A stretch of 64,000 nucleotides of DNA, from assembly GCF_003449035.1 (NCBI RefSeq), contig NZ_QRGB01000001.1, positions 930,001 through 994,000 on the forward strand, read 5' to 3'. The notes below the pieces were generated by a model. It was not told the DNA's origin. It did not search any database and saw only the letters and a list, made by a program, of their open reading frames with translations. The stretch comes from Pedobacter indicus. GTDB lineage: Bacteria > Bacteroidota > Bacteroidia > Sphingobacteriales > Sphingobacteriaceae. A program made the translations under genes and the position numbers. Positions 1-64,000 of the stretch are shown here, in pieces (the first letter of the stretch is position 1; every line of letters begins with the position of its first letter).

Positions 1-1
1 A

Positions 2-1018
2 CGAAAAGGTGAGCTCAAAGCAAGTGATATTAAAGAAGAGGATCGCGATTATTATTTAGAGCGAAAATATCCGAGCTTCGGAAACTTAGTTCCACGCGAT
101 GTTGCTTCCAGAAATGCGAAAGAAATGGTCGATGAGGGAAGAGGTGTAGGTAAGACTGGCGTAGCTGTCTATTTGGATTTCGCGGACGCCATCAAGCGTT
201 TAGGAGAGGATGCTGTTCGTGCGAAATATGGGAATCTATTTGATATGTATTTGCAAATCACAGATGAAAATCCATATAAGCAGCCGATGCGGATTTATCC
301 AGCTGTTCATTACACTATGGGCGGACTTTGGGTTGATTATAATTTGATGACAACTGTACCAGGGTTATATGCACTTGGCGAATGTAATTTCTCTGACCAT
401 GGTGCTAATCGTTTGGGTGCGTCAGCCTTAATGCAAGGGCTTGCAGATGGTTATTTTGTGTTGCCGTATACTGTTGGTGATTATTTAGCTAGTCAGGGAT
501 TTGATCCGGTAGATGATAAAAATCCTGCTTTTGAAAATACAAGAAAGGAAGTCGAAGAGCGTGTTAACAAGTTGCTTAGCATGAAGGGTAAGCAGACAGT
601 TGATGACATTCATAAGAAACTCGGTCATATCATGTGGGAGTATTGTGGGATGGCGAGAACTGAAGAAGGGTTGACGAAAGCAAAAGGTTTAATTCAAGAC
701 CTTAGAAAAGAGTTCTGGGAAGATGTTAGTGTGTTAGGGGCAAATGAAGAACTGAATATGTCGCTAGAGAAAGCTGGACGAGTAGCTGATTTCTTGGAGT
801 TGGCCGAACTTATGGTCGATGATGCGTTGAATCGTTCTGAGTCATGTGGCGGTCACTTCCGTGTGGAGAGTCAGACTGAAGAAGGGGAAGCCAAACGTAA
901 AGATGATGAATTTGCTTATGTTGCAGCTTGGCAATATCAGCCGAATGGAACCGAACAATTGCATAAAGAGGAACTGCAATTCGAGAATGTTAAATTAACT
1001 CAACGTAGTTATAAATAG
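2..1018 (+). CDS. sdhA: Succinate dehydrogenase/fumarate reductase flavoprotein subunit, 3' part
   Basis: The reading frame is open from base 2 and its start lies before the window; 338 C-terminal residues are present. The subunit carries covalent FAD and interconverts succinate and fumarate at the membrane (complex II). Visible marks are the substrate-site segment [14 protein letters not shown] and the FAD-contact segment [13 protein letters not shown], both typical of the family, followed by the C-terminal helical domain ending in a Tyr/Lys-rich tail. The sdhB gene follows after 26 bases, so the usual cytochrome-A-B order is likely, with the cytochrome b subunit upstream and out of view. 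Identification is firm; choice between dehydrogenase and fumarate reductase direction is inferred. Confidence 0.97.
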
Positions 1019-1044
1019 ATGATGAATCTCTAATCTATAAGAAA

Positions 1045-1815
1045 ATGAGTGCAACAATGAATCTGACGCTAAAGGTATGGCGTCAAAAAGACGAGAATAC
1101 TCGAGGTAAGTTTCATACATATGAAGCGAAAAATATATCAGACGACATGTCATTCTTGGAAATGCTCGATGTTGTCAACGAAGAAATAACAAGAAAGGGT
1201 GAAGACCCGATTTATTTTGATCACGATTGCCGCGAGGGTATCTGTGGTATGTGTTCCTTGTATATTAATGGTCGACCTCATGGACCAAAAGAGGGTATTA
1301 CGACTTGTCAATTACATATGCGAAGCTTTCATGACGGGCAAACGATTGTAATTGAACCTTGGAGAGCAGCAGCTTTTCCAGTTCTCAAAGACTTGGCTGT
1401 CGATCGTACAGCATTCGATCGTATTCAACAAGCAGGGGGCTTTGTTTCAGTAAACACAGGAGCCATCGTCGATGGAAATGTTCACCCGATACCAAAGGTT
1501 AAGGCTGATGAGGCATTTAATTCTGCTACATGTATTGGTTGTGGAGCCTGCGTGGCGGCTTGTAAAAATTCATCAGCGATGTTATTTGTTTCCGCCAAGG
1601 TATCGCAGTTCGCCCTTCTTCCTCAAGGTCAAGCAGAACGTGTTGAAAGAGCTCAGGCTATGGTGGATCAAATGGACGCTGAAGGCTTTGGTTCTTGTAC
1701 AAATACGGGAGCCTGTGAGATAGAATGTCCGGTAGGGATTAAACTTACAAACATTGCCCGTCTCAATCGGGAATACCTTCGTGCTAAGATTACGAAAGAA
1801 GAAGAAATCCATTAA
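1045..1815 (+). CDS. sdhB: Succinate dehydrogenase/fumarate reductase iron-sulfur subunit
   Basis: 256 residues, normal length for the short Bacteroidota-type B subunit. It passes electrons from the flavin to quinone through three Fe-S clusters. The plant-type [2Fe-2S] ligands are Cys62, Cys67, Cys70 and Cys88 ([10 protein letters not shown] motif). The second domain has CIGCGAC plus Cys173 (Cys163, 166, 169, 173) and a further set Cys218, Cys224 and Cys228, which together carry the [4Fe-4S] and [3Fe-4S] clusters. It follows sdhA by 26 bases in the same operon and is closed by a long hairpin 15 bases after the stop. No strong ribosome binding site is visible. Confidence 0.97.
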
Positions 1816-1829
1816 AGGATCATATCTTT

Positions 1830-1875
1830 TACTAAATAAAAAAGCTTCGGATTTCCGAAGCTTTTTTATTTAGTA
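1830..1875. terminator. Bidirectional intrinsic terminator with a 22-bp perfect stem
   Basis: A perfect inverted repeat of 22 bp with a 2-base centre; the core is AAGCTTCGGA and its complement, flanked by A-runs on the left and T-runs on the right, so it gives a U-tract on both strands. It lies 15 bases after the sdhB stop and 7 bases after the stop of the small minus-strand frame at 1882-2064, so it would end transcription from both sides. Confidence 0.9.
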
Positions 1876-1881
1876 AAACTA

Positions 1882-2064
1882 TTAGAATATACTGCTGACA
1901 ACCTGAATTATATTGACGCTTGGAATTTGAATGAACGAAGCACTAATTGATCCTTCTTCAGCAATCATATTGGTGTCTGAGTTTATAAGTATTAAGGCTA
2001 AAGCCAAAAAGATCGGTACTAACAAAAGCAAGTACGGGGATATATTAAAAAAAGACCGTTTCAT
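1882..2064 (-). CDS. Small single-pass membrane protein candidate
   Basis: 60 codons. I do not recognise the family. Residues 11-28 (YLLLLVPIFLALALILIN) form a convincing transmembrane segment after a short basic N-terminus (MKRSFF), and the rest is a polar tail of about 30 residues, a normal layout for a small inner-membrane protein. Its stop is 7 bases from a long bidirectional terminator, which supports a real transcript converging on sdhB. A plus-strand frame covers the same bases (1931-2116) but codes for a Lys-rich stretch with no structure. No clear promoter or ribosome site was seen, so this stays a candidate. Confidence 0.45.
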   Translation of the reverse strand: MKRSFFNISPYLLLLVPIFLALALILINSDTNMIAEEGSISASFIQIPSVNIIQVVSSIF

Positions 2065-2180
2065 AATGGGAATGCTGTTATTCTGTCCTATATTGGATGA
2101 TACAAATAAACAATAAGGCTCTGATAATATAAAATTTAATAGACGAACTGGCTGATTTTATAGATATTTATGAAAAATGC

Positions 2181-3185
2181 ATGATGAATCAACGAAACTC
2201 CTTCATTATTCAGACCATTATTTGGCTGCTGTTGCTGTTCGTTTTTTATTTGGTTACGTCGCATAAGGCGGGTGAATTAGTGATTTTTGGTTACGGGCTA
2301 CTGAATATTTCGATATTTTATTTGAGCTATTTCTTTGTTACGCCGTTTATTTTAAGTAAGAAAAGATATTATAAAGGTTCTTACAGATTACTGGTAATCA
2401 TCGTAGTATCCGTACTCATAAAGTATGGAGTGGCATTGATTTATGAATCGGATGTTATGTACTATGGTGAGAATTATAATAAACGATATACAGATACTCA
2501 GTATTTATGGTCTGCGGGACTTGTTAGCTTGTTCTTTGTCTTATTAAGTTTCTGTTTACGCTTAACGCATAATTTTTTTATTCAGGAGAGGGAGAAGAGA
2601 ATGTTGGAGAATGAAAAATTAGCGGCTGAATTGTCTTTTCTAAAATCTCAAATTAATCCGCACTTTCTGTTTAATTCACTTAATAATATTTATTCGTTAA
2701 CCTATCATAAGTCAGATAAAGCTCCAGAAGCTATTCTAAAGCTTTCAGGCATTATGCGTTATATGTTGCAAGAGAGTGACGACGATAGGGTGCAATTAAA
2801 GGATGAAATCGCTTATATGGAGAACTACATATCCCTCCAGCAGCTACGATTTAAGGAGGAGATTGCTATCGATTATAAAATCGATATTGAAAATATGGAA
2901 CTTAGGATAATGCCTCTCCTTCTTATTTCCTTCCTGGAAAACGCATTTAAGCATGGAGTCGTTACCAATAAAGAATATCCAATTCGAATTTTGATAGAGG
3001 TGGTGAATAATAGACTTCACTTTAAAGTGTCTAATTTCAAAAACAAATTGAATAAAGATCAGGTGAGTGGAATCGGGCTCGAGAATCTAAAGAGACGTTT
3101 GGAGTTGGGATATCCTAATCAGTATAGTCTGATGGTTGATGATAAAGAACTGTTTTATAGCAGTGAATTATTTTTATATTTATAA
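2181..3185 (+). CDS. LytS/YehU-type sensor histidine kinase
   Basis: 334 residues. The N-terminal 130 residues hold about four membrane helices (near 9-26, 36-57, 69-87 and 112-130). A short coiled coil leads to the His_kinase (PF06580) domain, with phospho-acceptor His161 in QINPHFLFNSLNNIY and the ATP-binding N-box at Asn254 (FLENAFKHG). The G-box is GIGLENLKRR. Such kinases phosphorylate LytTR response regulators, and one follows 14 bases later, so the two form a standard pair. The ligand cannot be read from the sequence. Two ATG codons in tandem open the frame (2181, 2184). Confidence 0.93.
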   Translation: MMNQRNSFIIQTIIWLLLLFVFYLVTSHKAGELVIFGYGLLNISIFYLSYFFVTPFILSKKRYYKGSYRLLVIIVVSVLIKYGVALIYESDVMYYGENYNKRYTDTQYLWSAGLVSLFFVLLSFCLRLTHNFFIQEREKRMLENEKLAAELSFLKSQINPHFLFNSLNNIYSLTYHKSDKAPEAILKLSGIMRYMLQESDDDRVQLKDEIAYMENYISLQQLRFKEEIAIDYKIDIENMELRIMPLLLISFLENAFKHGVVTNKEYPIRILIEVVNNRLHFKVSNFKNKLNKDQVSGIGLENLKRRLELGYPNQYSLMVDDKELFYSSELFLYL

Positions 3186-3199
3186 AAAAACTTAACAAA

Positions 3200-3862
3200 A
3201 TGCGTTGTCTTGTAATCGATGATGAACCGCTGGCGTTAGATATTTTGTGTGATTATATTAAACGAGTTCCCGAACTCGTACTTTTGGATTGTTTGACAGA
3301 TCCGTTAAAAGGCCTGCAAATGGTTCAAAGGGGCGAAGTTGATCTTTTGTTCCTAGATATTCAGATGCCTGAACTTTCTGGTATCGATTTTCTTAAGAGG
3401 ATGAATGGTGAATGCGAAGTGATTTTGACCACTGCGTATCCTGAATATGCATTGGATGGATACAATCTTAATGTAGTCGATTACCTTTTGAAACCGTTTG
3501 CTTTTGAACGTTTTAAAAAGGCAATTGAAAAAGTGTTAAATGTTCAGAATATACTCTTTGTTAAAGTAGAGCATAAGATGCAAAAGGTGGATTTAAATGA
3601 AGTCCTTTATATTGAGGGTTTAAAGGATTATATTTCTATCTATATTGGTGACGAACGGATTATAACATTGCAAAATTTAAAAAAAATAGATTCGTTACTT
3701 CCTGACAAACGTTTTGTCAGAGTTCATAAGTCTTATATCGTTTCTTTGGATAAAATAGACTCGATAGAGAAAGGGAAGATTAATATTGGTGAAAAGCAGA
3801 TCCCTATTGGTGATACCTATCGTGATTCATTTTTTAAAAAGATCGAACAAAAAAGCTCTTAA
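3200..3862 (+). CDS. LytTR-family response regulator
   Basis: 220 residues. The receiver domain (1-115) has the acidic pair Asp7/Asp8, phospho-acceptor Asp53 (LFLDIQMPELSG), the switch Thr in TTAYPEYAL and Lys in LLKPF. The C-terminal LytTR DNA-binding domain (about 120-215) has the typical ILYIEGLKDYISIY start and FVRVHKSYIV segment. It would bind direct repeats upstream of its targets when phosphorylated by the kinase just upstream. Its stop codon overlaps the pepT stop codon on the other strand in the palindrome TTAA, so there is no room for a terminator between the two convergent genes. Confidence 0.95.
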   Translation: MRCLVIDDEPLALDILCDYIKRVPELVLLDCLTDPLKGLQMVQRGEVDLLFLDIQMPELSGIDFLKRMNGECEVILTTAYPEYALDGYNLNVVDYLLKPFAFERFKKAIEKVLNVQNILFVKVEHKMQKVDLNEVLYIEGLKDYISIYIGDERIITLQNLKKIDSLLPDKRFVRVHKSYIVSLDKIDSIEKGKINIGEKQIPIGDTYRDSFFKKIEQKSS

Positions 3863-5118
3863 TTAGATCTCTCTTCCCACAGCTTTGCGATCATTATGAT
3901 TGTTAAAACTGCTTTTTGCATATCTTGCACTGAAACCCACTCCTGTTTGCCATGGAAAGCATGTTCTCCAGCAAATATATTAGGGCAAGGCAGGCCCATA
4001 AACGAAAGTCGAGAACCATCGGTTCCGCCACGGATACTGCGTAAGATAGGGTTTATGTTTAATCGTTTCATAGCTTCAACACCGATTTCTGTCACCTGCG
4101 GGTGGTTTTGCAAGATGTTTTTCATATTACGGTATTGTTCATGTATGCTTATTTCAAAGGTACAGCCAGGAAATTGCGAAACGGTTTCTTTTGTGATCCT
4201 TCTTAATTCTTCGCTATGTTTTTTCAATAATTCATCATCGAAATCGCGTATAATTAAATCGATCGTGGCTTGCTCGACAGTTCCTGATATGGAAACTGGA
4301 TGGATAAACCCTTCTTTATCAGATGTCGTCTCAGGTGAAAGTCGGTCTTTTGGTAAGTTGGAAATCAGCTCACTTGCTACTTTTATCGCGTTTATCATCT
4401 TCCCTTTTGCAAATCCCGGATGAATGCTATTGCCGTTAATCACAATACGCGCTCCATCAGCAGAAAAAGTCTCGTCTTCGATAGACCCCAAGGTCTCACC
4501 ATCCACAGTATAACCATAATCGGCACCTAACTTTTCCATGTCCAACATTTCAACGCCTCTGCCTATTTCTTCATCAGGTGTGAATAAAATGCGAATATCT
4601 CCATGTTTAATTTCCTGATGTTTCAATAGAAGTTGCACTGCATCCATGATTTCAGCAACGCCGGCTTTATTGTCTGCCCCTAGTAGCGTTGTTCCACTAG
4701 CAGTAATAATATCATTGCCATATTGTTTAGCAAGATCTGGATGGTTTTGAGGTGTCAGGACTTGTGTCTCATCGTCGGGCAAGACAAGGTCTTGCCCTTG
4801 ATAGTTATGGTGAATGATGGGCTGTACATTTGTTCCACTACAATCTGGTGAAGTGTCCATGTGGGCACAAAAACAAATAACAGGGACATCTTTGTCCGTA
4901 TTTGATGGAACCGTAGCAAAAACATACCCATGCTTGTCTACGTGTGCATCCTTGATACCAAGCTCAGTTAGTTGTTCGACAAGTAGGTTCGCAAGGTTTT
5001 TCTGTTTATCTGTAGAAGGAAAACTTTTCGAATTTGGATCAGACTGGGTGTCAATCTGTACGTATTGCATGAATTTCTCTGTTACTTGAAATTCATGCTC
5101 CTGAATTTGTAAGCTCAT
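3859..5118 (-). CDS. pepT: Peptidase T (tripeptide aminopeptidase)
   Basis: 419 residues, close to the family norm of about 410. This cytoplasmic M20B zinc enzyme removes the N-terminal residue from tripeptides. Metal and catalytic residues are visible: His86 and Asp88 in CAHMDTSPD, bridging Asp149 in GADNKAG, the catalytic base and ligand Glu183/Glu184 in TPDEEIG, Asp206 in VDGE, and the late His in GEHAFHGKQEW. It is monocistronic; its start is 20 bases from a terminator of the next operon, and its stop overlaps that of the convergent LytTR gene by 4 bases. Confidence 0.97.
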   Translation of the reverse strand: MSLQIQEHEFQVTEKFMQYVQIDTQSDPNSKSFPSTDKQKNLANLLVEQLTELGIKDAHVDKHGYVFATVPSNTDKDVPVICFCAHMDTSPDCSGTNVQPIIHHNYQGQDLVLPDDETQVLTPQNHPDLAKQYGNDIITASGTTLLGADNKAGVAEIMDAVQLLLKHQEIKHGDIRILFTPDEEIGRGVEMLDMEKLGADYGYTVDGETLGSIEDETFSADGARIVINGNSIHPGFAKGKMINAIKVASELISNLPKDRLSPETTSDKEGFIHPVSISGTVEQATIDLIIRDFDDELLKKHSEELRRITKETVSQFPGCTFEISIHEQYRNMKNILQNHPQVTEIGVEAMKRLNINPILRSIRGGTDGSRLSFMGLPCPNIFAGEHAFHGKQEWVSVQDMQKAVLTIIMIAKLWEERSN

Positions 5119-5138
5119 GTCGATAGAAAAATATTTTT

Positions 5139-5178
5139 ATAAGAAAAAGCCCACAGTTTTATGTGGGCTTTTTCTTAT
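5139..5178 (-). terminator. Intrinsic terminator of the zinc-ribbon/Nif3 operon
   Basis: A perfect 17-bp stem (AAAAAGCCCACA core) with a 6-base loop and a T-run on the minus strand. It overlaps the stop codon of the zinc-ribbon gene (stop at 5175-5177), so the stem forms inside the last codon. It lies just upstream of pepT and separates the two transcription units. Confidence 0.85.
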
Positions 5179-5918
5179 GCTGTTGCGTCTTCTGTAGTGA
5201 ATTCCTCGTCTACGAGAATGCGACCACAATGTTCGCACACGATTATTTTTTTTCGTTGACGAATATCTAACTGTCTTTGAGGTGGGATTTGGTTAAAACA
5301 ACCGGAGCAAGAATCGCGATCAATAGTTACTACAGCTAAGCCATTTTTAGCATTTTTTCTTAACCGATTGTAGGCTATCAATAGACGCTCGTCTATTTTC
5401 TTTTCAGCTTTCTCGGCTTTGGAAAGCAACACTTTCTCGTCCTTCTCAGTCTCTCCAGTAATATTATTAAGTTCTTCTCGTTTTGCAGCAAGATCTTTCT
5501 GACGTTCTTCTAGATCTTCCTGTGCCTTTTCGTACTTGCTAGTTTTATTGCTGATTTCGAATTCAGTTTCACGAATTTTCTTTTCAAGAACTTGGATCTC
5601 AAGACCCTGTATTTCGATCTCTTTAGCTATCGCGTCGTATTCACGATTGTTTTTTACTTCATTCAACTGGGTTTCATATTTCTTAATCGCCGCTTGCGCG
5701 TCCTTAATTAAATTTTTACGATTAACGATAGAGTCTTCAGATGCGTCAAGATCGGTTCTGATCTTTTCAATCCGAGTTTCAAGTCCAGCGACTTCGTCCT
5801 CAAGATCTGCTACCTCAATTGGAAGTTCTCCGCGTACCTGATGAATTTTATCTATTTGTGTATGAATTGTTTGCAGGTTCCACAATGCTTGTAATTTCTG
5901 CTCTACAGTTTTTTCCAT
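5175..5918 (-). CDS. Coiled-coil protein with C4 zinc ribbon (zf-RING_7/CT398-like)
   Basis: 247 residues. About residues 30-180 form a long antiparallel coiled coil with the conserved turn NNREYDAIAKEIE near residue 90. The C-terminus is a treble-clef zinc ribbon with Cys204/Cys207 (CSGCF) and Cys228/Cys231 (CEHCG). Related proteins include Chlamydia CT398 and mycobacterial homologues; the role in Bacteroidota is unsettled, and nucleic-acid binding is often suggested. The start overlaps the stop of the upstream Nif3-like gene (TAATG), so the two are translationally coupled. This zinc-ribbon/Nif3 pairing is common in the phylum. Confidence 0.9.
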   Translation of the reverse strand: MEKTVEQKLQALWNLQTIHTQIDKIHQVRGELPIEVADLEDEVAGLETRIEKIRTDLDASEDSIVNRKNLIKDAQAAIKKYETQLNEVKNNREYDAIAKEIEIQGLEIQVLEKKIRETEFEISNKTSKYEKAQEDLEERQKDLAAKREELNNITGETEKDEKVLLSKAEKAEKKIDERLLIAYNRLRKNAKNGLAVVTIDRDSCSGCFNQIPPQRQLDIRQRKKIIVCEHCGRILVDEEFTTEDATA

Positions 5919-7015
5919 TAAAAGTAATATTTTATTGGGTTTGTGCTTTCTTTAGTAATTTGGATTGCAAAGTTAGGAAATTTTTTTCGTATTACTTCTA
6001 ACAATAAATCTTGCGTAAACTGCTCGCTTTCAAAATGTCCGATATCTGCAATCATGATTTTATCTTCAGCATCGAAGAACTCATGATATTTAAAATCAGA
6101 GGATATGAACACATCCGCACCTGCTCTGATCGCGTTTTTTAGAAGGAAACTGCCTGCACCTCCACATACAGCTACCCGTTGGATGTTATTAGTCTTGTGT
6201 CCCGCGTGCCGAATGACCTGTACATTCATTTGCTCTTTTAAAAAAGACAGAAAGGTTTCTTTCGGTTGAGGTTCTGCTAGGTTTCCAATCATGCCAGCTC
6301 CCACCTCCTGGTAGCTGTTGTCGAGTGAATAAATGTCGTAGGCTACCTCTTCATACGGGTGACTCTCATACATTGCTATTAGAATATTCCTTTCTTTATA
6401 ATAGGGATAAATGACCTCTATGGCTAGTTCTTGTACGTTTTCTCTTCGGCCAGCCTCGCCAATGGTCGGTAATGCATATTCGTTCGGCAAGAAAGTTCCG
6501 GTTCCGGAACTGCTGAAGCTACATTCCGAGTAATTACTAATATTGCCGGCACCAGCAGCAAATAGAGCATTTTTAACAACCTCAGAATGGCTTATTGGAA
6601 CGAAAACCTTGAGTTTTTTTAAAACATTTCCTTTCGGCGATAACATAGCTGGATTTTGTATCCCCAGGCGCTCCATGATTTTAGCATTTACACCACCACG
6701 GATATTATCTAAGTTGGTATGAGCCGCATATAAAGCAATACGATGCCGGATGGCTTTCGCTACGACGCGTTCTACATAAGTTGAGTCATTGAATCGCTTT
6801 AGTCCTCGAAACACAATGGGATGATGAGTAATAATGAGATTGCAGTGGTGTTCGATAGCTTCATCCACAATTCTTTCGGTACAGTCGAGTGCCACGAGCG
6901 CACCTGTGATCTCGTCTTGGGGGTTGCCTACAATGAGGCCAGAATTGTCATAATCCTCTTGTAGATGAAGTGGAGCTAATGACTCAAGATATTTCGTTAT
7001 TTCTACTAATTTCAT
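5918..7015 (-). CDS. Nif3-like dinuclear metal-centre protein
   Basis: 365 residues, the long form with a PII-like insert in the middle (about residues 130-235), as in B. subtilis YqfO. Metal ligands are visible as His64/His65 (THHPIVF), Asp103 (HTNLDN) and the C-terminal pair in ADIGHFESEQF. Members are sometimes annotated as type 2 GTP cyclohydrolase I; the true reaction is uncertain. It sits between a DUF4328 membrane protein (start overlaps by 32 bases) and the zinc-ribbon gene (1-base overlap), so the three make one operon. Confidence 0.92.
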   Translation of the reverse strand: MKLVEITKYLESLAPLHLQEDYDNSGLIVGNPQDEITGALVALDCTERIVDEAIEHHCNLIITHHPIVFRGLKRFNDSTYVERVVAKAIRHRIALYAAHTNLDNIRGGVNAKIMERLGIQNPAMLSPKGNVLKKLKVFVPISHSEVVKNALFAAGAGNISNYSECSFSSSGTGTFLPNEYALPTIGEAGRRENVQELAIEVIYPYYKERNILIAMYESHPYEEVAYDIYSLDNSYQEVGAGMIGNLAEPQPKETFLSFLKEQMNVQVIRHAGHKTNNIQRVAVCGGAGSFLLKNAIRAGADVFISSDFKYHEFFDAEDKIMIADIGHFESEQFTQDLLLEVIRKKFPNFAIQITKESTNPIKYYF

Positions 7016-7478
7016 CTTGTTTATTGTTTTTATCTACAAATCGCTGGTGTTCAATAATTAATATTCTAAAATAATCGATCTTAACCCAGTAGCGAATGAA
7101 ATAATACAATGCAAAAATACCGGCTACAAAAGATATACTCGGAATGAGGGGAAAACTGGCAATAACAACGAATATAGCATATGAAAGTCCGAATAATCGA
7201 CCCGGATTTTCCTCTTCTGCTATTTTCCGATCATAAAATTCATTAGTTAAAGAGTCAGCCATCCGATTTGCAATGATGAAGTTCCAATAAAGACTTACGA
7301 TTGGCACCAGAGCCATCCAAACCATCCAAGGCTTTAAGTGGCGGTTTTCTTCGGCAACCGTTTTCAGGGTTCTGCTTAACGTTAGGCAATAAAATGCACG
7401 TATAATTAAACTGACTATTGAGATAATCGTTGCTGCCCACACCATGTCCTCTGTCAGAGTTATGCCATTATATTCCAT
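6984..7478 (-). CDS. DUF4328-type integral membrane protein
   Basis: 164 residues from the ATG at 7478; the frame can be opened six bases earlier at a GTG, which I think less likely. Four hydrophobic segments are visible: near residues 10-30, 50-70, and two close together between 95 and 135. The spacing and the stretch LKPWMVWMALVPIVSLYWNF match the DUF4328 pattern. Function is unknown. Its last 32 bases overlap the start of the Nif3-like gene. A 12-bp palindrome lies in the divergent region upstream. Confidence 0.75.
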   Translation of the reverse strand: MEYNGITLTEDMVWAATIISIVSLIIRAFYCLTLSRTLKTVAEENRHLKPWMVWMALVPIVSLYWNFIIANRMADSLTNEFYDRKIAEEENPGRLFGLSYAIFVVIASFPLIPSISFVAGIFALYYFIRYWVKIDYFRILIIEHQRFVDKNNKQDEISRNNEIS

Positions 7479-7525
7479 CAGCACGAAAATACGGGAAAAT
7501 TGTCAACTATGAATTTAATATGAAA

Positions 7526-7537
7526 ATTGTTAACAAT
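7526..7537. promoter_or_regulatory. 12-bp palindrome in a divergent intergenic region
   Basis: ATTGTTAACAAT is a perfect palindrome in the 135-base gap between the divergent DUF4328 gene and the sigma factor gene. Its position fits an operator for either gene. No TAnnTTTG element is close enough to fix the promoter. Confidence 0.35.
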
Positions 7538-7613
7538 AAAATGATTATTATTGGGATAACTAAGGTATCGAACTATCAGACGCTCCAAACAATATATACA
7601 AGATGAAACCGCG

Positions 7614-8138
7614 ATGCTGGAGAATTTCTATCGAACCGGTGATTTGGAGGTTCTCGGGCGACTTTATGAACCCTATATGTACTTAATCTACGGATTATGC
7701 CTTAAATATTTAAAGGACCCGGTTAAAAGTGAAGATGCAGTTATGCAGATTTTTGAAGAACTGATTAAAAAACTTCGTGTTCACAGAGTCGATAATTTTA
7801 AGGGATGGCTTTACACGGTGGCTCGAAATCATTGCCTGATGGAGCTACGTAAAGAAGATAAAAACCAGACCGTTTCTTTAGAAGAAACTTTTATGGAAAA
7901 TGTCGAATATCCGCATCTTGATGATAGCGAGGGTATGCGTGAGCAGAATTTATCGAAAATGGAATCATGTATAGAGCAATTGAAAGAAGAACAAAGGGTT
8001 TGTGTGAAGTTATTCTATCTAGAGCAGAAATGCTATAAAGACATCGCAGACAAGACGGGGTATTCGATGAAACAAGTAAAAAGCAATATACAGAACGGGA
8101 GACGGAATTTAAAAATTTGCATGGATAAAGATATATGA
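7614..8138 (+). CDS. ECF-type RNA polymerase sigma-70 factor
   Basis: 174 residues. Region 2 covers about residues 12-75 (LYGLCLKYLKDPVKSEDAVMQ, then the region 2.4-like segment FKGWLYTVARNHCLMELRK). Region 4 covers about 120-170 with the helix-turn-helix YKDIADKTGYSMKQVKSNIQ. The start is fixed at 7614 because no in-frame start exists between it and the upstream stop at 7557. The downstream gene overlaps by 4 bases (ATGA) and codes for a membrane protein of anti-sigma type, so the pair probably forms a signal-responsive regulator. Targets are not visible. Confidence 0.92.
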   Translation: MLENFYRTGDLEVLGRLYEPYMYLIYGLCLKYLKDPVKSEDAVMQIFEELIKKLRVHRVDNFKGWLYTVARNHCLMELRKEDKNQTVSLEETFMENVEYPHLDDSEGMREQNLSKMESCIEQLKEEQRVCVKLFYLEQKCYKDIADKTGYSMKQVKSNIQNGRRNLKICMDKDI

Positions 8139-8767
8139 GTCAACACTACGATATATTATATATTCAACAGTATCTAGAAGGAAAACTAAGTCCTGATGAG
8201 ATGCATGATCTCGAACGTGCAGCTTTAAATGACAATCTGTTACAAGATGCTATTGATGGGTATCGTTCTGCGGATACGGTTGACCATAGACAGTTGAGTT
8301 TACTGCAGAAGCGTTTTGCTGCTCGGATTGAAAACCATCAAGAGATCAAAAATAGAAACTATTTTACCTGGCAGAGATTAACTATCGCAAGCATTGCTGG
8401 ACTTTTATTCATCGTTATCGGCGTGCTGTTCTGGATGATGAGAAACCCCGCCACAAATCGGGAAGATGTTACTAAACAACAAGCGACGGCAGTTAGTGTT
8501 CAGGAAAAGGTTACGATAAATTTAGTTGAAGGAAACCTATTTCCGAAAGTAGGATGGGATGCTTTTAGGGATCATGTGTCTATATCAACCGTTGCTATTC
8601 CGACAGGTGAACATGTTACCGTTCATTTTGACGTTAAGGATACTCGGCCGATCAATATTCGGTTTGTTTCGAGTCATGATGAACAACTTATTGATACCAT
8701 CGAGAAAATGCTGGAAAAAGGACCAGGCTGGGATGGAAGCTCGGGGACAATCGAGTTGCAGTTTTAA
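8135..8767 (+). CDS. Single-pass membrane protein, probable anti-sigma-type partner
   Basis: 210 residues. The N-terminal cytoplasmic part (1-80) starts with ILYIQQYLEGKLSPDEMHDLE, a pattern common in Bacteroidota proteins encoded after ECF sigma factors; one membrane helix (about 87-107, IASIAGLLFIVIGVLFWMM) follows, and then an outer domain of about 100 residues. Translation is coupled to the sigma gene by an ATGA overlap. I infer control of the sigma factor from this layout; there is no zinc anti-sigma motif (HxxxCxxC). The stop is one base from the stop of the convergent kinase gene. Confidence 0.75.
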   Translation: MSQHYDILYIQQYLEGKLSPDEMHDLERAALNDNLLQDAIDGYRSADTVDHRQLSLLQKRFAARIENHQEIKNRNYFTWQRLTIASIAGLLFIVIGVLFWMMRNPATNREDVTKQQATAVSVQEKVTINLVEGNLFPKVGWDAFRDHVSISTVAIPTGEHVTVHFDVKDTRPINIRFVSSHDEQLIDTIEKMLEKGPGWDGSSGTIELQF

Positions 8768-8768
8768 T

Positions 8769-9797
8769 CTATCTCTTCTTTCCTAGCGTAAAGCTAAATG
8801 TGCTTCCGATACCTTCTTTACTTTGCACTGAAATGGTTTGTTGGTGTGCCTCCAGGATATGTTTGACAATGGATAGACCTAAACCCGAGCCGCCAATATC
8901 TCGCGCTCTACTTTTTTCGGTTCGATAAAACCTTTCAAATATCCTTGGGAGATTTTCTTCGTCTATGCCTATTCCGTCATCTGAGATTTCAATTAATACT
9001 TGATCGTGGAGTTCGAAGAGGGTGATTTCTGTTTCGCCGTTTTCCTTTCCATATTTTATCGAATTAGAAAGAAGGTTTGCCAGTACCTGTCTCACTTTTT
9101 CACGATCAGCATTAACCATCGACTGTATTTTGGGCTTATCGTTGAAGTGGAGTTTGATTTTATGCTTTTGAGCTTTTAATTCTAATGATTCAATTACCTC
9201 GTGAATTAAAATAGAAAGATCAAATTGCTGGAAGTTTATCGAAAGTTCGCCACTTTCTAATTTAGATATTTCGTCAATGTCTTTAATCAGGTAACTTAAT
9301 CTGTCCAGATTATTAGTTGCTTTATCTAAAAACTTATTGGCGAGGTTAGTGTCTTCCTCAATCAAGCCATCCTGTAGAGCATCAATATAACCTTGAATAG
9401 CAAAAAGCGGAGTCTTGAATTCATGGGAGATATTTGACAAAAATTCACGTCGGTATTTTTCCTGACTTTTTAGCGCATCAATTTCTTTCTTCTTGTCCCT
9501 TGCCCATTCTCGAACTTCTTTCTGAACATCGCCGATGGGATCCGAACTTACATGTTCTGCCAAGGTTTCTTTTATATCTTTTCCTAGCTTGAGGTTATGG
9601 ATAAGTTTATAGATTATTTTTATTTTACTATAAACATAGCGCTCCATCAATATGTAAAAAATAACGAAACTAATTATCGCTGCGCTGACAAAAATTACAA
9701 TAATCTCCGCTAGTTCAAGTCGAAGAAGGAAACTAACTAGAGCAATTGCAGATGCAACCAGTATAGCATTTAGAAAAATTAAAGATCTAAACTTCAT
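8769..9797 (-). CDS. Sensor histidine kinase (PhoR-like)
   Basis: 342 residues. Two membrane helices (about 7-26 and 30-50) with almost no periplasmic loop between them, then a linker, the HisKA domain with His125 in SNISHEFKTPLFAIQ, and HATPase_c with N-box NLLSNSIKYG, G1 DGIGID and G2 GGSGLGLSIV. The short loop suggests a signal within the membrane rather than an outer ligand. No response regulator is adjacent. The start overlaps the end of psd by 11 bases, so it is co-expressed with phosphatidylserine decarboxylase. Confidence 0.93.
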   Translation of the reverse strand: MKFRSLIFLNAILVASAIALVSFLLRLELAEIIVIFVSAAIISFVIFYILMERYVYSKIKIIYKLIHNLKLGKDIKETLAEHVSSDPIGDVQKEVREWARDKKKEIDALKSQEKYRREFLSNISHEFKTPLFAIQGYIDALQDGLIEEDTNLANKFLDKATNNLDRLSYLIKDIDEISKLESGELSINFQQFDLSILIHEVIESLELKAQKHKIKLHFNDKPKIQSMVNADREKVRQVLANLLSNSIKYGKENGETEITLFELHDQVLIEISDDGIGIDEENLPRIFERFYRTEKSRARDIGGSGLGLSIVKHILEAHQQTISVQSKEGIGSTFSFTLGKKR

Positions 9798-10452
9798 TGT
9801 TTATTTCACCTAGCACTGTAATTCCTCCTTTAACTTTGTCACCCAGTTTTACAGCCACTTTGCTTCCAATCGGAAGGAAAACATCAACACGCGACCCAAA
9901 TTTAATAAAGCCAAACTCTGTACCTTGGTCGACTGTCTGTCCCTCTTTTACATACCATACGATTCGCCTGGCCATTGCTCCTGCAATTTGCCGGAACAGG
10001 ATTTCGATGCCATCTGTTTCTACAACAGTTGTTGTACGTTCATTAAGCGTCGAGGATTTTGGGTTCCAAGCCATTAAATATTTGCCTGGATGATATTTAA
10101 AGTATTTTACGATACCGCTCACCGGATTCCTGTTGATATGGACATTTATTGGCGACATGAAAATCGATATTTGCAGCCTTCTATCCTGAAAATATTCCGT
10201 TTCCTCTGTTTCTTCAATAACAACAACTTTTCCATCTGCCGGACATAAAATAATTTTCTCATCTTGAGTTATCGTCCGCTTCGGACTCCGGAAGAATTGT
10301 AAAAGCGCGATCAGTACAAAGGCTGATAAAATATACACGGCCCAAGTTAGAAGTTGATTTTCAGAAGCATAGTAGTGAGTGATTGCATTGAGGACAAAAA
10401 CAAATAAGACTCCGAGGGCAATTGAGGTATATCCTTCCTTATGAATAGTCAT
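9787..10452 (-). CDS. psd: Phosphatidylserine decarboxylase proenzyme, short type
   Basis: 221 residues, the PSD-A length. It makes phosphatidylethanolamine from phosphatidylserine at the inner membrane. Two membrane helices (about 8-28 and 36-53) are followed by the catalytic domain, with PADGKVV, SPINVHINRNPVSG and YHPGK, and the self-cleavage site Gly186-Ser187 (FIKFGSRVDVF), where Ser becomes the pyruvoyl group. It follows hpt by 40 bases and overlaps the kinase gene by 11 bases within the minus-strand operon. Confidence 0.96.
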   Translation of the reverse strand: MTIHKEGYTSIALGVLFVFVLNAITHYYASENQLLTWAVYILSAFVLIALLQFFRSPKRTITQDEKIILCPADGKVVVIEETEETEYFQDRRLQISIFMSPINVHINRNPVSGIVKYFKYHPGKYLMAWNPKSSTLNERTTTVVETDGIEILFRQIAGAMARRIVWYVKEGQTVDQGTEFGFIKFGSRVDVFLPIGSKVAVKLGDKVKGGITVLGEINNEV

Positions 10453-10492
10453 GATGTGTATATTTTCAGCAAATATAACTATAAAGCCTTAT

Positions 10493-11029
10493 TTAGTCAC
10501 ACGCTTTATAGATATCTTTTAAGTTCCTTCCGAGACCGTTATAGTCCATGCCATAACCGACAACAAACTCGTCGGGGATTTCAAAGCCAACGAACGCCAG
10601 GTTGGGGAAAGTGTGCTGTAGTTTTGCAGGCTTAAGCAACAAGGAGCAGATCGCTACAGATGCGGGTTTGTGTTCCTTAATTTTTTCTAACAGATAATGC
10701 AGTGTATTCCCTGTATCAATAATATCTTCAACAATAATTACATCCCGGTCTTTAATATCGACGCACAACCCGATGATTTCTTTTATTTCCCCTTGCTGCT
10801 GATCACCTTGATAGGAAGCTAGTTTAATAAAGCAGGTCTCAGCAGCGATATCAATTTCTTTCATCAGGTCAGCCATGAAAAGAAAGCAACCGTTTAAAAC
10901 ACCGATAAAAACAGGAACCTGTTTTTCGTATGACACATTGATTTGTGTGCCGATCAGTCTGATCCGCTTCTTCACCTGATCATGCTCGATCATGAGACCA
11001 AATTCCTTTTTATCGATTTGTAATTTCAT
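10493..11029 (-). CDS. hpt: Hypoxanthine phosphoribosyltransferase
   Basis: 178 residues, normal length. It salvages hypoxanthine or guanine with PRPP to IMP or GMP in the cytoplasm. The PRPP loop is clear (VIIVEDIIDTGNTLHYLL), as are the N-terminal GVLNGCFLF segment and the purine-side VGYGMDYNGLGRNL region near the C-terminus. The start lies 2 bases after the stop of the GT51 gene, so the two share a transcript. Confidence 0.95.
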   Translation of the reverse strand: MKLQIDKKEFGLMIEHDQVKKRIRLIGTQINVSYEKQVPVFIGVLNGCFLFMADLMKEIDIAAETCFIKLASYQGDQQQGEIKEIIGLCVDIKDRDVIIVEDIIDTGNTLHYLLEKIKEHKPASVAICSLLLKPAKLQHTFPNLAFVGFEIPDEFVVGYGMDYNGLGRNLKDIYKACD

Positions 11030-11031
11030 GC

Positions 11032-13101
11032 TTATTGATCTTCAATTTCCTTACCAAAAAGCTGTTCAAGTAGCCGTTGGGCCTCATCGACCTCTCTTTC
11101 CAAATCAATCCGGTCTTGATCAGTGTCCTGCATTGTGCTGTCCGGCTCCGGTTCTCTTGAAGGGAGGACAGCATTTCGTAAGCTCACAGAGTAAAAACCA
11201 TAACTTCGCGTCGAATCTCTCGGGATATAACCAGAGTTAGCCATCAGCGTACCGATTAGCCGGAAGTATCCGGTCAGATAAGGTTGCAGACCACCGTAAC
11301 TTGTAAAGCGCGACAAACCTCTTTTGGGGCTGGGGACGATGCTCGCCAAGAAAATGCTCTCACCGACAGTCAATTGAGATTGATCTTTTAGAAAATAATG
11401 ACGTGAAGCCTCCGAAATCCCATAAACATCTTTTCCCCACTCGATGACGTTCAGATATACCTCATACATTCTTTCTTTGCTCACAATATCGTTATGTTCG
11501 ATTAGCCACACAATAAGCATTTCCTCAACTTTTCTCGCTAAGGTCTTTTCCCTGTCCAGAAAAACATTTTTAACCAGTTGCATCGAAATTGTACTGCCGC
11601 CACGGGTGAATGCTTTTTCCTTAAAATTAGTAGCAATTGATGCTTTGATTGATTTTTCCACGAAACCCTCATGTTGAAAGAATGTTGGATCCTCTGCAGT
11701 TAGAACGGCATTGCGTAACGTCGGGGATATCTGGTTTAGAGGGGTAAAGTTCGGGTTTTCAGGACCAACAATAATATTCCGGACAGGACCGTCTTCTTCG
11801 TAAGGCTGATAGGTGAAAGTCGAGTTGATTTTCGATAGATCAGTCTTTCCATAAGAGTTGATCTTGAAACCGTCTTCTTCAATCGCCGAGTGCAGTTGCA
11901 CGCTGTCAGGATTCTGTGAATCCAGATGCAGATCAAAACTATATTTCATTTTTCCAGAAACCTTGATCCCTTCGAGCGATTCAAAGAGCCCGGTAGGAAA
12001 TGAATCAAAGGCCTCTTGAGCATCCATTTCAGGTATATCTACTCCTAAATTATAGATTTTATGCGGTTGCAGGGTCAGCTTCGCATAAGGGTGAGCTGTT
12101 ATTTTAGCCAACTGAACTTCCGATCCTTTGTCTAACTCTATAAAGTCCTTACCAATAATGAATTCTGCTTGAGCGAAGGCTTGCGGAATGATGACGTCGT
12201 TGGATGCAATGCGCCAATGGTTTATCAGGAAATTGCCAAGTCGTCCACTTACCGAAATTTGCAGGTCATCGCTGTTCTTCCATTTGACATCCTGAAGTTC
12301 AGCCTCTACCGTATCGAAATTTACAAGCAAACCATATTTATCCTGGAGGAGAGGAAGTTCGACTTTTCCGTCTTCTGCATACAAGCGGAAGAATAACTTG
12401 TTCCGACCCGGATTGAGATCCCCATCAAGATGCCAGGTAGCCTTGTCGGAATTAATTAAAATTGTCGATTCCAGGTTCCCGTTGTCGATATTAGCCCGAG
12501 GAACCGTTACCCTGTGAAACAGACTATCATCTTTGTAAGAAACGTCAAAGTTTTCTAAGTCCATATTTTCGGGAATCTTATAGAGAACCTGATGGATAAC
12601 CCGGTTGACAAGCTTGCCCAGGTGAATCGGTTCTTTTTCGGTTTCAGGCACAACGGTGGCCGTATCGACTTGATCTTCCCGAAAAAAGAAGTCATAATTA
12701 CTCGTAACGCTGTCTTTTTTGATGAAGGTGATACTGGCGTTTTCCATATCCATGTTAGCGAGTTTCACTGTTCCGCTGAGCAAGGGAAACAACTTGACAC
12801 TAACCCGCAACAGTTCAATTTTCGCCAACGTATCCGCGTCCAGCGGAGTGGCAGAAATGTCTTCGAAAGTTACTTCTTTCAGTCCGGAGAAGTAGGCGTC
12901 TTCAATATCAAGTTTAATTTGGTAGTCCTCTAAGGCCTTGGCTTTTGCTCGTTCGATCGCACTCTTTAACAAGGGTTCTCTTTTGTTGACAGCGATAATC
13001 GCCACAATTGTAAATAGCACGAGCAGCGCGCCGGTAATACTCGCAGCAATTATATAATACCGCTTGGGTATCGATTTTAGGAATGCACGGATCTTCTCCA
13101 A
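11032..13101 (-). CDS. AsmA-like protein with C-terminal GT51 peptidoglycan glycosyltransferase domain
   Basis: 689 residues. One membrane helix near 17-37, then about 400 residues of beta-rich, AsmA-like sequence (for example LFPLLSGTVKLANMDMENAS), then a GT51 domain at about 455-640. GT51 marks are the catalytic Glu470 in TAEDPTFFQHEGF, GGSTISMQLVKN, and the second Glu in VYLNVIEWG. No transpeptidase domain follows, so it should only polymerise lipid II and not cross-link. The domain pairing is known in Bacteroidota, usually called biosynthetic transglycosylase or transglycosylase domain protein. It heads the operon with hpt, psd and a kinase. Confidence 0.88.
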   Translation of the reverse strand: MEKIRAFLKSIPKRYYIIAASITGALLVLFTIVAIIAVNKREPLLKSAIERAKAKALEDYQIKLDIEDAYFSGLKEVTFEDISATPLDADTLAKIELLRVSVKLFPLLSGTVKLANMDMENASITFIKKDSVTSNYDFFFREDQVDTATVVPETEKEPIHLGKLVNRVIHQVLYKIPENMDLENFDVSYKDDSLFHRVTVPRANIDNGNLESTILINSDKATWHLDGDLNPGRNKLFFRLYAEDGKVELPLLQDKYGLLVNFDTVEAELQDVKWKNSDDLQISVSGRLGNFLINHWRIASNDVIIPQAFAQAEFIIGKDFIELDKGSEVQLAKITAHPYAKLTLQPHKIYNLGVDIPEMDAQEAFDSFPTGLFESLEGIKVSGKMKYSFDLHLDSQNPDSVQLHSAIEEDGFKINSYGKTDLSKINSTFTYQPYEEDGPVRNIIVGPENPNFTPLNQISPTLRNAVLTAEDPTFFQHEGFVEKSIKASIATNFKEKAFTRGGSTISMQLVKNVFLDREKTLARKVEEMLIVWLIEHNDIVSKERMYEVYLNVIEWGKDVYGISEASRHYFLKDQSQLTVGESIFLASIVPSPKRGLSRFTSYGGLQPYLTGYFRLIGTLMANSGYIPRDSTRSYGFYSVSLRNAVLPSREPEPDSTMQDTDQDRIDLEREVDEAQRLLEQLFGKEIEDQ

Positions 13102-13197
13102 GTTTGTTCGTTTATGTTGAATTGTAGTTTTAATGTCTAAACTTCCCGTAAATATCTATAAAATCCTCTGTTTTTCAAGTTTGTATAGCTTATTTCT

Positions 13198-13205
13198 TAA
13201 ATTTG
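13198..13205 (+). promoter_or_regulatory. -7 promoter element of the Mrp/NifU genes
   Basis: TAAATTTG matches the Bacteroidota -7 consensus TAnnTTTG and lies 25 bases before the Mrp start. A TTTG at 13180-13183 is present upstream, but the spacing (14 bases) is shorter than usual. Confidence 0.5.
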
Positions 13206-13230
13206 AAAATAATTAAAATAATGTGTGACG

Positions 13231-14304
13231 ATGATAACAGAAGAACAAGTTTTAAAAGCTTTGAGCTATGTCGAAGATCCTGATTTCAAGAAGGATTTGG
13301 TTACGCTCAATATGATCAAAGATATAAAAATAGAACCCAATAAATTAAGTTTTAGCGTAGTATTGACCACACCCGCATGTCCGATGAAAGATCATTTGGA
13401 GAACGCGTGCCGGAATGCGATTGCTCATTTTGTTTCGAAAGATATTGAAGTGGATATCAATATGACTTCCAAAGTGCTTGCTCCGAAAAACTCACAACTT
13501 CCCAATATTAAGCACATCGTTTTGGTGTCATCAGGAAAAGGAGGGGTTGGAAAATCGACCGTAGCAAGCAATTTAGCGCTGGCGTTAAGCATGCAGGGAG
13601 CGAAAACTGGCTTACTCGATGCTGATATTTATGGGCCGTCTTTGCCAATAATGTTTGGTCTTGAAGGTGCAAAACCACAAGGCACAACCGGTGCTGATGG
13701 TAAATCAAAAATTTTGCCGATAGAGAAGTTTGGTCTTAAGTTGTTGTCTATTGGTTTCTTTACGGACCCTAATCAGCCTGTGCCATGGCGCGGCCCCATG
13801 GCGAGTTCAGCTGTTAAGCAACTCTTTAATGATGCCGAATGGGGCGAACTAGATTACTTGATCGTCGATCTTCCTCCTGGTACCGGAGATATTCACATTA
13901 CAATTGCTCAGAGCTATCCGGTTACAGGTGCGCTCGTGGTTTCGACGCCACAACTCGTTGCTACTGCAGATGCATCCAAAGGTATCGGTATGTTTTTGAT
14001 GGATGCCATCAACATTCCACTTATCGGTGTAGTTGAGAATATGGCCTATTTTACACCTGCTGAACTTCCTGATAATAAATATTATATATTTGGCAAGGGT
14101 GGCGGTAAAATGCTTGCCCAAAAATATGATGTTCCTTTAATAGGGGAAATCCCACTTGTTAAAAGCATCAGTGATGCTGGTGATAGTGGCATGCCAGCTG
14201 TTTTGGATGAAGATACGATCATTAGTAAAGCTTTCTCTGAAATCGCTCAGAAGGTAGCACAGCAACTTTCTATCATCAGTGAGTCAACGTTGCAGACGGT
14301 GTAA
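13231..14304 (+). CDS. apbC: Mrp/NBP35-family P-loop ATPase, Fe-S carrier
   Basis: 357 residues from the ATG at 13231; a GTG two codons earlier is possible. An N-terminal MIP18/DUF59 domain (about 5-85, with TTPACPMKDH) precedes the deviant Walker A ATPase domain (SSGKGGVGKSTVASNLA), with DADIYGPS and DLPPGTGD. Family members carry and insert Fe-S clusters. The CxxC that normally follows ENMAYF is absent: the segment reads ENMAYFTPAELPDNKYYIFG. A NifU-type scaffold follows 53 bases later, so the pair fits Fe-S assembly. Confidence 0.93.
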   Translation: MITEEQVLKALSYVEDPDFKKDLVTLNMIKDIKIEPNKLSFSVVLTTPACPMKDHLENACRNAIAHFVSKDIEVDINMTSKVLAPKNSQLPNIKHIVLVSSGKGGVGKSTVASNLALALSMQGAKTGLLDADIYGPSLPIMFGLEGAKPQGTTGADGKSKILPIEKFGLKLLSIGFFTDPNQPVPWRGPMASSAVKQLFNDAEWGELDYLIVDLPPGTGDIHITIAQSYPVTGALVVSTPQLVATADASKGIGMFLMDAINIPLIGVVENMAYFTPAELPDNKYYIFGKGGGKMLAQKYDVPLIGEIPLVKSISDAGDSGMPAVLDEDTIISKAFSEIAQKVAQQLSIISESTLQTV

Positions 14305-14357
14305 ACTTTTTATCGGAGTGATAATTTTAGTAACTTTACATTTAGAAACATAGAATT

Positions 14358-14600
14358 ATGAATTTGAAGGATAAAGTAGAACAGGCGTTAGATACCATGC
14401 GTCCTTTTCTTGAAGCTGATGGTGGTAATGTTGTTATTGAGGAAATTACTCCAGAGAATGTGGTGATCTTAAAACTTCTTGGATCATGTGCTTCCTGTTC
14501 TATGAGTATTATGACATTCAAAGCAGGGTTAGAGCAAGCTATCAAAAAGGCCGTGCCAGAGGTTAGCGGTGTAGAGGCGATTAATCTAACCGCGATTTAA
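14358..14600 (+). CDS. NifU C-terminal domain protein, Fe-S scaffold
   Basis: 80 residues, a stand-alone Nfu-type domain. Cys44 and Cys47 (LGSCASCSMS) are the cluster-binding pair, and LEADGGNVV near the N-terminus is typical. It should hold and deliver a [4Fe-4S] cluster between two monomers. It lies 53 bases downstream of the Mrp gene on the same strand. Confidence 0.95.
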   Translation: MNLKDKVEQALDTMRPFLEADGGNVVIEEITPENVVILKLLGSCASCSMSIMTFKAGLEQAIKKAVPEVSGVEAINLTAI

Positions 14601-14646
14601 CATTATTTAACCCTGCTAGTTTTCAGAATGTGGTAGATTTGTGATT

Positions 14647-15285
14647 ATGAAATTTTGTTTGAAAACAGTTTTTGTTCTTATCATCGTCGCGTTTAGTTTG
14701 GGCGCCCATGCCCAAGAGGAGCCGACCAAGAAGCTTGTGCAATTTACTGGGATCATACAAAATGTAGACTCGAATGTCGTAGTACCCTATGTTACAATTC
14801 GGAATATTTCCTATCGAGATCAATTTTTTGCATCCAATCATCAAGGCTATTTCTCTTTTGTAGCACACGAGAAGGATACAATTGAATTTACCGCAATAGG
14901 ATATAAGACAACGCAGGTAGTGATCCCTGAGTCAGAGAATAACCGACATAGTGGTATCGTAAAAATGGAGGCTAGCGTGACTGCCCTCCCGGTTGTAGTT
15001 GTTTTACCATGGGCAAGTGTCGAAGAGTTTAACCAAGCTTTTTTAGCTCTTGACGTTGCAGATGATGACTATTTGTTGGCTAAAAGGAATCTAAGTCGAG
15101 AGAGTTTGGTCGCCATGGCACGTGAAGCACCCCTAAGTGCGAATGAGCTGCAGAATTATCAGGCAATCAGTAGTCATCAGAATATGACTAATCGAAATAT
15201 TAATCAGCGATATGCGAACCCGCTCCTGAATCCTTTTGCGTGGGCAAAATTCATTGATCAAATATCTAAGGGCAGCAAAAAGTAG
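14647..15285 (+). CDS. Exported protein with carboxypeptidase-regulatory-like domain
   Basis: 212 residues from the ATG at 14647 (a GTG two codons earlier also opens the frame). A signal peptide is clear (FVLIIVAFSLGAHAQ), with cleavage expected after AHA. Residues 35-110 form a CarboxypepD_reg-like beta sandwich (VVPYVTIRNISYRDQFFAS, then GYKTTQVVIPE), as found in many Bacteroidota outer-membrane proteins. The C-terminal half has no match I recognise. A TAGATTTG at 14634-14641 would put the transcript start at or near the ATG. Function unknown. Confidence 0.8.
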   Translation: MKFCLKTVFVLIIVAFSLGAHAQEEPTKKLVQFTGIIQNVDSNVVVPYVTIRNISYRDQFFASNHQGYFSFVAHEKDTIEFTAIGYKTTQVVIPESENNRHSGIVKMEASVTALPVVVVLPWASVEEFNQAFLALDVADDDYLLAKRNLSRESLVAMAREAPLSANELQNYQAISSHQNMTNRNINQRYANPLLNPFAWAKFIDQISKGSKK

Positions 15286-15294
15286 CTAGTTGTC

Positions 15295-15867
15295 TTAGCC
15301 TTCCCATCGTACTTTACTCTCTAACGGGTTGCGTTTTCCATATTTTCGGTCGTCATCATGATAACCCATATAAAACAGCCCGATACAACTCTCATTATTC
15401 TCTAATTTGAGGAAGCTTGATAGGTTATTTATGAGTGCTGTAGAGCTCCAATATGAACCAATCCCTAGTGCAGATGCGGCAATTGACATGTTCTGGACAG
15501 CCGAAGCAACAGCAGCTATTTCTTCCCATCGGGGTATCTTGCCGCTTTCATGTAAACAGATTGCGATGACCGCGCCCGATTGCAAAACTTTTTTTTGAAT
15601 AGATTTACTTTTTTTCTCTAAATAGGTGTCCGGAGTTGTTGTCGACTCGTATTGACTAGCAAGCTCATTGGCTAATCTGTCAAGCCCTTTATCGGTAAAA
15701 ACTACAAAGCGCCAAGGCTCGGTAAGCTTGTGATTAGGTGCTTGATCGGCACACGCGAGTATCTCTTCAATCAGTGCTTTCTCAATGGTTTTATTTTGAT
15801 AGCTTGCCGGAAATATACTTCGCTTCGTCTTAATTAATTCCAGAATTTCCTTTTCTACATTGGTCAT
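15295..15867 (-). CDS. Nitroreductase family protein
   Basis: 190 residues, the YdjA-like short type. FMN-contact sequences are visible: KTKRSIFPASYQNK near the N-terminus, DQAPNHKLTEPWRFVVF around residue 45, and LGIGSYWSS around 135. Such enzymes use NAD(P)H to reduce quinones or nitro compounds; the natural substrate cannot be read here. The start overlaps the gltX stop by 4 bases (ATGA), so it is translated from the gltX message. Confidence 0.92.
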   Translation of the reverse strand: MTNVEKEILELIKTKRSIFPASYQNKTIEKALIEEILACADQAPNHKLTEPWRFVVFTDKGLDRLANELASQYESTTTPDTYLEKKSKSIQKKVLQSGAVIAICLHESGKIPRWEEIAAVASAVQNMSIAASALGIGSYWSSTALINNLSSFLKLENNESCIGLFYMGYHDDDRKYGKRNPLESKVRWEG

Positions 15868-17393
15868 GCTTTTTCAGATATAATAGCGTCCAAGCCTTTA
15901 CGAATACGACTAATGGTTTCCGCTTTGCCCAGCGTTGCAGCAATATCGAAAACGTGCGGTCCAAACTTGCCTCCTACCAACATAATACGTAAAGGCAACA
16001 TAAGCTCACCCATCTTCATGCCCGAAGCTTGAATCGCCAGTTTATAAAAGCTTTCAAGCTCCTCTGAATGCCACGGCTCAAACGCTTCCAGCCTTTCTCC
16101 GATATCTGTGAAGAAAGCTGTCTTCTCATCGTTCCATCGCTTCAATATTGTGTCCAGATCATAGCTGGTTGGTTCTTGAAAGAAGAAGCTCGCATTGCTC
16201 CAAAAGTCAGTTAGCAGTGTCAGTCGTTCTCTAGTTAAAGCAAGAACACTTTCCAGATATTTAGCGTCAATATTAGGTTGATGGTTGGCCATTAATGGAC
16301 GGATATATTCTGCGATTTCTTCAATCGAAAGCTTCTGTATCCATTCATGGTTATACCATTTCGCTTTCTCAAAGTCGAATTTAGCGCCCGAATTATTAAT
16401 ACGTTCCAAAGAAAATTTCTCAATAAGCTCAGCTAAGGAGAAAAGCTCTTGATCTGTTCCGTCGTTCCAACCTAATAAAGCGAGCATATTAACAAATGCT
16501 TGCGGCAGAAAGCCTAGTTCTCTGAAACCTTTTGTAATATCACCAGATTTTGGGTCTTTCCAATCCATCGCAAAAACCGGGAAGCCGAGTCGATCACCAT
16601 CTCGTTTACTGAGTTTACCATGACCATCCGGCTTCAAAATCAGTGGCAGATGTGCCCATTCTGGCATCTCATTTTTCCAGCCTAAATATTCCCATAATAA
16701 AATATGAACTGGCGCTGAAGGCAACCATTCCTCACCACGAAAAATGTGACTGATCTTCATTTGGTAATCATCCACTACGACGGCAAGATGGTAGGTGGGC
16801 ATATTGTCGGCCTTTAATAATACTTTGTCATCCACCAGATTAGTGTCAAATACAACTGATCCACGAATCATATCCTCAAACTGGATAGTCTCATCAGTAG
16901 GCATTTTGATTCGTATCACATGGGGCGTTCCTTTATCCAGTAATTCCCGCACTTCAGACTCTGGCAGACTCAAGGAATTCTTCATTGTCATTCTCGTAGA
17001 ATGTCCATAGGTGAAATTAGGCATTTTTGTGCGAGCCTCTTCGAGCTCTTCCGGAAGATCAAAAGCATAGTAAGCCTTTCCCGCGTCAACTAGCTTTTCA
17101 GCATAGGCTCTGTAAGATTCTTTCCGTTCACTTTGCCGATAAGGGCCAAATTCACCAGGTTTTGAGGGGCTTTCATCAGGATGGATGCCACACCATGCCA
17201 GGCAATTGTTGATGTACTCTTCTGCCCCCTCAACAAAGCGACTCTGATCTGTATCTTCCACTCGTAATATGAAATCACCGTTATTTTTCTTAGCGAAGAG
17301 ATAGTTGAATAAAGCCGTACGTACTCCTCCTAAGTGTAAACCGCCCGTCGGACTAGGCGCAAAACGAACCCTAACTTTTCTATTTTCATTCAT
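15864..17393 (-). CDS. gltX: Glutamyl-tRNA synthetase
   Basis: 509 residues from the ATG at 17393; the frame stays open 49 codons further but those residues do not fit the family. It charges tRNA-Glu (in many bacteria also tRNA-Gln). Class I marks are the HIGH-type segment APSPTGGLHLGGVR just after the start, the KMSKS-type KLSKRDG, and the C-terminal anticodon-binding domain. A -7 element TATCTTTG ends 4 bases before the ATG, which suggests a transcript with little or no leader. It is followed by the nitroreductase gene with a 4-base overlap. Confidence 0.97.
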   Translation of the reverse strand: MNENRKVRVRFAPSPTGGLHLGGVRTALFNYLFAKKNNGDFILRVEDTDQSRFVEGAEEYINNCLAWCGIHPDESPSKPGEFGPYRQSERKESYRAYAEKLVDAGKAYYAFDLPEELEEARTKMPNFTYGHSTRMTMKNSLSLPESEVRELLDKGTPHVIRIKMPTDETIQFEDMIRGSVVFDTNLVDDKVLLKADNMPTYHLAVVVDDYQMKISHIFRGEEWLPSAPVHILLWEYLGWKNEMPEWAHLPLILKPDGHGKLSKRDGDRLGFPVFAMDWKDPKSGDITKGFRELGFLPQAFVNMLALLGWNDGTDQELFSLAELIEKFSLERINNSGAKFDFEKAKWYNHEWIQKLSIEEIAEYIRPLMANHQPNIDAKYLESVLALTRERLTLLTDFWSNASFFFQEPTSYDLDTILKRWNDEKTAFFTDIGERLEAFEPWHSEELESFYKLAIQASGMKMGELMLPLRIMLVGGKFGPHVFDIAATLGKAETISRIRKGLDAIISEKA

Positions 17394-17397
17394 AGTA

Positions 17398-17405
17398 CAA
17401 AGATA
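17398..17405 (-). promoter_or_regulatory. -7 promoter element abutting gltX
   Basis: On the minus strand the bases read TATCTTTG, the exact TAnnTTTG consensus, with only TACT between it and the ATG. Transcription normally starts a few bases after this element, so initiation would fall at the start codon. Confidence 0.65.
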
Positions 17406-17478
17406 AAAAATTGCATGTGGGATTTTCGGAATCCACGAATTTTTCATATAAATATGTATTTTGGCTAAAAGTTTGTCA

Positions 17479-18714
17479 ATGAATCCATATAGAAATAACC
17501 AGCGTTGGAAGTTTGCGTTGCTTTTTTTCGCCGCACTCATCGCCGCGACATCCCTGTTCTATACAAATTATTTAGTCAAGAACTTGTCAGAAGCGGAGCG
17601 TACTAAGGCGGAGGTATGGGCTATGAGCACCCGCAATATTTTCAATATGCCGGATATTAACGACGAATTTACCACCTTTATATACGCGGTTCGTGACAGC
17701 CTTTCCATGCCGGCGATTATAGCTGATTCTCAAGACAGTATTATTTACTGGAAAGGGCTGGACACTGCCCGCACAAATATTCATATCGAGAGCGAAATGA
17801 TCATGGAGGGGATGTCAGTCCCCAAATATGACCCTGAATATTTTCGCGATCAATTGGAGATTATGAAAGAACAGCACCCTCCGATTATCGTTGAACTTTA
17901 TAATGGAGAGTCTTGGTATATTTACTACAAAGACTCTAGGTTGCTTACTCAGCTACGGATATTTCCCTATATACAGTTGAGTTTAATTGCGGTATTCTTG
18001 GTTATTGCATACACCGTGTTTAATTCCATACGTAAATCAGAACAAAATCAGGTTTGGCTCGGTATGGCAAAAGAAGCAGCTCATCAGCTCGGGACGCCGA
18101 TTTCCTCATTGATGGCTTGGGTAGAATTGATTAAATCAAAATTCAATGCAGATAAAGATCCGTTAATTGAAGAGATGGAAACGGATGTGAAACGGTTGGA
18201 GATCGTAGCAGATCGATTTTCCAAAATAGGCTCCAAGCCAGTATTGGAGCCACATAATCTCTATGATGTTGCGAAAAATTTTGTTGATTATTTTAAAATT
18301 AGGATCAGTCAAAAAATAGAATTTGAAGTCAAAGGAGATCGAGACGTTGAAGCCATGTTGAACGTTCCTCTCTTTGACTGGGTGCTGGAAAATATCCTGA
18401 AGAATGCTGCAAATGCCATAGAATCAAGCGGTAAAATCGAGTTAGAGATTATTGAAAATATTGCAAAAGAGCAGATTTTTATCGACATTAGCGATACAGG
18501 AAAAGGAATTCCCCGTTCACAGTTTGATGCAGTTTTTCAACCAGGATATACAACACGAAAAAGAGGATGGGGATTGGGTTTATCATTAACGAAAAGGATG
18601 GTTGAAAACTACCACAAAGGACACATTTTTATTAAAGATTCTGAAGTTGGTAAAGGGACGACATTTCGAATTATATTAAATAGTAGCTTAATTTATGAAC
18701 CCGCTAAGATCTGA
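17479..18714 (+). CDS. Sensor histidine kinase with His-Gln phospho-acceptor box
   Basis: 411 residues from the ATG at 17479 (a TTG six codons earlier also opens the frame). Membrane helices at about 10-32 and 162-182 flank an outer sensing domain of about 130 residues. The dimerisation box reads EAAHQLGTPISSLMAW with His202 followed by Gln where most HisKA kinases have Glu or Asp. HATPase_c follows (NILKNAANAIE, DTGKGIP, RGWGLGLSL). No response regulator is adjacent. Its last 20 bases overlap the DinB-family gene. Confidence 0.9.
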   Translation: MNPYRNNQRWKFALLFFAALIAATSLFYTNYLVKNLSEAERTKAEVWAMSTRNIFNMPDINDEFTTFIYAVRDSLSMPAIIADSQDSIIYWKGLDTARTNIHIESEMIMEGMSVPKYDPEYFRDQLEIMKEQHPPIIVELYNGESWYIYYKDSRLLTQLRIFPYIQLSLIAVFLVIAYTVFNSIRKSEQNQVWLGMAKEAAHQLGTPISSLMAWVELIKSKFNADKDPLIEEMETDVKRLEIVADRFSKIGSKPVLEPHNLYDVAKNFVDYFKIRISQKIEFEVKGDRDVEAMLNVPLFDWVLENILKNAANAIESSGKIELEIIENIAKEQIFIDISDTGKGIPRSQFDAVFQPGYTTRKRGWGLGLSLTKRMVENYHKGHIFIKDSEVGKGTTFRIILNSSLIYEPAKI

Positions 18715-19201
18715 TGAATTCCCTGCCGAATGGTCTAGGTATATTGATACGGTAACGGATAACTGTTTGGAAAGACTGAGAGAGCAGATGGAAACATTCC
18801 CTAGTTTTTTGCGAAGTATTCCCGCTGGCAAGTCGGAATATGCGTACGCAGAAGGCAAATGGAATGTTAAGGAGGTGGTGGGTCACATACTCGATACCGA
18901 GCGAATTATGGCATATCGTGCTCTTTGTTTTGCCAGAAATGACACCAAAGAGCTTCCCGGTTTTGATCAGGATGTTTACGTTGAAAATGGTTATTTTAAC
19001 TCGTTTAGCCTTGAGCATTACGCAGAAGAGTTTATTCTGATTCGTAAAACAAATTTAGTGCTGTTTGAATCTTTTCAGGAAAATGCTTTGTTAAGGAGTG
19101 GTCTGGCTGGGGGGCGACTCGTCAGCGTTCGCGCTTTGATGTATATGATCGCTGGACATTTAAATCATCATCGCTTGATTATTCAAGAGCGCTATTTGTG
19201 A
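18695..19201 (+). CDS. DinB-family protein
   Basis: 168 residues of four-helix-bundle type. The three likely metal-ligand histidines are in VVGHILDTERIMAYR and AGHLNHHRLIIQERY, typical of DinB_2 proteins that act as thiol-dependent hydrolases or transferases in other organisms. The substrate is unknown. The start overlaps the upstream kinase by 20 bases, so co-translation is likely. A hairpin terminator lies 100 bases downstream. Confidence 0.85.
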   Translation: MNPLRSDEFPAEWSRYIDTVTDNCLERLREQMETFPSFLRSIPAGKSEYAYAEGKWNVKEVVGHILDTERIMAYRALCFARNDTKELPGFDQDVYVENGYFNSFSLEHYAEEFILIRKTNLVLFESFQENALLRSGLAGGRLVSVRALMYMIAGHLNHHRLIIQERYL

Positions 19202-19302
19202 CGTCTTGTGAAAAAAAACTCAAAATAAAAAACTTATAAATCACGAGTTTGTTACTGATGTATCAGTCAAAGCCAATTGGTTTTGTGATAAGGTTTAGGT
19301 TT

Positions 19303-19332
19303 GAAACGCCCTGATGTGAATCGGGGCGTTTC
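19303..19332. terminator. Hairpin terminator after the kinase/DinB operon
   Basis: A 13-bp stem (GAAACGCCCTGAT and its partner, one G-U pair) with a 4-base loop, flanked by AT-rich sequence. It lies 100 bases after the DinB stop and before the sugar transporter. Confidence 0.75.
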
Positions 19333-19438
19333 TAATTTATACACCAACTTGCTCTACTTAAGTCTTTTTTTCTTTTTTTAACAGATTAATTTTATTAGTC
19401 TTGTATCTGAAAATTTTAAATCTGTAAAAAGTCATCTA

Positions 19439-20734
19439 ATGGTTCAAGAAAATTTATCTGGTCATTCTCCTAAGCCAGCGATCAATCCGATTGTCATTAT
19501 CGGCGCATTGTTTTTCATTTTCGGATTTGTTACCTGGTTGAATTCCTTGCTTATTCCGTATTTGGAGATTGCGTGTGAATTAACCAAGTTTCAATCCTTC
19601 TTTGTAACCTTCGCCTTCTATATTGCTTATTTGGTGATGGCTCCTATCTCAACCCGAGTACTGAATAAATTTGGTTTCAAAAACGGTATGTCTGTGGCAT
19701 TGATCGTTATGGCGGTGGGTGCCCTTATTTTTATTCCAGCAGCAATGACAAGGATCTATGGTCTGTTTTTGCTGGGCTTATTTATTATGGGTAGTGGGCT
19801 TGCAATTCTGCAAACCGCTTCGAATCCTTATATTACGATCGTTGGCCCTCCTGAGAGTGCAGCCAAAAGAATCAGTATCATGGGGATCTGTAATAAATTA
19901 GCAGGTGCTGCAGCCCCGATTATTTTAGGGATATTCTTGCATTTAGAGAGTGCTGACCAGTTAAAGAGCGATGTCGCTCACATGGCAGATGCCGATCGTA
20001 TTGCCGCCTTAGATGCAATGGCACTACGTGTGATACCTCCTTATATTGGGATTATCGCTGTACTCTTACTCCTTGCTATATGGGTGTATAAATCAGGTTT
20101 GCCAGAAGTTGATACAGATGAAGAAGATGAAGCTGTGGCAACATCGAATTCAGGGAAAAAGAGCGTTTTCGACTTCCCTCATGTCATCTTAGGTGTTATT
20201 ACACTTTTCTTATATGTTGGCGTAGAGGTAATCGCGGGCGACTCGATTATCAGTTACGGTGCTTCACAAGGCATTGCATTAGGGACCGCTAAATACTTTA
20301 CTACCGGTACAATGGTGGCGATGGTTGTCGGTTATTTAGTTGGTATCGTTGCAATTCCTAGATACATAAAACAAGAGAATGCTCTTCGCTTATGTGCAAT
20401 CTTAGGCATTTTATTTACACTCGGGGCGATATTTACACAAGGCTTCGTGTCAGTAGGTTTCATTGCACTATTAGGTCTTGCCAACTCGTTGATGTGGCCA
20501 GCAATCTGGCCTCTAGCGCTTGCCGGTGTTGGACGTTTTACCAAAGCGGCATCCTCCTTATTGGTAATGGGTATCGCTGGTGGTGCCGTAATTCCACTGT
20601 TATATGGTGCATTAGCTGACTCTTGGAACCCACAGTCTGCATATTGGATCGCTGTGCCGTGTTACTTATTTATCTTGTATTATGCTGTAGCAGGCCATAA
20701 CGTTGGAAAAAAGAACAAAGAAATAAAATTCTAA
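19439..20734 (+). CDS. Sugar MFS transporter (FucP/GluP family)
   Basis: 431 residues with 12 membrane helices. The N-terminal FFIFGFVTWLNSLLIPYLE and the segment LQTASNPYITIVGPPESAAKRIS are hallmarks of the fucose/glucose/galactose:H+ symporter family. A charged loop (about residues 212-232, VDTDEEDEAVATS) separates the two six-helix halves. The sugar cannot be decided from sequence. It stands alone between two terminators, without a catabolic operon. The start is the ATG at 19439; TAGTCTTG at 19399 is a possible weak -7 element. Confidence 0.93.
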   Translation: MVQENLSGHSPKPAINPIVIIGALFFIFGFVTWLNSLLIPYLEIACELTKFQSFFVTFAFYIAYLVMAPISTRVLNKFGFKNGMSVALIVMAVGALIFIPAAMTRIYGLFLLGLFIMGSGLAILQTASNPYITIVGPPESAAKRISIMGICNKLAGAAAPIILGIFLHLESADQLKSDVAHMADADRIAALDAMALRVIPPYIGIIAVLLLLAIWVYKSGLPEVDTDEEDEAVATSNSGKKSVFDFPHVILGVITLFLYVGVEVIAGDSIISYGASQGIALGTAKYFTTGTMVAMVVGYLVGIVAIPRYIKQENALRLCAILGILFTLGAIFTQGFVSVGFIALLGLANSLMWPAIWPLALAGVGRFTKAASSLLVMGIAGGAVIPLLYGALADSWNPQSAYWIAVPCYLFILYYAVAGHNVGKKNKEIKF

Positions 20735-20774
20735 TTAAAGACGGACATTTCCGAAGAACTGTCTTCGAAGAACG

Positions 20775-20815
20775 ATGCCCTCAGAACGTGAAATACTTCT
20801 GAGGGCATTTTTTTT
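20775..20815 (+). terminator. Intrinsic terminator of the sugar MFS gene
   Basis: A 12-bp stem (ATGCCCTCAGAA and its complement) with a 10-base loop, followed by a run of nine T, 40 bases after the transporter stop. Confidence 0.9.
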
Positions 20816-21035
20816 ACTGGAACAATCCAGGCTAATCACAAGGGCCATAGCTCCTGAAGCTGTTGTTCGGAATCACGAGGAAAATAATGTCAAATGATAT
20901 CCGGTTTTATCCCTGTTTTTATTAAAATATAGGGAGTCAATAGGGATTAAATAGCAAATTAATTGGCAAATAAGTTAAACGAGGGTCTACTGGGTTCGTT
21001 CGGTCTCATCATCTTCCCATGACAAAGTTTTTTTC

Positions 21036-21043
21036 TATCTTTG
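21036..21043 (+). promoter_or_regulatory. -7 promoter element of ffh
   Basis: TATCTTTG matches TAnnTTTG exactly and lies 24 bases before the ffh ATG. No clear -33 TTG is seen at the usual spacing. Confidence 0.6.
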
Positions 21044-21067
21044 TTTTTCCAAAAATAACGACTCTTT

Positions 21068-22408
21068 ATGTTTGAGAATTTACAGGACAAGTTAGATAGA
21101 GCATTTAAAGTTCTAAAAGGTCAAGGTAGTATTTCTGAAATCAATGTTGCTGAGACTGTCAAGGAAATTCGTAAGGCCTTATTAGATGCGGATGTAAACT
21201 ATAAAACAGCGAAAGCTTTTACGGATGAGGTAAGGGAAAAGGCCTTGGGGCAAAATGTGCTATCTAGTGTTTCTCCAGGTCAGCTATTGACTAAGATCAT
21301 GAACGATGAACTTGCCAAGCTGATGGGGGGATCGGTAACAGAGCTGGAGCTGAAGGGGAACCCAACAATTATCCTGATTGCAGGTCTAAACGGTGCTGGT
21401 AAGACCACATTTTCAGGTAAACTTGCTAACTTCTTAAAAACAAAAAAGGGTAAAAAGCCTTTATTGGTGGCTGGAGACGTTTATCGTCCAGCAGCCATTG
21501 ATCAGTTACAGGTTCTTGGAGAGCAGATAGGAGTTCCTGTTTATGCTAATCTTGAATCCAAAGACCCCATTGCCATTGCCGAAGAGGGGGTAGCGGAAGC
21601 TAAACGCAATGGGAATAGTGTTGTTATTATCGATACAGCGGGTCGCTTAGCAGTCGATGAAGCCCTGATGAATGAAATTTCTGCCGTTAGGGATGCAACG
21701 CAACCACATGAAATCCTTTTTGTCGTTGACTCGATGACTGGTCAGGACGCAGTTAATACAGCCAAGATATTTAATGACCGGTTGGATTATACGGGGGTTG
21801 TATTGACGAAGCTTGACGGTGATACGCGTGGTGGTGCTGCGCTGTCTATTAAGTCGGTTGTTAACAAACCCATCAAATTCATCGGAACGGGGGAAAAGAT
21901 GGAAGCACTCGATGTGTTCCACCCGGATCGGATGGCGTCCAGAATTTTAGGGATGGGTGACGTTATCTCTTTAGTAGAACGCGCTCAACAGCAATTTGAT
22001 GAGAAAAAGGCTGCCGAACTTCAAAAGAAAATACGCAAAAATAAGTTCGATTTCAATGACTTTATCAGTCAGATCCAACAAATTAAAAAGATGGGTAATA
22101 TGAAGGATCTGATGGGGATGATCCCAGGAGCTGGTAAAGCGTTGAAAGATGTGGAGATTGAAGATGATGCCTTTAAGCCGATCGAGGCGATTATTCATTC
22201 GATGACACCTTATGAACGTGAAAACCCTGATATTATCAATCAGTCTCGTCGTCAGCGGATTGCAAAAGGGTCGGGTACTGATTTGCAAGAAGTGAACAAG
22301 TTGATGAAGCAGTTCAATGATATGAGGAAAGTAATGAAACAGTTCTCAAATCCGGCAGCAGCTGCGAAGCTGATGAAGAATATGCCTAAAATGCCATTTG
22401 GTAAATAA
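21068..22408 (+). CDS. ffh: Signal recognition particle protein Ffh
   Basis: 446 residues. The N domain (1-90), the SRP GTPase domain with G1 AGLNGAGKTTFSGK, DTAGR and TKLDGDTRGG, and a Met-rich M domain (about 320-446, with MGNMKDLMGMIPG) are all present. It binds signal sequences and the SRP RNA, and docks with FtsY to target inner-membrane proteins. It has its own TAnnTTTG element and is followed by yifB after 31 bases. Confidence 0.97.
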   Translation: MFENLQDKLDRAFKVLKGQGSISEINVAETVKEIRKALLDADVNYKTAKAFTDEVREKALGQNVLSSVSPGQLLTKIMNDELAKLMGGSVTELELKGNPTIILIAGLNGAGKTTFSGKLANFLKTKKGKKPLLVAGDVYRPAAIDQLQVLGEQIGVPVYANLESKDPIAIAEEGVAEAKRNGNSVVIIDTAGRLAVDEALMNEISAVRDATQPHEILFVVDSMTGQDAVNTAKIFNDRLDYTGVVLTKLDGDTRGGAALSIKSVVNKPIKFIGTGEKMEALDVFHPDRMASRILGMGDVISLVERAQQQFDEKKAAELQKKIRKNKFDFNDFISQIQQIKKMGNMKDLMGMIPGAGKALKDVEIEDDAFKPIEAIIHSMTPYERENPDIINQSRRQRIAKGSGTDLQEVNKLMKQFNDMRKVMKQFSNPAAAAKLMKNMPKMPFGK

Positions 22409-22439
22409 ATAATAATTTTTTTGTAGGAGGGTATTTGCT

Positions 22440-23996
22440 ATGCTTGTGAAAACACATGCTAGTTCCGTCTATGGGATCGAGTCAACGACAGTTACCGTCG
22501 AAGTGAAGGTAACTGCTGGAACTAAGTATTATATCGTTGGGTTGCCGGACAATGCTATCAAGGAGAGTCTTCAACGAATCGAAAGTGCTATCCAGTCAGC
22601 TAATTTCCGAATGCCAAGGCAGAAAATTGTGGTAAATCTTGCACCTGCTGATATCCGTAAAGAAGGGTCGGCCTACGACTTAGCAATCGCTATGGGTATT
22701 TTAGGCGCATCCGGACAGATCCAAATTGATCGGCTTTCAAAGTATATTATATTGGGTGAGCTTTCTTTGGACGGTGGCGTGCAGCGTATAAAAGGTGCGT
22801 TGCCTATTGCGATACAAGCTCGACATGAAGGTTATGATGGTGTGATTTTGCCTAAAGATAATGCGCGTGAAGCCGCTATTGTGGATGGCTTGAAGGTTTA
22901 CGGAGTTGAGAATATCAGCGAAGTAATTTCCTTTATCGATGGTAAGATGGAAATTGAAGAAACGATCGTTGATACACGAGCTGAATTTCACGATCATATC
23001 AATAATTATGAATTTGACTTCTCAGATGTAAGCGGACAACTAAACATTAAAAGAGCATTGGAAATTGCCGCGGCTGGAGGACATAATGTTATCCTGATCG
23101 GTCCGCCAGGCTCGGGAAAAACGATGCTGGCGAAGCGACTGCCTACAATCCTGCCTCCGCTCTCGTTACGGGAGTCGCTTGAAACAACGAAGATCCATTC
23201 GGTTGCAGGATATTTGTCAGCTTCTGATTCGCTCATGACTGTCCGCCCGTTCCGGGATCCACATCATAGTATTAGTGATGCTGCACTTGTCGGGGGCGGG
23301 GCTAATCCACAACCCGGAGAGATATCACTGGCGCACAATGGAGTCTTATTTTTAGATGAACTGCCTGAGTTTAAACGATCTGTTCTTGAGGTAATGCGCC
23401 AACCCCTTGAAGAACGTAAAATAACGATTTCCAGAGCTAAATTAACGGTCGACTATCCTGCTAGTTTCATGTTAGTTGCAGCCATGAATCCATGTCCTTG
23501 CGGTTATTATAACCATCCTCATAAAGACTGCATTTGCCCACCTGGCGTGGTGCAAAAGTATTTGAGTCGGGTTTCAGGGCCTTTATTGGATCGTATTGAT
23601 CTCCATATTGAAGTAACGCCCGTTAATTACCAAGAGTTGAGCAATGGGGTACGTGGAGAAAATAGCCACGCTGTTCGTGAACGAGTGATAAAAGCAAGAA
23701 ACGCGCAGGCTGAGCGCTTTTCGAAAAGAAATAAGGATAAGGATTTTGCTGAGATTCACAGTAATGCCCAAATGAGGGTAAAAATGGTTAGAGAGGTTTG
23801 TCAGATTTCTGATGAAGGTAAAAGGTTGTTACAATCAGCGATGGAACGGTTAAGCTTATCTGCACGAGCTTACGATCGTATATTAAAGGTAGCCAGAACG
23901 ATTGCCGACTTAGATGGCAGTATCGATATTTCAACAGAACATTTGGCGGAGGCGATTCAATATCGTTCTTTGGACAGAGAAAATTGGTCAGGATAG
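22440..23996 (+). CDS. comM: YifB/ComM-family Mg-chelatase-like AAA+ ATPase
   Basis: 518 residues. An N-terminal ChlI-type Lon-protease-like fold (1-120) is followed by the AAA+ core with Walker [14 protein letters not shown] and Walker B FLDELPEF, a loop with cysteines ([20 protein letters not shown]), and a C-terminal Mg-chelatase lid domain. In Vibrio, ComM is a branch-migration helicase that aids integration of transforming DNA; a role in DNA uptake or repair here is inferred. A rare strong ribosome site (TAGGAGGG at 22424-22431) precedes the ATG. Confidence 0.93.
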
Positions 23997-24010
23997 TAAT
24001 AAGATGACAA

Positions 24011-24050
24011 TAAATTTGTATAATTGCTCAGTTATAACTATTATAACTGA
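24011..24050 (+). promoter_or_regulatory. asd promoter element with a downstream dyad
   Basis: TAAATTTG at 24011-24018 fits the -7 consensus. Ten bases on, at 24028-24050, lies a perfect 9-bp inverted repeat (TCAGTTATA, 5-base centre, TATAACTGA) that would sit at the transcription start. It lacks a T-run, so it looks like an operator or leader stem and not a terminator. The asd ATG is 36 bases further. Confidence 0.45.
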
Positions 24051-24086
24051 TTAAATCATAAATTATTAAAAGCAAAATTAAAAAAA

Positions 24087-25079
24087 ATGAAAATTGCCGT
24101 AGTTGGAGCCACTGGCTTAGTCGGGTCCATGATCTTAAGAGTTCTGGAGGAAAGGAATTTTCCTCTCGATGAATTGATTCCTGTTGCTTCTGAAAGAAGC
24201 AAGGGTAAGGAAATCATATTCAAGGGCTCTAAATATAAGGTGGTTACACCTGACGAGGCAATTGCGATGAAACCTGATATCGCCCTTTTTTCAGCGGGTG
24301 GAGTAACTTCGACTGAATATGCTCCGAAATTTGCTGAAGCTGGTACTACCGTAGTTGATAATTCTTCCGCATGGCGTATGGACCCGGATAAGAAATTAGT
24401 CGTTCCTGAAGTCAATGCATCTGTTCTTAGTTCGGATGATAAGATCATTGCTAACCCCAATTGTTCAACCATTCAAATGGTCGTTGTTTTAAAGCCACTT
24501 CATGAAAAGTATAAAATCAAACGGGTTGTGGTCTCTACTTACCAATCAGTTACCGGAACAGGCGTTAAGGCGGTTGACCAGCTGAATAATGAGCGTTCTG
24601 GAATTGAGGGGGAAAAAGCCTATCCTTACAAAATAGACCTGAACGTGATTCCTCAGATTGATGTATTTATGGAAAATGGATACACCAAAGAGGAGATGAA
24701 GATGATACAGGAGACGAACAAGATTATGGGTGATGACTCGATCAAGGTGACAGCAACCACGGTGCGTATCCCGGTTATGGGTGGGCATTCAGAGTCGATT
24801 AACATTCAATTTGAAAATGAGTTTGATCTTAAAGAAGTTCGTGAGATCCTTTCAAAACAAGAGGGAATAGTTGTAGTTGATGATCCTGCCAATTTGAAAT
24901 ATCCGATGCCTTTGGACGCACACGATAAAGATGACATTCTTGTTGGACGGATTCGTCGTGACGAAACGCAAGATAAAACATTGAACCTTTGGGTTGTTGC
25001 TGACAACTTACGCAAAGGCGCTGCGACGAATGCTGTGCAAATTGCCGAGTATTTACTGAGAGAAAAAATCGTAGCCTAA
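24087..25079 (+). CDS. asd: Aspartate-semialdehyde dehydrogenase
   Basis: 330 residues, normal length. It reduces aspartyl phosphate to the semialdehyde with NADPH, the branch point to lysine/diaminopimelate, threonine and methionine. The N-terminal Rossmann motif is VVGATGLVGS; the catalytic Cys126 is in ANPNCSTIQM; the acid-base His is in MGGHSESINI. It is a single gene with its own promoter and a strong bidirectional terminator. Confidence 0.97.
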   Translation: MKIAVVGATGLVGSMILRVLEERNFPLDELIPVASERSKGKEIIFKGSKYKVVTPDEAIAMKPDIALFSAGGVTSTEYAPKFAEAGTTVVDNSSAWRMDPDKKLVVPEVNASVLSSDDKIIANPNCSTIQMVVVLKPLHEKYKIKRVVVSTYQSVTGTGVKAVDQLNNERSGIEGEKAYPYKIDLNVIPQIDVFMENGYTKEEMKMIQETNKIMGDDSIKVTATTVRIPVMGGHSESINIQFENEFDLKEVREILSKQEGIVVVDDPANLKYPMPLDAHDKDDILVGRIRRDETQDKTLNLWVVADNLRKGAATNAVQIAEYLLREKIVA

Positions 25080-25121
25080 ATAAATGCTTTTAACGTAAAA
25101 TGAGATTATTCGGGCCACATG

Positions 25122-25163
25122 ATAAAAAGCGCGGCGCTCCCAAAAGAGCGCCGCGCTTTTTAT
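25122..25163. terminator. Bidirectional terminator between asd and the metalloprotease
   Basis: A perfect 18-bp stem with a GC-rich core (GCGCGGCGCTC) and a 6-base loop, with A-run and T-run on the two sides. It ends 23 bases before the stop of the convergent metalloprotease gene, so it can serve both. Confidence 0.93.
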
Positions 25164-25186
25164 AACCATTTTTGTTTTGATCGAAA

Positions 25187-27691
25187 CTAACCTTTGGGCT
25201 CTAATGCTGACGTGATTCGTTTCTCCAAGTCTCTAAAATGGTATGCCGAAATACTCTTGCCAGATGCAGCAGATTTGATTTTTCGCTGTAGGTCTGCGAG
25301 GTGCCCTCTGGCGACACTTGTAATATCAGATTCAGTAGGGTCGAGGTTTACGCTTCCAAAATTACTTATTCTCTCTTTTGGTGGTGAAAGCAAATCGATC
25401 AGATTCGATACGTAGGCTTTTTGCAGGTTTCTTCTGTAAATATCTGAATTTTTCAAGTCTGTCCATATCCCCTTTTCTAAACCATTAAATAATTCCGAAA
25501 CACCAAAAGCGTTCTGATCCTGCATTTCAGCTTTGATTAATTTGTCGAGTGTTCGTGCTGATAGGAGACGGTTGACAACATTTTGCTGGACAGCGCCAAT
25601 CCGATCGATTGGGTTCTGTCCGATGCGATTATAAATGTCATAATCAATTAACCATGCTGGTGTTGTAAACACTTGGGAATTCAAGAAATCCATAGCTCTT
25701 TGTTGTCGTTCAGCTGGTACCAGTTCATAGACAGCACCTTCCTGTTCAATAGTTTTTGGGGTTTCGTAAATTCCTGCTATGTTTTTAGTAACATGACCTG
25801 CGTACCTATTAAACTGTGTGATTACTTCGCCATAAAGTGTCTCCAGATTATCATAACCTTCGTTAGCTGTGGCTGTCCAGTCTAGTAGATTAGGAACAAT
25901 CCGTTGAAGGTTCTGTATGCCATAATCGCTTGCCAGCATAGAATCGTCACCCAGGTCTTCGCTTTGTGAACGGGGATCGTCAGGGTTTGATTCAGTTCCG
26001 AACCAATATTTCGGGTCGCCAGCTTTTGCTAAAATCCATTGATTAAGTTTTGCCACTTCATCATCCCGGTCTTTCGCTTCAGGGATCAGCGTGTATCCCC
26101 ATTCAATAGCCCATTTGTCGTAATAATTAATCTTCGGATAGAGGTCGGAGCCTGTGAGTCCATCGCCAGGCTGGGCAATATAGTTGAAGCGAGCATAGTC
26201 CATAATGGAGGGCGCTACCCCGTGTTCTTTTACCCATTGAACATTCCGTAAACTGTCAACCGGGTAGGCGGCACTGGAACCGAAGTTGTGACGCAGACCA
26301 AGTGTGTGACCAACTTCATGTGAAGAAACAAAGCGTACCAAGTCTCCCATCAGGTCATCATCAAACTCCATCTTTCTGGCACGGGGATCATTCGGTGAAG
26401 CCTGAATAAAATACCAATTTCTCAAAAGGGTCATAACGCTATGGTACCAGTTGATATGGCTCTCTAAAATTTCACCGGAACGTGGGTCATTTACATGCGG
26501 ACCACTTGCATTGGGTATGGAAGAGGGTTTGTATACAATGGCCGAGTACCGCGCATCTTCGAGCGACCATTCGGGGTCTTCTTCTTTTGTCGGCGCACGC
26601 TTTCCTACAATCGCATTCTTAAAACCAGCTTCTTCAAAAGCTGCCTGCCAGTCATTGACTCCTGCGATTAAATGGTCAACCCATTTTTCGGGAGTCGCCG
26701 GATCGATGTAAAAAACGATTTGTTTTTTGGGCTCCACCAGTTCGCCACGTTTGTATTTTTCTATATCCTCATCTTTTGGTTCTAAGCGCCATCTGGTTAT
26801 TAAGGCCTTGTGTTCTATTCCCTGTGGGTTTAGATCGAAGTCTGTATACCGTACGGTGAAGTAACCAACACGAGGATCGAAATACCTGCCTTGCATCGGA
26901 ACTTTTGGAAGAAGAACCATCGATGTGTTAAGCTCTAAGGTTGCTGTTCCGCTTGACATAGCAGCAGCGGCAGGTCCTGAAACACCTTGTGGGGCAGTAC
27001 GACCGTAGGTTTTTACCGTTCTTATCTCTGTATTCGTTGGAAAAGACTTCACCGTATCAATGTATGACATGTCTTTTTTTATTGAACCCAGACGCAATAC
27101 TTGCTTATAACGCGGACTAAAAAAGAAGATATCGTTATCATCGTTGATAAAAGAAGTCATATCCACGATGACGCTATTTTTCTCAGGTCCAAATGCTACA
27201 ATATCAAAGGATGCAGCGATCGGCTGAATATTCGAATTCATAACCGTTGTATACATCGCTTGCGTACTATCTTTTGAACGCTCCGAATAAGATATTTTCT
27301 TCATGAACACTTTATTGTTTGGGCCCTTTTCGTATCGGATCACATTTTCGTTGATCTGATCGCCGGCATATCCTGAAAACCCAGTTCGTAAATCAACCCC
27401 ACTTCTTGATATGCGGTTGACAACGATGATATCTCTGTTCATGATGCTATCGGGGATCTCAAAAAAATATTTTTCGTCTTGCGTATAAATATTGAATAGA
27501 CCTTTATGTCCTTCCTCTGCATCTTTCATAAAGTTGACAAAGGTTTTCGGCTCTTTTTTATCGTTTTTTTTCTTCGTCGAATCAGATTCGGTTGTACTTG
27601 GCTTTTCTGTGGGCTTTTGAGCAGATACAAATGCTGAGTTTGAGAACAGGGCAAAAGCTGCAATCCCCACATACAGTATAAATTTCTTCAT
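25187..27691 (-). CDS. Exported zinc-dependent metalloprotease (DUF5117/DUF4953 type)
   Basis: 834 residues. A signal peptide (1-24, ending FVSAQ) is followed by a Lys/Ser/Thr-rich linker, an N-terminal DUF5117-like domain and a metzincin-type catalytic domain. The zinc site is HEVGHTLGLRH with His458, Glu459, His462 and His468. The last 200 residues form a helical C-terminal domain. Large proteins of this type are common in Bacteroidota; their substrates are mostly unknown. It stands alone, with convergent asd on one side and divergent pyrH on the other. Confidence 0.9.
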   Translation of the reverse strand: MKKFILYVGIAAFALFSNSAFVSAQKPTEKPSTTESDSTKKKNDKKEPKTFVNFMKDAEEGHKGLFNIYTQDEKYFFEIPDSIMNRDIIVVNRISRSGVDLRTGFSGYAGDQINENVIRYEKGPNNKVFMKKISYSERSKDSTQAMYTTVMNSNIQPIAASFDIVAFGPEKNSVIVDMTSFINDDNDIFFFSPRYKQVLRLGSIKKDMSYIDTVKSFPTNTEIRTVKTYGRTAPQGVSGPAAAAMSSGTATLELNTSMVLLPKVPMQGRYFDPRVGYFTVRYTDFDLNPQGIEHKALITRWRLEPKDEDIEKYKRGELVEPKKQIVFYIDPATPEKWVDHLIAGVNDWQAAFEEAGFKNAIVGKRAPTKEEDPEWSLEDARYSAIVYKPSSIPNASGPHVNDPRSGEILESHINWYHSVMTLLRNWYFIQASPNDPRARKMEFDDDLMGDLVRFVSSHEVGHTLGLRHNFGSSAAYPVDSLRNVQWVKEHGVAPSIMDYARFNYIAQPGDGLTGSDLYPKINYYDKWAIEWGYTLIPEAKDRDDEVAKLNQWILAKAGDPKYWFGTESNPDDPRSQSEDLGDDSMLASDYGIQNLQRIVPNLLDWTATANEGYDNLETLYGEVITQFNRYAGHVTKNIAGIYETPKTIEQEGAVYELVPAERQQRAMDFLNSQVFTTPAWLIDYDIYNRIGQNPIDRIGAVQQNVVNRLLSARTLDKLIKAEMQDQNAFGVSELFNGLEKGIWTDLKNSDIYRRNLQKAYVSNLIDLLSPPKERISNFGSVNLDPTESDITSVARGHLADLQRKIKSAASGKSISAYHFRDLEKRITSALEPKG

Positions 27692-27822
27692 ATGGATTAT
27701 TAGTTTGTAATAGTTCTACATAATTAGGAATTTTTATTTGATAAAGTAACTTTTCTGAACGTAAAAAAGTGGCTATAAACAAGAATGTGTAAAGTTAATC
27801 CCTTCGAATTAAAAAAATGGCT

Positions 27823-27830
27823 TACCTTTG
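27823..27830 (+). promoter_or_regulatory. -7 promoter element of pyrH-frr
   Basis: TACCTTTG matches TAnnTTTG and lies 43 bases before the pyrH ATG. A clear -33 TTG is not seen. Confidence 0.6.
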
Positions 27831-27873
27831 ATATCTGAATAGTAATATTTCTTCAACATTCAGAACTCTAATA

Positions 27874-28578
27874 ATGAATTACAAACGCATTTTACTAAAG
27901 CTTAGCGGAGAAGCCCTTATGGGTGAAAAAAACTACGGGATAGATATCGATCGGGTAGCCCAATATGCAAAAGATATTAAACAAGTGCACGATGAAGGGG
28001 TAGAAATTGCAATTGTTATTGGAGGTGGCAATATATATCGAGGGTTAAGCGCTGAAAAATCAGGAATGGACAGGGTACAGGCAGACTATATGGGGATGCT
28101 TGCAACTGTGATCAATTCTATGGCTTTACAAGATGCGCTGGAAAAAGTTGAGATCAAAACTCGCTTGCTTACTGCTATAAAAATGGAACAGATTTGTGAG
28201 CCTTTTATCCGCAGACGGGCTGTTCGGCATCTTGAAAAGGGTAGAGTAGTGATCTTTGGTGCTGGAACAGGGAACCCTTATTTTACGACCGATACTGCTG
28301 CTTCACTCCGCGCAATTGAAATCAACGCTGATGTTGTTCTAAAGGGCACACGTGTTGATGGTATCTATACAGCTGATCCGTTAAAGGATCCGACAGCCAC
28401 TCGATTTGACCAGCTTAGTTTTCAGGATGTATATGATCGTGGCTTAAACGTGATGGACATGACTGCTTTTACACTCTGTCAAGAAAATAAACTACCGATC
28501 ATTGTTTTTGATATGAACAAAGCAGGAAATTTGATGAAACTGACAAAAGGTGAGCATATTGGCACCTTGGTTCGATAA
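27874..28578 (+). CDS. pyrH: Uridylate kinase
   Basis: 234 residues. It phosphorylates UMP to UDP as a hexamer of the amino-acid-kinase fold. The N-terminal [11 protein letters not shown], the glycine loop [12 protein letters not shown], and [18 protein letters not shown] are diagnostic. It is followed by frr 40 bases later, a conserved bacterial pairing. Confidence 0.97.
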
Positions 28579-28618
28579 GTTAGAGACAAAAAAGTATTTT
28601 TGATTTAAATAAAATCTC

Positions 28619-29182
28619 ATGAATGACCTGATAAAATTACAACTTGATGAAACGGCCGAAAATATGACCAAGGCTGTAGCTTTTACGGAAAACGAATTAA
28701 CTAAAATACGTGCCGGAAAGGCATTACCGTCTATGTTGGATGGTGTATCTGTGGAATACTATGGAGCATTAACTCCGTTGGCGCAGGTTTCAACGATTTC
28801 TACACCTGATGCCAGAACGCTGGTTGTGCAGCCTTGGGAAAAAACAATACTAAGAGATATAGAAAAAGCGATTATTGATTCCAATATCGGCTTGAACCCG
28901 CAAAACGATGGAACCGTTATCCGTTTGCTTATCCCGCCTTTAACCGAGGAGCGGAGAAGAGATTTGGTAAAGAAAGTGAAAGATGAGGCAGAAAAAGGCC
29001 GTGTTTCTATACGAAATCTTCGGAAGGAGGCCAACGAGCAGATTCGCAAGCTGAAAAACGATGGTTTGTCCGAAGATGAAATGAAAGATGGCGAAGGGGA
29101 GATTCAAAAGCTTACCGATAGCTTCATCCAGAAAGTTGATAAACTTGCTGAGGTTAAAGAGCAAGATATTATGACCGTCTAA
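28619..29182 (+). CDS. frr: Ribosome recycling factor
   Basis: 187 residues, the standard length. With EF-G it splits post-termination ribosomes. The helical bundle pattern is clear, with the C-terminal IRNLRKEANEQIRKL and the conserved IPPLTEERRRDLVKK region. It shares a transcript with pyrH and ends at a hairpin terminator 22 bases after the stop. Confidence 0.97.
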   Translation: MNDLIKLQLDETAENMTKAVAFTENELTKIRAGKALPSMLDGVSVEYYGALTPLAQVSTISTPDARTLVVQPWEKTILRDIEKAIIDSNIGLNPQNDGTVIRLLIPPLTEERRRDLVKKVKDEAEKGRVSIRNLRKEANEQIRKLKNDGLSEDEMKDGEGEIQKLTDSFIQKVDKLAEVKEQDIMTV

Positions 29183-29204
29183 TTAAAGGACACGCTCTTC
29201 AAGA

Positions 29205-29240
29205 GAAAAAGGATGTAGGTTAGAGCCTACATCCTTTTTC
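29205..29240. terminator. Bidirectional terminator between frr and metG
   Basis: A perfect 15-bp stem (GAAAAAGGATGTAGG and its complement) with a 6-base loop and A/T runs on both sides. It sits between the convergent frr and metG stops. Confidence 0.9.
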
Positions 29241-29262
29241 TTTGCTAGAATATTTAAACTTT

Positions 29263-31335
29263 TTAGCGAATGATACTTCCGGGAAGAACCTTTTCGCTTG
29301 GAGCTACAAAGAATAGTTTGCCTTGACTGTCTTCTGCCATTAGGATCATCCCTTGAGATTCAACTCCTTTTATATTGCGGGGTTCTAGATTCAAAAGAAC
29401 AGAAACCTGTTGTCCAATAAGGTCTTCAGCTTTGAAATGTTCTGCGATTCCCGAAACGATTGTCCTTCTGTCCAAACCAGTATCTACTGTTAGTCTCAAT
29501 AATTTTTTTGTTTTAGCAACTTTCTCGGCAGCTACAATTTCGCCACTCCTGATATCCATCGCCGAAAACGTATCGAACGTAACCGCGGGCTTCCCTGCTA
29601 GTGCTTCACTATTGGCTTGTTGATTGGATGCAGCTGCTTGTGCCAGTTTCTTCAACTGAAATTCAACTTCTTCATCCGTGATTTTTTCAAAAAGAAGTTG
29701 TGTTTCGCCTAATTGATGACCGACTGGTAGCAGGTCGCCACGGCCACCTTGATCCCAACCCTTCGCAGCCTGGTTCAACATTTCGAAGAGCTTTTTTGCT
29801 GTAAAAGGCAAGAAAGGACGCGCAAATATGGCTAGGTTCGATGCAATTTGTAAACTGATATTCAGAACCGTTTTGACACGCTCTTCATCGGTTTTAATCA
29901 ACTTCCAAGGTTCCTCGTCCGCCAAATACTTGTTTCCGAGACGTGCTGCTTGCATAAAATATGAAAGAGCCTCGCGGAAACGATAAGAATTGATAGCTTT
30001 CTCAATTTTAGACGGGTAACTGGCCAGTTCATTAAGCACTTGCTTATCACTATCCGTCAACGCTGAACCTTTGCATACTACTCCGTCAAAATACTTATGC
30101 GATAATACCATTACGCGGTTGATAAAGTTGCCGAAGATAGCAACTAGCTCATTGTTAACACGAGCCTGAAAGTCTTTCCAGGTAAATTCGCTATCCGATG
30201 TTTCTGGTAAAATAGACGTTAAAACGTAGCGTAATTCATCCTCTTTGCCCGGAAACTCTTCTAGATATTCATGTAGCCATACAGCATGGTTTCTTGAGGT
30301 GGAAAGTTTATCTCCCTCTAAATTCAAAAATTCATTCGCTGGAATATTTTCAGGTAATATGTAGTCTCCGTGAGCTTTTAAGATCGCCGGAAAAATGATG
30401 CAATGGAAAACGATATTATCCTTTCCGATAAAATGGATAAGGTGAGCGTTGTTTTTCGGATCATTTTGTATTTTCCAGTATTTCTCCCAATCTTTATTGT
30501 TGTCAAGCGCCCATTGTTTACTCGCAGAGATATAGCCAATTGGAGCATCAAGCCAAACGTACAATTTCTTCCCTTTTGCTTCTTTTAACGGGACATCTAC
30601 GCCCCAGTCAAGATCTCTGGTCATTGATCGTGCTTGCAGCCCAGAATTTAACCAAGAATTACATTGGCCGTATACATTTGATTTTAAAATGTCCTTTTTG
30701 CCCTTTAATAACCATTCTTCAAGAAAGGTCTGATATTTATCAAGCGGTAAGTACCAGTGCTTTGTTATTTTTAATACTGGTTTTTCGCCACTTAACGTAG
30801 AGGTTGGATTAATAAGATCTGTAGGGTTTAGCGATGTACCACATTTTTCACACTGATCCCCGTATGCTCCATCGTGGTGGCAATTAGGACAGGTACCCAC
30901 GATATATCGATCAGCCAAGAACTGCTTGTATTTTTCATCATAAAACTGCTCTGACTCTTTTTCAATAAATTCCCCTTTATTGTAAAGGGTTAAAAAGAAT
31001 TCTTGTGACAATTCATGGTGGATTTGCGCCGATGTACGATGGTAAATGTCAAAGCCTATACCGAATTTCTGGAAGCTCTCCATGATCTGCGAGTGATACT
31101 GATCAACTATCTCTTGAGGCTCTTTACCTTCTTTCTTTGCTTTAATTGTAATTGCTGCACCATGCTCATCTGATCCGCAAACATGCAAAACATCGTGGTT
31201 TTTAAGGCGTTGAAAGCGGGCAAAGATATCTGCAGGTATATACGCCCCGGCCAGGTGGCCGATATGTAGAGGGCCATTAGCGTAGGGCAGGGCGGAGGTT
31301 ATTGTAAATCTTTTTTTTTGTTGTGCGTTCGGCAT
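29263..31335 (-). CDS. metG: Methionyl-tRNA synthetase with C-terminal tRNA-binding domain
   Basis: 690 residues from the ATG at 31335; the frame continues 33 codons upstream, but family similarity starts at [19 protein letters not shown]. It charges both initiator and elongator tRNA-Met. HIGH is in [10 protein letters not shown]; the KMSKS loop reads KLSTSRN; the zinc knuckle is [18 protein letters not shown]. The C-terminal 110 residues are an EMAP-II-like OB fold ([15 protein letters not shown]) that aids dimerisation and tRNA binding. A TAnnTTTG element lies 59 bases upstream. Confidence 0.97.
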
Positions 31336-31393
31336 TTTCGATTCGTTTTTCAAATTATGCAAAAGAAAAAAGCTGCAATATTTGCTATTTCTA

Positions 31394-31401
31394 CAAAGAT
31401 A
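31394..31401 (-). promoter_or_regulatory. -7 promoter element of metG
   Basis: Reads TATCTTTG on the minus strand, with a TTG at 31427-31425 about 23 bases upstream as a possible -33 element. It lies within the divergent metG/S66-peptidase region. Confidence 0.55.
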
Positions 31402-31434
31402 ATTCAATTTGCGGTTTCTAAAACCAATAATCAT

Positions 31435-32331
31435 ATGAAAGTACCACCTTATTTAAAAAAAAGAGATAAGATAGCCATTGTGGCTCCTGCCGGGAGAGTT
31501 AATAAGGATTTGTCTGAAGCGGTCAAAATTTTTGAGTCTTGGGGTTTGGAGGTTGTCATAGGAGAGTCTGTTCGCTCATCCTATCATCAATTTGCGGGCG
31601 ATGACAGGCTGCGAATAAATGATTTTCAGCGGATGCTTAATGATGAATCCGTGAAGGCTATCATCGCTGCTAGAGGTGGGTATGGAACGGTGCGCATTAT
31701 TGATGAATTGGATTTCTCAGATTTTAAAAACAATCCTAAATGGATTGTAGGGTATAGTGATATCACAGCTTTGCACGGTCACATCCAGGCACAGTTTGGC
31801 ATACCAACAATTCATGGTCAAATGCCTTGGACAATTTCTGATGCTACCGATCTTTCGCTTGAAACCTTGCGCAAAGCTTTGTTCGGAGAGGAGATTGACT
31901 ATCAATACAGCAGTTGTTCGACGAACGTGTCTGGGTACGCGGAAGGAATTCTGACAGGAGGCAACCTTGCTTTACTGGTAAATATTGCTGGTTCAGTTTC
32001 CGAACCCGATTACAAGGGCAAAGTTTTATTTATAGAAGATGTGTCTGAGTATTACTATTCGATTGACCGGATGATGCGCATGTTGAAGCGGGCGGGCAGA
32101 CTTAAAGATATTCGTGCATTGATCGTTGGTGGGTTTACGAGTCTAAAAGACGGGGATCCGTCTTTTGGCTTTACTGCGCTGGAAATTATTATGGATGTTA
32201 TTAAAGAATACTCTTATCCGGTTGCTACTGATTTCCCGGCAGGCCATATTGATAATAATCAATCGCTGATATTTGGAAAAAAAGTATCTTTGGACATTAA
32301 AAAGAAAAATGTTCATTTAAAATATTTATAA
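31435..32331 (+). CDS. LD-carboxypeptidase (peptidase family S66)
   Basis: 298 residues from the ATG at 31435 ([13 protein letters not shown]); the longer open frame upstream runs into metG and does not fit. LdcA-type enzymes remove the terminal D-Ala from cytoplasmic murein tetrapeptides during cell-wall recycling. The nucleophile Ser is in [10 protein letters not shown], preceded by [11 protein letters not shown]; the Glu and His of the triad are expected in [10 protein letters not shown] and FPAGH. The DoxX gene starts 2 bases after its stop. Confidence 0.93.
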
Positions 32332-32332
32332 T

Positions 32333-32743
32333 ATGGCTGCATTGTCATCATTGGGCAGATACAAAGATTTCGGTTTGCTGTTAGCGCGTATCGGGTTAGG
32401 TTTATCGTTTATATTTTTGCATGGCTATCCAAAGTTAGTAGGTGGGGTCGAGACATGGAAAGTCGTTGGTTCTGCAATGAGTAACCTTGGTATTGATTTT
32501 TTTCCAGCAGTTTGGGGTTTCTTGGCCGGCTTTACGGAAGCGGTGGGTGGACTGTTTCTCTTACTGGGATTATTTTACCGTCCTGCCTGTTTATTGTTAG
32601 CATTTACGATGCTAGTAGCAGGGATGAACCATCTCGCCATGGGCGATGGCCTCATGGGTGCGGCACATGCCTTTGAACTTTTAGTCGTGTTTGTCGGTTT
32701 GTTATTTGTTGGGCCCGGAAAGTATAGCGTTGATAAGCGATAG
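32333..32743 (+). CDS. DoxX-family membrane protein
   Basis: 136 residues with four membrane helices. The N-terminal LLLARIGLGLSFIFLHGYPKL and the pattern GFTEAVGGLFLLLGLFYRPA are typical DoxX/SURF4-fold sequences. The role is unsettled; some members work with redox or sulfur enzymes. One base separates it from the S66 peptidase stop, so they are co-translated. Confidence 0.9.
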   Translation: MAALSSLGRYKDFGLLLARIGLGLSFIFLHGYPKLVGGVETWKVVGSAMSNLGIDFFPAVWGFLAGFTEAVGGLFLLLGLFYRPACLLLAFTMLVAGMNHLAMGDGLMGAAHAFELLVVFVGLLFVGPGKYSVDKR

Positions 32744-32768
32744 GTCTTAGAGCAAATCGCTTATCAAC
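32729..32768. terminator. Inverted repeat overlapping the DoxX stop codon
   Basis: A perfect 13-bp repeat (GTTGATAAGCGAT and complement) with a 14-base loop. The left arm covers the last codons and stop of the DoxX gene; the right arm ends 25 bases before the lipA stop. The following T-run is weak, so termination is plausible but not certain. Confidence 0.5.
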
Positions 32769-32793
32769 TTGCTTGTTTATTGCCACCAGTGGC

Positions 32794-33675
32794 TTATTGC
32801 ATATCAAATAGATGTTTTTCTGCATGGTAAGATGAACGCACCAATGGCCCACTTTCCACGTATTTAAACCCTATTTTAAGTCCAATTTCTTGGAATTTCT
32901 TAAATTTTTCTGGTGTAACCCATTCTACAACAGGGTGATGGTTTTTTGTTGGCTGAAGGTATTGCCCTAATGTCAGCACATGCACTCCAACATTGTATAG
33001 ATCGGTCATTGCTTCAATAACATCTTCTTCGGTCTCTCCAAAGCCAAGCATAATGCCCGATTTGGTGCGTAATCCGGCTTCTGAGATTCGTCTCAAACAT
33101 TCAAGGCTACGATCATATTTGGCTTGAATACGTACCTCACGAGTCAATCTGCGAACAGTCTCCAGATTGTGGGAAACTACTTCGGGTCGTACAGCAAGGA
33201 CACGATCAAGGTTTTCCCAGATGCCTTTGAAGTCGGGAATGAGTGTTTCCAAGGTTGTTCCTGGACTTTCCCGGCGAATGGCCTTAACAGTCTCAGCCCA
33301 TATGGTGGACCCTCCATCTTTCAGGTCGTCTCTGTCAACAGAAGTGATGACACAATGCTTTACTTCCATTAATCGAACTGACTCCGCAACACGATTGGGT
33401 TCATCTTGATCAACCGCTAACGGGCGACCTGTCGCAACTGCACAGAATGAACACGAACGGGTGCAGATATTTCCTAAAATCATAAAAGTCGCAGTGCCTG
33501 CACCCCAGCACTCACCCATATTGGGGCAGTTACCACTTTCGCAAATCGTATGAAGTTTGTGGGTGTCAACGAGATTACGAACATGACGATATTCTTTGCC
33601 AACAGGCAATTTCACGCGCAACCAATCCGGTTTCCGCTGTAATTCATTTGACGAAATAACTGGTAATTCAATCAT
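32794..33675 (-). CDS. lipA: Lipoyl synthase
   Basis: 293 residues. It inserts two sulfur atoms into octanoylated carrier domains, using a radical-SAM cluster and an auxiliary cluster that is consumed. The auxiliary ligands are [12 protein letters not shown], the SAM cluster is CTRSCSFC, and the C-terminal RSSYHA serine completes the auxiliary site. It forms its own transcription unit. On the minus strand a TACTTTTG lies 4 bases before the ATG, so the leader may be very short. Confidence 0.97.
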
Positions 33676-33679
33676 ATAA

Positions 33680-33687
33680 CAAAAGTA
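33680..33687 (-). promoter_or_regulatory. -7-like element abutting lipA
   Basis: Reads TACTTTTG on the minus strand and ends 4 bases before the lipA ATG. The spacing matches that of gltX and the LptF/G gene in this window. Confidence 0.4.
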
Positions 33688-33778
33688 AAGATAAAATTGT
33701 AAATTAGGGCTATAAATAGAGCGAACGAGCCAAGCGTTTGCACCTAATATTACATCAACATTACATCAAAGCTAAATT

Positions 33779-34186
33779 ATGGCAACAATTAAAAACGAAT
33801 ATTTAGGAGAATTACGTACGAGAGCTACCCATTTACGATCAGGAAATTCATTGATTACAGATGCGCCGGTTGATAACCAGGGTAAAGGAGAAGCTTTTTC
33901 ACCATCAGACCTGCTGGCTACTGCCTTAGGAAGTTGTATGCTGACCATTATGGGGATTGCCGCGCGCGAGCATCATATTGACCTGGAAAAAGTGGAACTG
34001 GAAACGACAAAGATTATGACCGATAATCCGCGTCGTGTTTCCAGGTTAGATATTGTTTTTAATTTTCCGAAAGGACAGCAGTATTCAGATAAAGAAAAAG
34101 TCATTTTGGAAAAAGCAGCAAAAACTTGCCCTGTTTTCTATAGTATTCACCCCGAAATCGAGAAAAATCTTCAATTTAACTGGTGA
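33779..34186 (+). CDS. OsmC/Ohr-family peroxiredoxin-like protein
   Basis: 135 residues. The two reactive cysteines of the family are in GSCMLTIMG (about residue 58) and KTCPVFYSI (about 122), which reduce organic hydroperoxides with a thiol partner. The pattern FSPSDLLATALGSC is diagnostic. It stands alone between divergent lipA and the convergent MBL gene. Confidence 0.92.
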   Translation: MATIKNEYLGELRTRATHLRSGNSLITDAPVDNQGKGEAFSPSDLLATALGSCMLTIMGIAAREHHIDLEKVELETTKIMTDNPRRVSRLDIVFNFPKGQQYSDKEKVILEKAAKTCPVFYSIHPEIEKNLQFNW

Positions 34187-34242
34187 CGTAAGCCGATGGG
34201 TGATGACGTAATCCGAGGAATTAGTCAGACCGAAGGGGCTAC

Positions 34243-35004
34243 TTATACAGGTATGATCCGAAAGCTATCATCTTTTTTTGCCATTCTAGCAATTGCATTT
34301 TCACCTGCATGGTAGAAGAGGCATGTCCAGTCTTCGTTTGTCGCCTGAGTAGCATACTGCTCTCTCAGTTCCATTGCCTTGTGCCCATCGTAATCATATT
34401 TCGCGGCAAACCTGCGCAAAGCTTGTTCTGGTTCGGGCCATTCGTCTCCACCATAGAATAGATGGTCTTCCTCGTTTTTAATATGGAAGACCTGATGGTA
34501 GGGGCTGTGGGCTCCGCTGATTTCGTAGCTGACTAGTGAATTCAGCTCACCGTTGTTTTCGACGAAATGAACCTGTCCGCTTCTCTGTAAGATATCAAAA
34601 ACCTCAGTACGATATGAAGATTTCGTGTCGCTATAAGCCTCTTCCCATTCCGCCCGCTGAATGATGTATTCAGCGTTTGTAAAACTAATCGTGTTGGTTT
34701 CCGAATTAATCATCCCCGAGGCATGATCCTGATGAAGATGAGACATGAGAACTAACGTAACATCCTCTGGCTCATAGCCGAGCTCACGGATGTTTTCGTG
34801 AATCATCATTTGCCCATTCTTTGAGAAGCCCAAACCAGTGTCAATGATAATAAGATCATTTCCTGTGTCAACAAGAAATGGTTTAACATTGATGAAAAGT
34901 GAACCTTTTCTATCTTTTTTATCATCTGTTTTTGGGTCGAAAGGAATAAACTTTTTATCTATCCCTACTGAAAATGATCCTTCATCTAATGCAAATACCT
35001 TCAT
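34243..35004 (-). CDS. MBL-fold metallo-hydrolase
   Basis: 253 residues. The di-metal motif is SHLHQDHASG (HxHxDH), preceded by the strand IIDTGLGF; later ligands are likely in ISGAHSPYHQ and FYGGDEWP. Members of this lactonase-like group hydrolyse lactones, thioesters or similar; the substrate cannot be told. It diverges from recJ with 72 bases between starts. A TATATTTG at 35077-35070 is a likely -7 element. Confidence 0.88.
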   Translation of the reverse strand: MKVFALDEGSFSVGIDKKFIPFDPKTDDKKDRKGSLFINVKPFLVDTGNDLIIIDTGLGFSKNGQMMIHENIRELGYEPEDVTLVLMSHLHQDHASGMINSETNTISFTNAEYIIQRAEWEEAYSDTKSSYRTEVFDILQRSGQVHFVENNGELNSLVSYEISGAHSPYHQVFHIKNEEDHLFYGGDEWPEPEQALRRFAAKYDYDGHKAMELREQYATQATNEDWTCLFYHAGENAIARMAKKDDSFRIIPV

Positions 35005-35069
35005 ATCCGAGTGTTTGATATACGTTGTGATTACGGCGACTATAATGTATATTTACCGAACTGTAAGTA

Positions 35070-35077
35070 CAAATATA
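35070..35077 (-). promoter_or_regulatory. -7 promoter element of the MBL gene
   Basis: Reads TATATTTG on the minus strand, 65 bases before the MBL start. It overlaps the recJ start codon on the other strand. Confidence 0.4.
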
Positions 35078-36783
35078 TGCAAAAAAGATGGGTCGAAAAG
35101 CCACAACTATATCCTGAACAGGTTCAAAACTTATCTAAAACTTTAAATATCAACCCCGTCTTGGCTAGTCTGCTGGTTAAAAGAGAGATTCATACTTACG
35201 AAGATGCAAAAGCCTTCTTTTGTCCGGACTTAGGTCAATTACATGACCCTTATCTTATGCAAGACATGGAGAAAGCGGTATTCAGAATTACCCGGGCTCT
35301 AAAGAATAAAGAAAAAATACTTGTCTATGGCGACTACGACGTGGATGGAACAACAGCTGTGGCGGTTGTATATTGCTTCTTAAATGAATTGGCTCCAAAT
35401 TATATTGATTATTATATCCCCGACCGCTATGAGGAAGGTTATGGGATATCTAAAAAGGGGGTTGATTTCGCTCATACAAACCAATTCTCATTGATTATTG
35501 CGCTTGATTGTGGGATTAAAGCAAATGACTTGATTGACTATGGTAATCAGTTGGGGGTTGACTTTATCATTGCGGACCATCATACGCCCGGCGCTCGGTT
35601 GCCATCTGCATATGCCGTGTTAGATCCGAAACGTGCTGATTGTCAATACCCTTTTCCTGAATTATCAGGATGTGGTGTAGGTTTGAAAATAGTTCATGCA
35701 CTTGTCTTACGGTTGGGTCTTCCGCTGGAGGAGGTGTATCGGTATCTAGATCTGGTAGCGGTGAGTATCTCGGCAGATATGGTTCCTGTCGTTGGGGAGA
35801 ATAGGATATTGTCTTTCTACGGATTGAAAAAATTGAACGATGATCCTTGTCCGGGTTTAAAGGCATTGATAAATTTGAGAGGGAGTCAAGCTGAGTTGTC
35901 ATCAACTGATCTGATATTTCATATTGGCCCTAGAATCAATGCGGCCGGAAGAATTAAACATGCGAGAGCTGCTGTGGAGTTGCTTATCTCGCAAGATCCA
36001 TATCTGGCTTCGAGTTTAAGCAAAGAGATAGAAGGACAAAATCATCAGCGGAAAGCGTTCGATATCCAGATAACGGAACAGGCGACGGCCATGATTATGG
36101 GTAGTCAAGAGATGATGAAAAGAAAGACGACCGTCGTCTTTCAACCGAAGTGGCATAAAGGCGTAATTGGTATCGTCGCATCACGTTTAATTGATAAGTT
36201 TTATCGTCCTACAATTGTCTTGACTCAATCGAATGGCCTCATTACTGGTTCTGCGCGTTCTATTTTTGGTTTTGATCTTTATGCAGCTTTAAGTCAATGC
36301 AGCGAACTGTTTGAACAATTCGGAGGGCATAAGTACGCTGCAGGCTTGACCATGAAAAAGGAGAATGTCGAAGCTCTGCAAGAGCGATTTGAAGAGGTAG
36401 TCGCGGCTAGTATTCCTGATGAATTGTTGACACCGGAGTTGCTTATCGATGAGCAACTTCATTTTGACGATGTTGACGGTAAGTTTTTTAGGATTTTAAA
36501 TCGCTTTGCCCCTTTTGGGCAAGAGAATGAATTGCCTTTATTTCTTAGTAAAAACGTTATGGTAAGAGATATTCCGCAAATCGTAGGGAAAAATCATCTC
36601 AAAATAAGAGTTTCTCAAGGTTCTTCCGCTATCTTTGATTGTATAGGATTTGGCCTTTCACACCATAATTCACTTGTAACTAAAGGCGCGGCTATCGATA
36701 TTTGTTATACTATTGAAGAAAATAATTGGCGTGGGGTCAAGAGTGTTCAATTAAATATTAAAGATATCAGACCAGCGACGTAA
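35077..36783 (+). CDS. recJ: Single-stranded-DNA exonuclease RecJ
   Basis: 568 residues from the ATG at 35077 (MQKRWVEK); the frame is open 22 codons upstream, but the family begins here. It degrades single-stranded DNA 5' to 3' in recombination and mismatch repair. DHH-family motifs are [27 protein letters not shown] and [13 protein letters not shown], followed by the DHHA1 domain ([13 protein letters not shown]) and an OB fold. It leads an operon with lptB (29 bases on) and a GH3 gene. Confidence 0.96.
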
Positions 36784-36812
36784 CGTACACCACCGTCATA
36801 AAGAAAAACATA

Positions 36813-37547
36813 ATGATATTAAAAGCAGAACATTTGGTAAAGAAGTATAAACAACGAAAGGTTGTTGACGACGTGTCCTTCCATGTCGAACAGGGAGAGA
36901 TCGTAGGTTTGCTTGGACCAAATGGAGCCGGGAAAACAACTTCTTTTTATATGATTGTTGGACTCATTAAGCCAACTGAGGGAAAAGTTTTCTTAGATGA
37001 TCAAGAAATTACCGGTGACGCGATGTATCGGAGGGCGCAAAAAGGTATCGGCTATTTAGCACAAGAAGCTTCCGTGTTTCGGAAGCTCTCTGTTGAAGAT
37101 AATATTCTAGCAGTGCTGGAGATCCATTATAAGGACAAAGAAGAGCGCAAGCAAAAGTTAGAGGAACTGATTAATGAGTTTAGTTTGAATAAGGTTCGGA
37201 AGAACCGAGGAGATCTACTTTCGGGTGGCGAAAGGCGTCGAACAGAGATTGCACGTGCCTTGGCCGCGAATCCCAATTTCATTTTGTTAGATGAGCCTTT
37301 TGCCGGTGTTGACCCGATTGCGGTCGAGGAGATTCAAACCATTGTTCATAAGCTCAAACATCGAAATATAGGTATTTTAATAACGGACCATAATGTTCAG
37401 GAGACCCTTTCAATTACGGATCGAGCTTATTTATTAACTGAAGGTAAGATCATGTTAACCGGGACCCCTCCTGAGATAGCTGTAAATGAAATGGCAAGGA
37501 AATTTTATTTAGGTCAGAATTTTGAATTAAAAATTAAAAAGCGTTAG
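36813..37547 (+). CDS. lptB: LPS export ABC transporter ATP-binding protein LptB
   Basis: 244 residues. It powers removal of LPS from the inner membrane together with LptF/LptG. Walker A is GPNGAGKTT, the Q-loop YLAQEASVF, signature [15 protein letters not shown], and Walker B plus D-loop [13 protein letters not shown]. These last features set LptB apart from general importers. An LptF/G-family permease is encoded at 50063-51508, not adjacent. The GH3 gene starts 9 bases after the stop. Confidence 0.95.
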
Positions 37548-37556
37548 GAATCGAGC

Positions 37557-39080
37557 ATGGCAGCACTGGTTAATTCCATTCTTAAGTGGATCATGAAAAA
37601 GCGTGTACATCAAATCGAGCTTTTTAAACAGTACCCCAATGAAGTCCAAGAAGAATGGTTTCATGATCTTATAAAAACTGCACAAGCTACAGAGTGGGGG
37701 AAGAAGTATGATTATGAATCAATTTCTTCTGTTAATGACTTTAAAGAACGGGTTCCCATTCAGGACTATGATTCTTTAAAGCCTTATATTGAGCGGATGA
37801 TGAAGGGTGAGCAAAATATTCTTTGGCCTTCAACGATCAAATGGTTCGCTAAGTCATCCGGGACAACTTCCGATCGTAGTAAATATATCCCGGTTAGCCA
37901 GGAAGCCTTAGAAGAATGTCATTATGCTGGTGGAAAAGATCTGCTTAGTATATATTGCTTGAACCGCCCAAACAATAATCTTTTTGAAGGAAAGGGTCTT
38001 GTCTTGGGAGGGAGCCATCAGATTAATGCGCTAGGCAAAACCTCTTCTGGCGATCTTTCTGCCATCATTGTTCAAAACCTGCCTTTCTGGGCCGAGTATC
38101 ATCGCTTCCCAGATATTGATCTTACGCTTAATCCTAACTTCGAAGAAAAAATTGAAAAGATTGCACATTTGGGTTTAACTGAAAATATAACAAGTTTATC
38201 GGGTGTGCCCACTTGGAACGTCGTGTTAGCGAAACGGATGCTTGAAATTTCTGGGAAGTTAAATTTACTTGAGATTTGGCCTAATCTTGAATTTTACTTT
38301 CACGGAGGGGTCAGCTTCAAGCCTTACCGTGAACAGTTTAAGCAGTTGATTCCCTCCGATAGTATGTATTACCTAGAAAACTATAATGCTTCGGAAGGTT
38401 ACTTTGCCATTCAGGATTTACCTGATTCTGACGAGATGCTTTTGATGCTCGACTATGGTATTTATTATGAATTTATGCCGATGGAGAACTTCCATGACGA
38501 ATATCCACAAACATTGAGTTTGTCGGAGGTTGAGCTGGGTAAAAACTACGCAATAATCATTTCTACAAATGCGGGGTTGTGGCGTTATATGATAGGCGAT
38601 ACGGTACGATTTACCTCGCGCTATCCTTTTCGTATTCAAGTAAGCGGTCGTACGAAGCAGTATATTAATGCCTTTGGTGAAGAGCTGATCGTCGATAATG
38701 CCGAAGATGGAATCCGAGAGGCTTGTGACAAAACAGGTGCTATTATAAAAGATTTTACTGCAGGACCAGTTTATTTTGAGAGGAATGAGGCGGGAGCTCA
38801 TGAATGGATTATCGAACTTTCCAAAGAGCCTGGGAGCCGCTCTGAATTTGTCGCCGTCTTGGATCAGGCACTTCGTCAGATTAATTCAGATTATGACGCC
38901 AAGCGATTCAATAATCTGGCGCTAAAAGAACCCATCGTACATTTCGCTGAGGAGGGAACCTTTTATCAATGGATGAAAGAGCGCGGCAAGTTAGGCGGAC
39001 AAAATAAGGTACCGCGCTTATCGAACGATCGATCCTTTCTTGATCCGATAATCCAAATGATTAAAGAAAAAAGGGGATAG
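37557..39080 (+). CDS. GH3 auxin-responsive-promoter-family protein (acyl-adenylate ligase)
   Basis: 507 residues covering the GH3 fold, an ANL-superfamily enzyme that adenylates a carboxylate and joins it to an amine. The ATP-binding motifs are KSSGTTSDRSKYIP, NASEGYFAIQD and MLDYGIYYEF, followed by YRMY-like RYMIGDTVRF and the C-terminal SGRTKQYINAFGEEL. Plant members conjugate hormones to amino acids; the bacterial substrate is unknown. It lies 9 bases after lptB. Confidence 0.92.
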   Translation: MAALVNSILKWIMKKRVHQIELFKQYPNEVQEEWFHDLIKTAQATEWGKKYDYESISSVNDFKERVPIQDYDSLKPYIERMMKGEQNILWPSTIKWFAKSSGTTSDRSKYIPVSQEALEECHYAGGKDLLSIYCLNRPNNNLFEGKGLVLGGSHQINALGKTSSGDLSAIIVQNLPFWAEYHRFPDIDLTLNPNFEEKIEKIAHLGLTENITSLSGVPTWNVVLAKRMLEISGKLNLLEIWPNLEFYFHGGVSFKPYREQFKQLIPSDSMYYLENYNASEGYFAIQDLPDSDEMLLMLDYGIYYEFMPMENFHDEYPQTLSLSEVELGKNYAIIISTNAGLWRYMIGDTVRFTSRYPFRIQVSGRTKQYINAFGEELIVDNAEDGIREACDKTGAIIKDFTAGPVYFERNEAGAHEWIIELSKEPGSRSEFVAVLDQALRQINSDYDAKRFNNLALKEPIVHFAEEGTFYQWMKERGKLGGQNKVPRLSNDRSFLDPIIQMIKEKRG

Positions 39081-39106
39081 CTAGCCTGTCATCCCTCATT
39101 ACCGAT

Positions 39107-40183
39107 TTATTGTTGCTTTGTTGGAACTTGCTCCTTTTTTGGAAAAACCAGCGATAAGATTACGCTTCCTGCCAAAATTCCTAAGATTACAATAAGCGAA
39201 TGCATCGTCGTAAATCCGAGTTCGGCGAGCTGTCCATGTAGCAACATTTTAGCCCCGATAAAGACAAGTAGAAAAGAAAGTCCCGCTTTTAGATAATGGA
39301 ATTTGTGAATGATGTTTACCAATAAGAAAAACATTGATCTAAGTCCTAAAATTGCGAAGATATTAGAGAAGAAGACAATGTATGGGTCTTGTGTTACAGA
39401 AAAAATGGCAGGAATCGAGTCAACCGCAAAAATGATATCCGTCGACTCAATCATCAGCAATACTAGAAAGAGCGGTGTGATAAAAGTTTTTCCATCTATT
39501 TTGTGGAAGAAATTTCCATTTACAAAGCCTGGGGTAACAGAAAAATGTTTGGATGCGAAACGCACGATTCGATTCTCCTGTGGATCCATCGTTTCCTCTT
39601 GATTACGGTTAATGAACATCATAATACCCGTGTAAACTAAGAACGCGCCAAAAACATAAAGTATCCAATCGAAACGACTAATCAGAGCAGCACCTATAAA
39701 AATAAATACGAAACGGAAGAATACAGCTCCTAAGATACCCCATACTAATACCTTATGATAATGTTTGGGGTCAACTCCAAATGAACTAAATATTAACACC
39801 ATCACGAAAATATTATCGACCGATAGCGCATATTCGACTACGTAGCCAGTAAGGTATTCCAATGCCAGGTTATTATTGTATATCCTTATACTGGCAGCCA
39901 AGTCACCAGGAATTGCAGCAATGTCGTGCATATGATTTTCCGTGACGGTAGCAAGGGTTTCAAAGTCATGGACATTATGTAACTCATTCCCCCAAACCCG
40001 CAGAAGTACATAAAAAGCAAGTGCAAAGAAGACCCATATTGAGCTCATGATAGCCGCAGCTTTAAAACTGACAACCTCATTTTTCTTGCTAAAGACCCCC
40101 AAGTCTAATGCGAGCATCAGCGCGATAAAAATTAAGAATCCACCGAAGAAAAGAAATTCATTTGTGAGAAAGGAAGTATCCAT
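39107..40183 (-). CDS. TerC/Alx-family integral membrane protein
   Basis: 358 residues with about nine membrane helices. The conserved acidic helices ALSVDNIFVMVLIF and LMIESTDIIFAVDSIPAIF mark the family, which is linked to manganese export and tellurite or alkaline response in other bacteria. The metal role here is inferred. It follows the polyprenyl synthetase start by 4 bases on the minus strand, so the two are co-transcribed. Confidence 0.93.
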   Translation of the reverse strand: MDTSFLTNEFLFFGGFLIFIALMLALDLGVFSKKNEVVSFKAAAIMSSIWVFFALAFYVLLRVWGNELHNVHDFETLATVTENHMHDIAAIPGDLAASIRIYNNNLALEYLTGYVVEYALSVDNIFVMVLIFSSFGVDPKHYHKVLVWGILGAVFFRFVFIFIGAALISRFDWILYVFGAFLVYTGIMMFINRNQEETMDPQENRIVRFASKHFSVTPGFVNGNFFHKIDGKTFITPLFLVLLMIESTDIIFAVDSIPAIFSVTQDPYIVFFSNIFAILGLRSMFFLLVNIIHKFHYLKAGLSFLLVFIGAKMLLHGQLAELGFTTMHSLIVILGILAGSVILSLVFPKKEQVPTKQQ

Positions 40184-40187
40184 TTGT

Positions 40188-41162
40188 TTATTTTTTGCGT
40201 TCTGTTGTAAATTTTACTAACTGCTCGAGCCCCGTCCGATAAGAATTCTCAGGGAAAGTGTACAGTATCTTAAAAGCTTCGTCTTGATATTGTAGCATTT
40301 TCTGCTTTGCATAGGCTAATCCGCCGCTACCATTCACATAGTCAATCACTTCCCGAACCCGACTAGGATCCTCGTTATGATTTTTTACTAAATTAATAAA
40401 ATATCTCTTTTCTGCTTTGGAAGATTTATTTAATGCATAGATTAGAGGAAGTGTGAGTTTTTTCTCTTTAATGTCATTTCCTACAGGCTTACCAACATCG
40501 TCAACCCCGAAATCAAAGAGATCATCCTTAATTTGAAAAGCAATACCTATCTTTTCTCCCAACCGGTGCATTCGGTTCACTGCTTCATCATCCACCGTTC
40601 CCACTGAAGCCGCTCCACATGCACAACATGATGCAATTAGAGAAGCTGTTTTTTTTCTTATCACCTCGAAGTAGACCGTTTCGTCAATATCGAGCCTTCT
40701 CGCTTTTTCCATCTGTAGAAGCTCTCCCTCACTCATCTGCTCTACTGCTTCGGAGACAATTTTGAGAAGTTTAAAGTCGTCATTCCGTATCGAAAGCGAA
40801 AGACCTCTTGCTAGAAGGAAATCTCCTACCAAAACGGCTACTTTATTTTTCCAAAGCGCATTGACTGAGAAAAAGCCTCTTCGTTCATTGGAATTGTCGA
40901 CCACGTCATCGTGCACTAGGGTTGCAGTATGCAGCAATTCCACAAGTGAAGCTCCGCGATGCGTAGCCTCGCAGATGTCTCCACAAGTGCCAGCAGAAAA
41001 GAACACGAACATCGGCCTAATTTGCTTTCCCTTCCTTTTAACAATGTAGTGAGTAATCCGATCTAATAAAGGTACGGAACTCGCCATCGATTGCTTGAAC
41101 TTTTCTTCAAATAAATCAAGTTGTTCCGCTATAGGTTTTTTTATCTCATCGAGCTTCAACAT
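40188..41162 (-). CDS. Polyprenyl diphosphate synthase (trans-isoprenyl)
   Basis: 324 residues. It elongates isoprenoid chains for the quinone side chain by analogy with IspB. The first aspartate-rich motif is LVHDDVVDNSNERRG and the second is KDDLFDFGVDD, with GKQIRPMFV and a substrate Lys upstream. Small residues just before the first motif (ELLHTATLV) favour a long product, but chain length is not provable from this. A TATGTTTG -7 element lies 32 bases before the ATG. Confidence 0.94.
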   Translation of the reverse strand: MLKLDEIKKPIAEQLDLFEEKFKQSMASSVPLLDRITHYIVKRKGKQIRPMFVFFSAGTCGDICEATHRGASLVELLHTATLVHDDVVDNSNERRGFFSVNALWKNKVAVLVGDFLLARGLSLSIRNDDFKLLKIVSEAVEQMSEGELLQMEKARRLDIDETVYFEVIRKKTASLIASCCACGAASVGTVDDEAVNRMHRLGEKIGIAFQIKDDLFDFGVDDVGKPVGNDIKEKKLTLPLIYALNKSSKAEKRYFINLVKNHNEDPSRVREVIDYVNGSGGLAYAKQKMLQYQDEAFKILYTFPENSYRTGLEQLVKFTTERKK

Positions 41163-41193
41163 GTATGCTGGTGGCGGTTGAAAATTTTCAGCA

Positions 41194-41201
41194 CAAACAT
41201 A
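41194..41201 (-). promoter_or_regulatory. -7 promoter element of the polyprenyl synthase/TerC operon
   Basis: Reads TATGTTTG on the minus strand, matching TAnnTTTG, 31 bases upstream of the start codon. Confidence 0.5.
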
Positions 41202-41272
41202 ATAAAATTTAAGTTATTTGCAGGCTGTCGCCTGTCACAAAAAAATAATAAAAAGGAAGACTAATTCGCTGT

Positions 41273-41848
41273 TTATAATTTGGAAGGTGTACAAGAATTG
41301 ATAAACTGTGCTATCTCACCGGGCAAAGCAATCTGATCTACTACTTTTTTAGTGATTGCTTGTGATGGCATGTATGGTATTTGGCAAGAAATCGGATCCT
41401 GAGCTATACAATAGCCCCCATTAAGTTTGATTGACTGCATTCCTTTTACGCCGTCTGCATTGGCACCGGATAATAGGATACCGACAAGGTTTTTTTTATA
41501 TGCGTCCGCAGCTGATTGAAATGTTAAATCGATACTGGGTCTTGAAAAGTTAATTTTCTCAGAAATATCTAATGAGAAAGAATGGTTCTTTTCAACAAAC
41601 AGATGATAGTCAGCCGCCGCAAGGTAAACTTTGCCGTTTTCGATCGGCTCTTTATCCTCCGCTTCCTTTACCGGGAGGTTAGATTTAGAGTTCAAAAGCT
41701 CTAAGAGAATATCAGGTTCGTTCACTGCTTTCCGATGAAAAATAATCACAATCGATAATTTCAGGTCTTGCTTCAATTCAGGCAAGATCTCCATGACCAC
41801 TTGTAAACTGCCCGCTGACCCTCCGATAACCACCATATCAGTAGCCAT
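41273..41848 (-). CDS. CheB-type methylesterase domain protein, no receiver domain
   Basis: 191 residues from the ATG at 41848, which has a strong GGAGG ribosome site; the frame opens 20 codons earlier inside cheR. It holds only the catalytic domain of CheB. The triad is visible as Ser in GGSAGSLQV, His in IIFHRKA, and Asp in GANADGVKG. In chemotaxis CheB removes methyl groups from receptors, but no receptor is encoded nearby. It overlaps the end of the cheR gene by 11 bases. Confidence 0.92.
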   Translation of the reverse strand: MATDMVVIGGSAGSLQVVMEILPELKQDLKLSIVIIFHRKAVNEPDILLELLNSKSNLPVKEAEDKEPIENGKVYLAAADYHLFVEKNHSFSLDISEKINFSRPSIDLTFQSAADAYKKNLVGILLSGANADGVKGMQSIKLNGGYCIAQDPISCQIPYMPSQAITKKVVDQIALPGEIAQFINSCTPSKL

Positions 41849-42665
41849 GCTTCCTCCAGATTTTTTGCTTAGGATCCACCTGTTTATATTTGTCGGAAAT
41901 ATTCGCAAAGCGCAGTGTTTCCTTTGTACCTAATGCCAGATAACCCAAGTTTTCCAGGCTTTTATCCATTAAATTGAACACACGCGACTGAAGATGTGTA
42001 TTGAAGTAGATAAGGACATTTCTGCACATGATCAGTTGAAACGAGTTGAAGGAAGAGTCAGACACCAGATTATGAGTAGAAAAAACAATCTTCTTTCGAA
42101 GAGGCTCCTTGAAAATCATAACATCATAGTTGGCGGTATAGTAGGATGAAAAGTCTTGATAACCACCGCTTAATAAGTAATTTTCTGAATACTGCTTAAT
42201 TAGTTTAACAGGAAATATACCAGACTTAGCCTTTTCCAAAACTCGTGGATTAAGATCAGTGGCATAGATTAGACTTCTATCTAATAAATTTGCCTCTTCC
42301 AAAAGAATGGCAACTGAATAAGCTTCTTCTCCTGATGCACAACCAGCGATCCAGACTCGGATAAAGGGATATGTGCCGAGCGTGGGGATGATATGCTGTC
42401 GTAGATATTTAAAAAAATCAGGATCGCGGAACATTTCTGTCACGTTAACGGTAATTTCTTCTATGAATCGACGTAAATAAAATGGGTCATGAACCAGACG
42501 ATACCGCATCTCTGCAAAACTCGGGAACTTGTCAATAACAACCAAACGATTTAGTCTACGCTTCATTGAGGCACGGCTATAATCAGAAAAATCATAGCCA
42601 TGCTCTGCATGTAAATCCATTAAAAGAAGCTCGACATCCTCATCATTTACCGTTTGTAATTCCAT
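41838..42665 (-). CDS. CheR-type protein methyltransferase
   Basis: 275 residues. The N-terminal helical domain (YDFSDYSRASMKRRLNRL) and the SAM-binding domain (VWIAGCASGEEAYSVAILL, ATDLNPRVLEKAK, LIMCRNVLIYF) match CheR of chemotaxis systems. It uses SAM to methylate glutamates on signalling proteins. Its start overlaps the response regulator by 23 bases and its end overlaps cheB, so the three are tightly coupled. The methylation target is not a chemoreceptor in this window. Confidence 0.94.
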   Translation of the reverse strand: MELQTVNDEDVELLLMDLHAEHGYDFSDYSRASMKRRLNRLVVIDKFPSFAEMRYRLVHDPFYLRRFIEEITVNVTEMFRDPDFFKYLRQHIIPTLGTYPFIRVWIAGCASGEEAYSVAILLEEANLLDRSLIYATDLNPRVLEKAKSGIFPVKLIKQYSENYLLSGGYQDFSSYYTANYDVMIFKEPLRKKIVFSTHNLVSDSSFNSFQLIMCRNVLIYFNTHLQSRVFNLMDKSLENLGYLALGTKETLRFANISDKYKQVDPKQKIWRKHGY

Positions 42666-43041
42666 TATCTATGTTGCCTAACTGCTGGTTAATCTTATTT
42701 ATTAATAAATCGACATCAACCGGTTTCGCCAAATAGTCGACAGCCCCTGCTGCAAGGCATTTCTCCCGGTCGCCTGCCATTGCCTGAGCAGTTACAGCAA
42801 TTATAGGAATATGTAAGAGTTTCTCTTGAGCTTTTATCAGACTGATCGCTTCATAACCGTCCATCTCAGGCATCATCATATCCATTAAAACTATGCCAAC
42901 TTTGTTGTTTTTTATTAATTGGCTAATACCTTCTTTGGCAGATTGGGCGGTTAAGCATGTAAAACCGCGCGATTTGAGTACTGCGCATAAAGCGAAAATA
43001 TTTTTTTCATCGTCGTCAATCACTAAAATTTGAGGTTTCAT
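42643..43041 (-). CDS. Stand-alone receiver-domain response regulator
   Basis: 132 residues from the ATG at 43041 (MKPQILVIDDD); a longer frame starts 14 codons earlier inside the kinase gene. It is a receiver domain only, with phospho-acceptor Asp54 (IVLMDMMMPEMDG), conserved Thr in AVTAQA and Lys in YLAKPVD. It closely resembles the third receiver of the adjacent hybrid kinase, which suggests local duplication. It probably takes phosphate from that kinase. Confidence 0.92.
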   Translation of the reverse strand: MKPQILVIDDDEKNIFALCAVLKSRGFTCLTAQSAKEGISQLIKNNKVGIVLMDMMMPEMDGYEAISLIKAQEKLLHIPIIAVTAQAMAGDREKCLAAGAVDYLAKPVDVDLLINKINQQLGNIDNGITNGK

Positions 43042-43067
43042 AAAAGTGTGAATGCTTAGGTTTAAGT

Positions 43068-46000
43068 TTAAGGATACAGCCATACTCTCAGTAACGATAC
43101 GAGCTGGTCAATATCCACAGGTTTAGAAATATAATCTGACGCGCCCGCTTGAATGCATTTCTCCCGGTCGCCAACCATCGCTTTTGCCGTAACCGCTAAA
43201 ATTGGTAGAGAACTTAATTTCGGATTTTTACGAATGCGAGTGGTCGTTTCATAACCGTCCATTTGCGGCATCATCATATCCATCAAAATAATATCTACTT
43301 TATCTGCATTAGCTTCCAACACTTCTAAGGCTTCTTTGCCATCATTTGCCGTCAATACATGCATATTGAAGTGTTCCAATGCTTTTGTTAGTGAAAATAT
43401 ATTTCGAATATCATCATCAGCGACCAATACAGTTTTCCCTTCTAGGATGTCATTAAAACGACCAGGGTTGCTAATAAGTTTCTTTTTACCGTCTGCCTCT
43501 TTATTTTCTTCGACTAAATGTAAAAAGAGAGTAACCTCATCTAGAATCCGCTGATAAGAGTGAGCAGTTTTCACGACAATTGAATCTGCATACTGTTTAA
43601 TTTTCTGCTCTTCAATGCGTGAGAGGTTTTTTCCTGTGAAGACAATAATCGGCAGGTTATCCAGCCCCGGATTGTCTTTAACCGCCTCTAATGTTTTGTA
43701 ACCGATCTCATCCGGAATCCCCATATCCAGGATGACACAATCGACGCCCTCGTTTTTTAATGTTTGGACACCGGTTTGTATATCGCCTTTGATTTCAGAT
43801 TTTACATTGAATGTACCCAGGTATTGAGCGAGAGCTTCAGCATGCTTTGCGTTTTCTTCAATAATTAAAACTTTCTTCGACCCACGCTCCAAAGCTTTCT
43901 CCAATTTTTTGAATATCTCATTCATTTGTTCAAAAGCTATAGGCTTATTGATAAAATCAATCGCTCCTTTCCGAAGACTCTCTTTTCTTATTTCGTATGA
44001 TGACATCATATGTACCGGAATATGTCGAGTGCTTGGGTTTTCTTTCAGCTCCTTCATCACTTGCCAACCGTCTTTGATAGGTAGCTGCAGGTCTAAAAGT
44101 ATTGCTTGCGGGTTATAGCGAAATGCCATTTCTATTCCTTCATCTCCACGAACCGCCACAAGCCCTTTATAACCTTTTTTCTGGGTAAAAGAGAGGAGGG
44201 ATTTTGCAAAAGAGGTATCGTCTTCAATTATGAGTATTACATTATCTCCTTTCTTAATACTTTTTCTGTCGTCTGGCACATCTTCCGGAATTACAGAAGT
44301 GATGAAGCTTTGTCCTCCATTCGTTTCCGGTTTTTGTTCCGAAGGTTGTTCAGTTTGGTCTGGTTCAACCTGAACTTCAATAGGCTCTTGTTTTGGGTCA
44401 TCTTTTTCATTTTCACTATCCGAGGTAATTGCACTTGACCCATCAACTGGTATACTCAAAATAAATTCGCTTCCTGAAGACTCTTTACTTTTTACTGTTA
44501 AATCCCCACCTAGTAGCCGTGCCAGCTCACGACTAATTGCCAGTCCTAAGCCGGTTCCTCCAAATTTTCTTCTGGTTGATCCATCAGCCTGTTGGAAAGC
44601 ACCAAAAATATGTTCTAGTTTATCCGCCGGAATTCCGATACCGCTGTCTTTGACCGAAAATATGATGTGATCAGGTTTTTTTGGATCATCGTGAATGTTC
44701 ATTTTAATAAATCCGGTTTTGGTAAACTTCAACGCATTAGACAGCAAATTTTTAAGAATCTGTTCCAATCGAAGTCGGTCAGTCGTAATCAGCAGTGGTG
44801 CGTCATTGCTGATCGTAAATTGCAAGTCGAGGTTCTTTTCTTTTGCCATCTCACTGAATATTGACCGCATAGAAGTTACGACCTCCTGAATCGACTCTGG
44901 TTTGAATTCGACTGTCATTTTTCCTGCCTCAATTTTAGAAAGGTCTAAGATTTCATCAATCAGCGAAAGTAAACTTTTTCCGGAGTTTTGAATTACATGA
45001 GCATATTCTACCTGGTCGTTGTTCAAATTGTTTTCCCCATTCTCGCTCAACAACCGAGAGAGGAGCAGGATCGAGTTCAGCGGCGTCCTTAGTTCATGGG
45101 ACATATTAGCCAAAAATTCCGATTTGTAGCGTGTGCTTAGTTCCAGTTCTTCCGCTTTTTTCTGTATTTCTAGGTTTCGATCAATGATAATCTGATTTCG
45201 ATCTTCCAGTAAATTGCTTCGCTCCTCTAGTTCCTGGTTCGCCTGTAATAATTCCTCCTGCTGTACTTTAAGCTCTTCCTCGGATGCTTGCAATTTTTGT
45301 GTCTGAGCTTCCAATTCCGTATTCAGATTTTCGAGTTCACTATGTTGTGTTTGCAATTCCTCAGTTTGCGTTTGCGTTTCCTCCAGAAGCTCCTGTAACC
45401 GTATACGTGATTTCATGGACTGAACCATGCTTGCTATATTAACACCAACCTGTTTTACAAAATCCTTCGTCCCGGGATGAAAATCTGTAAACGAAGCGAT
45501 CTCAATAACCCCTTCTATTTCTTCCGCCTGAATCAATGGTAAAATGAGTAGGTTTTTGGGTTGAGCTTGACCCAAGCTGCTGCCTATAGCAAGATAACCC
45601 TCTGGCACCGAGTCAATAATCATCGGAATACGGTTTTCTGCAACCTTCCCTAATCGGTTTTGTCCAATTCTAACTAGGCGGGGCAGGTTCTCTTCATTTA
45701 TCACTGCATAGCTGCACTGCAATTCAAGCATATTGGAATAATTGTGAAGATAGAAGACCCCAATTTCCGCACCCAAGTAATCTACCAACGTTTTTAAGAC
45801 GGTTTCACAAGCGTCACCAATTTTTTTCTGACCGATTAATACACCGTTAATCTTTGAGAGGCCTGTCTGCACCCAAATTTCCTGCTCACTTGCATCCGAA
45901 AACTCTTTAAGGGAGTTTCGCATGTTTACGATTGCATGGCCTAGATCATCCTTTTTGCTTCGGGGTTGAAAAGCAACATCAAAATTACTATTACCTATAG

Positions 46001-47126
46001 CGCGTGCAGCAATTTCAATCTTTTTATTATTTCGGTCAATTTGCATGAAAGAGCTCGCCAAGCTTCCTAAATCGTCTTTAGGGAACTTCGGCAATTTAAT
46101 ATCGGTTTCTCCACGCGCCATCCTTCCTGCGGCGATACGTAATGAGTTGACCTGATCACTTGTTGATCGGATGAAAAATGCGATAAGTAAAATAATTATT
46201 AAGATAACGATGCTGATCACCGTTAGCATCGTCCGCTGAAGAAGTATCGCATGGTCGTGATAAGCGGTTGTTTCTTGGTGAACACTGTTTAAAAGAGATT
46301 CTTGCAAACTTGTTAGACCATCTACCCCTGCGGCCGATATCCGCCACCATTCTTCGCTTGAATAGTTCGTTCTCGTCGCTCCGTTTACCACTAATTCGTT
46401 GAGTGACGCGAGCATTGCCTGTAATCCACTTTCTTCACGAAGCTCTGAATATTCATTTGTGATCATCGTATCGTTGCTATTCAGAACTTCAGCTTCCAGA
46501 GAGCGGAATAGTTTGTAGGTTTGCTGGAAACTATTGTCTAATTCTCCCTCATCAATAGCCGATACGTAAACATCCAATCTTAGCTGTGTTAAAAGGTTTA
46601 TCATATAAGACAATGCGCTGCTTGCCATCATTTTGGCTTCGGATCGCCCTTTAATCGTTGGGTTGTCGCTGCGCATGGTGTTGTTGCTTTGAAGCTGGTC
46701 GACGATAAGCTGATAATTGTCCAGAACGTCCCTTGTTGAAATTTGCGCGCTATCAATTAAAGACCGCCAGACTCCCAAATCATCACCAAAAGAATACTCC
46801 CGCTCATGTGAAGTTTCAGTAGTGGTCAGCTGGGTAAGATATTGTATGGACTGGTCCACTTCAGCCCGATACCTCTCTAAATCTTGATTCGAGTTTCGCT
46901 GGGCAAGCTTGCTAATACTGAAACGGCGTTCCATTTGTATGCAGTTCGTTAGCTTGTTAGACGCCATTGTGATCTCCAAACGTTTTATGAAATTGTTCGT
47001 TGTTTCATTGCGTACCCTTCGTTCTTCGCGGATAAAAAAGAATGCAAAGATTAAGACTACCAGAGGAATTCCAGTGCTTAATATCAATTTGATATTGAAT
47101 GGTATCCGATTAAATGTCTTTCTCAT
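43068..47126 (-). CDS. Hybrid histidine kinase with HAMP, GAF, coiled coil, HisKA/HATPase and three receivers
   Basis: 1352 residues. Order: membrane helix 13-32; outer helical sensing domain resembling NIT (to about 295); helix 299-318; HAMP and HAMP-like repeats (to about 410); GAF (about 425-570); a Gln/Glu-rich coiled coil (575-665); HisKA with His677 in NMSHELRTPLNSI; HATPase_c; then receivers at about 980-1095, 1105-1220 and 1235-1350. The receivers have aspartates in LLDLQLP, ILDMGIP and LMDMMMP. The layout allows a multistep relay inside one protein. It lies 26 bases before the receiver gene and 6 bases after the next kinase. Confidence 0.95.
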   Translation of the reverse strand: MRKTFNRIPFNIKLILSTGIPLVVLIFAFFFIREERRVRNETTNNFIKRLEITMASNKLTNCIQMERRFSISKLAQRNSNQDLERYRAEVDQSIQYLTQLTTTETSHEREYSFGDDLGVWRSLIDSAQISTRDVLDNYQLIVDQLQSNNTMRSDNPTIKGRSEAKMMASSALSYMINLLTQLRLDVYVSAIDEGELDNSFQQTYKLFRSLEAEVLNSNDTMITNEYSELREESGLQAMLASLNELVVNGATRTNYSSEEWWRISAAGVDGLTSLQESLLNSVHQETTAYHDHAILLQRTMLTVISIVILIIILLIAFFIRSTSDQVNSLRIAAGRMARGETDIKLPKFPKDDLGSLASSFMQIDRNNKKIEIAARAIGNSNFDVAFQPRSKKDDLGHAIVNMRNSLKEFSDASEQEIWVQTGLSKINGVLIGQKKIGDACETVLKTLVDYLGAEIGVFYLHNYSNMLELQCSYAVINEENLPRLVRIGQNRLGKVAENRIPMIIDSVPEGYLAIGSSLGQAQPKNLLILPLIQAEEIEGVIEIASFTDFHPGTKDFVKQVGVNIASMVQSMKSRIRLQELLEETQTQTEELQTQHSELENLNTELEAQTQKLQASEEELKVQQEELLQANQELEERSNLLEDRNQIIIDRNLEIQKKAEELELSTRYKSEFLANMSHELRTPLNSILLLSRLLSENGENNLNNDQVEYAHVIQNSGKSLLSLIDEILDLSKIEAGKMTVEFKPESIQEVVTSMRSIFSEMAKEKNLDLQFTISNDAPLLITTDRLRLEQILKNLLSNALKFTKTGFIKMNIHDDPKKPDHIIFSVKDSGIGIPADKLEHIFGAFQQADGSTRRKFGGTGLGLAISRELARLLGGDLTVKSKESSGSEFILSIPVDGSSAITSDSENEKDDPKQEPIEVQVEPDQTEQPSEQKPETNGGQSFITSVIPEDVPDDRKSIKKGDNVILIIEDDTSFAKSLLSFTQKKGYKGLVAVRGDEGIEMAFRYNPQAILLDLQLPIKDGWQVMKELKENPSTRHIPVHMMSSYEIRKESLRKGAIDFINKPIAFEQMNEIFKKLEKALERGSKKVLIIEENAKHAEALAQYLGTFNVKSEIKGDIQTGVQTLKNEGVDCVILDMGIPDEIGYKTLEAVKDNPGLDNLPIIVFTGKNLSRIEEQKIKQYADSIVVKTAHSYQRILDEVTLFLHLVEENKEADGKKKLISNPGRFNDILEGKTVLVADDDIRNIFSLTKALEHFNMHVLTANDGKEALEVLEANADKVDIILMDMMMPQMDGYETTTRIRKNPKLSSLPILAVTAKAMVGDREKCIQAGASDYISKPVDIDQLVSLLRVWLYP

Positions 47127-47132
47127 TAATGA

Positions 47133-48248
47133 TTAATTTATCTTTTTATAAGGCAGTGTAAATGAAAAAGTGGAACCTTCTCCTGGAGTGCTCTGAACGT
47201 TGCATTTACCGCCGTGTCTTTGTATTATTTCCTGACAGATAAATAGGCCAATGCCGAGACCCTGAAACCTATGGGATGTTTCCTCTATCCGGAAAAACTT
47301 CTCAAAGAGTTGTTCTTGGAGTTCCTGAGAAATACCGATACCGTAGTCTCGTACCCGAACCTCAAGATGTTCATCCCCAAGATCCGTTTCTACTTCTAAA
47401 GTTTTATTGTCTGGGGAATATTTGATTCCGTTCGTTAAATAGTTAATGACCACTTGCTCTATCCTCATTTCATCACCTAGGTACATAAGATTGGCAGAAC
47501 CCTTCCTTAAGATTTGATGTTCGGGGTAAACTTGCTGAATGTTATCGATTGCATTGTTAAGCATGTCGTCAAATGAAAAAGCTTTGATATTAAACTTCAT
47601 CTTGCCACTTTCCATTTTTGAAATATCTAAAAGATCGGACACCAAGTCACCTAGTTTGTTAACCTGTTGACTAACCTTTTGAATATAAGGTTTAAGCTCT
47701 TCATCTTCTTTGCGCTGGATTAGTCGGTCAAGTAATTGGATATAACCGCGGACACTAGTCAGCGGCGTTTTTAGTTCATGGCTCGCGATGCTGATAAATT
47801 CATCTTTTTTATTCTCCAGTTCTTTCCGCGCTTCGATTTCTCTCTTCAACGATTTTTGAACTTTTTTAAGTTTATCCGTTTGTTCGAACAAACGGATGAA
47901 TGTTTTGACCTTTAAAAGCAGAATATCCGGATCAAAAGGTTTTGTGATATAATCAACAGCACCCGCTCGATAACCTCTAGTGATAAACTCCTTGTCGATG
48001 TTAACCGCTGATAAAAATAAAATAGGAGTGTCTTTTGCCTTACTATAGTCCAATATTGTTTCCGCAACCTCAAATCCATCCATTCCGGGCATCTGAACAT
48101 CTAGGATAATAAGTGAATAAATGGTTTTGAGGACTTTTCTCAATGCTTCCTCTCCCGATGATGCTTCTTCAACCTCAAAGTTGTTATGTTCCAAAAAGCT
48201 ACGTAGTGAGATTAGGTTCTCTTGTTTATCATCAACGATTAAAATCAT
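47133..48248 (-). CDS. Response regulator/histidine kinase fusion (REC-HisKA-HATPase)
   Basis: 371 residues and no membrane helix. An N-terminal receiver (Asp50 in ILDVQMPGMDG, Lys in ITKPFDPD) is joined by a coiled coil to HisKA with His157 (IASHELKTPLTSV) and HATPase_c (NYLTNGIKYSPDN, DYGIGI, GLGIGLFICQEI). A cytoplasmic kinase switched by its own receiver is expected. It is the first gene of the minus-strand signalling operon; a 7-bp dyad lies 31 bases before its start. Confidence 0.95.
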   Translation of the reverse strand: MILIVDDKQENLISLRSFLEHNNFEVEEASSGEEALRKVLKTIYSLIILDVQMPGMDGFEVAETILDYSKAKDTPILFLSAVNIDKEFITRGYRAGAVDYITKPFDPDILLLKVKTFIRLFEQTDKLKKVQKSLKREIEARKELENKKDEFISIASHELKTPLTSVRGYIQLLDRLIQRKEDEELKPYIQKVSQQVNKLGDLVSDLLDISKMESGKMKFNIKAFSFDDMLNNAIDNIQQVYPEHQILRKGSANLMYLGDEMRIEQVVINYLTNGIKYSPDNKTLEVETDLGDEHLEVRVRDYGIGISQELQEQLFEKFFRIEETSHRFQGLGIGLFICQEIIQRHGGKCNVQSTPGEGSTFSFTLPYKKIN

Positions 48249-48278
48249 AAAACAAAATAAGAGTGATAAAGTATTGGT

Positions 48279-48296
48279 TTGTTATTGCTATAACAA
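48279..48296. promoter_or_regulatory. Dyad upstream of the signalling operon
   Basis: TTGTTAT and ATAACAA form a perfect 7-bp inverted repeat with a 4-base centre, 31 bases before the first gene of the CheB/CheR/kinase operon. No T-run follows, so an operator or leader stem is more likely than a terminator. Confidence 0.4.
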
Positions 48297-48317
48297 TTTT
48301 ACGAAAAAGGTGTGACA

Positions 48318-48348
48318 TAAAAAAAGGGACAAACGACGTTGTCCCTTT
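48318..48348 (-). terminator. Terminator of the 107-residue protein gene
   Basis: A 10-bp stem (AAAGGGACAA and complement) with a 6-base loop and, on the minus strand, a T-run of seven. It is 36 bases after the stop of the gene at 48384-48707. Confidence 0.8.
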
Positions 48349-48383
48349 CTTTTCAGACATAAGTCTCTATAAAGAGCTATGTA

Positions 48384-48707
48384 TTATAAGATTAAGATTA
48401 ATAATAAAATAATGATGATAATCGCACCTACTGAAAGATAGACACCACGCTCACCAAATGCGCGAGCTTCTTTGTTCATGTCTCTGAGCTCTTGGCGTAG
48501 AGCCTTTCTTTCTGATCTGGTAAGCTCTGATTTGTCCATTTCCTTAATTTCTTTTACACGCTGACGCATCTCATTCATGCGAATTTCGATTTCTTCGTCA
48601 GTAAAAGTTTTTGGTGCTGGTTCATCAACCGGCTTAGCCGAAACAGTCGGGCCAAAGGTGAACGCTAACATCATCATCGTTAGCATCATGTAGATTTTAA
48701 CTTTCAT
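48384..48707 (-). CDS. Small exported coiled-coil protein with C-terminal membrane anchor
   Basis: 107 residues. A signal peptide (1-24, ending TVSA) is followed by a Pro-rich bit, a charged helix of about 50 residues with the segment SERKALRQELRDMNKEARA, and a final hydrophobic helix GVYLSVGAIIIIILLLILIL that ends the protein. Proteins with this end are widespread in Bacteroidota and lack an assigned function. It has its own terminator and lies between ribBA and the signalling operon. Confidence 0.82.
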   Translation of the reverse strand: MKVKIYMMLTMMMLAFTFGPTVSAKPVDEPAPKTFTDEEIEIRMNEMRQRVKEIKEMDKSELTRSERKALRQELRDMNKEARAFGERGVYLSVGAIIIIILLLILIL

Positions 48708-48777
48708 AATGAATTATTTAAGTGAACAATAGTGTTTTCTATAAATACAAAAACCCTACCATTTGTTTTTTAATTCA

Positions 48778-49992
48778 TTAAATATTTTTCATGATCGAAT
48801 GACCGAGCTTATCTCGTTTAGTCCGTAAATACAGTTCATTATGTTTATTCGAGGCGATCTCAATCGGCACATTTTCAACTACTTCCAGTCCATACCCGAT
48901 CATCCCTGCCCGTTTCTTAGGGTTATTCGTCATCAAGCGCATTTTGGTTACTCCAAGGTTTCTAAGAATCTGAGCTCCAATTCCATAGTCGCGCTGATCA
49001 GCTTTAAAACCGAGTTTCAAGTTTGCGTCAACAGTATCCAACCCATTTTCCTGTAAATTATAAGCTCTTAATTTGTTGATCAAGCCAATCCCTCTACCTT
49101 CCTGATTCATGTATACGATCACACCTTTGCCTTCTTTTTCGATCATCTCCATAGCCTTATGAAGCTGTGGACCACAATCACAACGGCATGAACCGAAGAT
49201 GTCGCCCGTAACACAAGAACTGTGCACCCGAACCAAGATAGGTTCATCTGGTTCCCATGAACCCTTAATCAACGCTACATGTTGTTCACCTGTGTTCTTC
49301 TGAGTATAGGCTGAAAGCTCAAATTCACCCCATTCTGTGGGTAATTTAACTGAAACCTCTTTGGTAATCAAGGAGTCTTTGTGTAGACGATATTCAATCA
49401 AATCTTCGATCGAGATTATCTTAAGATCAAATTTCTTAGCGATCGGGATCAAGTCAGGTAGCCGTGCCATTTCACCGTCTTCTTTCAAGATCTCTACCAA
49501 CACCCCTGCAGGTTCAAAACCGGCGAGCCTTGCCAAGTCCACCGCAGCCTCTGTATGTCCGGTTCGCCTCAATACTCCTCCATCTTTTGCCATCAATGGG
49601 AAAATATGGCCGGGGCGACCAAGTTCTTCAGGTGTTGTATCGGGGTTAGTTAAAGCTTTAATGGTTTTCGACCGATCGGACGCCGAGATCCCTGTCGTGC
49701 AACCATGGCCTACTAGGTCTATCGATACCGTAAAGTTAGTTTCATAAGCAGCTGTATTTTTGCCCACCATTAGGTCCAGTTTCAACTCCTTGCAACGAGC
49801 CTCTGTCAATGGCGCGCAGATAAGTCCGCGGCCATGTGTAGCCATGAAGTTGATAACCTCGGGGGTCGCATTTTCCGCAGCTGTAATAAAATCGCCTTCA
49901 TTCTCCCGGTCCTCGTCATCAACAACAATGATAACCTTTCCGGCTTTTATATCTTCAATCGCTTCTTCGATTGTATTTAGTTGAATTGCCAT
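48778..49992 (-). CDS. ribBA: Bifunctional DHBP synthase/GTP cyclohydrolase II
   Basis: 404 residues. The N-terminal 200 residues are RibB ([34 protein letters not shown]), which make the four-carbon unit of riboflavin. The C-terminal half is RibA with the zinc site [15 protein letters not shown] and the catalytic [10 protein letters not shown]. It supplies both first precursors of riboflavin. A TACCTTTG -7 element lies 26 bases before the ATG; no FMN riboswitch fits in the 70-base gap upstream. Confidence 0.97.
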
Positions 49993-50018
49993 AAATTAAT
50001 CAGGAATAGAATTTTGTA

Positions 50019-50026
50019 CAAAGGTA
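50019..50026 (-). promoter_or_regulatory. -7 promoter element of ribBA
   Basis: Reads TACCTTTG on the minus strand, the consensus TAnnTTTG, 26 bases before the ribBA ATG and inside the gap after the LptF/G gene. Confidence 0.6.
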
Positions 50027-50062
50027 CTGTTTATGATGCGGTTTCTGATAATCCGCGTGTCA

Positions 50063-51508
50063 TTATCTCGCTTTACGCTTAAACGGCTTTTGAATTTTTC
50101 GCCAAGTTTTTTTCACAATCGTTTTGTACTGTTCCACGTCAAATAAGGCTGAATCTGTTGCTGCCTTATAAGTTAGGAAAACACCTAGTGGAGCCAATAC
50201 AATGATGGCTGTCCACATCCCCAGCGTTGTATCAATGTTCCCTTCGCGAGCCGACTTCTCAGCCAATGTTGAAATTACGTAGTAAATCAAGAAAAAGATG
50301 ATGGCCATGACCACCGGAAGCCCCAGTCCCCCCTTTCTTATGATCGCACCAAGCGGAGCCCCAATTGAGAAAAAAACCAGGCATACCACCGATAGTGTAA
50401 ATTTGCGTTGATACTCCATCAGGTAGCGGCGTATCGAAGTGCTGAATTCCGCATCTGTTGTCGCCTTTAAGGTCAATACATCCTGAATATAACGTACTTG
50501 GTTGCTTGCTTCTGAGACCGCCTGCGTTTTACTGTCATCCGGAATAAGTTCAAGCGTACTGTTCTCAAAAGTTACTGGACTTGTATTTTCGATCTTAAAA
50601 GGCTGATATTGATTATAAACACGGTAATAGGGGATGATTTCCCGAATAACCGTGGTTCTTAAACTATCGTTATAATGTTGAATTGAGTCAGCGTAATAGT
50701 CGAGTTGCCGAAGATTTAACATCGCATAATGACTTTTGAACAGATTCTCGTCAGTTCTTTTCATTTGAAAATCGGACATGTCAAATCGCTGCTCGGTTTG
50801 CTCAAAATAGTATCTTGTAAACAGCTGACGCGGATTGTAGACCTTCGAGCCAGATTGCTCTTCGTAGCGCACACCGTTTTTCAATTCTAAGATCATGTAG
50901 TTGGGATCCGGCGCATCGTACATTTTGCCTTCTTCGGCCATCAATACATTTGTTCCCGAAGAACCCTGTGCATGTTCATAGATCGTCAGGTTATGAAGGA
51001 GCGTTCCATCATTACTTTTATCCATTGCCCGGATCGAATAATTCGGGATGCTATTGTTGAAGACTCCTTCAGTGATTAAAAAGTCTGCTTTCTTTTGTCG
51101 CACATCGTACAAAAGGGACCCCATCTTTAAATTAGCAATTGGCAGCATGTAGTCACTGAAGAAAAAAGCTCCCGTGCTAAAGAGCATCACAAAGATGATA
51201 AGCGGCATCATCGCTTTTCGGAGCGATATTCCCGCAGCTTTAATCGCAACCAATTCATAGCTTTCTCCTAAATTGCCGAAGGTCATAATTGACGAGAGGA
51301 GCATGGAAAGAGGTAAAGCCATCGCTACATTGGTCGCAGACGCATACCATAGTAGTTGCAGGATAACATACCATTCGAAGCCTTTCCCAATGAGGTCATC
51401 GATGTATTTAAATAAAAAAAGCATCAAAAGCACGAACATTACGATAAAAAACGTAACGATGAATGGCTTTATAAATGCCTTTAGTACAAGTACGTGAACC
51501 TTTTTCAC
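50063..51508 (-). CDS. LptF/LptG-family permease (YjgP/YjgQ)
   Basis: 481 residues with six membrane helices: three near the N-terminus (about 13-35, 45-75, 97-118) and three near the C-terminus (about 365-450), flanking a beta-jellyroll outer domain. The N-terminal LKAFIKPFIVTFFIVMFVLLM pattern and GAPLGAIIRKGGLGLPVV are typical. It extracts LPS from the inner membrane with LptB. The start is a GTG at 51508; an exact TATCTTTG ends 4 bases before it. Confidence 0.93.
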   Translation of the reverse strand: MKKVHVLVLKAFIKPFIVTFFIVMFVLLMLFLFKYIDDLIGKGFEWYVILQLLWYASATNVAMALPLSMLLSSIMTFGNLGESYELVAIKAAGISLRKAMMPLIIFVMLFSTGAFFFSDYMLPIANLKMGSLLYDVRQKKADFLITEGVFNNSIPNYSIRAMDKSNDGTLLHNLTIYEHAQGSSGTNVLMAEEGKMYDAPDPNYMILELKNGVRYEEQSGSKVYNPRQLFTRYYFEQTEQRFDMSDFQMKRTDENLFKSHYAMLNLRQLDYYADSIQHYNDSLRTTVIREIIPYYRVYNQYQPFKIENTSPVTFENSTLELIPDDSKTQAVSEASNQVRYIQDVLTLKATTDAEFSTSIRRYLMEYQRKFTLSVVCLVFFSIGAPLGAIIRKGGLGLPVVMAIIFFLIYYVISTLAEKSAREGNIDTTLGMWTAIIVLAPLGVFLTYKAATDSALFDVEQYKTIVKKTWRKIQKPFKRKAR

Positions 51509-51512
51509 AGTA

Positions 51513-51520
51513 CAAAGATA
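51513..51520 (-). promoter_or_regulatory. -7 promoter element abutting the LptF/G gene
   Basis: On the minus strand it reads TATCTTTG then TACT then the GTG start. This is base-for-base the same arrangement as at gltX (TATCTTTG-TACT-ATG), pointing to transcripts that begin at the start codon. Confidence 0.6.
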
Positions 51521-51540
51521 CTGAATTTATTATTTATAGC

Positions 51541-51918
51541 TTAAGCGCCCAACACGCTAGACAGGTAGTCGATTGAGTTATCCCAGATTAGTTTTCTGTC
51601 TTCCAGGTTCTCTTCTTTTACAAAATCAGTTACTGCAAGTGCGACGTCATTGGTTAGTTCATCTTGAACTATCTCCAATTCGAAATAATAGGGTTCATCA
51701 TCAATCCATTTATAGCGTACCGATTTGTTGTCTTTTACATTCACCAGTTTGGCTCTTTTTGAATCGTCATGCCATTGAAATGTATAGATGTTTTCTCGTA
51801 TCGTAACTTCATCGGCAAACCATTGTGCTAATGCGTTGGGTTCATTTAGAAAAGAGAATAATATTTTAGGGGCTGATTTTACCTCATATTCGAGTTGTAT
51901 TTTTACTTTTTCAGGCAT
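51541..51918 (-). CDS. START-like (SRPBCC-fold) protein
   Basis: 125 residues. The pattern IQLEYEVKSAPKILFSFLNEPNALAQWFADEV and FQWHDDSKRAKL fits the helix-grip fold related to AHSA1/START domains, a small Bacteroidota family. A hydrophobic pocket for a ligand is expected; the ligand is unknown. It lies 32 bases upstream of the LptF/G start on the same strand. Confidence 0.85.
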   Translation of the reverse strand: MPEKVKIQLEYEVKSAPKILFSFLNEPNALAQWFADEVTIRENIYTFQWHDDSKRAKLVNVKDNKSVRYKWIDDEPYYFELEIVQDELTNDVALAVTDFVKEENLEDRKLIWDNSIDYLSSVLGA

Positions 51919-52000
51919 ATTTTTACTTGCTAGTCATTAACGTTTTTCCGCTTAAAAATATTCATTTTAAACTTTTTTTCTAAAGAAAAGGAATTTAAAC

Positions 52001-52008
52001 TATATTTG
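52001..52008 (+). promoter_or_regulatory. -7 promoter element of the tRNA gene
   Basis: TATATTTG fits TAnnTTTG and lies 28 bases before the tRNA 5' end. No clear -33 TTG is seen. Confidence 0.5.
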
Positions 52009-52036
52009 CAAACCGAAAAATACAACTATACAAATT

Positions 52037-52110
52037 GGCGGGGTAGCTCAGATGGTTAGAGCGCAGGATTCATAACCCTGAGGTCGGCAGTTCGATTCTG
52101 CTCCCCGCTA
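52037..52110 (+). tRNA. tRNA-Met (anticodon CAU)
   Basis: 74 bases fold as a cloverleaf: acceptor GGCGGGG with CCCCGCT (first pair G-U), D stem GCTC/GAGC, anticodon loop TTCATAA, T stem GGCAG/CTGCT (last pair G-T) with loop TTCGATT, discriminator A. The CAU anticodon gives Met; it lacks the initiator C1-A72 mismatch, so it is the elongator type, or an Ile tRNA if C34 is modified. The 31-39 pair is A-C, a mismatch at the base of the anticodon loop. CCA is not encoded. Confidence 0.95.
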
Positions 52111-52111
52111 C

Positions 52112-52143
52112 TAAAAGAGCCTTGAGTAATCAAGGCTCTTTTA
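52112..52143. terminator. Bidirectional terminator after tRNA-Met
   Basis: A perfect 14-bp stem (TAAAAGAGCCTTGA and complement) with a 4-base loop and A/T flanks. It starts one base after the tRNA and lies 35 bases from the stop of the convergent heparinase-type gene. Confidence 0.92.
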
Positions 52144-52178
52144 TTTTTCAGTAAAGGCTGGCATATTTAATGCGACCG

Positions 52179-54908
52179 TCAAGCGGAATCTACCCTTTCA
52201 ATTGTGTAAGATCCTTTTCCTGCTTCGAAGAAGATTGTATTCTTTCCGTCTTCTACCTGCGCATTTAACTCAACTTTTCCTCTTTTATTTTTTACGACCC
52301 ATTTCCCCGCTTCCAGTCCGGCTAAAGCTACCTGATAAACACCTTTTCCTTTTGAGGGGATATCAATCAAAAAGCTCTTATCAATCAATTCTGAGCTATT
52401 GCTCATACTGATGACACGATCAGCCAAGTAAATCACATAACTAACATCCGTTTCTTTGTAGTTTATTGGCAACGGTTCCGTGTTGCCATCCACGATCTGG
52501 AAGACAGTCAGGAACCGATCCCGTCCATTTGCATTCTCGGGCGAGATCATAATCCGATTAGCGCGACCCTCTGGGTGGCTTGACGGAGGTGCTTCAAATT
52601 GTGTTTCAAAAGCACTATTAGCTTTTTCGCCACTAAATATCTCAATTGTCCTCTTGTCCGGACTCGGCACTAACATCTGAACATGTGTCTTGCCAACCTT
52701 ATCTCCTCTTTTACTATTTAAGATCAGACCATCCGCTGTTTTCTCTGGAACGTTTAGGGTGTTTATCTGCCAATATTTTTTGAAATTCGGGTTGCTCGTC
52801 TGCATATCATCGGTTAAGATGATTGCCGCTGGCACTGATTCATTTTCTAGATTTAAAAACATAAAACTCCGCGTATATTTGCTGATTTTATAGGAATATG
52901 CTCCCTCTAAGTCGACCGAGAAATAACTGAAAGGAGGTTTCATTTCCGACGGTCCATAGCTTGCCGAAACGACTTTACCATTATCAAACCATGGATCAGT
53001 TTGCACCTGCTCTGCCGATGTTGGTGCACGTTGATTGAATCGCGCCCCTCCATCATTTGCCTTACTTCTGTAGAATTCTTCGTCCGGATCAACCGCTAAC
53101 ATCATGCTGTGTGAAATGGATCGTTTGTTAAAGCCCAGATCATAAGGAGTGCCATAGAATTTGTAAAGTCCAATATCACCCAGCTGGAAACCCCGATAGT
53201 AAAGTTGCATTGATCCAGCATCTGCATGCTGATGATTTCCAAAATGATAGCCACCACCTTTAATTTCTGCAACGACGTCGTCACTTTCATCACTGATATC
53301 CCATCCCGTTCGCGTGATCATTGAACCCAGTATAGGTCCAAAATCGATTGTCAGAGGCAGGCTTTCCAGACTTGGTTCAGCTTTAAGTTCCGGATCATTT
53401 AGCAATAAAAATAATACCGGATTGGAATTCAGACCTCCATGTCGCAAGAATTCACCTTTCACAACCGGGTCAGCCGAGTAGGCTGACATTAAGAACATCA
53501 CCATTGGCGACTTCCAATAGTAAGGTTTTCCCGGCGCACCAGCACCAAAACCATCCCCATCGCGCAGCATCTGCCCATTTGGTGTTCGCATATACAGGAA
53601 GTACTTGGAAACATCCTTGATATTATCATCAAAAGCGGGTTTATCGGTCATTCTGTACATCAACCAAGCAGCGTGCATTTCCCATGCAAACCGGTAAGCT
53701 GCATAACCTACTCCCTGATTGTGGCGTGGCGACTGGTATTCAAATTTTCGCATCGGTACAAGTGTTTCCAGTACAGCATAAGAAGTGTATTGGTAGGGTA
53801 GAGGGTTCTCATTGTAAATCGCGATACTCATAGCCAGCAAATCGCGGTTCACCTGAGCCTCATTCCCATGTCCGTTTACAATACTTGTTAGAAATGGCGG
53901 CCAGCCAATTTCCATATCATCGGCTAATCGCATCAAATTATTGACCATCAGCTTCTTTTCATCTTCCGTAAGGAGATCATAAGTCCAGTCGTATACTTCG
54001 GAAGCAATAAAAATAGCCCGTCCCATCTCTCGTGTAATATCCAACAGATTACCAAACTCCACATGAGACAAATAAGGCGCCATCAGTTCAATTGCTTCGC
54101 GACCGATTTCCCTATCGCCGGTCATCAGGTAATAAAATGCTTTCATCTCTGCAGCCACTTCCAAATCCGCATTGAAGGACATCTCCTCACTTGGGTCAAA
54201 TTCAAAAACGAACGGAACTAAAGCCGCTTTCTTTACTTTCTCCCAAGCCGCTTTGTGCTCGTCTGCCTGTAGGCGCGCTTTAACTAAAGGTAGGGTCTCC
54301 TTATTCACCAGTATTCTTGGGTGGGAAGCCGGTGGCGTCATCGTCGGCTTATAATTGACTGCAGCCTCAGGAACTTTCGGAGGTACATAAGTTTGCAATT
54401 GCAAATATTCCAAACGCACACCCCGTGGCAGCCAGATTTTAATTTCCTGTTCTTCACCAGTTAAAGCGAATTTTCCCGACCGCTGCAAAGGCCTGTCCCA
54501 CGGTACATATACTACCCGTTTCGTTGCCCGCTGATCATCGATCTGTATCCTCATGTACATCGATTCATATTTGCTCGATGCTTTCTTCATCAGCGCAGCT
54601 CCTTCTTCATCGGTCACCGCATAACTATGCATCACATAGCGTCCTGCATCTGGAGCCTTTACGCGGAAAATTAAATCTGGCTCATCCCGTTCACCCTCAA
54701 TCGCCTGTTCGATCCCGGACTTCAGCGTCACACCTTCCTTGTTGGTCAGTCGCTCGTCAGCCACTTTTTCACTGCTTTTCGTATTTATATCAGCCGTCGC
54801 CGCATTTAGACGAAAAGGTTTATTAGGGACAAATTCTATTGTTTGCGCAAGTAACGGTAACGTAACCGATATGGATAAAATCAAAATAAAGGTTAGCTTT
54901 TTGTACAT
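52179..54908 (-). CDS. Heparinase II/III-family polysaccharide lyase
   Basis: 909 residues. A signal peptide (1-21, ending LLAQ) is followed by a beta domain, an alpha toroid (about 200-480), and the C-terminal heparinase II/III-like beta domain with HFGNHQHADAGSMQL, where the catalytic or metal His residues are expected. Such lyases cleave uronate-containing polysaccharides. The substrate could be a heparin-like, alginate-like or other uronan; sequence alone does not tell. No SusC/SusD, sulfatase or regulator is nearby. Confidence 0.85.
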   Translation of the reverse strand: MYKKLTFILILSISVTLPLLAQTIEFVPNKPFRLNAATADINTKSSEKVADERLTNKEGVTLKSGIEQAIEGERDEPDLIFRVKAPDAGRYVMHSYAVTDEEGAALMKKASSKYESMYMRIQIDDQRATKRVVYVPWDRPLQRSGKFALTGEEQEIKIWLPRGVRLEYLQLQTYVPPKVPEAAVNYKPTMTPPASHPRILVNKETLPLVKARLQADEHKAAWEKVKKAALVPFVFEFDPSEEMSFNADLEVAAEMKAFYYLMTGDREIGREAIELMAPYLSHVEFGNLLDITREMGRAIFIASEVYDWTYDLLTEDEKKLMVNNLMRLADDMEIGWPPFLTSIVNGHGNEAQVNRDLLAMSIAIYNENPLPYQYTSYAVLETLVPMRKFEYQSPRHNQGVGYAAYRFAWEMHAAWLMYRMTDKPAFDDNIKDVSKYFLYMRTPNGQMLRDGDGFGAGAPGKPYYWKSPMVMFLMSAYSADPVVKGEFLRHGGLNSNPVLFLLLNDPELKAEPSLESLPLTIDFGPILGSMITRTGWDISDESDDVVAEIKGGGYHFGNHQHADAGSMQLYYRGFQLGDIGLYKFYGTPYDLGFNKRSISHSMMLAVDPDEEFYRSKANDGGARFNQRAPTSAEQVQTDPWFDNGKVVSASYGPSEMKPPFSYFSVDLEGAYSYKISKYTRSFMFLNLENESVPAAIILTDDMQTSNPNFKKYWQINTLNVPEKTADGLILNSKRGDKVGKTHVQMLVPSPDKRTIEIFSGEKANSAFETQFEAPPSSHPEGRANRIMISPENANGRDRFLTVFQIVDGNTEPLPINYKETDVSYVIYLADRVISMSNSSELIDKSFLIDIPSKGKGVYQVALAGLEAGKWVVKNKRGKVELNAQVEDGKNTIFFEAGKGSYTIERVDSA

Positions 54909-54999
54909 GAGAGTATAGTTGTTTTCAGTTTGTTTGGTTAATTCAATTCTAAAGATAAAGAAAAAAAAGAATTTAGGGTTGATTTGTTTAACGTTATGC

Positions 55000-55019
55000 T
55001 ACGAAAATTTCGTACCTTG
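55000..55019 (+). promoter_or_regulatory. Palindrome joined to a -7-like element before the small ABC pair
   Basis: TACGAAAATTTCGTA (55000-55014) is a perfect palindrome with one central base. Its last two bases begin TACCTTG (55013-55019), close to the TAnnTTTG consensus. A regulator bound here would block RNA polymerase. The first gene starts 20 bases further on. Confidence 0.45.
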
Positions 55020-55038
55020 TTGCAATACTCCAAGAATT

Positions 55039-55329
55039 ATGAAAGTCTGTCTCCATTTTTATAAGCGCATATTTGTAGCAAATTTTATGTTAGCTCTCTT
55101 ATTTTCGCTACTTTCTTTACCAGATCTCCTTTCCATGTTTAAAGCATTCGCCATTTCGTTGCCTACTTTCGCTTATGGACTGACGATTTATTTTTTCGAT
55201 CGATTTAAATACCAGTACTACCTGTATAATAATCTAGGCTACTCGAAAAAAAATCTAATTTTATTCGGATTATTAGTCAATGTCATACTATCTACCCTTT
55301 TGTTTGTCATCATTATTCTGACCAAATGA
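55039..55329 (+). CDS. Small three-helix membrane protein, partner of an ABC ATPase
   Basis: 96 residues from the ATG at 55039; the frame is open 40 codons earlier but that part has no coding character. Three hydrophobic segments (about 12-30, 36-52 and 72-94) surround a polar, aromatic loop (FFDRFKYQYYLYNNLGYSKKN). The YNNLGYSK part looks like the short coupling motifs in ABC permeases. I do not recognise the family by name. It overlaps the ATPase gene by 4 bases (ATGA), strong evidence that they act together. Confidence 0.75.
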   Translation: MKVCLHFYKRIFVANFMLALLFSLLSLPDLLSMFKAFAISLPTFAYGLTIYFFDRFKYQYYLYNNLGYSKKNLILFGLLVNVILSTLLFVIIILTK

Positions 55330-56006
55330 ATACTTTAGAAATCGATTCCGTTCGTTTGAGTTTTTCCAACTTTTCTCGAGAACAACGTATTTTAACAGAC
55401 TGTTACTTAAACTGCGTTTCAGGCGAAATCATCGGTGTTCTCGGTCGTAACGGTTGCGGTAAGTCCTCTTTATTCAAAATTATTTTTGGTTCGCTAAACC
55501 CGGCGAACAAACTCATACGCATTAATGGGGAGGTTTGCAGTCAACCTTTCAAGAAGAAGCTAGTAGGGTACATCCCACAGGTTAGCATTTTTCCGGGCGA
55601 TTTTACGGTCAATAAGCTTCTTAAATTTCTCTTCGGAAAGGAGCGCTTGGAGTCCATAAAGTCCTATGAACGTATCGAGTCCATCTTAAAAACCAAGATC
55701 AGGAAACTGTCGGGAGGTGAGTTAAAATACTTGGAAGTATTAACGATGCTCCACATGAATCATCCGTTTATTCTACTTGATGAACCCTTCTCTGGAGTAG
55801 AGCCCATCTATCAAAAAGAGATACAGGTTTTATTGAAAAGTAATCCCCAAAACAAAGGAATCTTGTTGACTGACCATAACTATCGGAACATCCTTGAAGT
55901 CAGTGACCGATTGTATCTGCTACGAGAGGGCGTGTTAAAGCATGTCACTGATTTTAGCGAGTTGGAGTTGTATGGATATGTCCCTTCGGGTACTTTTGGA
56001 AAGTGA
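55326..56006 (+). CDS. ABC transporter ATP-binding protein of unknown substrate
   Basis: 226 residues. Walker A is GRNGCGKSS, Q-loop YIPQVSIF, signature KLSGGELKYLEVL, Walker B and D-loop ILLDEPFSGVEPIY, H-loop TDHNYRN. All ATPase motifs are intact. The helical domain between Q-loop and signature is short. It has no usual permease; its only partner is the 96-residue membrane protein with which it shares a 4-base overlap. It differs clearly from LptB in this window. A role in export or in membrane-protein control is equally possible. Confidence 0.88.
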   Translation: MNTLEIDSVRLSFSNFSREQRILTDCYLNCVSGEIIGVLGRNGCGKSSLFKIIFGSLNPANKLIRINGEVCSQPFKKKLVGYIPQVSIFPGDFTVNKLLKFLFGKERLESIKSYERIESILKTKIRKLSGGELKYLEVLTMLHMNHPFILLDEPFSGVEPIYQKEIQVLLKSNPQNKGILLTDHNYRNILEVSDRLYLLREGVLKHVTDFSELELYGYVPSGTFGK

Positions 56007-56079
56007 AAACTCTGTTATTAGATGTCGCTACGATCTGTTAAATAAAGTTAATTATTTATTAGTTACCGGCTTATATTAA

Positions 56080-56087
56080 TAAGTTTG
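56080..56087 (+). promoter_or_regulatory. -7 element of the exported 242-residue protein
   Basis: TAAGTTTG matches TAnnTTTG, 39 bases before the ATG at 56127. No -33 TTG is evident. Confidence 0.4.
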
Positions 56088-56126
56088 ATCTAGCTACAAG
56101 TAGTTGTTATTCCGATTATAGAGACA

Positions 56127-56855
56127 ATGAATATACGCCTGATCCGAATTATTATTTTTTTGTGTTCCTTAGTTGCCATCGATATCCAAGCTCAAGACCG
56201 CAAAAAAATCAGTGGCATGGTCGTCCTCCATTTATCTGATTTCAATGACAACATTAAAGTACGTGATGTACAAGTCCATAACTTACAAACCAACGAACGT
56301 GTATCGCCCAACAACGTCGGCGCCTTTGTCCTTTCTGGCAAGATCGGTGATACTGTTATTGCATGTTTAACGGGTTATCGCGTCCGCACACATGTAATTA
56401 AAGAATATAATAGTCTTTTGATTGACATGGATAGTACTATCCAATTGAAAGAGGTTCCAATACTAGGTGTGCATAAGAGAAGAAACTACGAAGCGGAAAA
56501 GATTGAATATGCGAGACAAAGAGATATATATTATGGTGGAAAGCCTCCCATTGTTCTATTGTCTCCTTTCGGAGGCAGCCCAATAACTTTTTTTCGTGAG
56601 CTCTTCAGTAAAGATGCCCGGAAAATAAGGAGGTTGAACGCTTCTCTTTCTGAAGAATCTCAACAGGAAGAGATCGATTTGAAGTTTAACGCTGAAACTG
56701 TAAAAAATTTGCTCCCGGACATAAGCGATGAGGGTCTACAGATGTTTCTTACAGAATATCGGCCAGACTATGAACAAATTAAAAAGTGGTCAGATTATGA
56801 TTTCGTGAAATATATTACAAATAACTACAAAGAATTTCGTAAGAATAGAGAGTGA
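56127..56855 (+). CDS. Exported protein with carboxypeptidase-regulatory-like domain
   Basis: 242 residues. A signal peptide (1-22, ending DIQAQ) is followed by a beta-sandwich domain (about 28-110, KISGMVVLHLSD, then IGDTVIACLTGYR), the same plan as the gene at 14647-15285 though sequences differ. The second half is charged and helical (for example KDARKIRRLNASL and KKWSDYDFVKYI). Function unknown. Its stop is one base from the stop of the convergent gene. Confidence 0.78.
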   Translation: MNIRLIRIIIFLCSLVAIDIQAQDRKKISGMVVLHLSDFNDNIKVRDVQVHNLQTNERVSPNNVGAFVLSGKIGDTVIACLTGYRVRTHVIKEYNSLLIDMDSTIQLKEVPILGVHKRRNYEAEKIEYARQRDIYYGGKPPIVLLSPFGGSPITFFRELFSKDARKIRRLNASLSEESQQEEIDLKFNAETVKNLLPDISDEGLQMFLTEYRPDYEQIKKWSDYDFVKYITNNYKEFRKNRE

Positions 56856-56856
56856 T

Positions 56857-57165
56857 TTAATACTCAATCTGAAAATCCACTTCCTTGTCTTTATACGAGA
56901 TCGGGACGGTTACCATAAAGTGCACCATACTTAGCGCCTGGCAGTCCAGTTGATCGATATGAACTTGATAAACCAATTTGTCACCTACTAATCTGAGGTT
57001 CTGATCCTGTAATTCCGCACAGCGAGGGACATTAACCGAACCACCAATTATATAATGAGTGCTAAAGTCAATTTCTGGTGGATTTGCTATGCACGCTGTC
57101 TTCGATGCGTATTCTTCTTGAGTTTTCGCAGTAAATGGGTATTCCTCTTGTTTTGTTAACTGCAT
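56857..57165 (-). CDS. Hypothetical protein of 102 residues
   Basis: No family recognised. It has no signal peptide or membrane segment, contains three cysteines (in TACIANPPE, PRCAELQ, LDCQALS), and alternates hydrophobic and polar residues as in a beta-rich fold. It is convergent with the gene at 56127, with one base between the stops, and is divergent from the DHFR-like gene. Confidence 0.6.
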   Translation of the reverse strand: MQLTKQEEYPFTAKTQEEYASKTACIANPPEIDFSTHYIIGGSVNVPRCAELQDQNLRLVGDKLVYQVHIDQLDCQALSMVHFMVTVPISYKDKEVDFQIEY

Positions 57166-57219
57166 TCTCTGTAGCGCTGAGGGAATTAACTCGTTCTATT
57201 TATAGACCAATAAAACGCG

Positions 57220-57765
57220 ATGAAGAAAATAATTTTAGATCTGGCAACCACACTAGACGGATTTATTGAAGGTCCTAATGGAGAAATCGACTGGTGTATT
57301 ATGGATGAAGATATGGATTTTGGAGGGTTTCTTTCTAGTATCGATACCATATTTTACGGAAGAGTGAGTTACGATACTTGGGGTAATTTTCGACCTGGGA
57401 AAGACGCGAATGAAGCAGAAAGGGCATTATGGTCAGCTGTTCACAGCAAGAAAAAATATGTTTTTTCCAATACTCCAAAAGAAGGAGAAGAAGTGACCTT
57501 CATCAGTTCTGATCTTCCTCAAAAGGTAGCTGAAATTCAACTTCAAGAAGGTAAAGATATATGGCTTTATGGTGGTGCCAAACTAATTGAGACCTTCATG
57601 AAGCTGAATCTAATTGATATTTATCGCTTATCCGTTCACCCCACTGTCCTAGGGTCCGGTAAACCGCTGTTTGAAAACTTGCGACACCGCATTAACCTAG
57701 ATTTGCTTTTTGTAAACAGGTTTAAATCCGGCGTCGTGCAGCTCGTCTATAAAAACAAGAAATGA
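57220..57765 (+). CDS. Dihydrofolate-reductase-like (RibD C-terminal) family protein
   Basis: 181 residues. The start LDLATTLDGFIEGPNGEIDW, FYGRVSYDTWG, and DIWLYGGAKLIETFM near residue 115 fit the RibD_C/DHFR-like fold that binds NADPH. These solitary proteins are common, and their substrates are usually unknown; it is not the folate enzyme FolA, whose sequence plan differs. It stands 42 bases before the membrane methyltransferase gene. Confidence 0.9.
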   Translation: MKKIILDLATTLDGFIEGPNGEIDWCIMDEDMDFGGFLSSIDTIFYGRVSYDTWGNFRPGKDANEAERALWSAVHSKKKYVFSNTPKEGEEVTFISSDLPQKVAEIQLQEGKDIWLYGGAKLIETFMKLNLIDIYRLSVHPTVLGSGKPLFENLRHRINLDLLFVNRFKSGVVQLVYKNKK

Positions 57766-57807
57766 AATTTAACGTTCATACTTTAAAGCGATTAGAATAA
57801 AAGGTTC

Positions 57808-58497
57808 ATGGAGTTATACGGACAGGAAAGCAGAAGTATACCACAGAAAATTATTATTCATTTCATAGAGCTTTTGCTATTATGGTTATCTTTTTGGCTA
57901 CTATTCCAAGACGGAGGCAATAGGATAGCGAATGTCATTCACATATCCAATTCATTAGAAGGCTATGACCGGCGCATAATCATCTTCGCCTTTAATCTCA
58001 TTACCTTTATCAGGCTCGGTTATATGATGACATTTCTGTTAAAAAGAAAAATACAATGGGAAGAAAGTGTCAGTGTGCCCTTTGCCTTTGCTCTGTATTA
58101 CATAGGCTTCTCGCTTTTTGTGCTCCCCACATCCAAACCATTAGATGCTTTGGATGTTATTGCTGTTGTTTTATTTCTTGTCGGATCCGTATTAAACAGT
58201 GGCGGTGAGATATTAAGAGGTCGATGGAAAAAGAATCCCGAAAACAAAGGGAAAATTTATACCAAAGGGTTCTTTAAATATTCCCGCCATATCAACTACT
58301 TTGGCGATCTCTTATGGGTAAGCGCCTATGCTATTATTACCAGAAATTGGTATGCTATCAGTGTTCCAATCTTTCTTTTCTGTTTCTTTGCTTTCTTCAA
58401 CGCCCCAAAACTAGATGCATATCTTAAAAAGAAATACGGTAAGGGCTATGACGACTATGCAAAAAGCACAAAGATGCTGATACCTTTCATTTATTAA
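57808..58497 (+). CDS. Membrane methyltransferase-like protein (ICMT/DUF1295 type)
   Basis: 229 residues with about six membrane helices. The C-terminal part FKYSRHINYFGDLLWVSAYA and the end YLKKKYGKGYDDYAKSTK match the SAM-binding region of isoprenylcysteine carboxyl methyltransferase and DUF1295 proteins. In bacteria the substrates are mostly unknown and may be lipids or small molecules. It converges on the acetyltransferase gene 113 bases downstream. Confidence 0.82.
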   Translation: MELYGQESRSIPQKIIIHFIELLLLWLSFWLLFQDGGNRIANVIHISNSLEGYDRRIIIFAFNLITFIRLGYMMTFLLKRKIQWEESVSVPFAFALYYIGFSLFVLPTSKPLDALDVIAVVLFLVGSVLNSGGEILRGRWKKNPENKGKIYTKGFFKYSRHINYFGDLLWVSAYAIITRNWYAISVPIFLFCFFAFFNAPKLDAYLKKKYGKGYDDYAKSTKMLIPFIY

Positions 58498-58610
58498 TTT
58501 GAAATACTTACGGTAGTTAGTTTTTTTTGGCGGTTGTATTCTGACTTTCAAGTACCCAGATGTTTTTCACAAAAAGTGAAATAGCCTTGTCGGGCGCGAA
58601 ATGTTCCATC

Positions 58611-59165
58611 TTAGATCTCCTTCACGACCTTACACGGATTTCCGACGGCTATGACATTCGCAGGAATATTTTTGGTCACGACGCTGCCCGCTCCGATGAT
58701 CGAGTTATCCCCAATCGTGATACCAGGAAGAATAACCACGTTGCCGCCAACCCAAACATTATTGCCAATGACAATCGGTTTTGCATACTCCAATCCATCT
58801 TTCCTGCCTTGCGGATCTTGAACATGGTTAACCGTAAACAAGCTGACATTGGGTCCCAACAATACATCGTCGCCAATAGTAACCAAACCAACATCTAAGA
58901 TAGTACAGTTGAAATTCGAAAAGAAGTTGTTTCCGATATGGATATTATAACCATAATCACAATAAAAAGGCTGTTCAATCGTAAAGTTCTCTTTCGCAGA
59001 ACCCAGAATCGTTCTCGCCAGTGCTTGTTTGGCATCCGTTTCGGAAGGCGCCAATAAATTATATTGATGAATAAGATCCTTTAATCGGGCTCTGTCTTCA
59101 GTAAGGTCAGCTACATAAGGGCTATACACCTCTCCGCTGAGCATTTTTTCTTTTTCGGTTTTCAT
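58611..59165 (-). CDS. maa: Maltose O-acetyltransferase-like sugar acetyltransferase
   Basis: 184 residues from the ATG at 59165 (MKTEKEKMLSGE, the usual Maa start); a TTG five codons earlier overlaps the preceding frame. The N-terminal Mac domain is followed by a left-handed beta helix of hexapeptide repeats (IVIGNNVWVGGNVVILPG, DNSIIGAGSVVTK). The catalytic His is in FTVNHVQDP. It acetylates sugars or thiogalactosides with acetyl-CoA. It comes straight after a truncated glyoxalase-fold gene. Confidence 0.93.
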   Translation of the reverse strand: MKTEKEKMLSGEVYSPYVADLTEDRARLKDLIHQYNLLAPSETDAKQALARTILGSAKENFTIEQPFYCDYGYNIHIGNNFFSNFNCTILDVGLVTIGDDVLLGPNVSLFTVNHVQDPQGRKDGLEYAKPIVIGNNVWVGGNVVILPGITIGDNSIIGAGSVVTKNIPANVIAVGNPCKVVKEI

Positions 59166-59176
59166 ATAGTGGGCTA

Positions 59177-59446
59177 TCAATATGCTTGTCCAAAGGTCAG
59201 CAAATTATTGTCAGGATCAAGAATAGAAAACTCTATTTGTCCCCAGGGTTTTTTCTGTAAGCTGCCATTCGGGTGTATTATCCCTTTGTTTTCCGAGAAA
59301 GATTGATAAACCCCTTCAATATCGTCAGTTCGGAAATAAACCTGGCCATAATTTTCTTTTGGATCTAGCTCTTTAAATAAGAAAAGATGAATTTGAATCT
59401 GATCCTTCTCTGCCATCAGGTAGTCAGGGTAGTCGACGTCGCCGAT
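59177..59446 (-). pseudogene. VOC/glyoxalase-fold gene lacking its N-terminal half
   Basis: An ATG at 59416 gives 79 codons, but similarity to the fold continues ten codons upstream (IGDVDYPDYL) to a stop codon at 59447-59449. The retained part has IQIHLFLF, the metal-strand YGQVYFRTDDIEG and the C-terminal WGQIEFSILDPDNNLLTFGQ. The first beta-alpha-beta module of a normal protein of about 120 residues is missing. The sequence just upstream does not restore it in any frame, so a deletion or insertion has removed the start. Confidence 0.75.
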
Positions 59447-59472
59447 TTAATAATAGGATTTTGAGCACTCAA

Positions 59473-59682
59473 TTAACTACCACGCTTAAGGTTTTCGTTC
59501 AGTAGCCCTTGTATGCCCCCTGTATGGACATACTGGAACAGCCCTACGAGTATGTCCACACAGGGTTCACCGACCGGCCACCACGAGAGCATGTAAAAGC
59601 AGTCGCAATCCACCGCTTTTTTGTCGCGATTACACCGTGTTTTTTTTGAGGCTAAGTAGTAAGTTTGGACATAATAAAACAA
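59473..59682 (-). pseudogene. Uncertain coding remnant
   Basis: A 69-codon frame whose end, FQYVHTGGIQGLLNENLKRG, resembles the C-terminal HTGG segment of PLP-dependent ACC deaminase/D-cysteine desulfhydrase proteins. The N-terminal part has no coding look. The bases around it are richer in GC than the genes on either side. I treat it as a possible broken tail and not a working gene. Confidence 0.25.
59660..59667 (+). promoter_or_regulatory. -7-like element before the PhnB-type remnant
   Basis: TAAGTTTG fits TAnnTTTG and lies 26 bases before the ATG at 59694, so the broken gene may have kept its promoter. Confidence 0.35.
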
Positions 59683-59693
59683 TTGTAATAGCT

Positions 59694-59917
59694 ATGGCAC
59701 TAATCAATCCTCACATTAACTTCAACGGAAATGCCGAAGAGGCATTTACTTTTTACAAATCAGTATTTGGCGGAGAGTTTGCTAGAATTGTTCGTTTCAA
59801 AGACGTGGCAAGCTCGGAATTCCCGATATCAGAAAAAGAAGAAAATAAAATCATAGAGATAAATATGGAATTGAATGGATGGTAGATTTTGATCCAAACT
59901 ATAAAGGACAAATTTAG
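59694..59917 (+). pseudogene. PhnB/3-demethylubiquinone-methyltransferase-fold VOC gene with internal deletion
   Basis: The frame from 59694 reads a normal PhnB start (INPHINFNGNAEEAFTFYKS, VFGGEF) for about 63 codons and stops at 59885. In another frame the bases 59876-59917 code for WMVDFDPNYKGQI and a stop, which fits the C-terminal end of the same family (usually ...FGVQWM...). The middle of about 70 residues is missing, and the joint changes frame. The two ends therefore flank an internal deletion. Confidence 0.75.
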
Positions 59918-59926
59918 CCGAAAAAA

Positions 59927-59957
59927 TTGAACTAATTTGAAAATACGTTTATCTTTG
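59927..59957 (+). promoter_or_regulatory. Promoter of the copper-efflux genes
   Basis: A -33 TTG at 59927-59929 and a -7 TATCTTTG at 59950-59957 are 20 bases apart, the best full match to the Bacteroidota promoter in this window. The first gene starts 20 bases after the -7 element. Confidence 0.65.
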
Positions 59958-59977
59958 CTGCAGTTTTTTAGCTTCTC

Positions 59978-60364
59978 ATGTCGAAAAAGATAAATATAAT
60001 ATTGATTATATGCTTATTGGGGTCTTTTCTAGTCCCCGAGCAATCTTTTGCTTGTGAAGCTAACGCTAAAGAAGTTGCCGTCAACGAGAAGTCATGCGAC
60101 ATTGCCCAAACGCAGCATCATTCAGAAAACGAGAATAGGGACGAGTGTTGTAAGACTCAAGATGATGTAAGCAATGAATGTTCCCACCATTGTGGTACCA
60201 GTACTTGCCACGGCTCATCAAACAATTTCTCGGCAACTTCACCGTTTTCTACAAATACTCAAAATCATTTGAGCTTTGACGCTAACAAATCTTATCCCCA
60301 ATACCAACAACGGTATTATTCCTCTGGGGAGTTTTCCATTTGGCAACCACCTAAAATAAGCTAG
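59978..60364 (+). CDS. Exported Cys/His-rich protein upstream of CusA
   Basis: 128 residues. A signal peptide (1-25, ending QSFA) is followed by a region rich in metal-binding residues: ten Cys (for example DECCKTQ, NECSHHCGTSTCHG) and runs of His (QTQHHSE). The end reads FSIWQPPKIS, a tail that I associate with small proteins encoded ahead of CusA in Bacteroidota. A periplasmic copper-binding or sensing role is inferred from composition and position. CusA starts 137 bases downstream. Confidence 0.8.
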   Translation: MSKKINIILIICLLGSFLVPEQSFACEANAKEVAVNEKSCDIAQTQHHSENENRDECCKTQDDVSNECSHHCGTSTCHGSSNNFSATSPFSTNTQNHLSFDANKSYPQYQQRYYSSGEFSIWQPPKIS

Positions 60365-60399
60365 AAACCATGGCTTCCTTGCCATAGGCGTGTCTTGTC

Positions 60400-60482
60400 G
60401 AAAGCTAAACATAGCTTTCAATCACTTTATTTTATTAGTTATTTAAATTCTATTAGAAATGGATTTGTAATCCCATTTCTAA
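60400..60482 (+). other. Two stem-loops before cusA
   Basis: The first (60400-60419) is a perfect 8-bp stem, GAAAGCTA/TAGCTTTC, with loop AACA. The second (60453-60482) pairs TTAGAAATGG with CCATTTCTAA over 10 bp and can extend inward by GGATT/AATCC with one bulged base. It ends 19 bases before the cusA ATG. No long T-run follows either stem, so they look like RNA control or processing elements more than terminators. Confidence 0.4.
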
Positions 60483-60501
60483 TTCATTTTGATATCATGT
60501 T

Positions 60502-63500
60502 ATGCTTAATAAAGTCATTAACTATTTTTTGGAGAACAGGGTAGTAACACTGGTTTTGCTTATGGTTGTCCTTATATGGGGGCTGATTACGGCACCCTTT
60601 AACTGGCATCAGAACGTATTGCCGAGTGATCCCGTGCCAGTCGATGCTATCCCGAATATTGGAGAAAATCAGCAAATTGTAGCAACAGAATGGATGGGGC
60701 GGTCGCCAAAAGATATCCAAGAGCAAATCACTTATCCGCTTACCACATCCATGCTGGGCATACCGGGCGTAAAAACGATACGGAGCAGCTCGATGTTCGG
60801 GATGTCTTTTCTTTATGTGATTTTTGAGGAGGATGTCGAGTTTTATTGGAGCCGTTCTCGTATTTTGGAAAAGTTGAACTCGTTGCCTGCCGGCACATTG
60901 CCGGCTGATGTAACACCTACACTCGGGCCGGATGCTACTGCTTTGGGTCAGGTCTTTTGGTACACATTGGAAGGGCGCAACCCCGAAACGGGAGAGCCGG
61001 CTGGAGGGTGGGATCCGGATGAGCTGCGCTCGATTCAAGATTTTTACGCAAAATATAATTTAGCAGCATCGGAAGGGGTTGCCGAAGTAGCTTCCATCGG
61101 AGGCTTTATAAAAGAATACCAAGTCGATATCAATCCTGATGCGATGCGTGCGTATAACGTATCTGTAATGGATATTATGTCGGCTATTCAAAACAGCAAT
61201 CTGGATATCGGTGCGGAAACAATCGAAATAAATAAAGCGGAATACTTAGTGCGTGGATTGGGTTATCTAAAAAGTATTCAGGATCTCGAAGATGCTGTCG
61301 TAACAGTACGCAACAGTGTTCCCGTGAAAATAAAAGATGTCGCGTTTGTCAATCTAGGACCGTCCACACGGCGCGGCGGGCTGGACAGAGAAGGTGTTGA
61401 GGCGGTTGGTGGTGTAGTGGTTGCCCGGCATGAAACTAACCCGATGGAAGTCATCAATAACGTTAAGGAAAAGATCAAAGAGATGGAGGCCGGCTTCCCT
61501 CAAAAAACACTAGCAGACGGAACCATATCGAAAGTGACTGTTGTACCTTTCTATGATCGCTCAGGCTTGATCCAGGAAACCATCGGGACATTGGAGCGTG
61601 CGCTTGCCCATGAAATACTGATCTGCATTATCGTTGTCATCGTCTTGGTGATCAATCTACGCGCATCAATTCTTATATCCAGCCTCTTGCCCATCGGTGT
61701 GTTGGCGACTTTCATTATTATGAAACAGATGGATGTAGAAGCGAACATCGTTGCTCTTTCGGGTATCGCCATTGCCATCGGTGTTATGGTTGATGTTGGG
61801 ATCGTCTTTATCGAGAGTATTTTGCGCCATATTGATGAAGAAAAAGCCAAGGGTGTTGAGAGCCGGGGGAAAGTCTTTGTAAACTTGATTTCTCGTGCTG
61901 TGACGGAAGTTTCAGGAGCTTTGTCAACGGCAATGCTCACCACGATCATCAGCTTTTTACCTGTTTTTATGATGGAAGCACAAGAAGGTAAGTTGTTCGG
62001 TCCCTTGGCATACACCAAAACCTTTGCTTTGGTTTCAGCCTTTGTGTTAGGCATTATTATCTTGCCAACACTAGCTTATTATATATTTTCAATCCGTATC
62101 AATGGGAGTAAAGTTCGCCGGATAGCCAACTACGTTTTGGTAGTTGCCGGTATCGCTCTTTGGATCTATACAGGTGTTTTTGTCGCGTTCGCATTGACCT
62201 TGATCGGAGTCAACAACCTGTTTACACCAAAATGGAAAGGAGAAAAAATTGCCAACTACGTTAATGTAGCTATCACACTTTTTGTAGCGATGTATTACCT
62301 GACGGTTGAGTGGCTGCCACTCGGCACGCAGGCAAGCACCACACTTAACTTTGTGTTCGTATTCTTTGCCATTGGTTCCATCCTGGGAATGTTATGGGCA
62401 TTGGTGATCTATTATGAACAGATCCTGCGTTGGTCACTTTCCAACCGGTGGAAATTCATGGCCATCCCTATCATTACTTTATTATTCGGAATGTTAGCAT
62501 GGATGGGCGTAGAGAAGAGTTTTGATTTTGTTGCAAATGGCTTCGAAAAGACAGGTTGGAAATCATTTCGGGAGACTGCCTTCTGGCAAAAATCCACCGA
62601 AACATTTCCCGGTATCGGGGAGGAATTTATGCCAAGCCTCAATGAAGGTTCTTTCCTTTTGATGCCCACCAGTATGCCGCATACTGGGATTGAACAAAAC
62701 CTGCAATTGATCAGAACACTTGATAAACGTATTCAAAACATACCGGAAGTCGAACTTATCGTAGGAAAATGGGGCCGTGTGAATTCTGCACTTGATCCTG
62801 CGCCCACACAGATGTTTGAAAATACGATCAATTATATCCCGGAATTTTATCTGGATGAAGACGGGCACCGTGAAAGATTCAAGGTAAACAGTTCCGGAGA
62901 ATTCGTGTTGAAAGGCGACAAGACCTATGCTGTTTCCAATGGTTTCCGTTCCATACCACGCGACAGTCTGATTGAAGATAAAAGCGGAAAATTTTTCCGC
63001 AGATGGCGTCCCGAAATTAAAAAAGCCGAAGATATCTGGCAAGAGATCGTCAATGTTTCCCATCTGCCCGGATTGACTTCCGCTCCTAAGCTGCAACCGA
63101 TAGAAGCGAGAATGGTGATGCTTTCTACGGGCATGAGGGCTCCGATGGGGTTAAAGGTATCAGGTCCGGATCTGGAGTCGATTGAAATCGGTGGCAAGGC
63201 CTTGGAAGAAGCGTTAAAGGATGTTCCATCTGTTATGCCATCGACCGTTTTCTACGACCGTGCTGTAGGCGCACCTTATATCGAAATTCAACTGAACCGC
63301 GATAGAATGGCCAGATACGGTATCACGGTTGCTGAACTTCAGGAAGTGATCAGCGCGGCTGTAGGCGGTATGACGCTGACCACGACGGTTGAAGGTCGGG
63401 AACGGTTTCCCGTGCGTCTACGTTATCCGCGAGAACTAAGGGACGATCCTGATGCCTTGAAGAAAATAATCGTACCTACCGCAACCGGAGCACAGATCCC

Positions 63501-64000
63501 ATTAGGAGAGGTAGTCACCATTGAGTATGCGAAGGGCGCGCAGATGATTCAAAGTGAAAATACCTTTTTGTTGGGTTATGTAATCTTTGATAAAAAAAGT
63601 GGCATAGCAGAAGTCGACGTAGTACACGAAGCGGATCAGTTCCTAAAGGAAAAAATAGCATCTGGAGAACTCGATTTACCCAACGGGGTGACGTATAAGT
63701 TTGCCGGAAATTATGAACAGCAGGAGCGTGCATCCCAGCGCTTAATGCTGATTATACCTTTGAGTTTGTTAGCCATTTTAGTAATTCTCTACTTTCAGTT
63801 CCGAACGGTTACAGCATCGTTAATTCATTTTTCTGGTGTTTTTGTAGCTCTTGCAGGAGGTTTTATTTTGTTGTGGCTTTACGGACAGCCTTGGTTTATG
63901 GATTTCTCTGTCGGGGGGACGAATATGAGGGATCTGTTCCAGATGCACAGCATCAATCTCAGCATCGCTGTTTGGGTAGGGTTTATCGCCCTGTTCGGGC
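60502..64000 (+). CDS. cusA: CusA/CzcA-family heavy-metal RND efflux pump, 5' part
   Basis: The frame is open from the ATG at 60502 to the window end, giving 1166 codons without a stop; it is missed if only closed frames are listed. It pumps metal from cytoplasm or periplasm outward with CusB and an outer channel. Marks are MLNKVINYFLENR, PVDAIPNIGENQ, WMGRSPKDIQEQITYPL, and TM4 AIAIGVMVDVGIVFIE. The three copper ligands of E. coli CusA (Met573, 623, 672) match Met721 (LLMPTSMP), Met771 (APTQMFEN) and Met873 (MVMLSTGM). Compared with E. coli it has roughly 150 extra residues before these, including added hydrophobic helices, and about 50 between the last two. Confidence 0.95.
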   Translation, partial: MLNKVINYFLENRVVTLVLLMVVLIWGLITAPFNWHQNVLPSDPVPVDAIPNIGENQQIVATEWMGRSPKDIQEQITYPLTTSMLGIPGVKTIRSSSMFGMSFLYVIFEEDVEFYWSRSRILEKLNSLPAGTLPADVTPTLGPDATALGQVFWYTLEGRNPETGEPAGGWDPDELRSIQDFYAKYNLAASEGVAEVASIGGFIKEYQVDINPDAMRAYNVSVMDIMSAIQNSNLDIGAETIEINKAEYLVRGLGYLKSIQDLEDAVVTVRNSVPVKIKDVAFVNLGPSTRRGGLDREGVEAVGGVVVARHETNPMEVINNVKEKIKEMEAGFPQKTLADGTISKVTVVPFYDRSGLIQETIGTLERALAHEILICIIVVIVLVINLRASILISSLLPIGVLATFIIMKQMDVEANIVALSGIAIAIGVMVDVGIVFIESILRHIDEEKAKGVESRGKVFVNLISRAVTEVSGALSTAMLTTIISFLPVFMMEAQEGKLFGPLAYTKTFALVSAFVLGIIILPTLAYYIFSIRINGSKVRRIANYVLVVAGIALWIYTGVFVAFALTLIGVNNLFTPKWKGEKIANYVNVAITLFVAMYYLTVEWLPLGTQASTTLNFVFVFFAIGSILGMLWALVIYYEQILRWSLSNRWKFMAIPIITLLFGMLAWMGVEKSFDFVANGFEKTGWKSFRETAFWQKSTETFPGIGEEFMPSLNEGSFLLMPTSMPHTGIEQNLQLIRTLDKRIQNIPEVELIVGKWGRVNSALDPAPTQMFENTINYIPEFYLDEDGHRERFKVNSSGEFVLKGDKTYAVSNGFRSIPRDSLIEDKSGKFFRRWRPEIKKAEDIWQEIVNVSHLPGLTSAPKLQPIEARMVMLSTGMRAPMGLKVSGPDLESIEIGGKALEEALKDVPSVMPSTVFYDRAVGAPYIEIQLNRDRMARYGITVAELQEVISAAVGGMTLTTTVEGRERFPVRLRYPRELRDDPDALKKIIVPTATGAQIPLGEVVTIEYAKGAQMIQSENTFLLGYVIFDKKSGIAEVDVVHEADQFLKEKIASGELDLPNGVTYKFAGNYEQQERASQRLMLIIPLSLLAILVILYFQFRTVTASLIHFSGVFVALAGGFILLWLYGQPWFMDFSVGGTNMRDLFQMHSINLSIAVWVGFIALFG

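Follow-up and report, generated by a model that had tools for sequence, protein, structure and literature searches.

A conserved gene pair of Bacteroidota encodes a three-helix membrane protein with predicted LptF/LptG likeness and an LptB-like ABC ATPase

Analysis of a 64,000-nucleotide stretch of the Pedobacter indicus genome (the window; contig NZ_QRGB01000001.1, positions 930,001 to 994,000) and of related genomes revealed a real, conserved two-gene system that occurs in many Bacteroidota and in which a gene for a small membrane protein is followed by a gene for an ABC ATPase (Table 1). We think it probable that the two products form a minimal stand-alone ABC complex, composed of a membrane subunit with the architecture of the N-terminal half of LptF/LptG and of an LptB-like ATPase. 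The original prediction for this DNA had described a 96-residue three-helix frame overlapping a 226-residue ATPase frame by four bases, the latter with every catalytic motif. Both frames are found there, and Walker A, the Q-loop, the signature, the Walker B glutamate and the H-loop histidine are all present.

Table 1. Features of the two-gene locus, in window positions
Feature	Position	Strand	Evidence
Small membrane subunit, 96 aa, TM1-TM2-short cytoplasmic helix-TM3	55039..55329	+	Reading frame, AlphaFold2 model, conserved pairs, dN/dS
ABC ATPase, 226 aa, LptB-like, own clade	55326..56006	+	Reading frame, NCBIfam, profile match, tree
Four-base overlap (ATGA) of small gene and ATPase gene	55326..55329	+	Both frames
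Coupling-helix-like motif QYYLYNNLGYS, small-protein residues 59-69	55213..55245	+	Conservation in 216 members; LptF/G papers
Walker A GRNGCGKS, ATPase residues 40-47	55443..55466	+	Motif, conserved in 216 members
Q-loop region YIPQVSIFP, ATPase residues 82-90; position of the coupling-helix groove in LptB	55569..55595	+	Motif; weak co-variation enrichment
ABC signature LSGGE, ATPase residues 128-132	55707..55721	+	Motif, conserved in 216 members
Walker B ILLDEP with catalytic Glu, ATPase residues 149-154	55770..55787	+	Motif, conserved in 216 members
H-loop Asp-His, ATPase residues 183-184	55872..55877	+	Motif, conserved in 216 members

A first search of 60 relatives returned a small-protein homologue with 44% identity (in G016) and weaker homologues in G034, G017 and G015; in each of these genomes an ATPase of the same kind follows just downstream. 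Alignment-based searches found the small protein in 97 of 251 genomes of the window's family, in 123 of 299 genomes of a second family (that of G579), in 34 of 197 genomes of another (that of G475) and in 40 of 395 genomes phylum-wide, the last count including two weak out-of-class matches that are frames interrupted by stops. In two large Bacteroidota families, roughly one third to two fifths of the genomes sampled contain a member of the small-gene family, and named records carrying the pair include Mucilaginibacter, Sphingobacterium, Chryseobacterium, Dokdonia and Snuella. This patchy presence implies an accessory function. We collected 216 distinct pairs, in which the gene order is kept and an overlap or near-overlap recurs; among the collected loci the two proteins never occur as a natural fusion. 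Both genes are under purifying selection, with a median dN/dS of 0.15 (small gene) and 0.12 (ATPase) and with all pairs below 0.5. The low dN/dS, together with the recurrence in 216 pairs, shows that the small gene is not a chance open reading frame.

No ATPase of this subfamily lacks an adjacent small gene in the 216-pair set, most of whose loci had been found via the small gene, and the ATPase was therefore also sampled separately as the starting point. First, the small gene lies directly upstream of all 15 ATPases recovered in this way from the 60 relatives. Second, in the second family, where 50 of 149 genomes have an ATPase match, it lies directly upstream at each of the 30 loci checked. 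In the sole ATPase-matching genome that was absent from the small-gene matches (G689), the start of the ATPase is overlapped by a diverged hydrophobic frame of 92 residues. Consistent co-occurrence across Bacteroidota, on which the original prediction was to be judged, is thus borne out by both samples and by the diverged frame of G689, but not by about 20 small genes that lack the ATPase (described below) nor by L040, a metagenomic locus with no small frame of the usual length upstream of the ATPase. L040 apart, no relative that keeps the ATPase and lacks the small frame appeared.

The three-helix protein had been taken for the only membrane partner of the ATPase, and the neighbourhoods agree in that no other membrane gene is consistently linked. 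Of the close co-directional neighbours at the 115 loci flanked by 600 bases or more on either side, only nine are predicted to contain two or more helices, and these are of mixed kinds; both neighbours lie on the opposite strand in ten of the loci, and no co-transcribed full permease recurs in this set. ATPase homologues accompanied by a full permease, named beforehand as evidence to the contrary, likewise did not appear. Wider neighbourhoods are syntenic at the genus level only (e.g. a sigma-factor-like gene in six loci). On the basis of this genus-level synteny and of the lack of a recurrent membrane neighbour, the pair seems to form a self-contained unit of two genes. The membrane subunit linked to the ATPase that is expected of an ABC transporter is the small protein itself, in the 216 pairs and in the ATPase-first samples alike. 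In the window, the divergent upstream neighbour (52179-54908, minus strand) encodes a 909-residue protein resembling a secreted polysaccharide-lyase-type enzyme, and no link between it and the pair was seen in relatives.

The ATPase belongs to the ABC_tran family (PF00005), scoring 73.5 bits in Pfam against a curated cut-off of 25, and in the 216 members D152-E153 is kept in about 99% and H184 in 95%. The ATPases of L043 and L044 (Dokdonia and Snuella) have an altered ABC signature (LSMGE and LSLGQ versus LSGGE), and the small gene is kept at both loci. The best NCBIfam model is the equivalog of LptB (TIGR04406), to which the ATPase scores 109 bits against a cut-off of 240 and the true LptB of the same genome 373 bits; LptB is also the best solved structure for the ATPase profile. 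Judged by these sequence scores, LptB proteins are its nearest relatives. Phylogenetically, the pair ATPases group in a single clade (100/100) that is separate from LptB and the genome's other ABC ATPases; as the tree is unrooted, LptB as the sister group does not follow from it alone. A defence system was considered for the ATPase and rejected, the PADLOC matches being generic to nucleotide binding. The window also encodes the true LptB match (36849-37451, plus strand) and a full-length LptF/G-type protein (50063-51508, minus strand), which indicates that the small system coexists with normal Lpt parts.

The small protein has no family in Pfam, NCBIfam or PADLOC: neither the window protein nor 60 members matched Pfam, the best Pfam hint (DUF3267, E 0.034) was rejected because it falls below the family cut-off, and the small-protein profile, searched against PDB sequences, yielded nothing up to E 10. 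An AlphaFold2 model built from 60 sequences (mean pLDDT 95.6) has helices at residues 2-24, 30-40/44-54 (kinked), 58-65 and 70-95, predicting the order TM1 (2-24), TM2 (30-54), a short cytoplasmic-side helix (58-65) and TM3 (70-95), with short loops. The YNNLGYSKK stretch that had been singled out as a loop is indeed conserved (N65 in 99% and G67 in 98% of 216 members), but in the model it covers the last part of the short helix and the turn that leads into TM3. The likeness to the N-terminal half of LptF/LptG was recognised from sequence ahead of modelling; the original prediction had overlooked it, along with the coupling-helix-like nature of the short helix. Foldseek found no significant match of the model in the PDB or among viral models. 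When Foldseek's 43 candidate chains were aligned with VIA-align, LptG came out on top (8ufh_G, Z 8.2; 8frl_G, Z 8.0), with the caution that helical models can reach a Z of about 8 through a common arrangement. The LptG alignment covers 95 of 96 residues at 2.8 Å and corresponds to LptG residues 5-125, its N-terminal three-helix half; the next chain was unrelated (Z 5.5 at 8.1 Å). We regard the LptG match as support for a likeness, not as proof. For a modelled protein of the subfamily without ATPase (pLDDT 85.8) there was no PDB chain for comparison and hence no replication of the LptG match.

In LptF/G the coupling helix lies between TM2 and TM3, is marked by phi-x4-E-phi-x-phi-phi-x3-G and occupies the Q-loop groove of LptB, and tyrosines at the start of TM1 (LptF Y6, LptG Y10) contact LptB (PMC5082905, PMC5548808). 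The helix at residues 58-65 of the small protein stands at the same place. Among the 216 members, the glycine is present in 98%, the three phi positions after the glutamate are hydrophobic in 88-100%, and a tyrosine near the start of TM1 is conserved in 82%. By contrast, the glutamate (position -8 from the glycine), which is strict in LptF/G, is not strict here: it is the commonest residue (42%) and is replaced by glutamine in the window protein, while the phi position five residues before it is hydrophobic in 17% of members. The coupling-helix motif of LptF/G thus recurs as a family tendency in the small proteins, and the lax glutamate and the mostly non-hydrophobic position five residues before it make this a likeness to the motif rather than membership. 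Profile-profile comparison with Bacteroidota LptF/G gave the expected register in both runs, placing G-[YI]-S on G-I-S, but each time the scores did not leave the span covered by shuffled controls; comparison with FtsX and ABC2 gave nothing, likewise within the nulls. On the basis of these scores, common descent with LptF/G is unproven and the likeness is one of predicted fold and motif only. Nor does the small protein, with its 96 residues and three helices, have the six helices and periplasmic jellyroll of the LptF/LptG family (PF03739), to which it has no Pfam match.

Co-variation between the two proteins was assessed by direct-coupling analysis of 214 paired sequences (effective number 190). 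The rectangle formed by the short helix and the Q-loop contains four of the top 20 between-protein pairs (0.4 expected) and six of the top 100 (2.0 expected); 3% of equal-sized rectangles match it, and its mean signal is not clearly raised. Co-variation therefore weakly supports a contact between the short helix and the Q-loop. Could the LptF/G likeness simply be chance, the small protein being unrelated to ABC membrane domains and partnering the ATPase in some unspecified way? We consider this unlikely, for although sequence-level homology to LptF/G is lacking and the Z score is modest for a helical protein, the match spans the whole protein and had been expected beforehand, the partner ATPase independently points to LptB, and the spacing of the motif agrees with LptF/G.

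Compared with known systems, the pair comes closest to LptB2FG (type VI; PF03739, TIGR04406), with which it shares, according to the model, the order TM1-TM2-coupling helix-TM3 and the fold of the LptG N-terminal half, and also the motif tendency and an ATPase nearest to LptB. It differs in that the small protein has neither TM4-6 nor a periplasmic jellyroll and no significant sequence match, that one small gene takes the place of two large ones, that the ATPase scores far under the LptB cut-off and forms its own clade, and that the pair is accessory whereas LptB2FG is universal. MacB and FtsX (type VII, PF02687) resemble the pair in having a small membrane domain per half and a helix that contacts the ATPase, as the short helix may do here, but they have four helices and a large periplasmic domain, as opposed to three helices and short loops, and no Pfam or profile match links them to the small protein. 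With four helices per half, MacB has the smallest ABC membrane domain in the classification (PMC8386196), and the earlier premise that ABC exporters need at least five or six is therefore incorrect. Type V exporters (ABC2, PF01061), whose membrane fold has been described as resembling LptF/G (PMC8386196), have six helices per half plus an elbow helix and no profile match to the small protein. A literature search with a coverage that mostly excluded subscription journals found no description of three-helix ABC subunits or of truncated LptF/G, in keeping with the earlier statement that no described system of this plan was known. Among known ABC transporters, none may have a smaller membrane component than this protein.

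By analogy with LptB2FG, where each membrane subunit provides one coupling helix, the ATPase would dimerise and two small subunits would each place a coupling helix in the Q-loop groove of one ATPase copy, probably giving a 2:2 complex with six membrane helices in total. Assembly from several membrane copies, one of two options raised originally, fits this arrangement. ATP cycles would then open and close the helix bundle and extract or move a lipid or amphiphile at the inner membrane, the substrate being a guess; in the absence of a jellyroll and of a linked LptC/A-like gene, it is probably not passed to a periplasmic bridge. More tentatively, and with somewhat less than even confidence, we propose that the complex is homodimeric and represents a new minimal ABC membrane domain, whose 3+3 helices equal the bare LptF/G core on an LptB-like motor, while copies without their own ATPase might borrow LptB or another one. 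The Lpt-like reading is favoured by the linkage of the pair, selection, the lack of any other linked membrane gene, the confident model, the LptG match, the LptB-nearest ATPase, the motif, the TM1 tyrosine and co-variation; against it stand the profile-profile and Foldseek nulls, the caution on Z scores, the second model without candidates, glutamine in place of glutamate and the small genes without ATPase.

The other option raised originally, that the pair is not a transporter, is retained as a rival: ATP cycles could move the three-helix protein and thereby alter an envelope protein encoded elsewhere, as in a mechanical signalling complex of the FtsE-FtsX kind. The patchy, accessory distribution, the lack of a periplasmic domain and of linked exporter parts, and the little room that six helices would leave for a substrate cavity accord with such a role, which we nevertheless find improbable because FtsX chains fit the model worse in VIA-align (Z 3.3 or less) and because FtsX signals via a large periplasmic domain, whereas the loops of the small protein are very short.

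Small genes that exist without the ATPase had also been overlooked. In the collected loci, 21 small genes have no ATPase within 300 bases; 18 of them form a distinct subfamily, including one that is the first gene of a tandem in genome G826. At thirteen loci of G579's family (L454-L466), viewed over 10 kb, the ATPase-less gene has a divergent release-factor-1-like gene as its neighbour and a purM-like gene a few genes further along, both identities having been read from the sequences by eye. Searches of those genomes with the ATPase gave LptB-level matches only (E ~1e-44), except in a few with a complete pair elsewhere, and one LptB-level match (L428) is LptB by NCBIfam. The ATPase-less genes are under selection (L325 versus L342: dN 0.13, dS 1.16). 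On the basis of the conserved chromosomal site and purifying selection, this subfamily may act with another ATPase. At the same chromosomal place in G826 (L304, 2108-2734, minus strand; L469), the ATPase is preceded by a tandem of two different small genes. This tandem is compatible with either one motor serving two different membrane subunits or a later loss of the ATPase in the others, and hints at a membrane heterodimer. In L250 (genome G719) the small gene is followed only by a 79-residue C-terminal ATPase remnant, and the pair looks broken or frameshifted. The persistence of ATPase-less genes under selection where ATPase-profile matches reach only the LptB level would suit a membrane-anchoring or regulatory role in which the small protein attaches the ATPase to another permease, or competes with or borrows LptB, making the pair an incomplete machine, but this is the least likely of the explanations since the ATPase adjoins its own small gene, is never beside a consistent permease and belongs to a clade apart from LptB.

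If the reading as a minimal Lpt-like ABC complex is true, a widespread form with three helices would define the minimal ATP-coupled membrane unit, and the size of the small protein would allow complete mutational scans of the LptB2FG-type coupling step. The pair would also give an unannotated gene family its first description.
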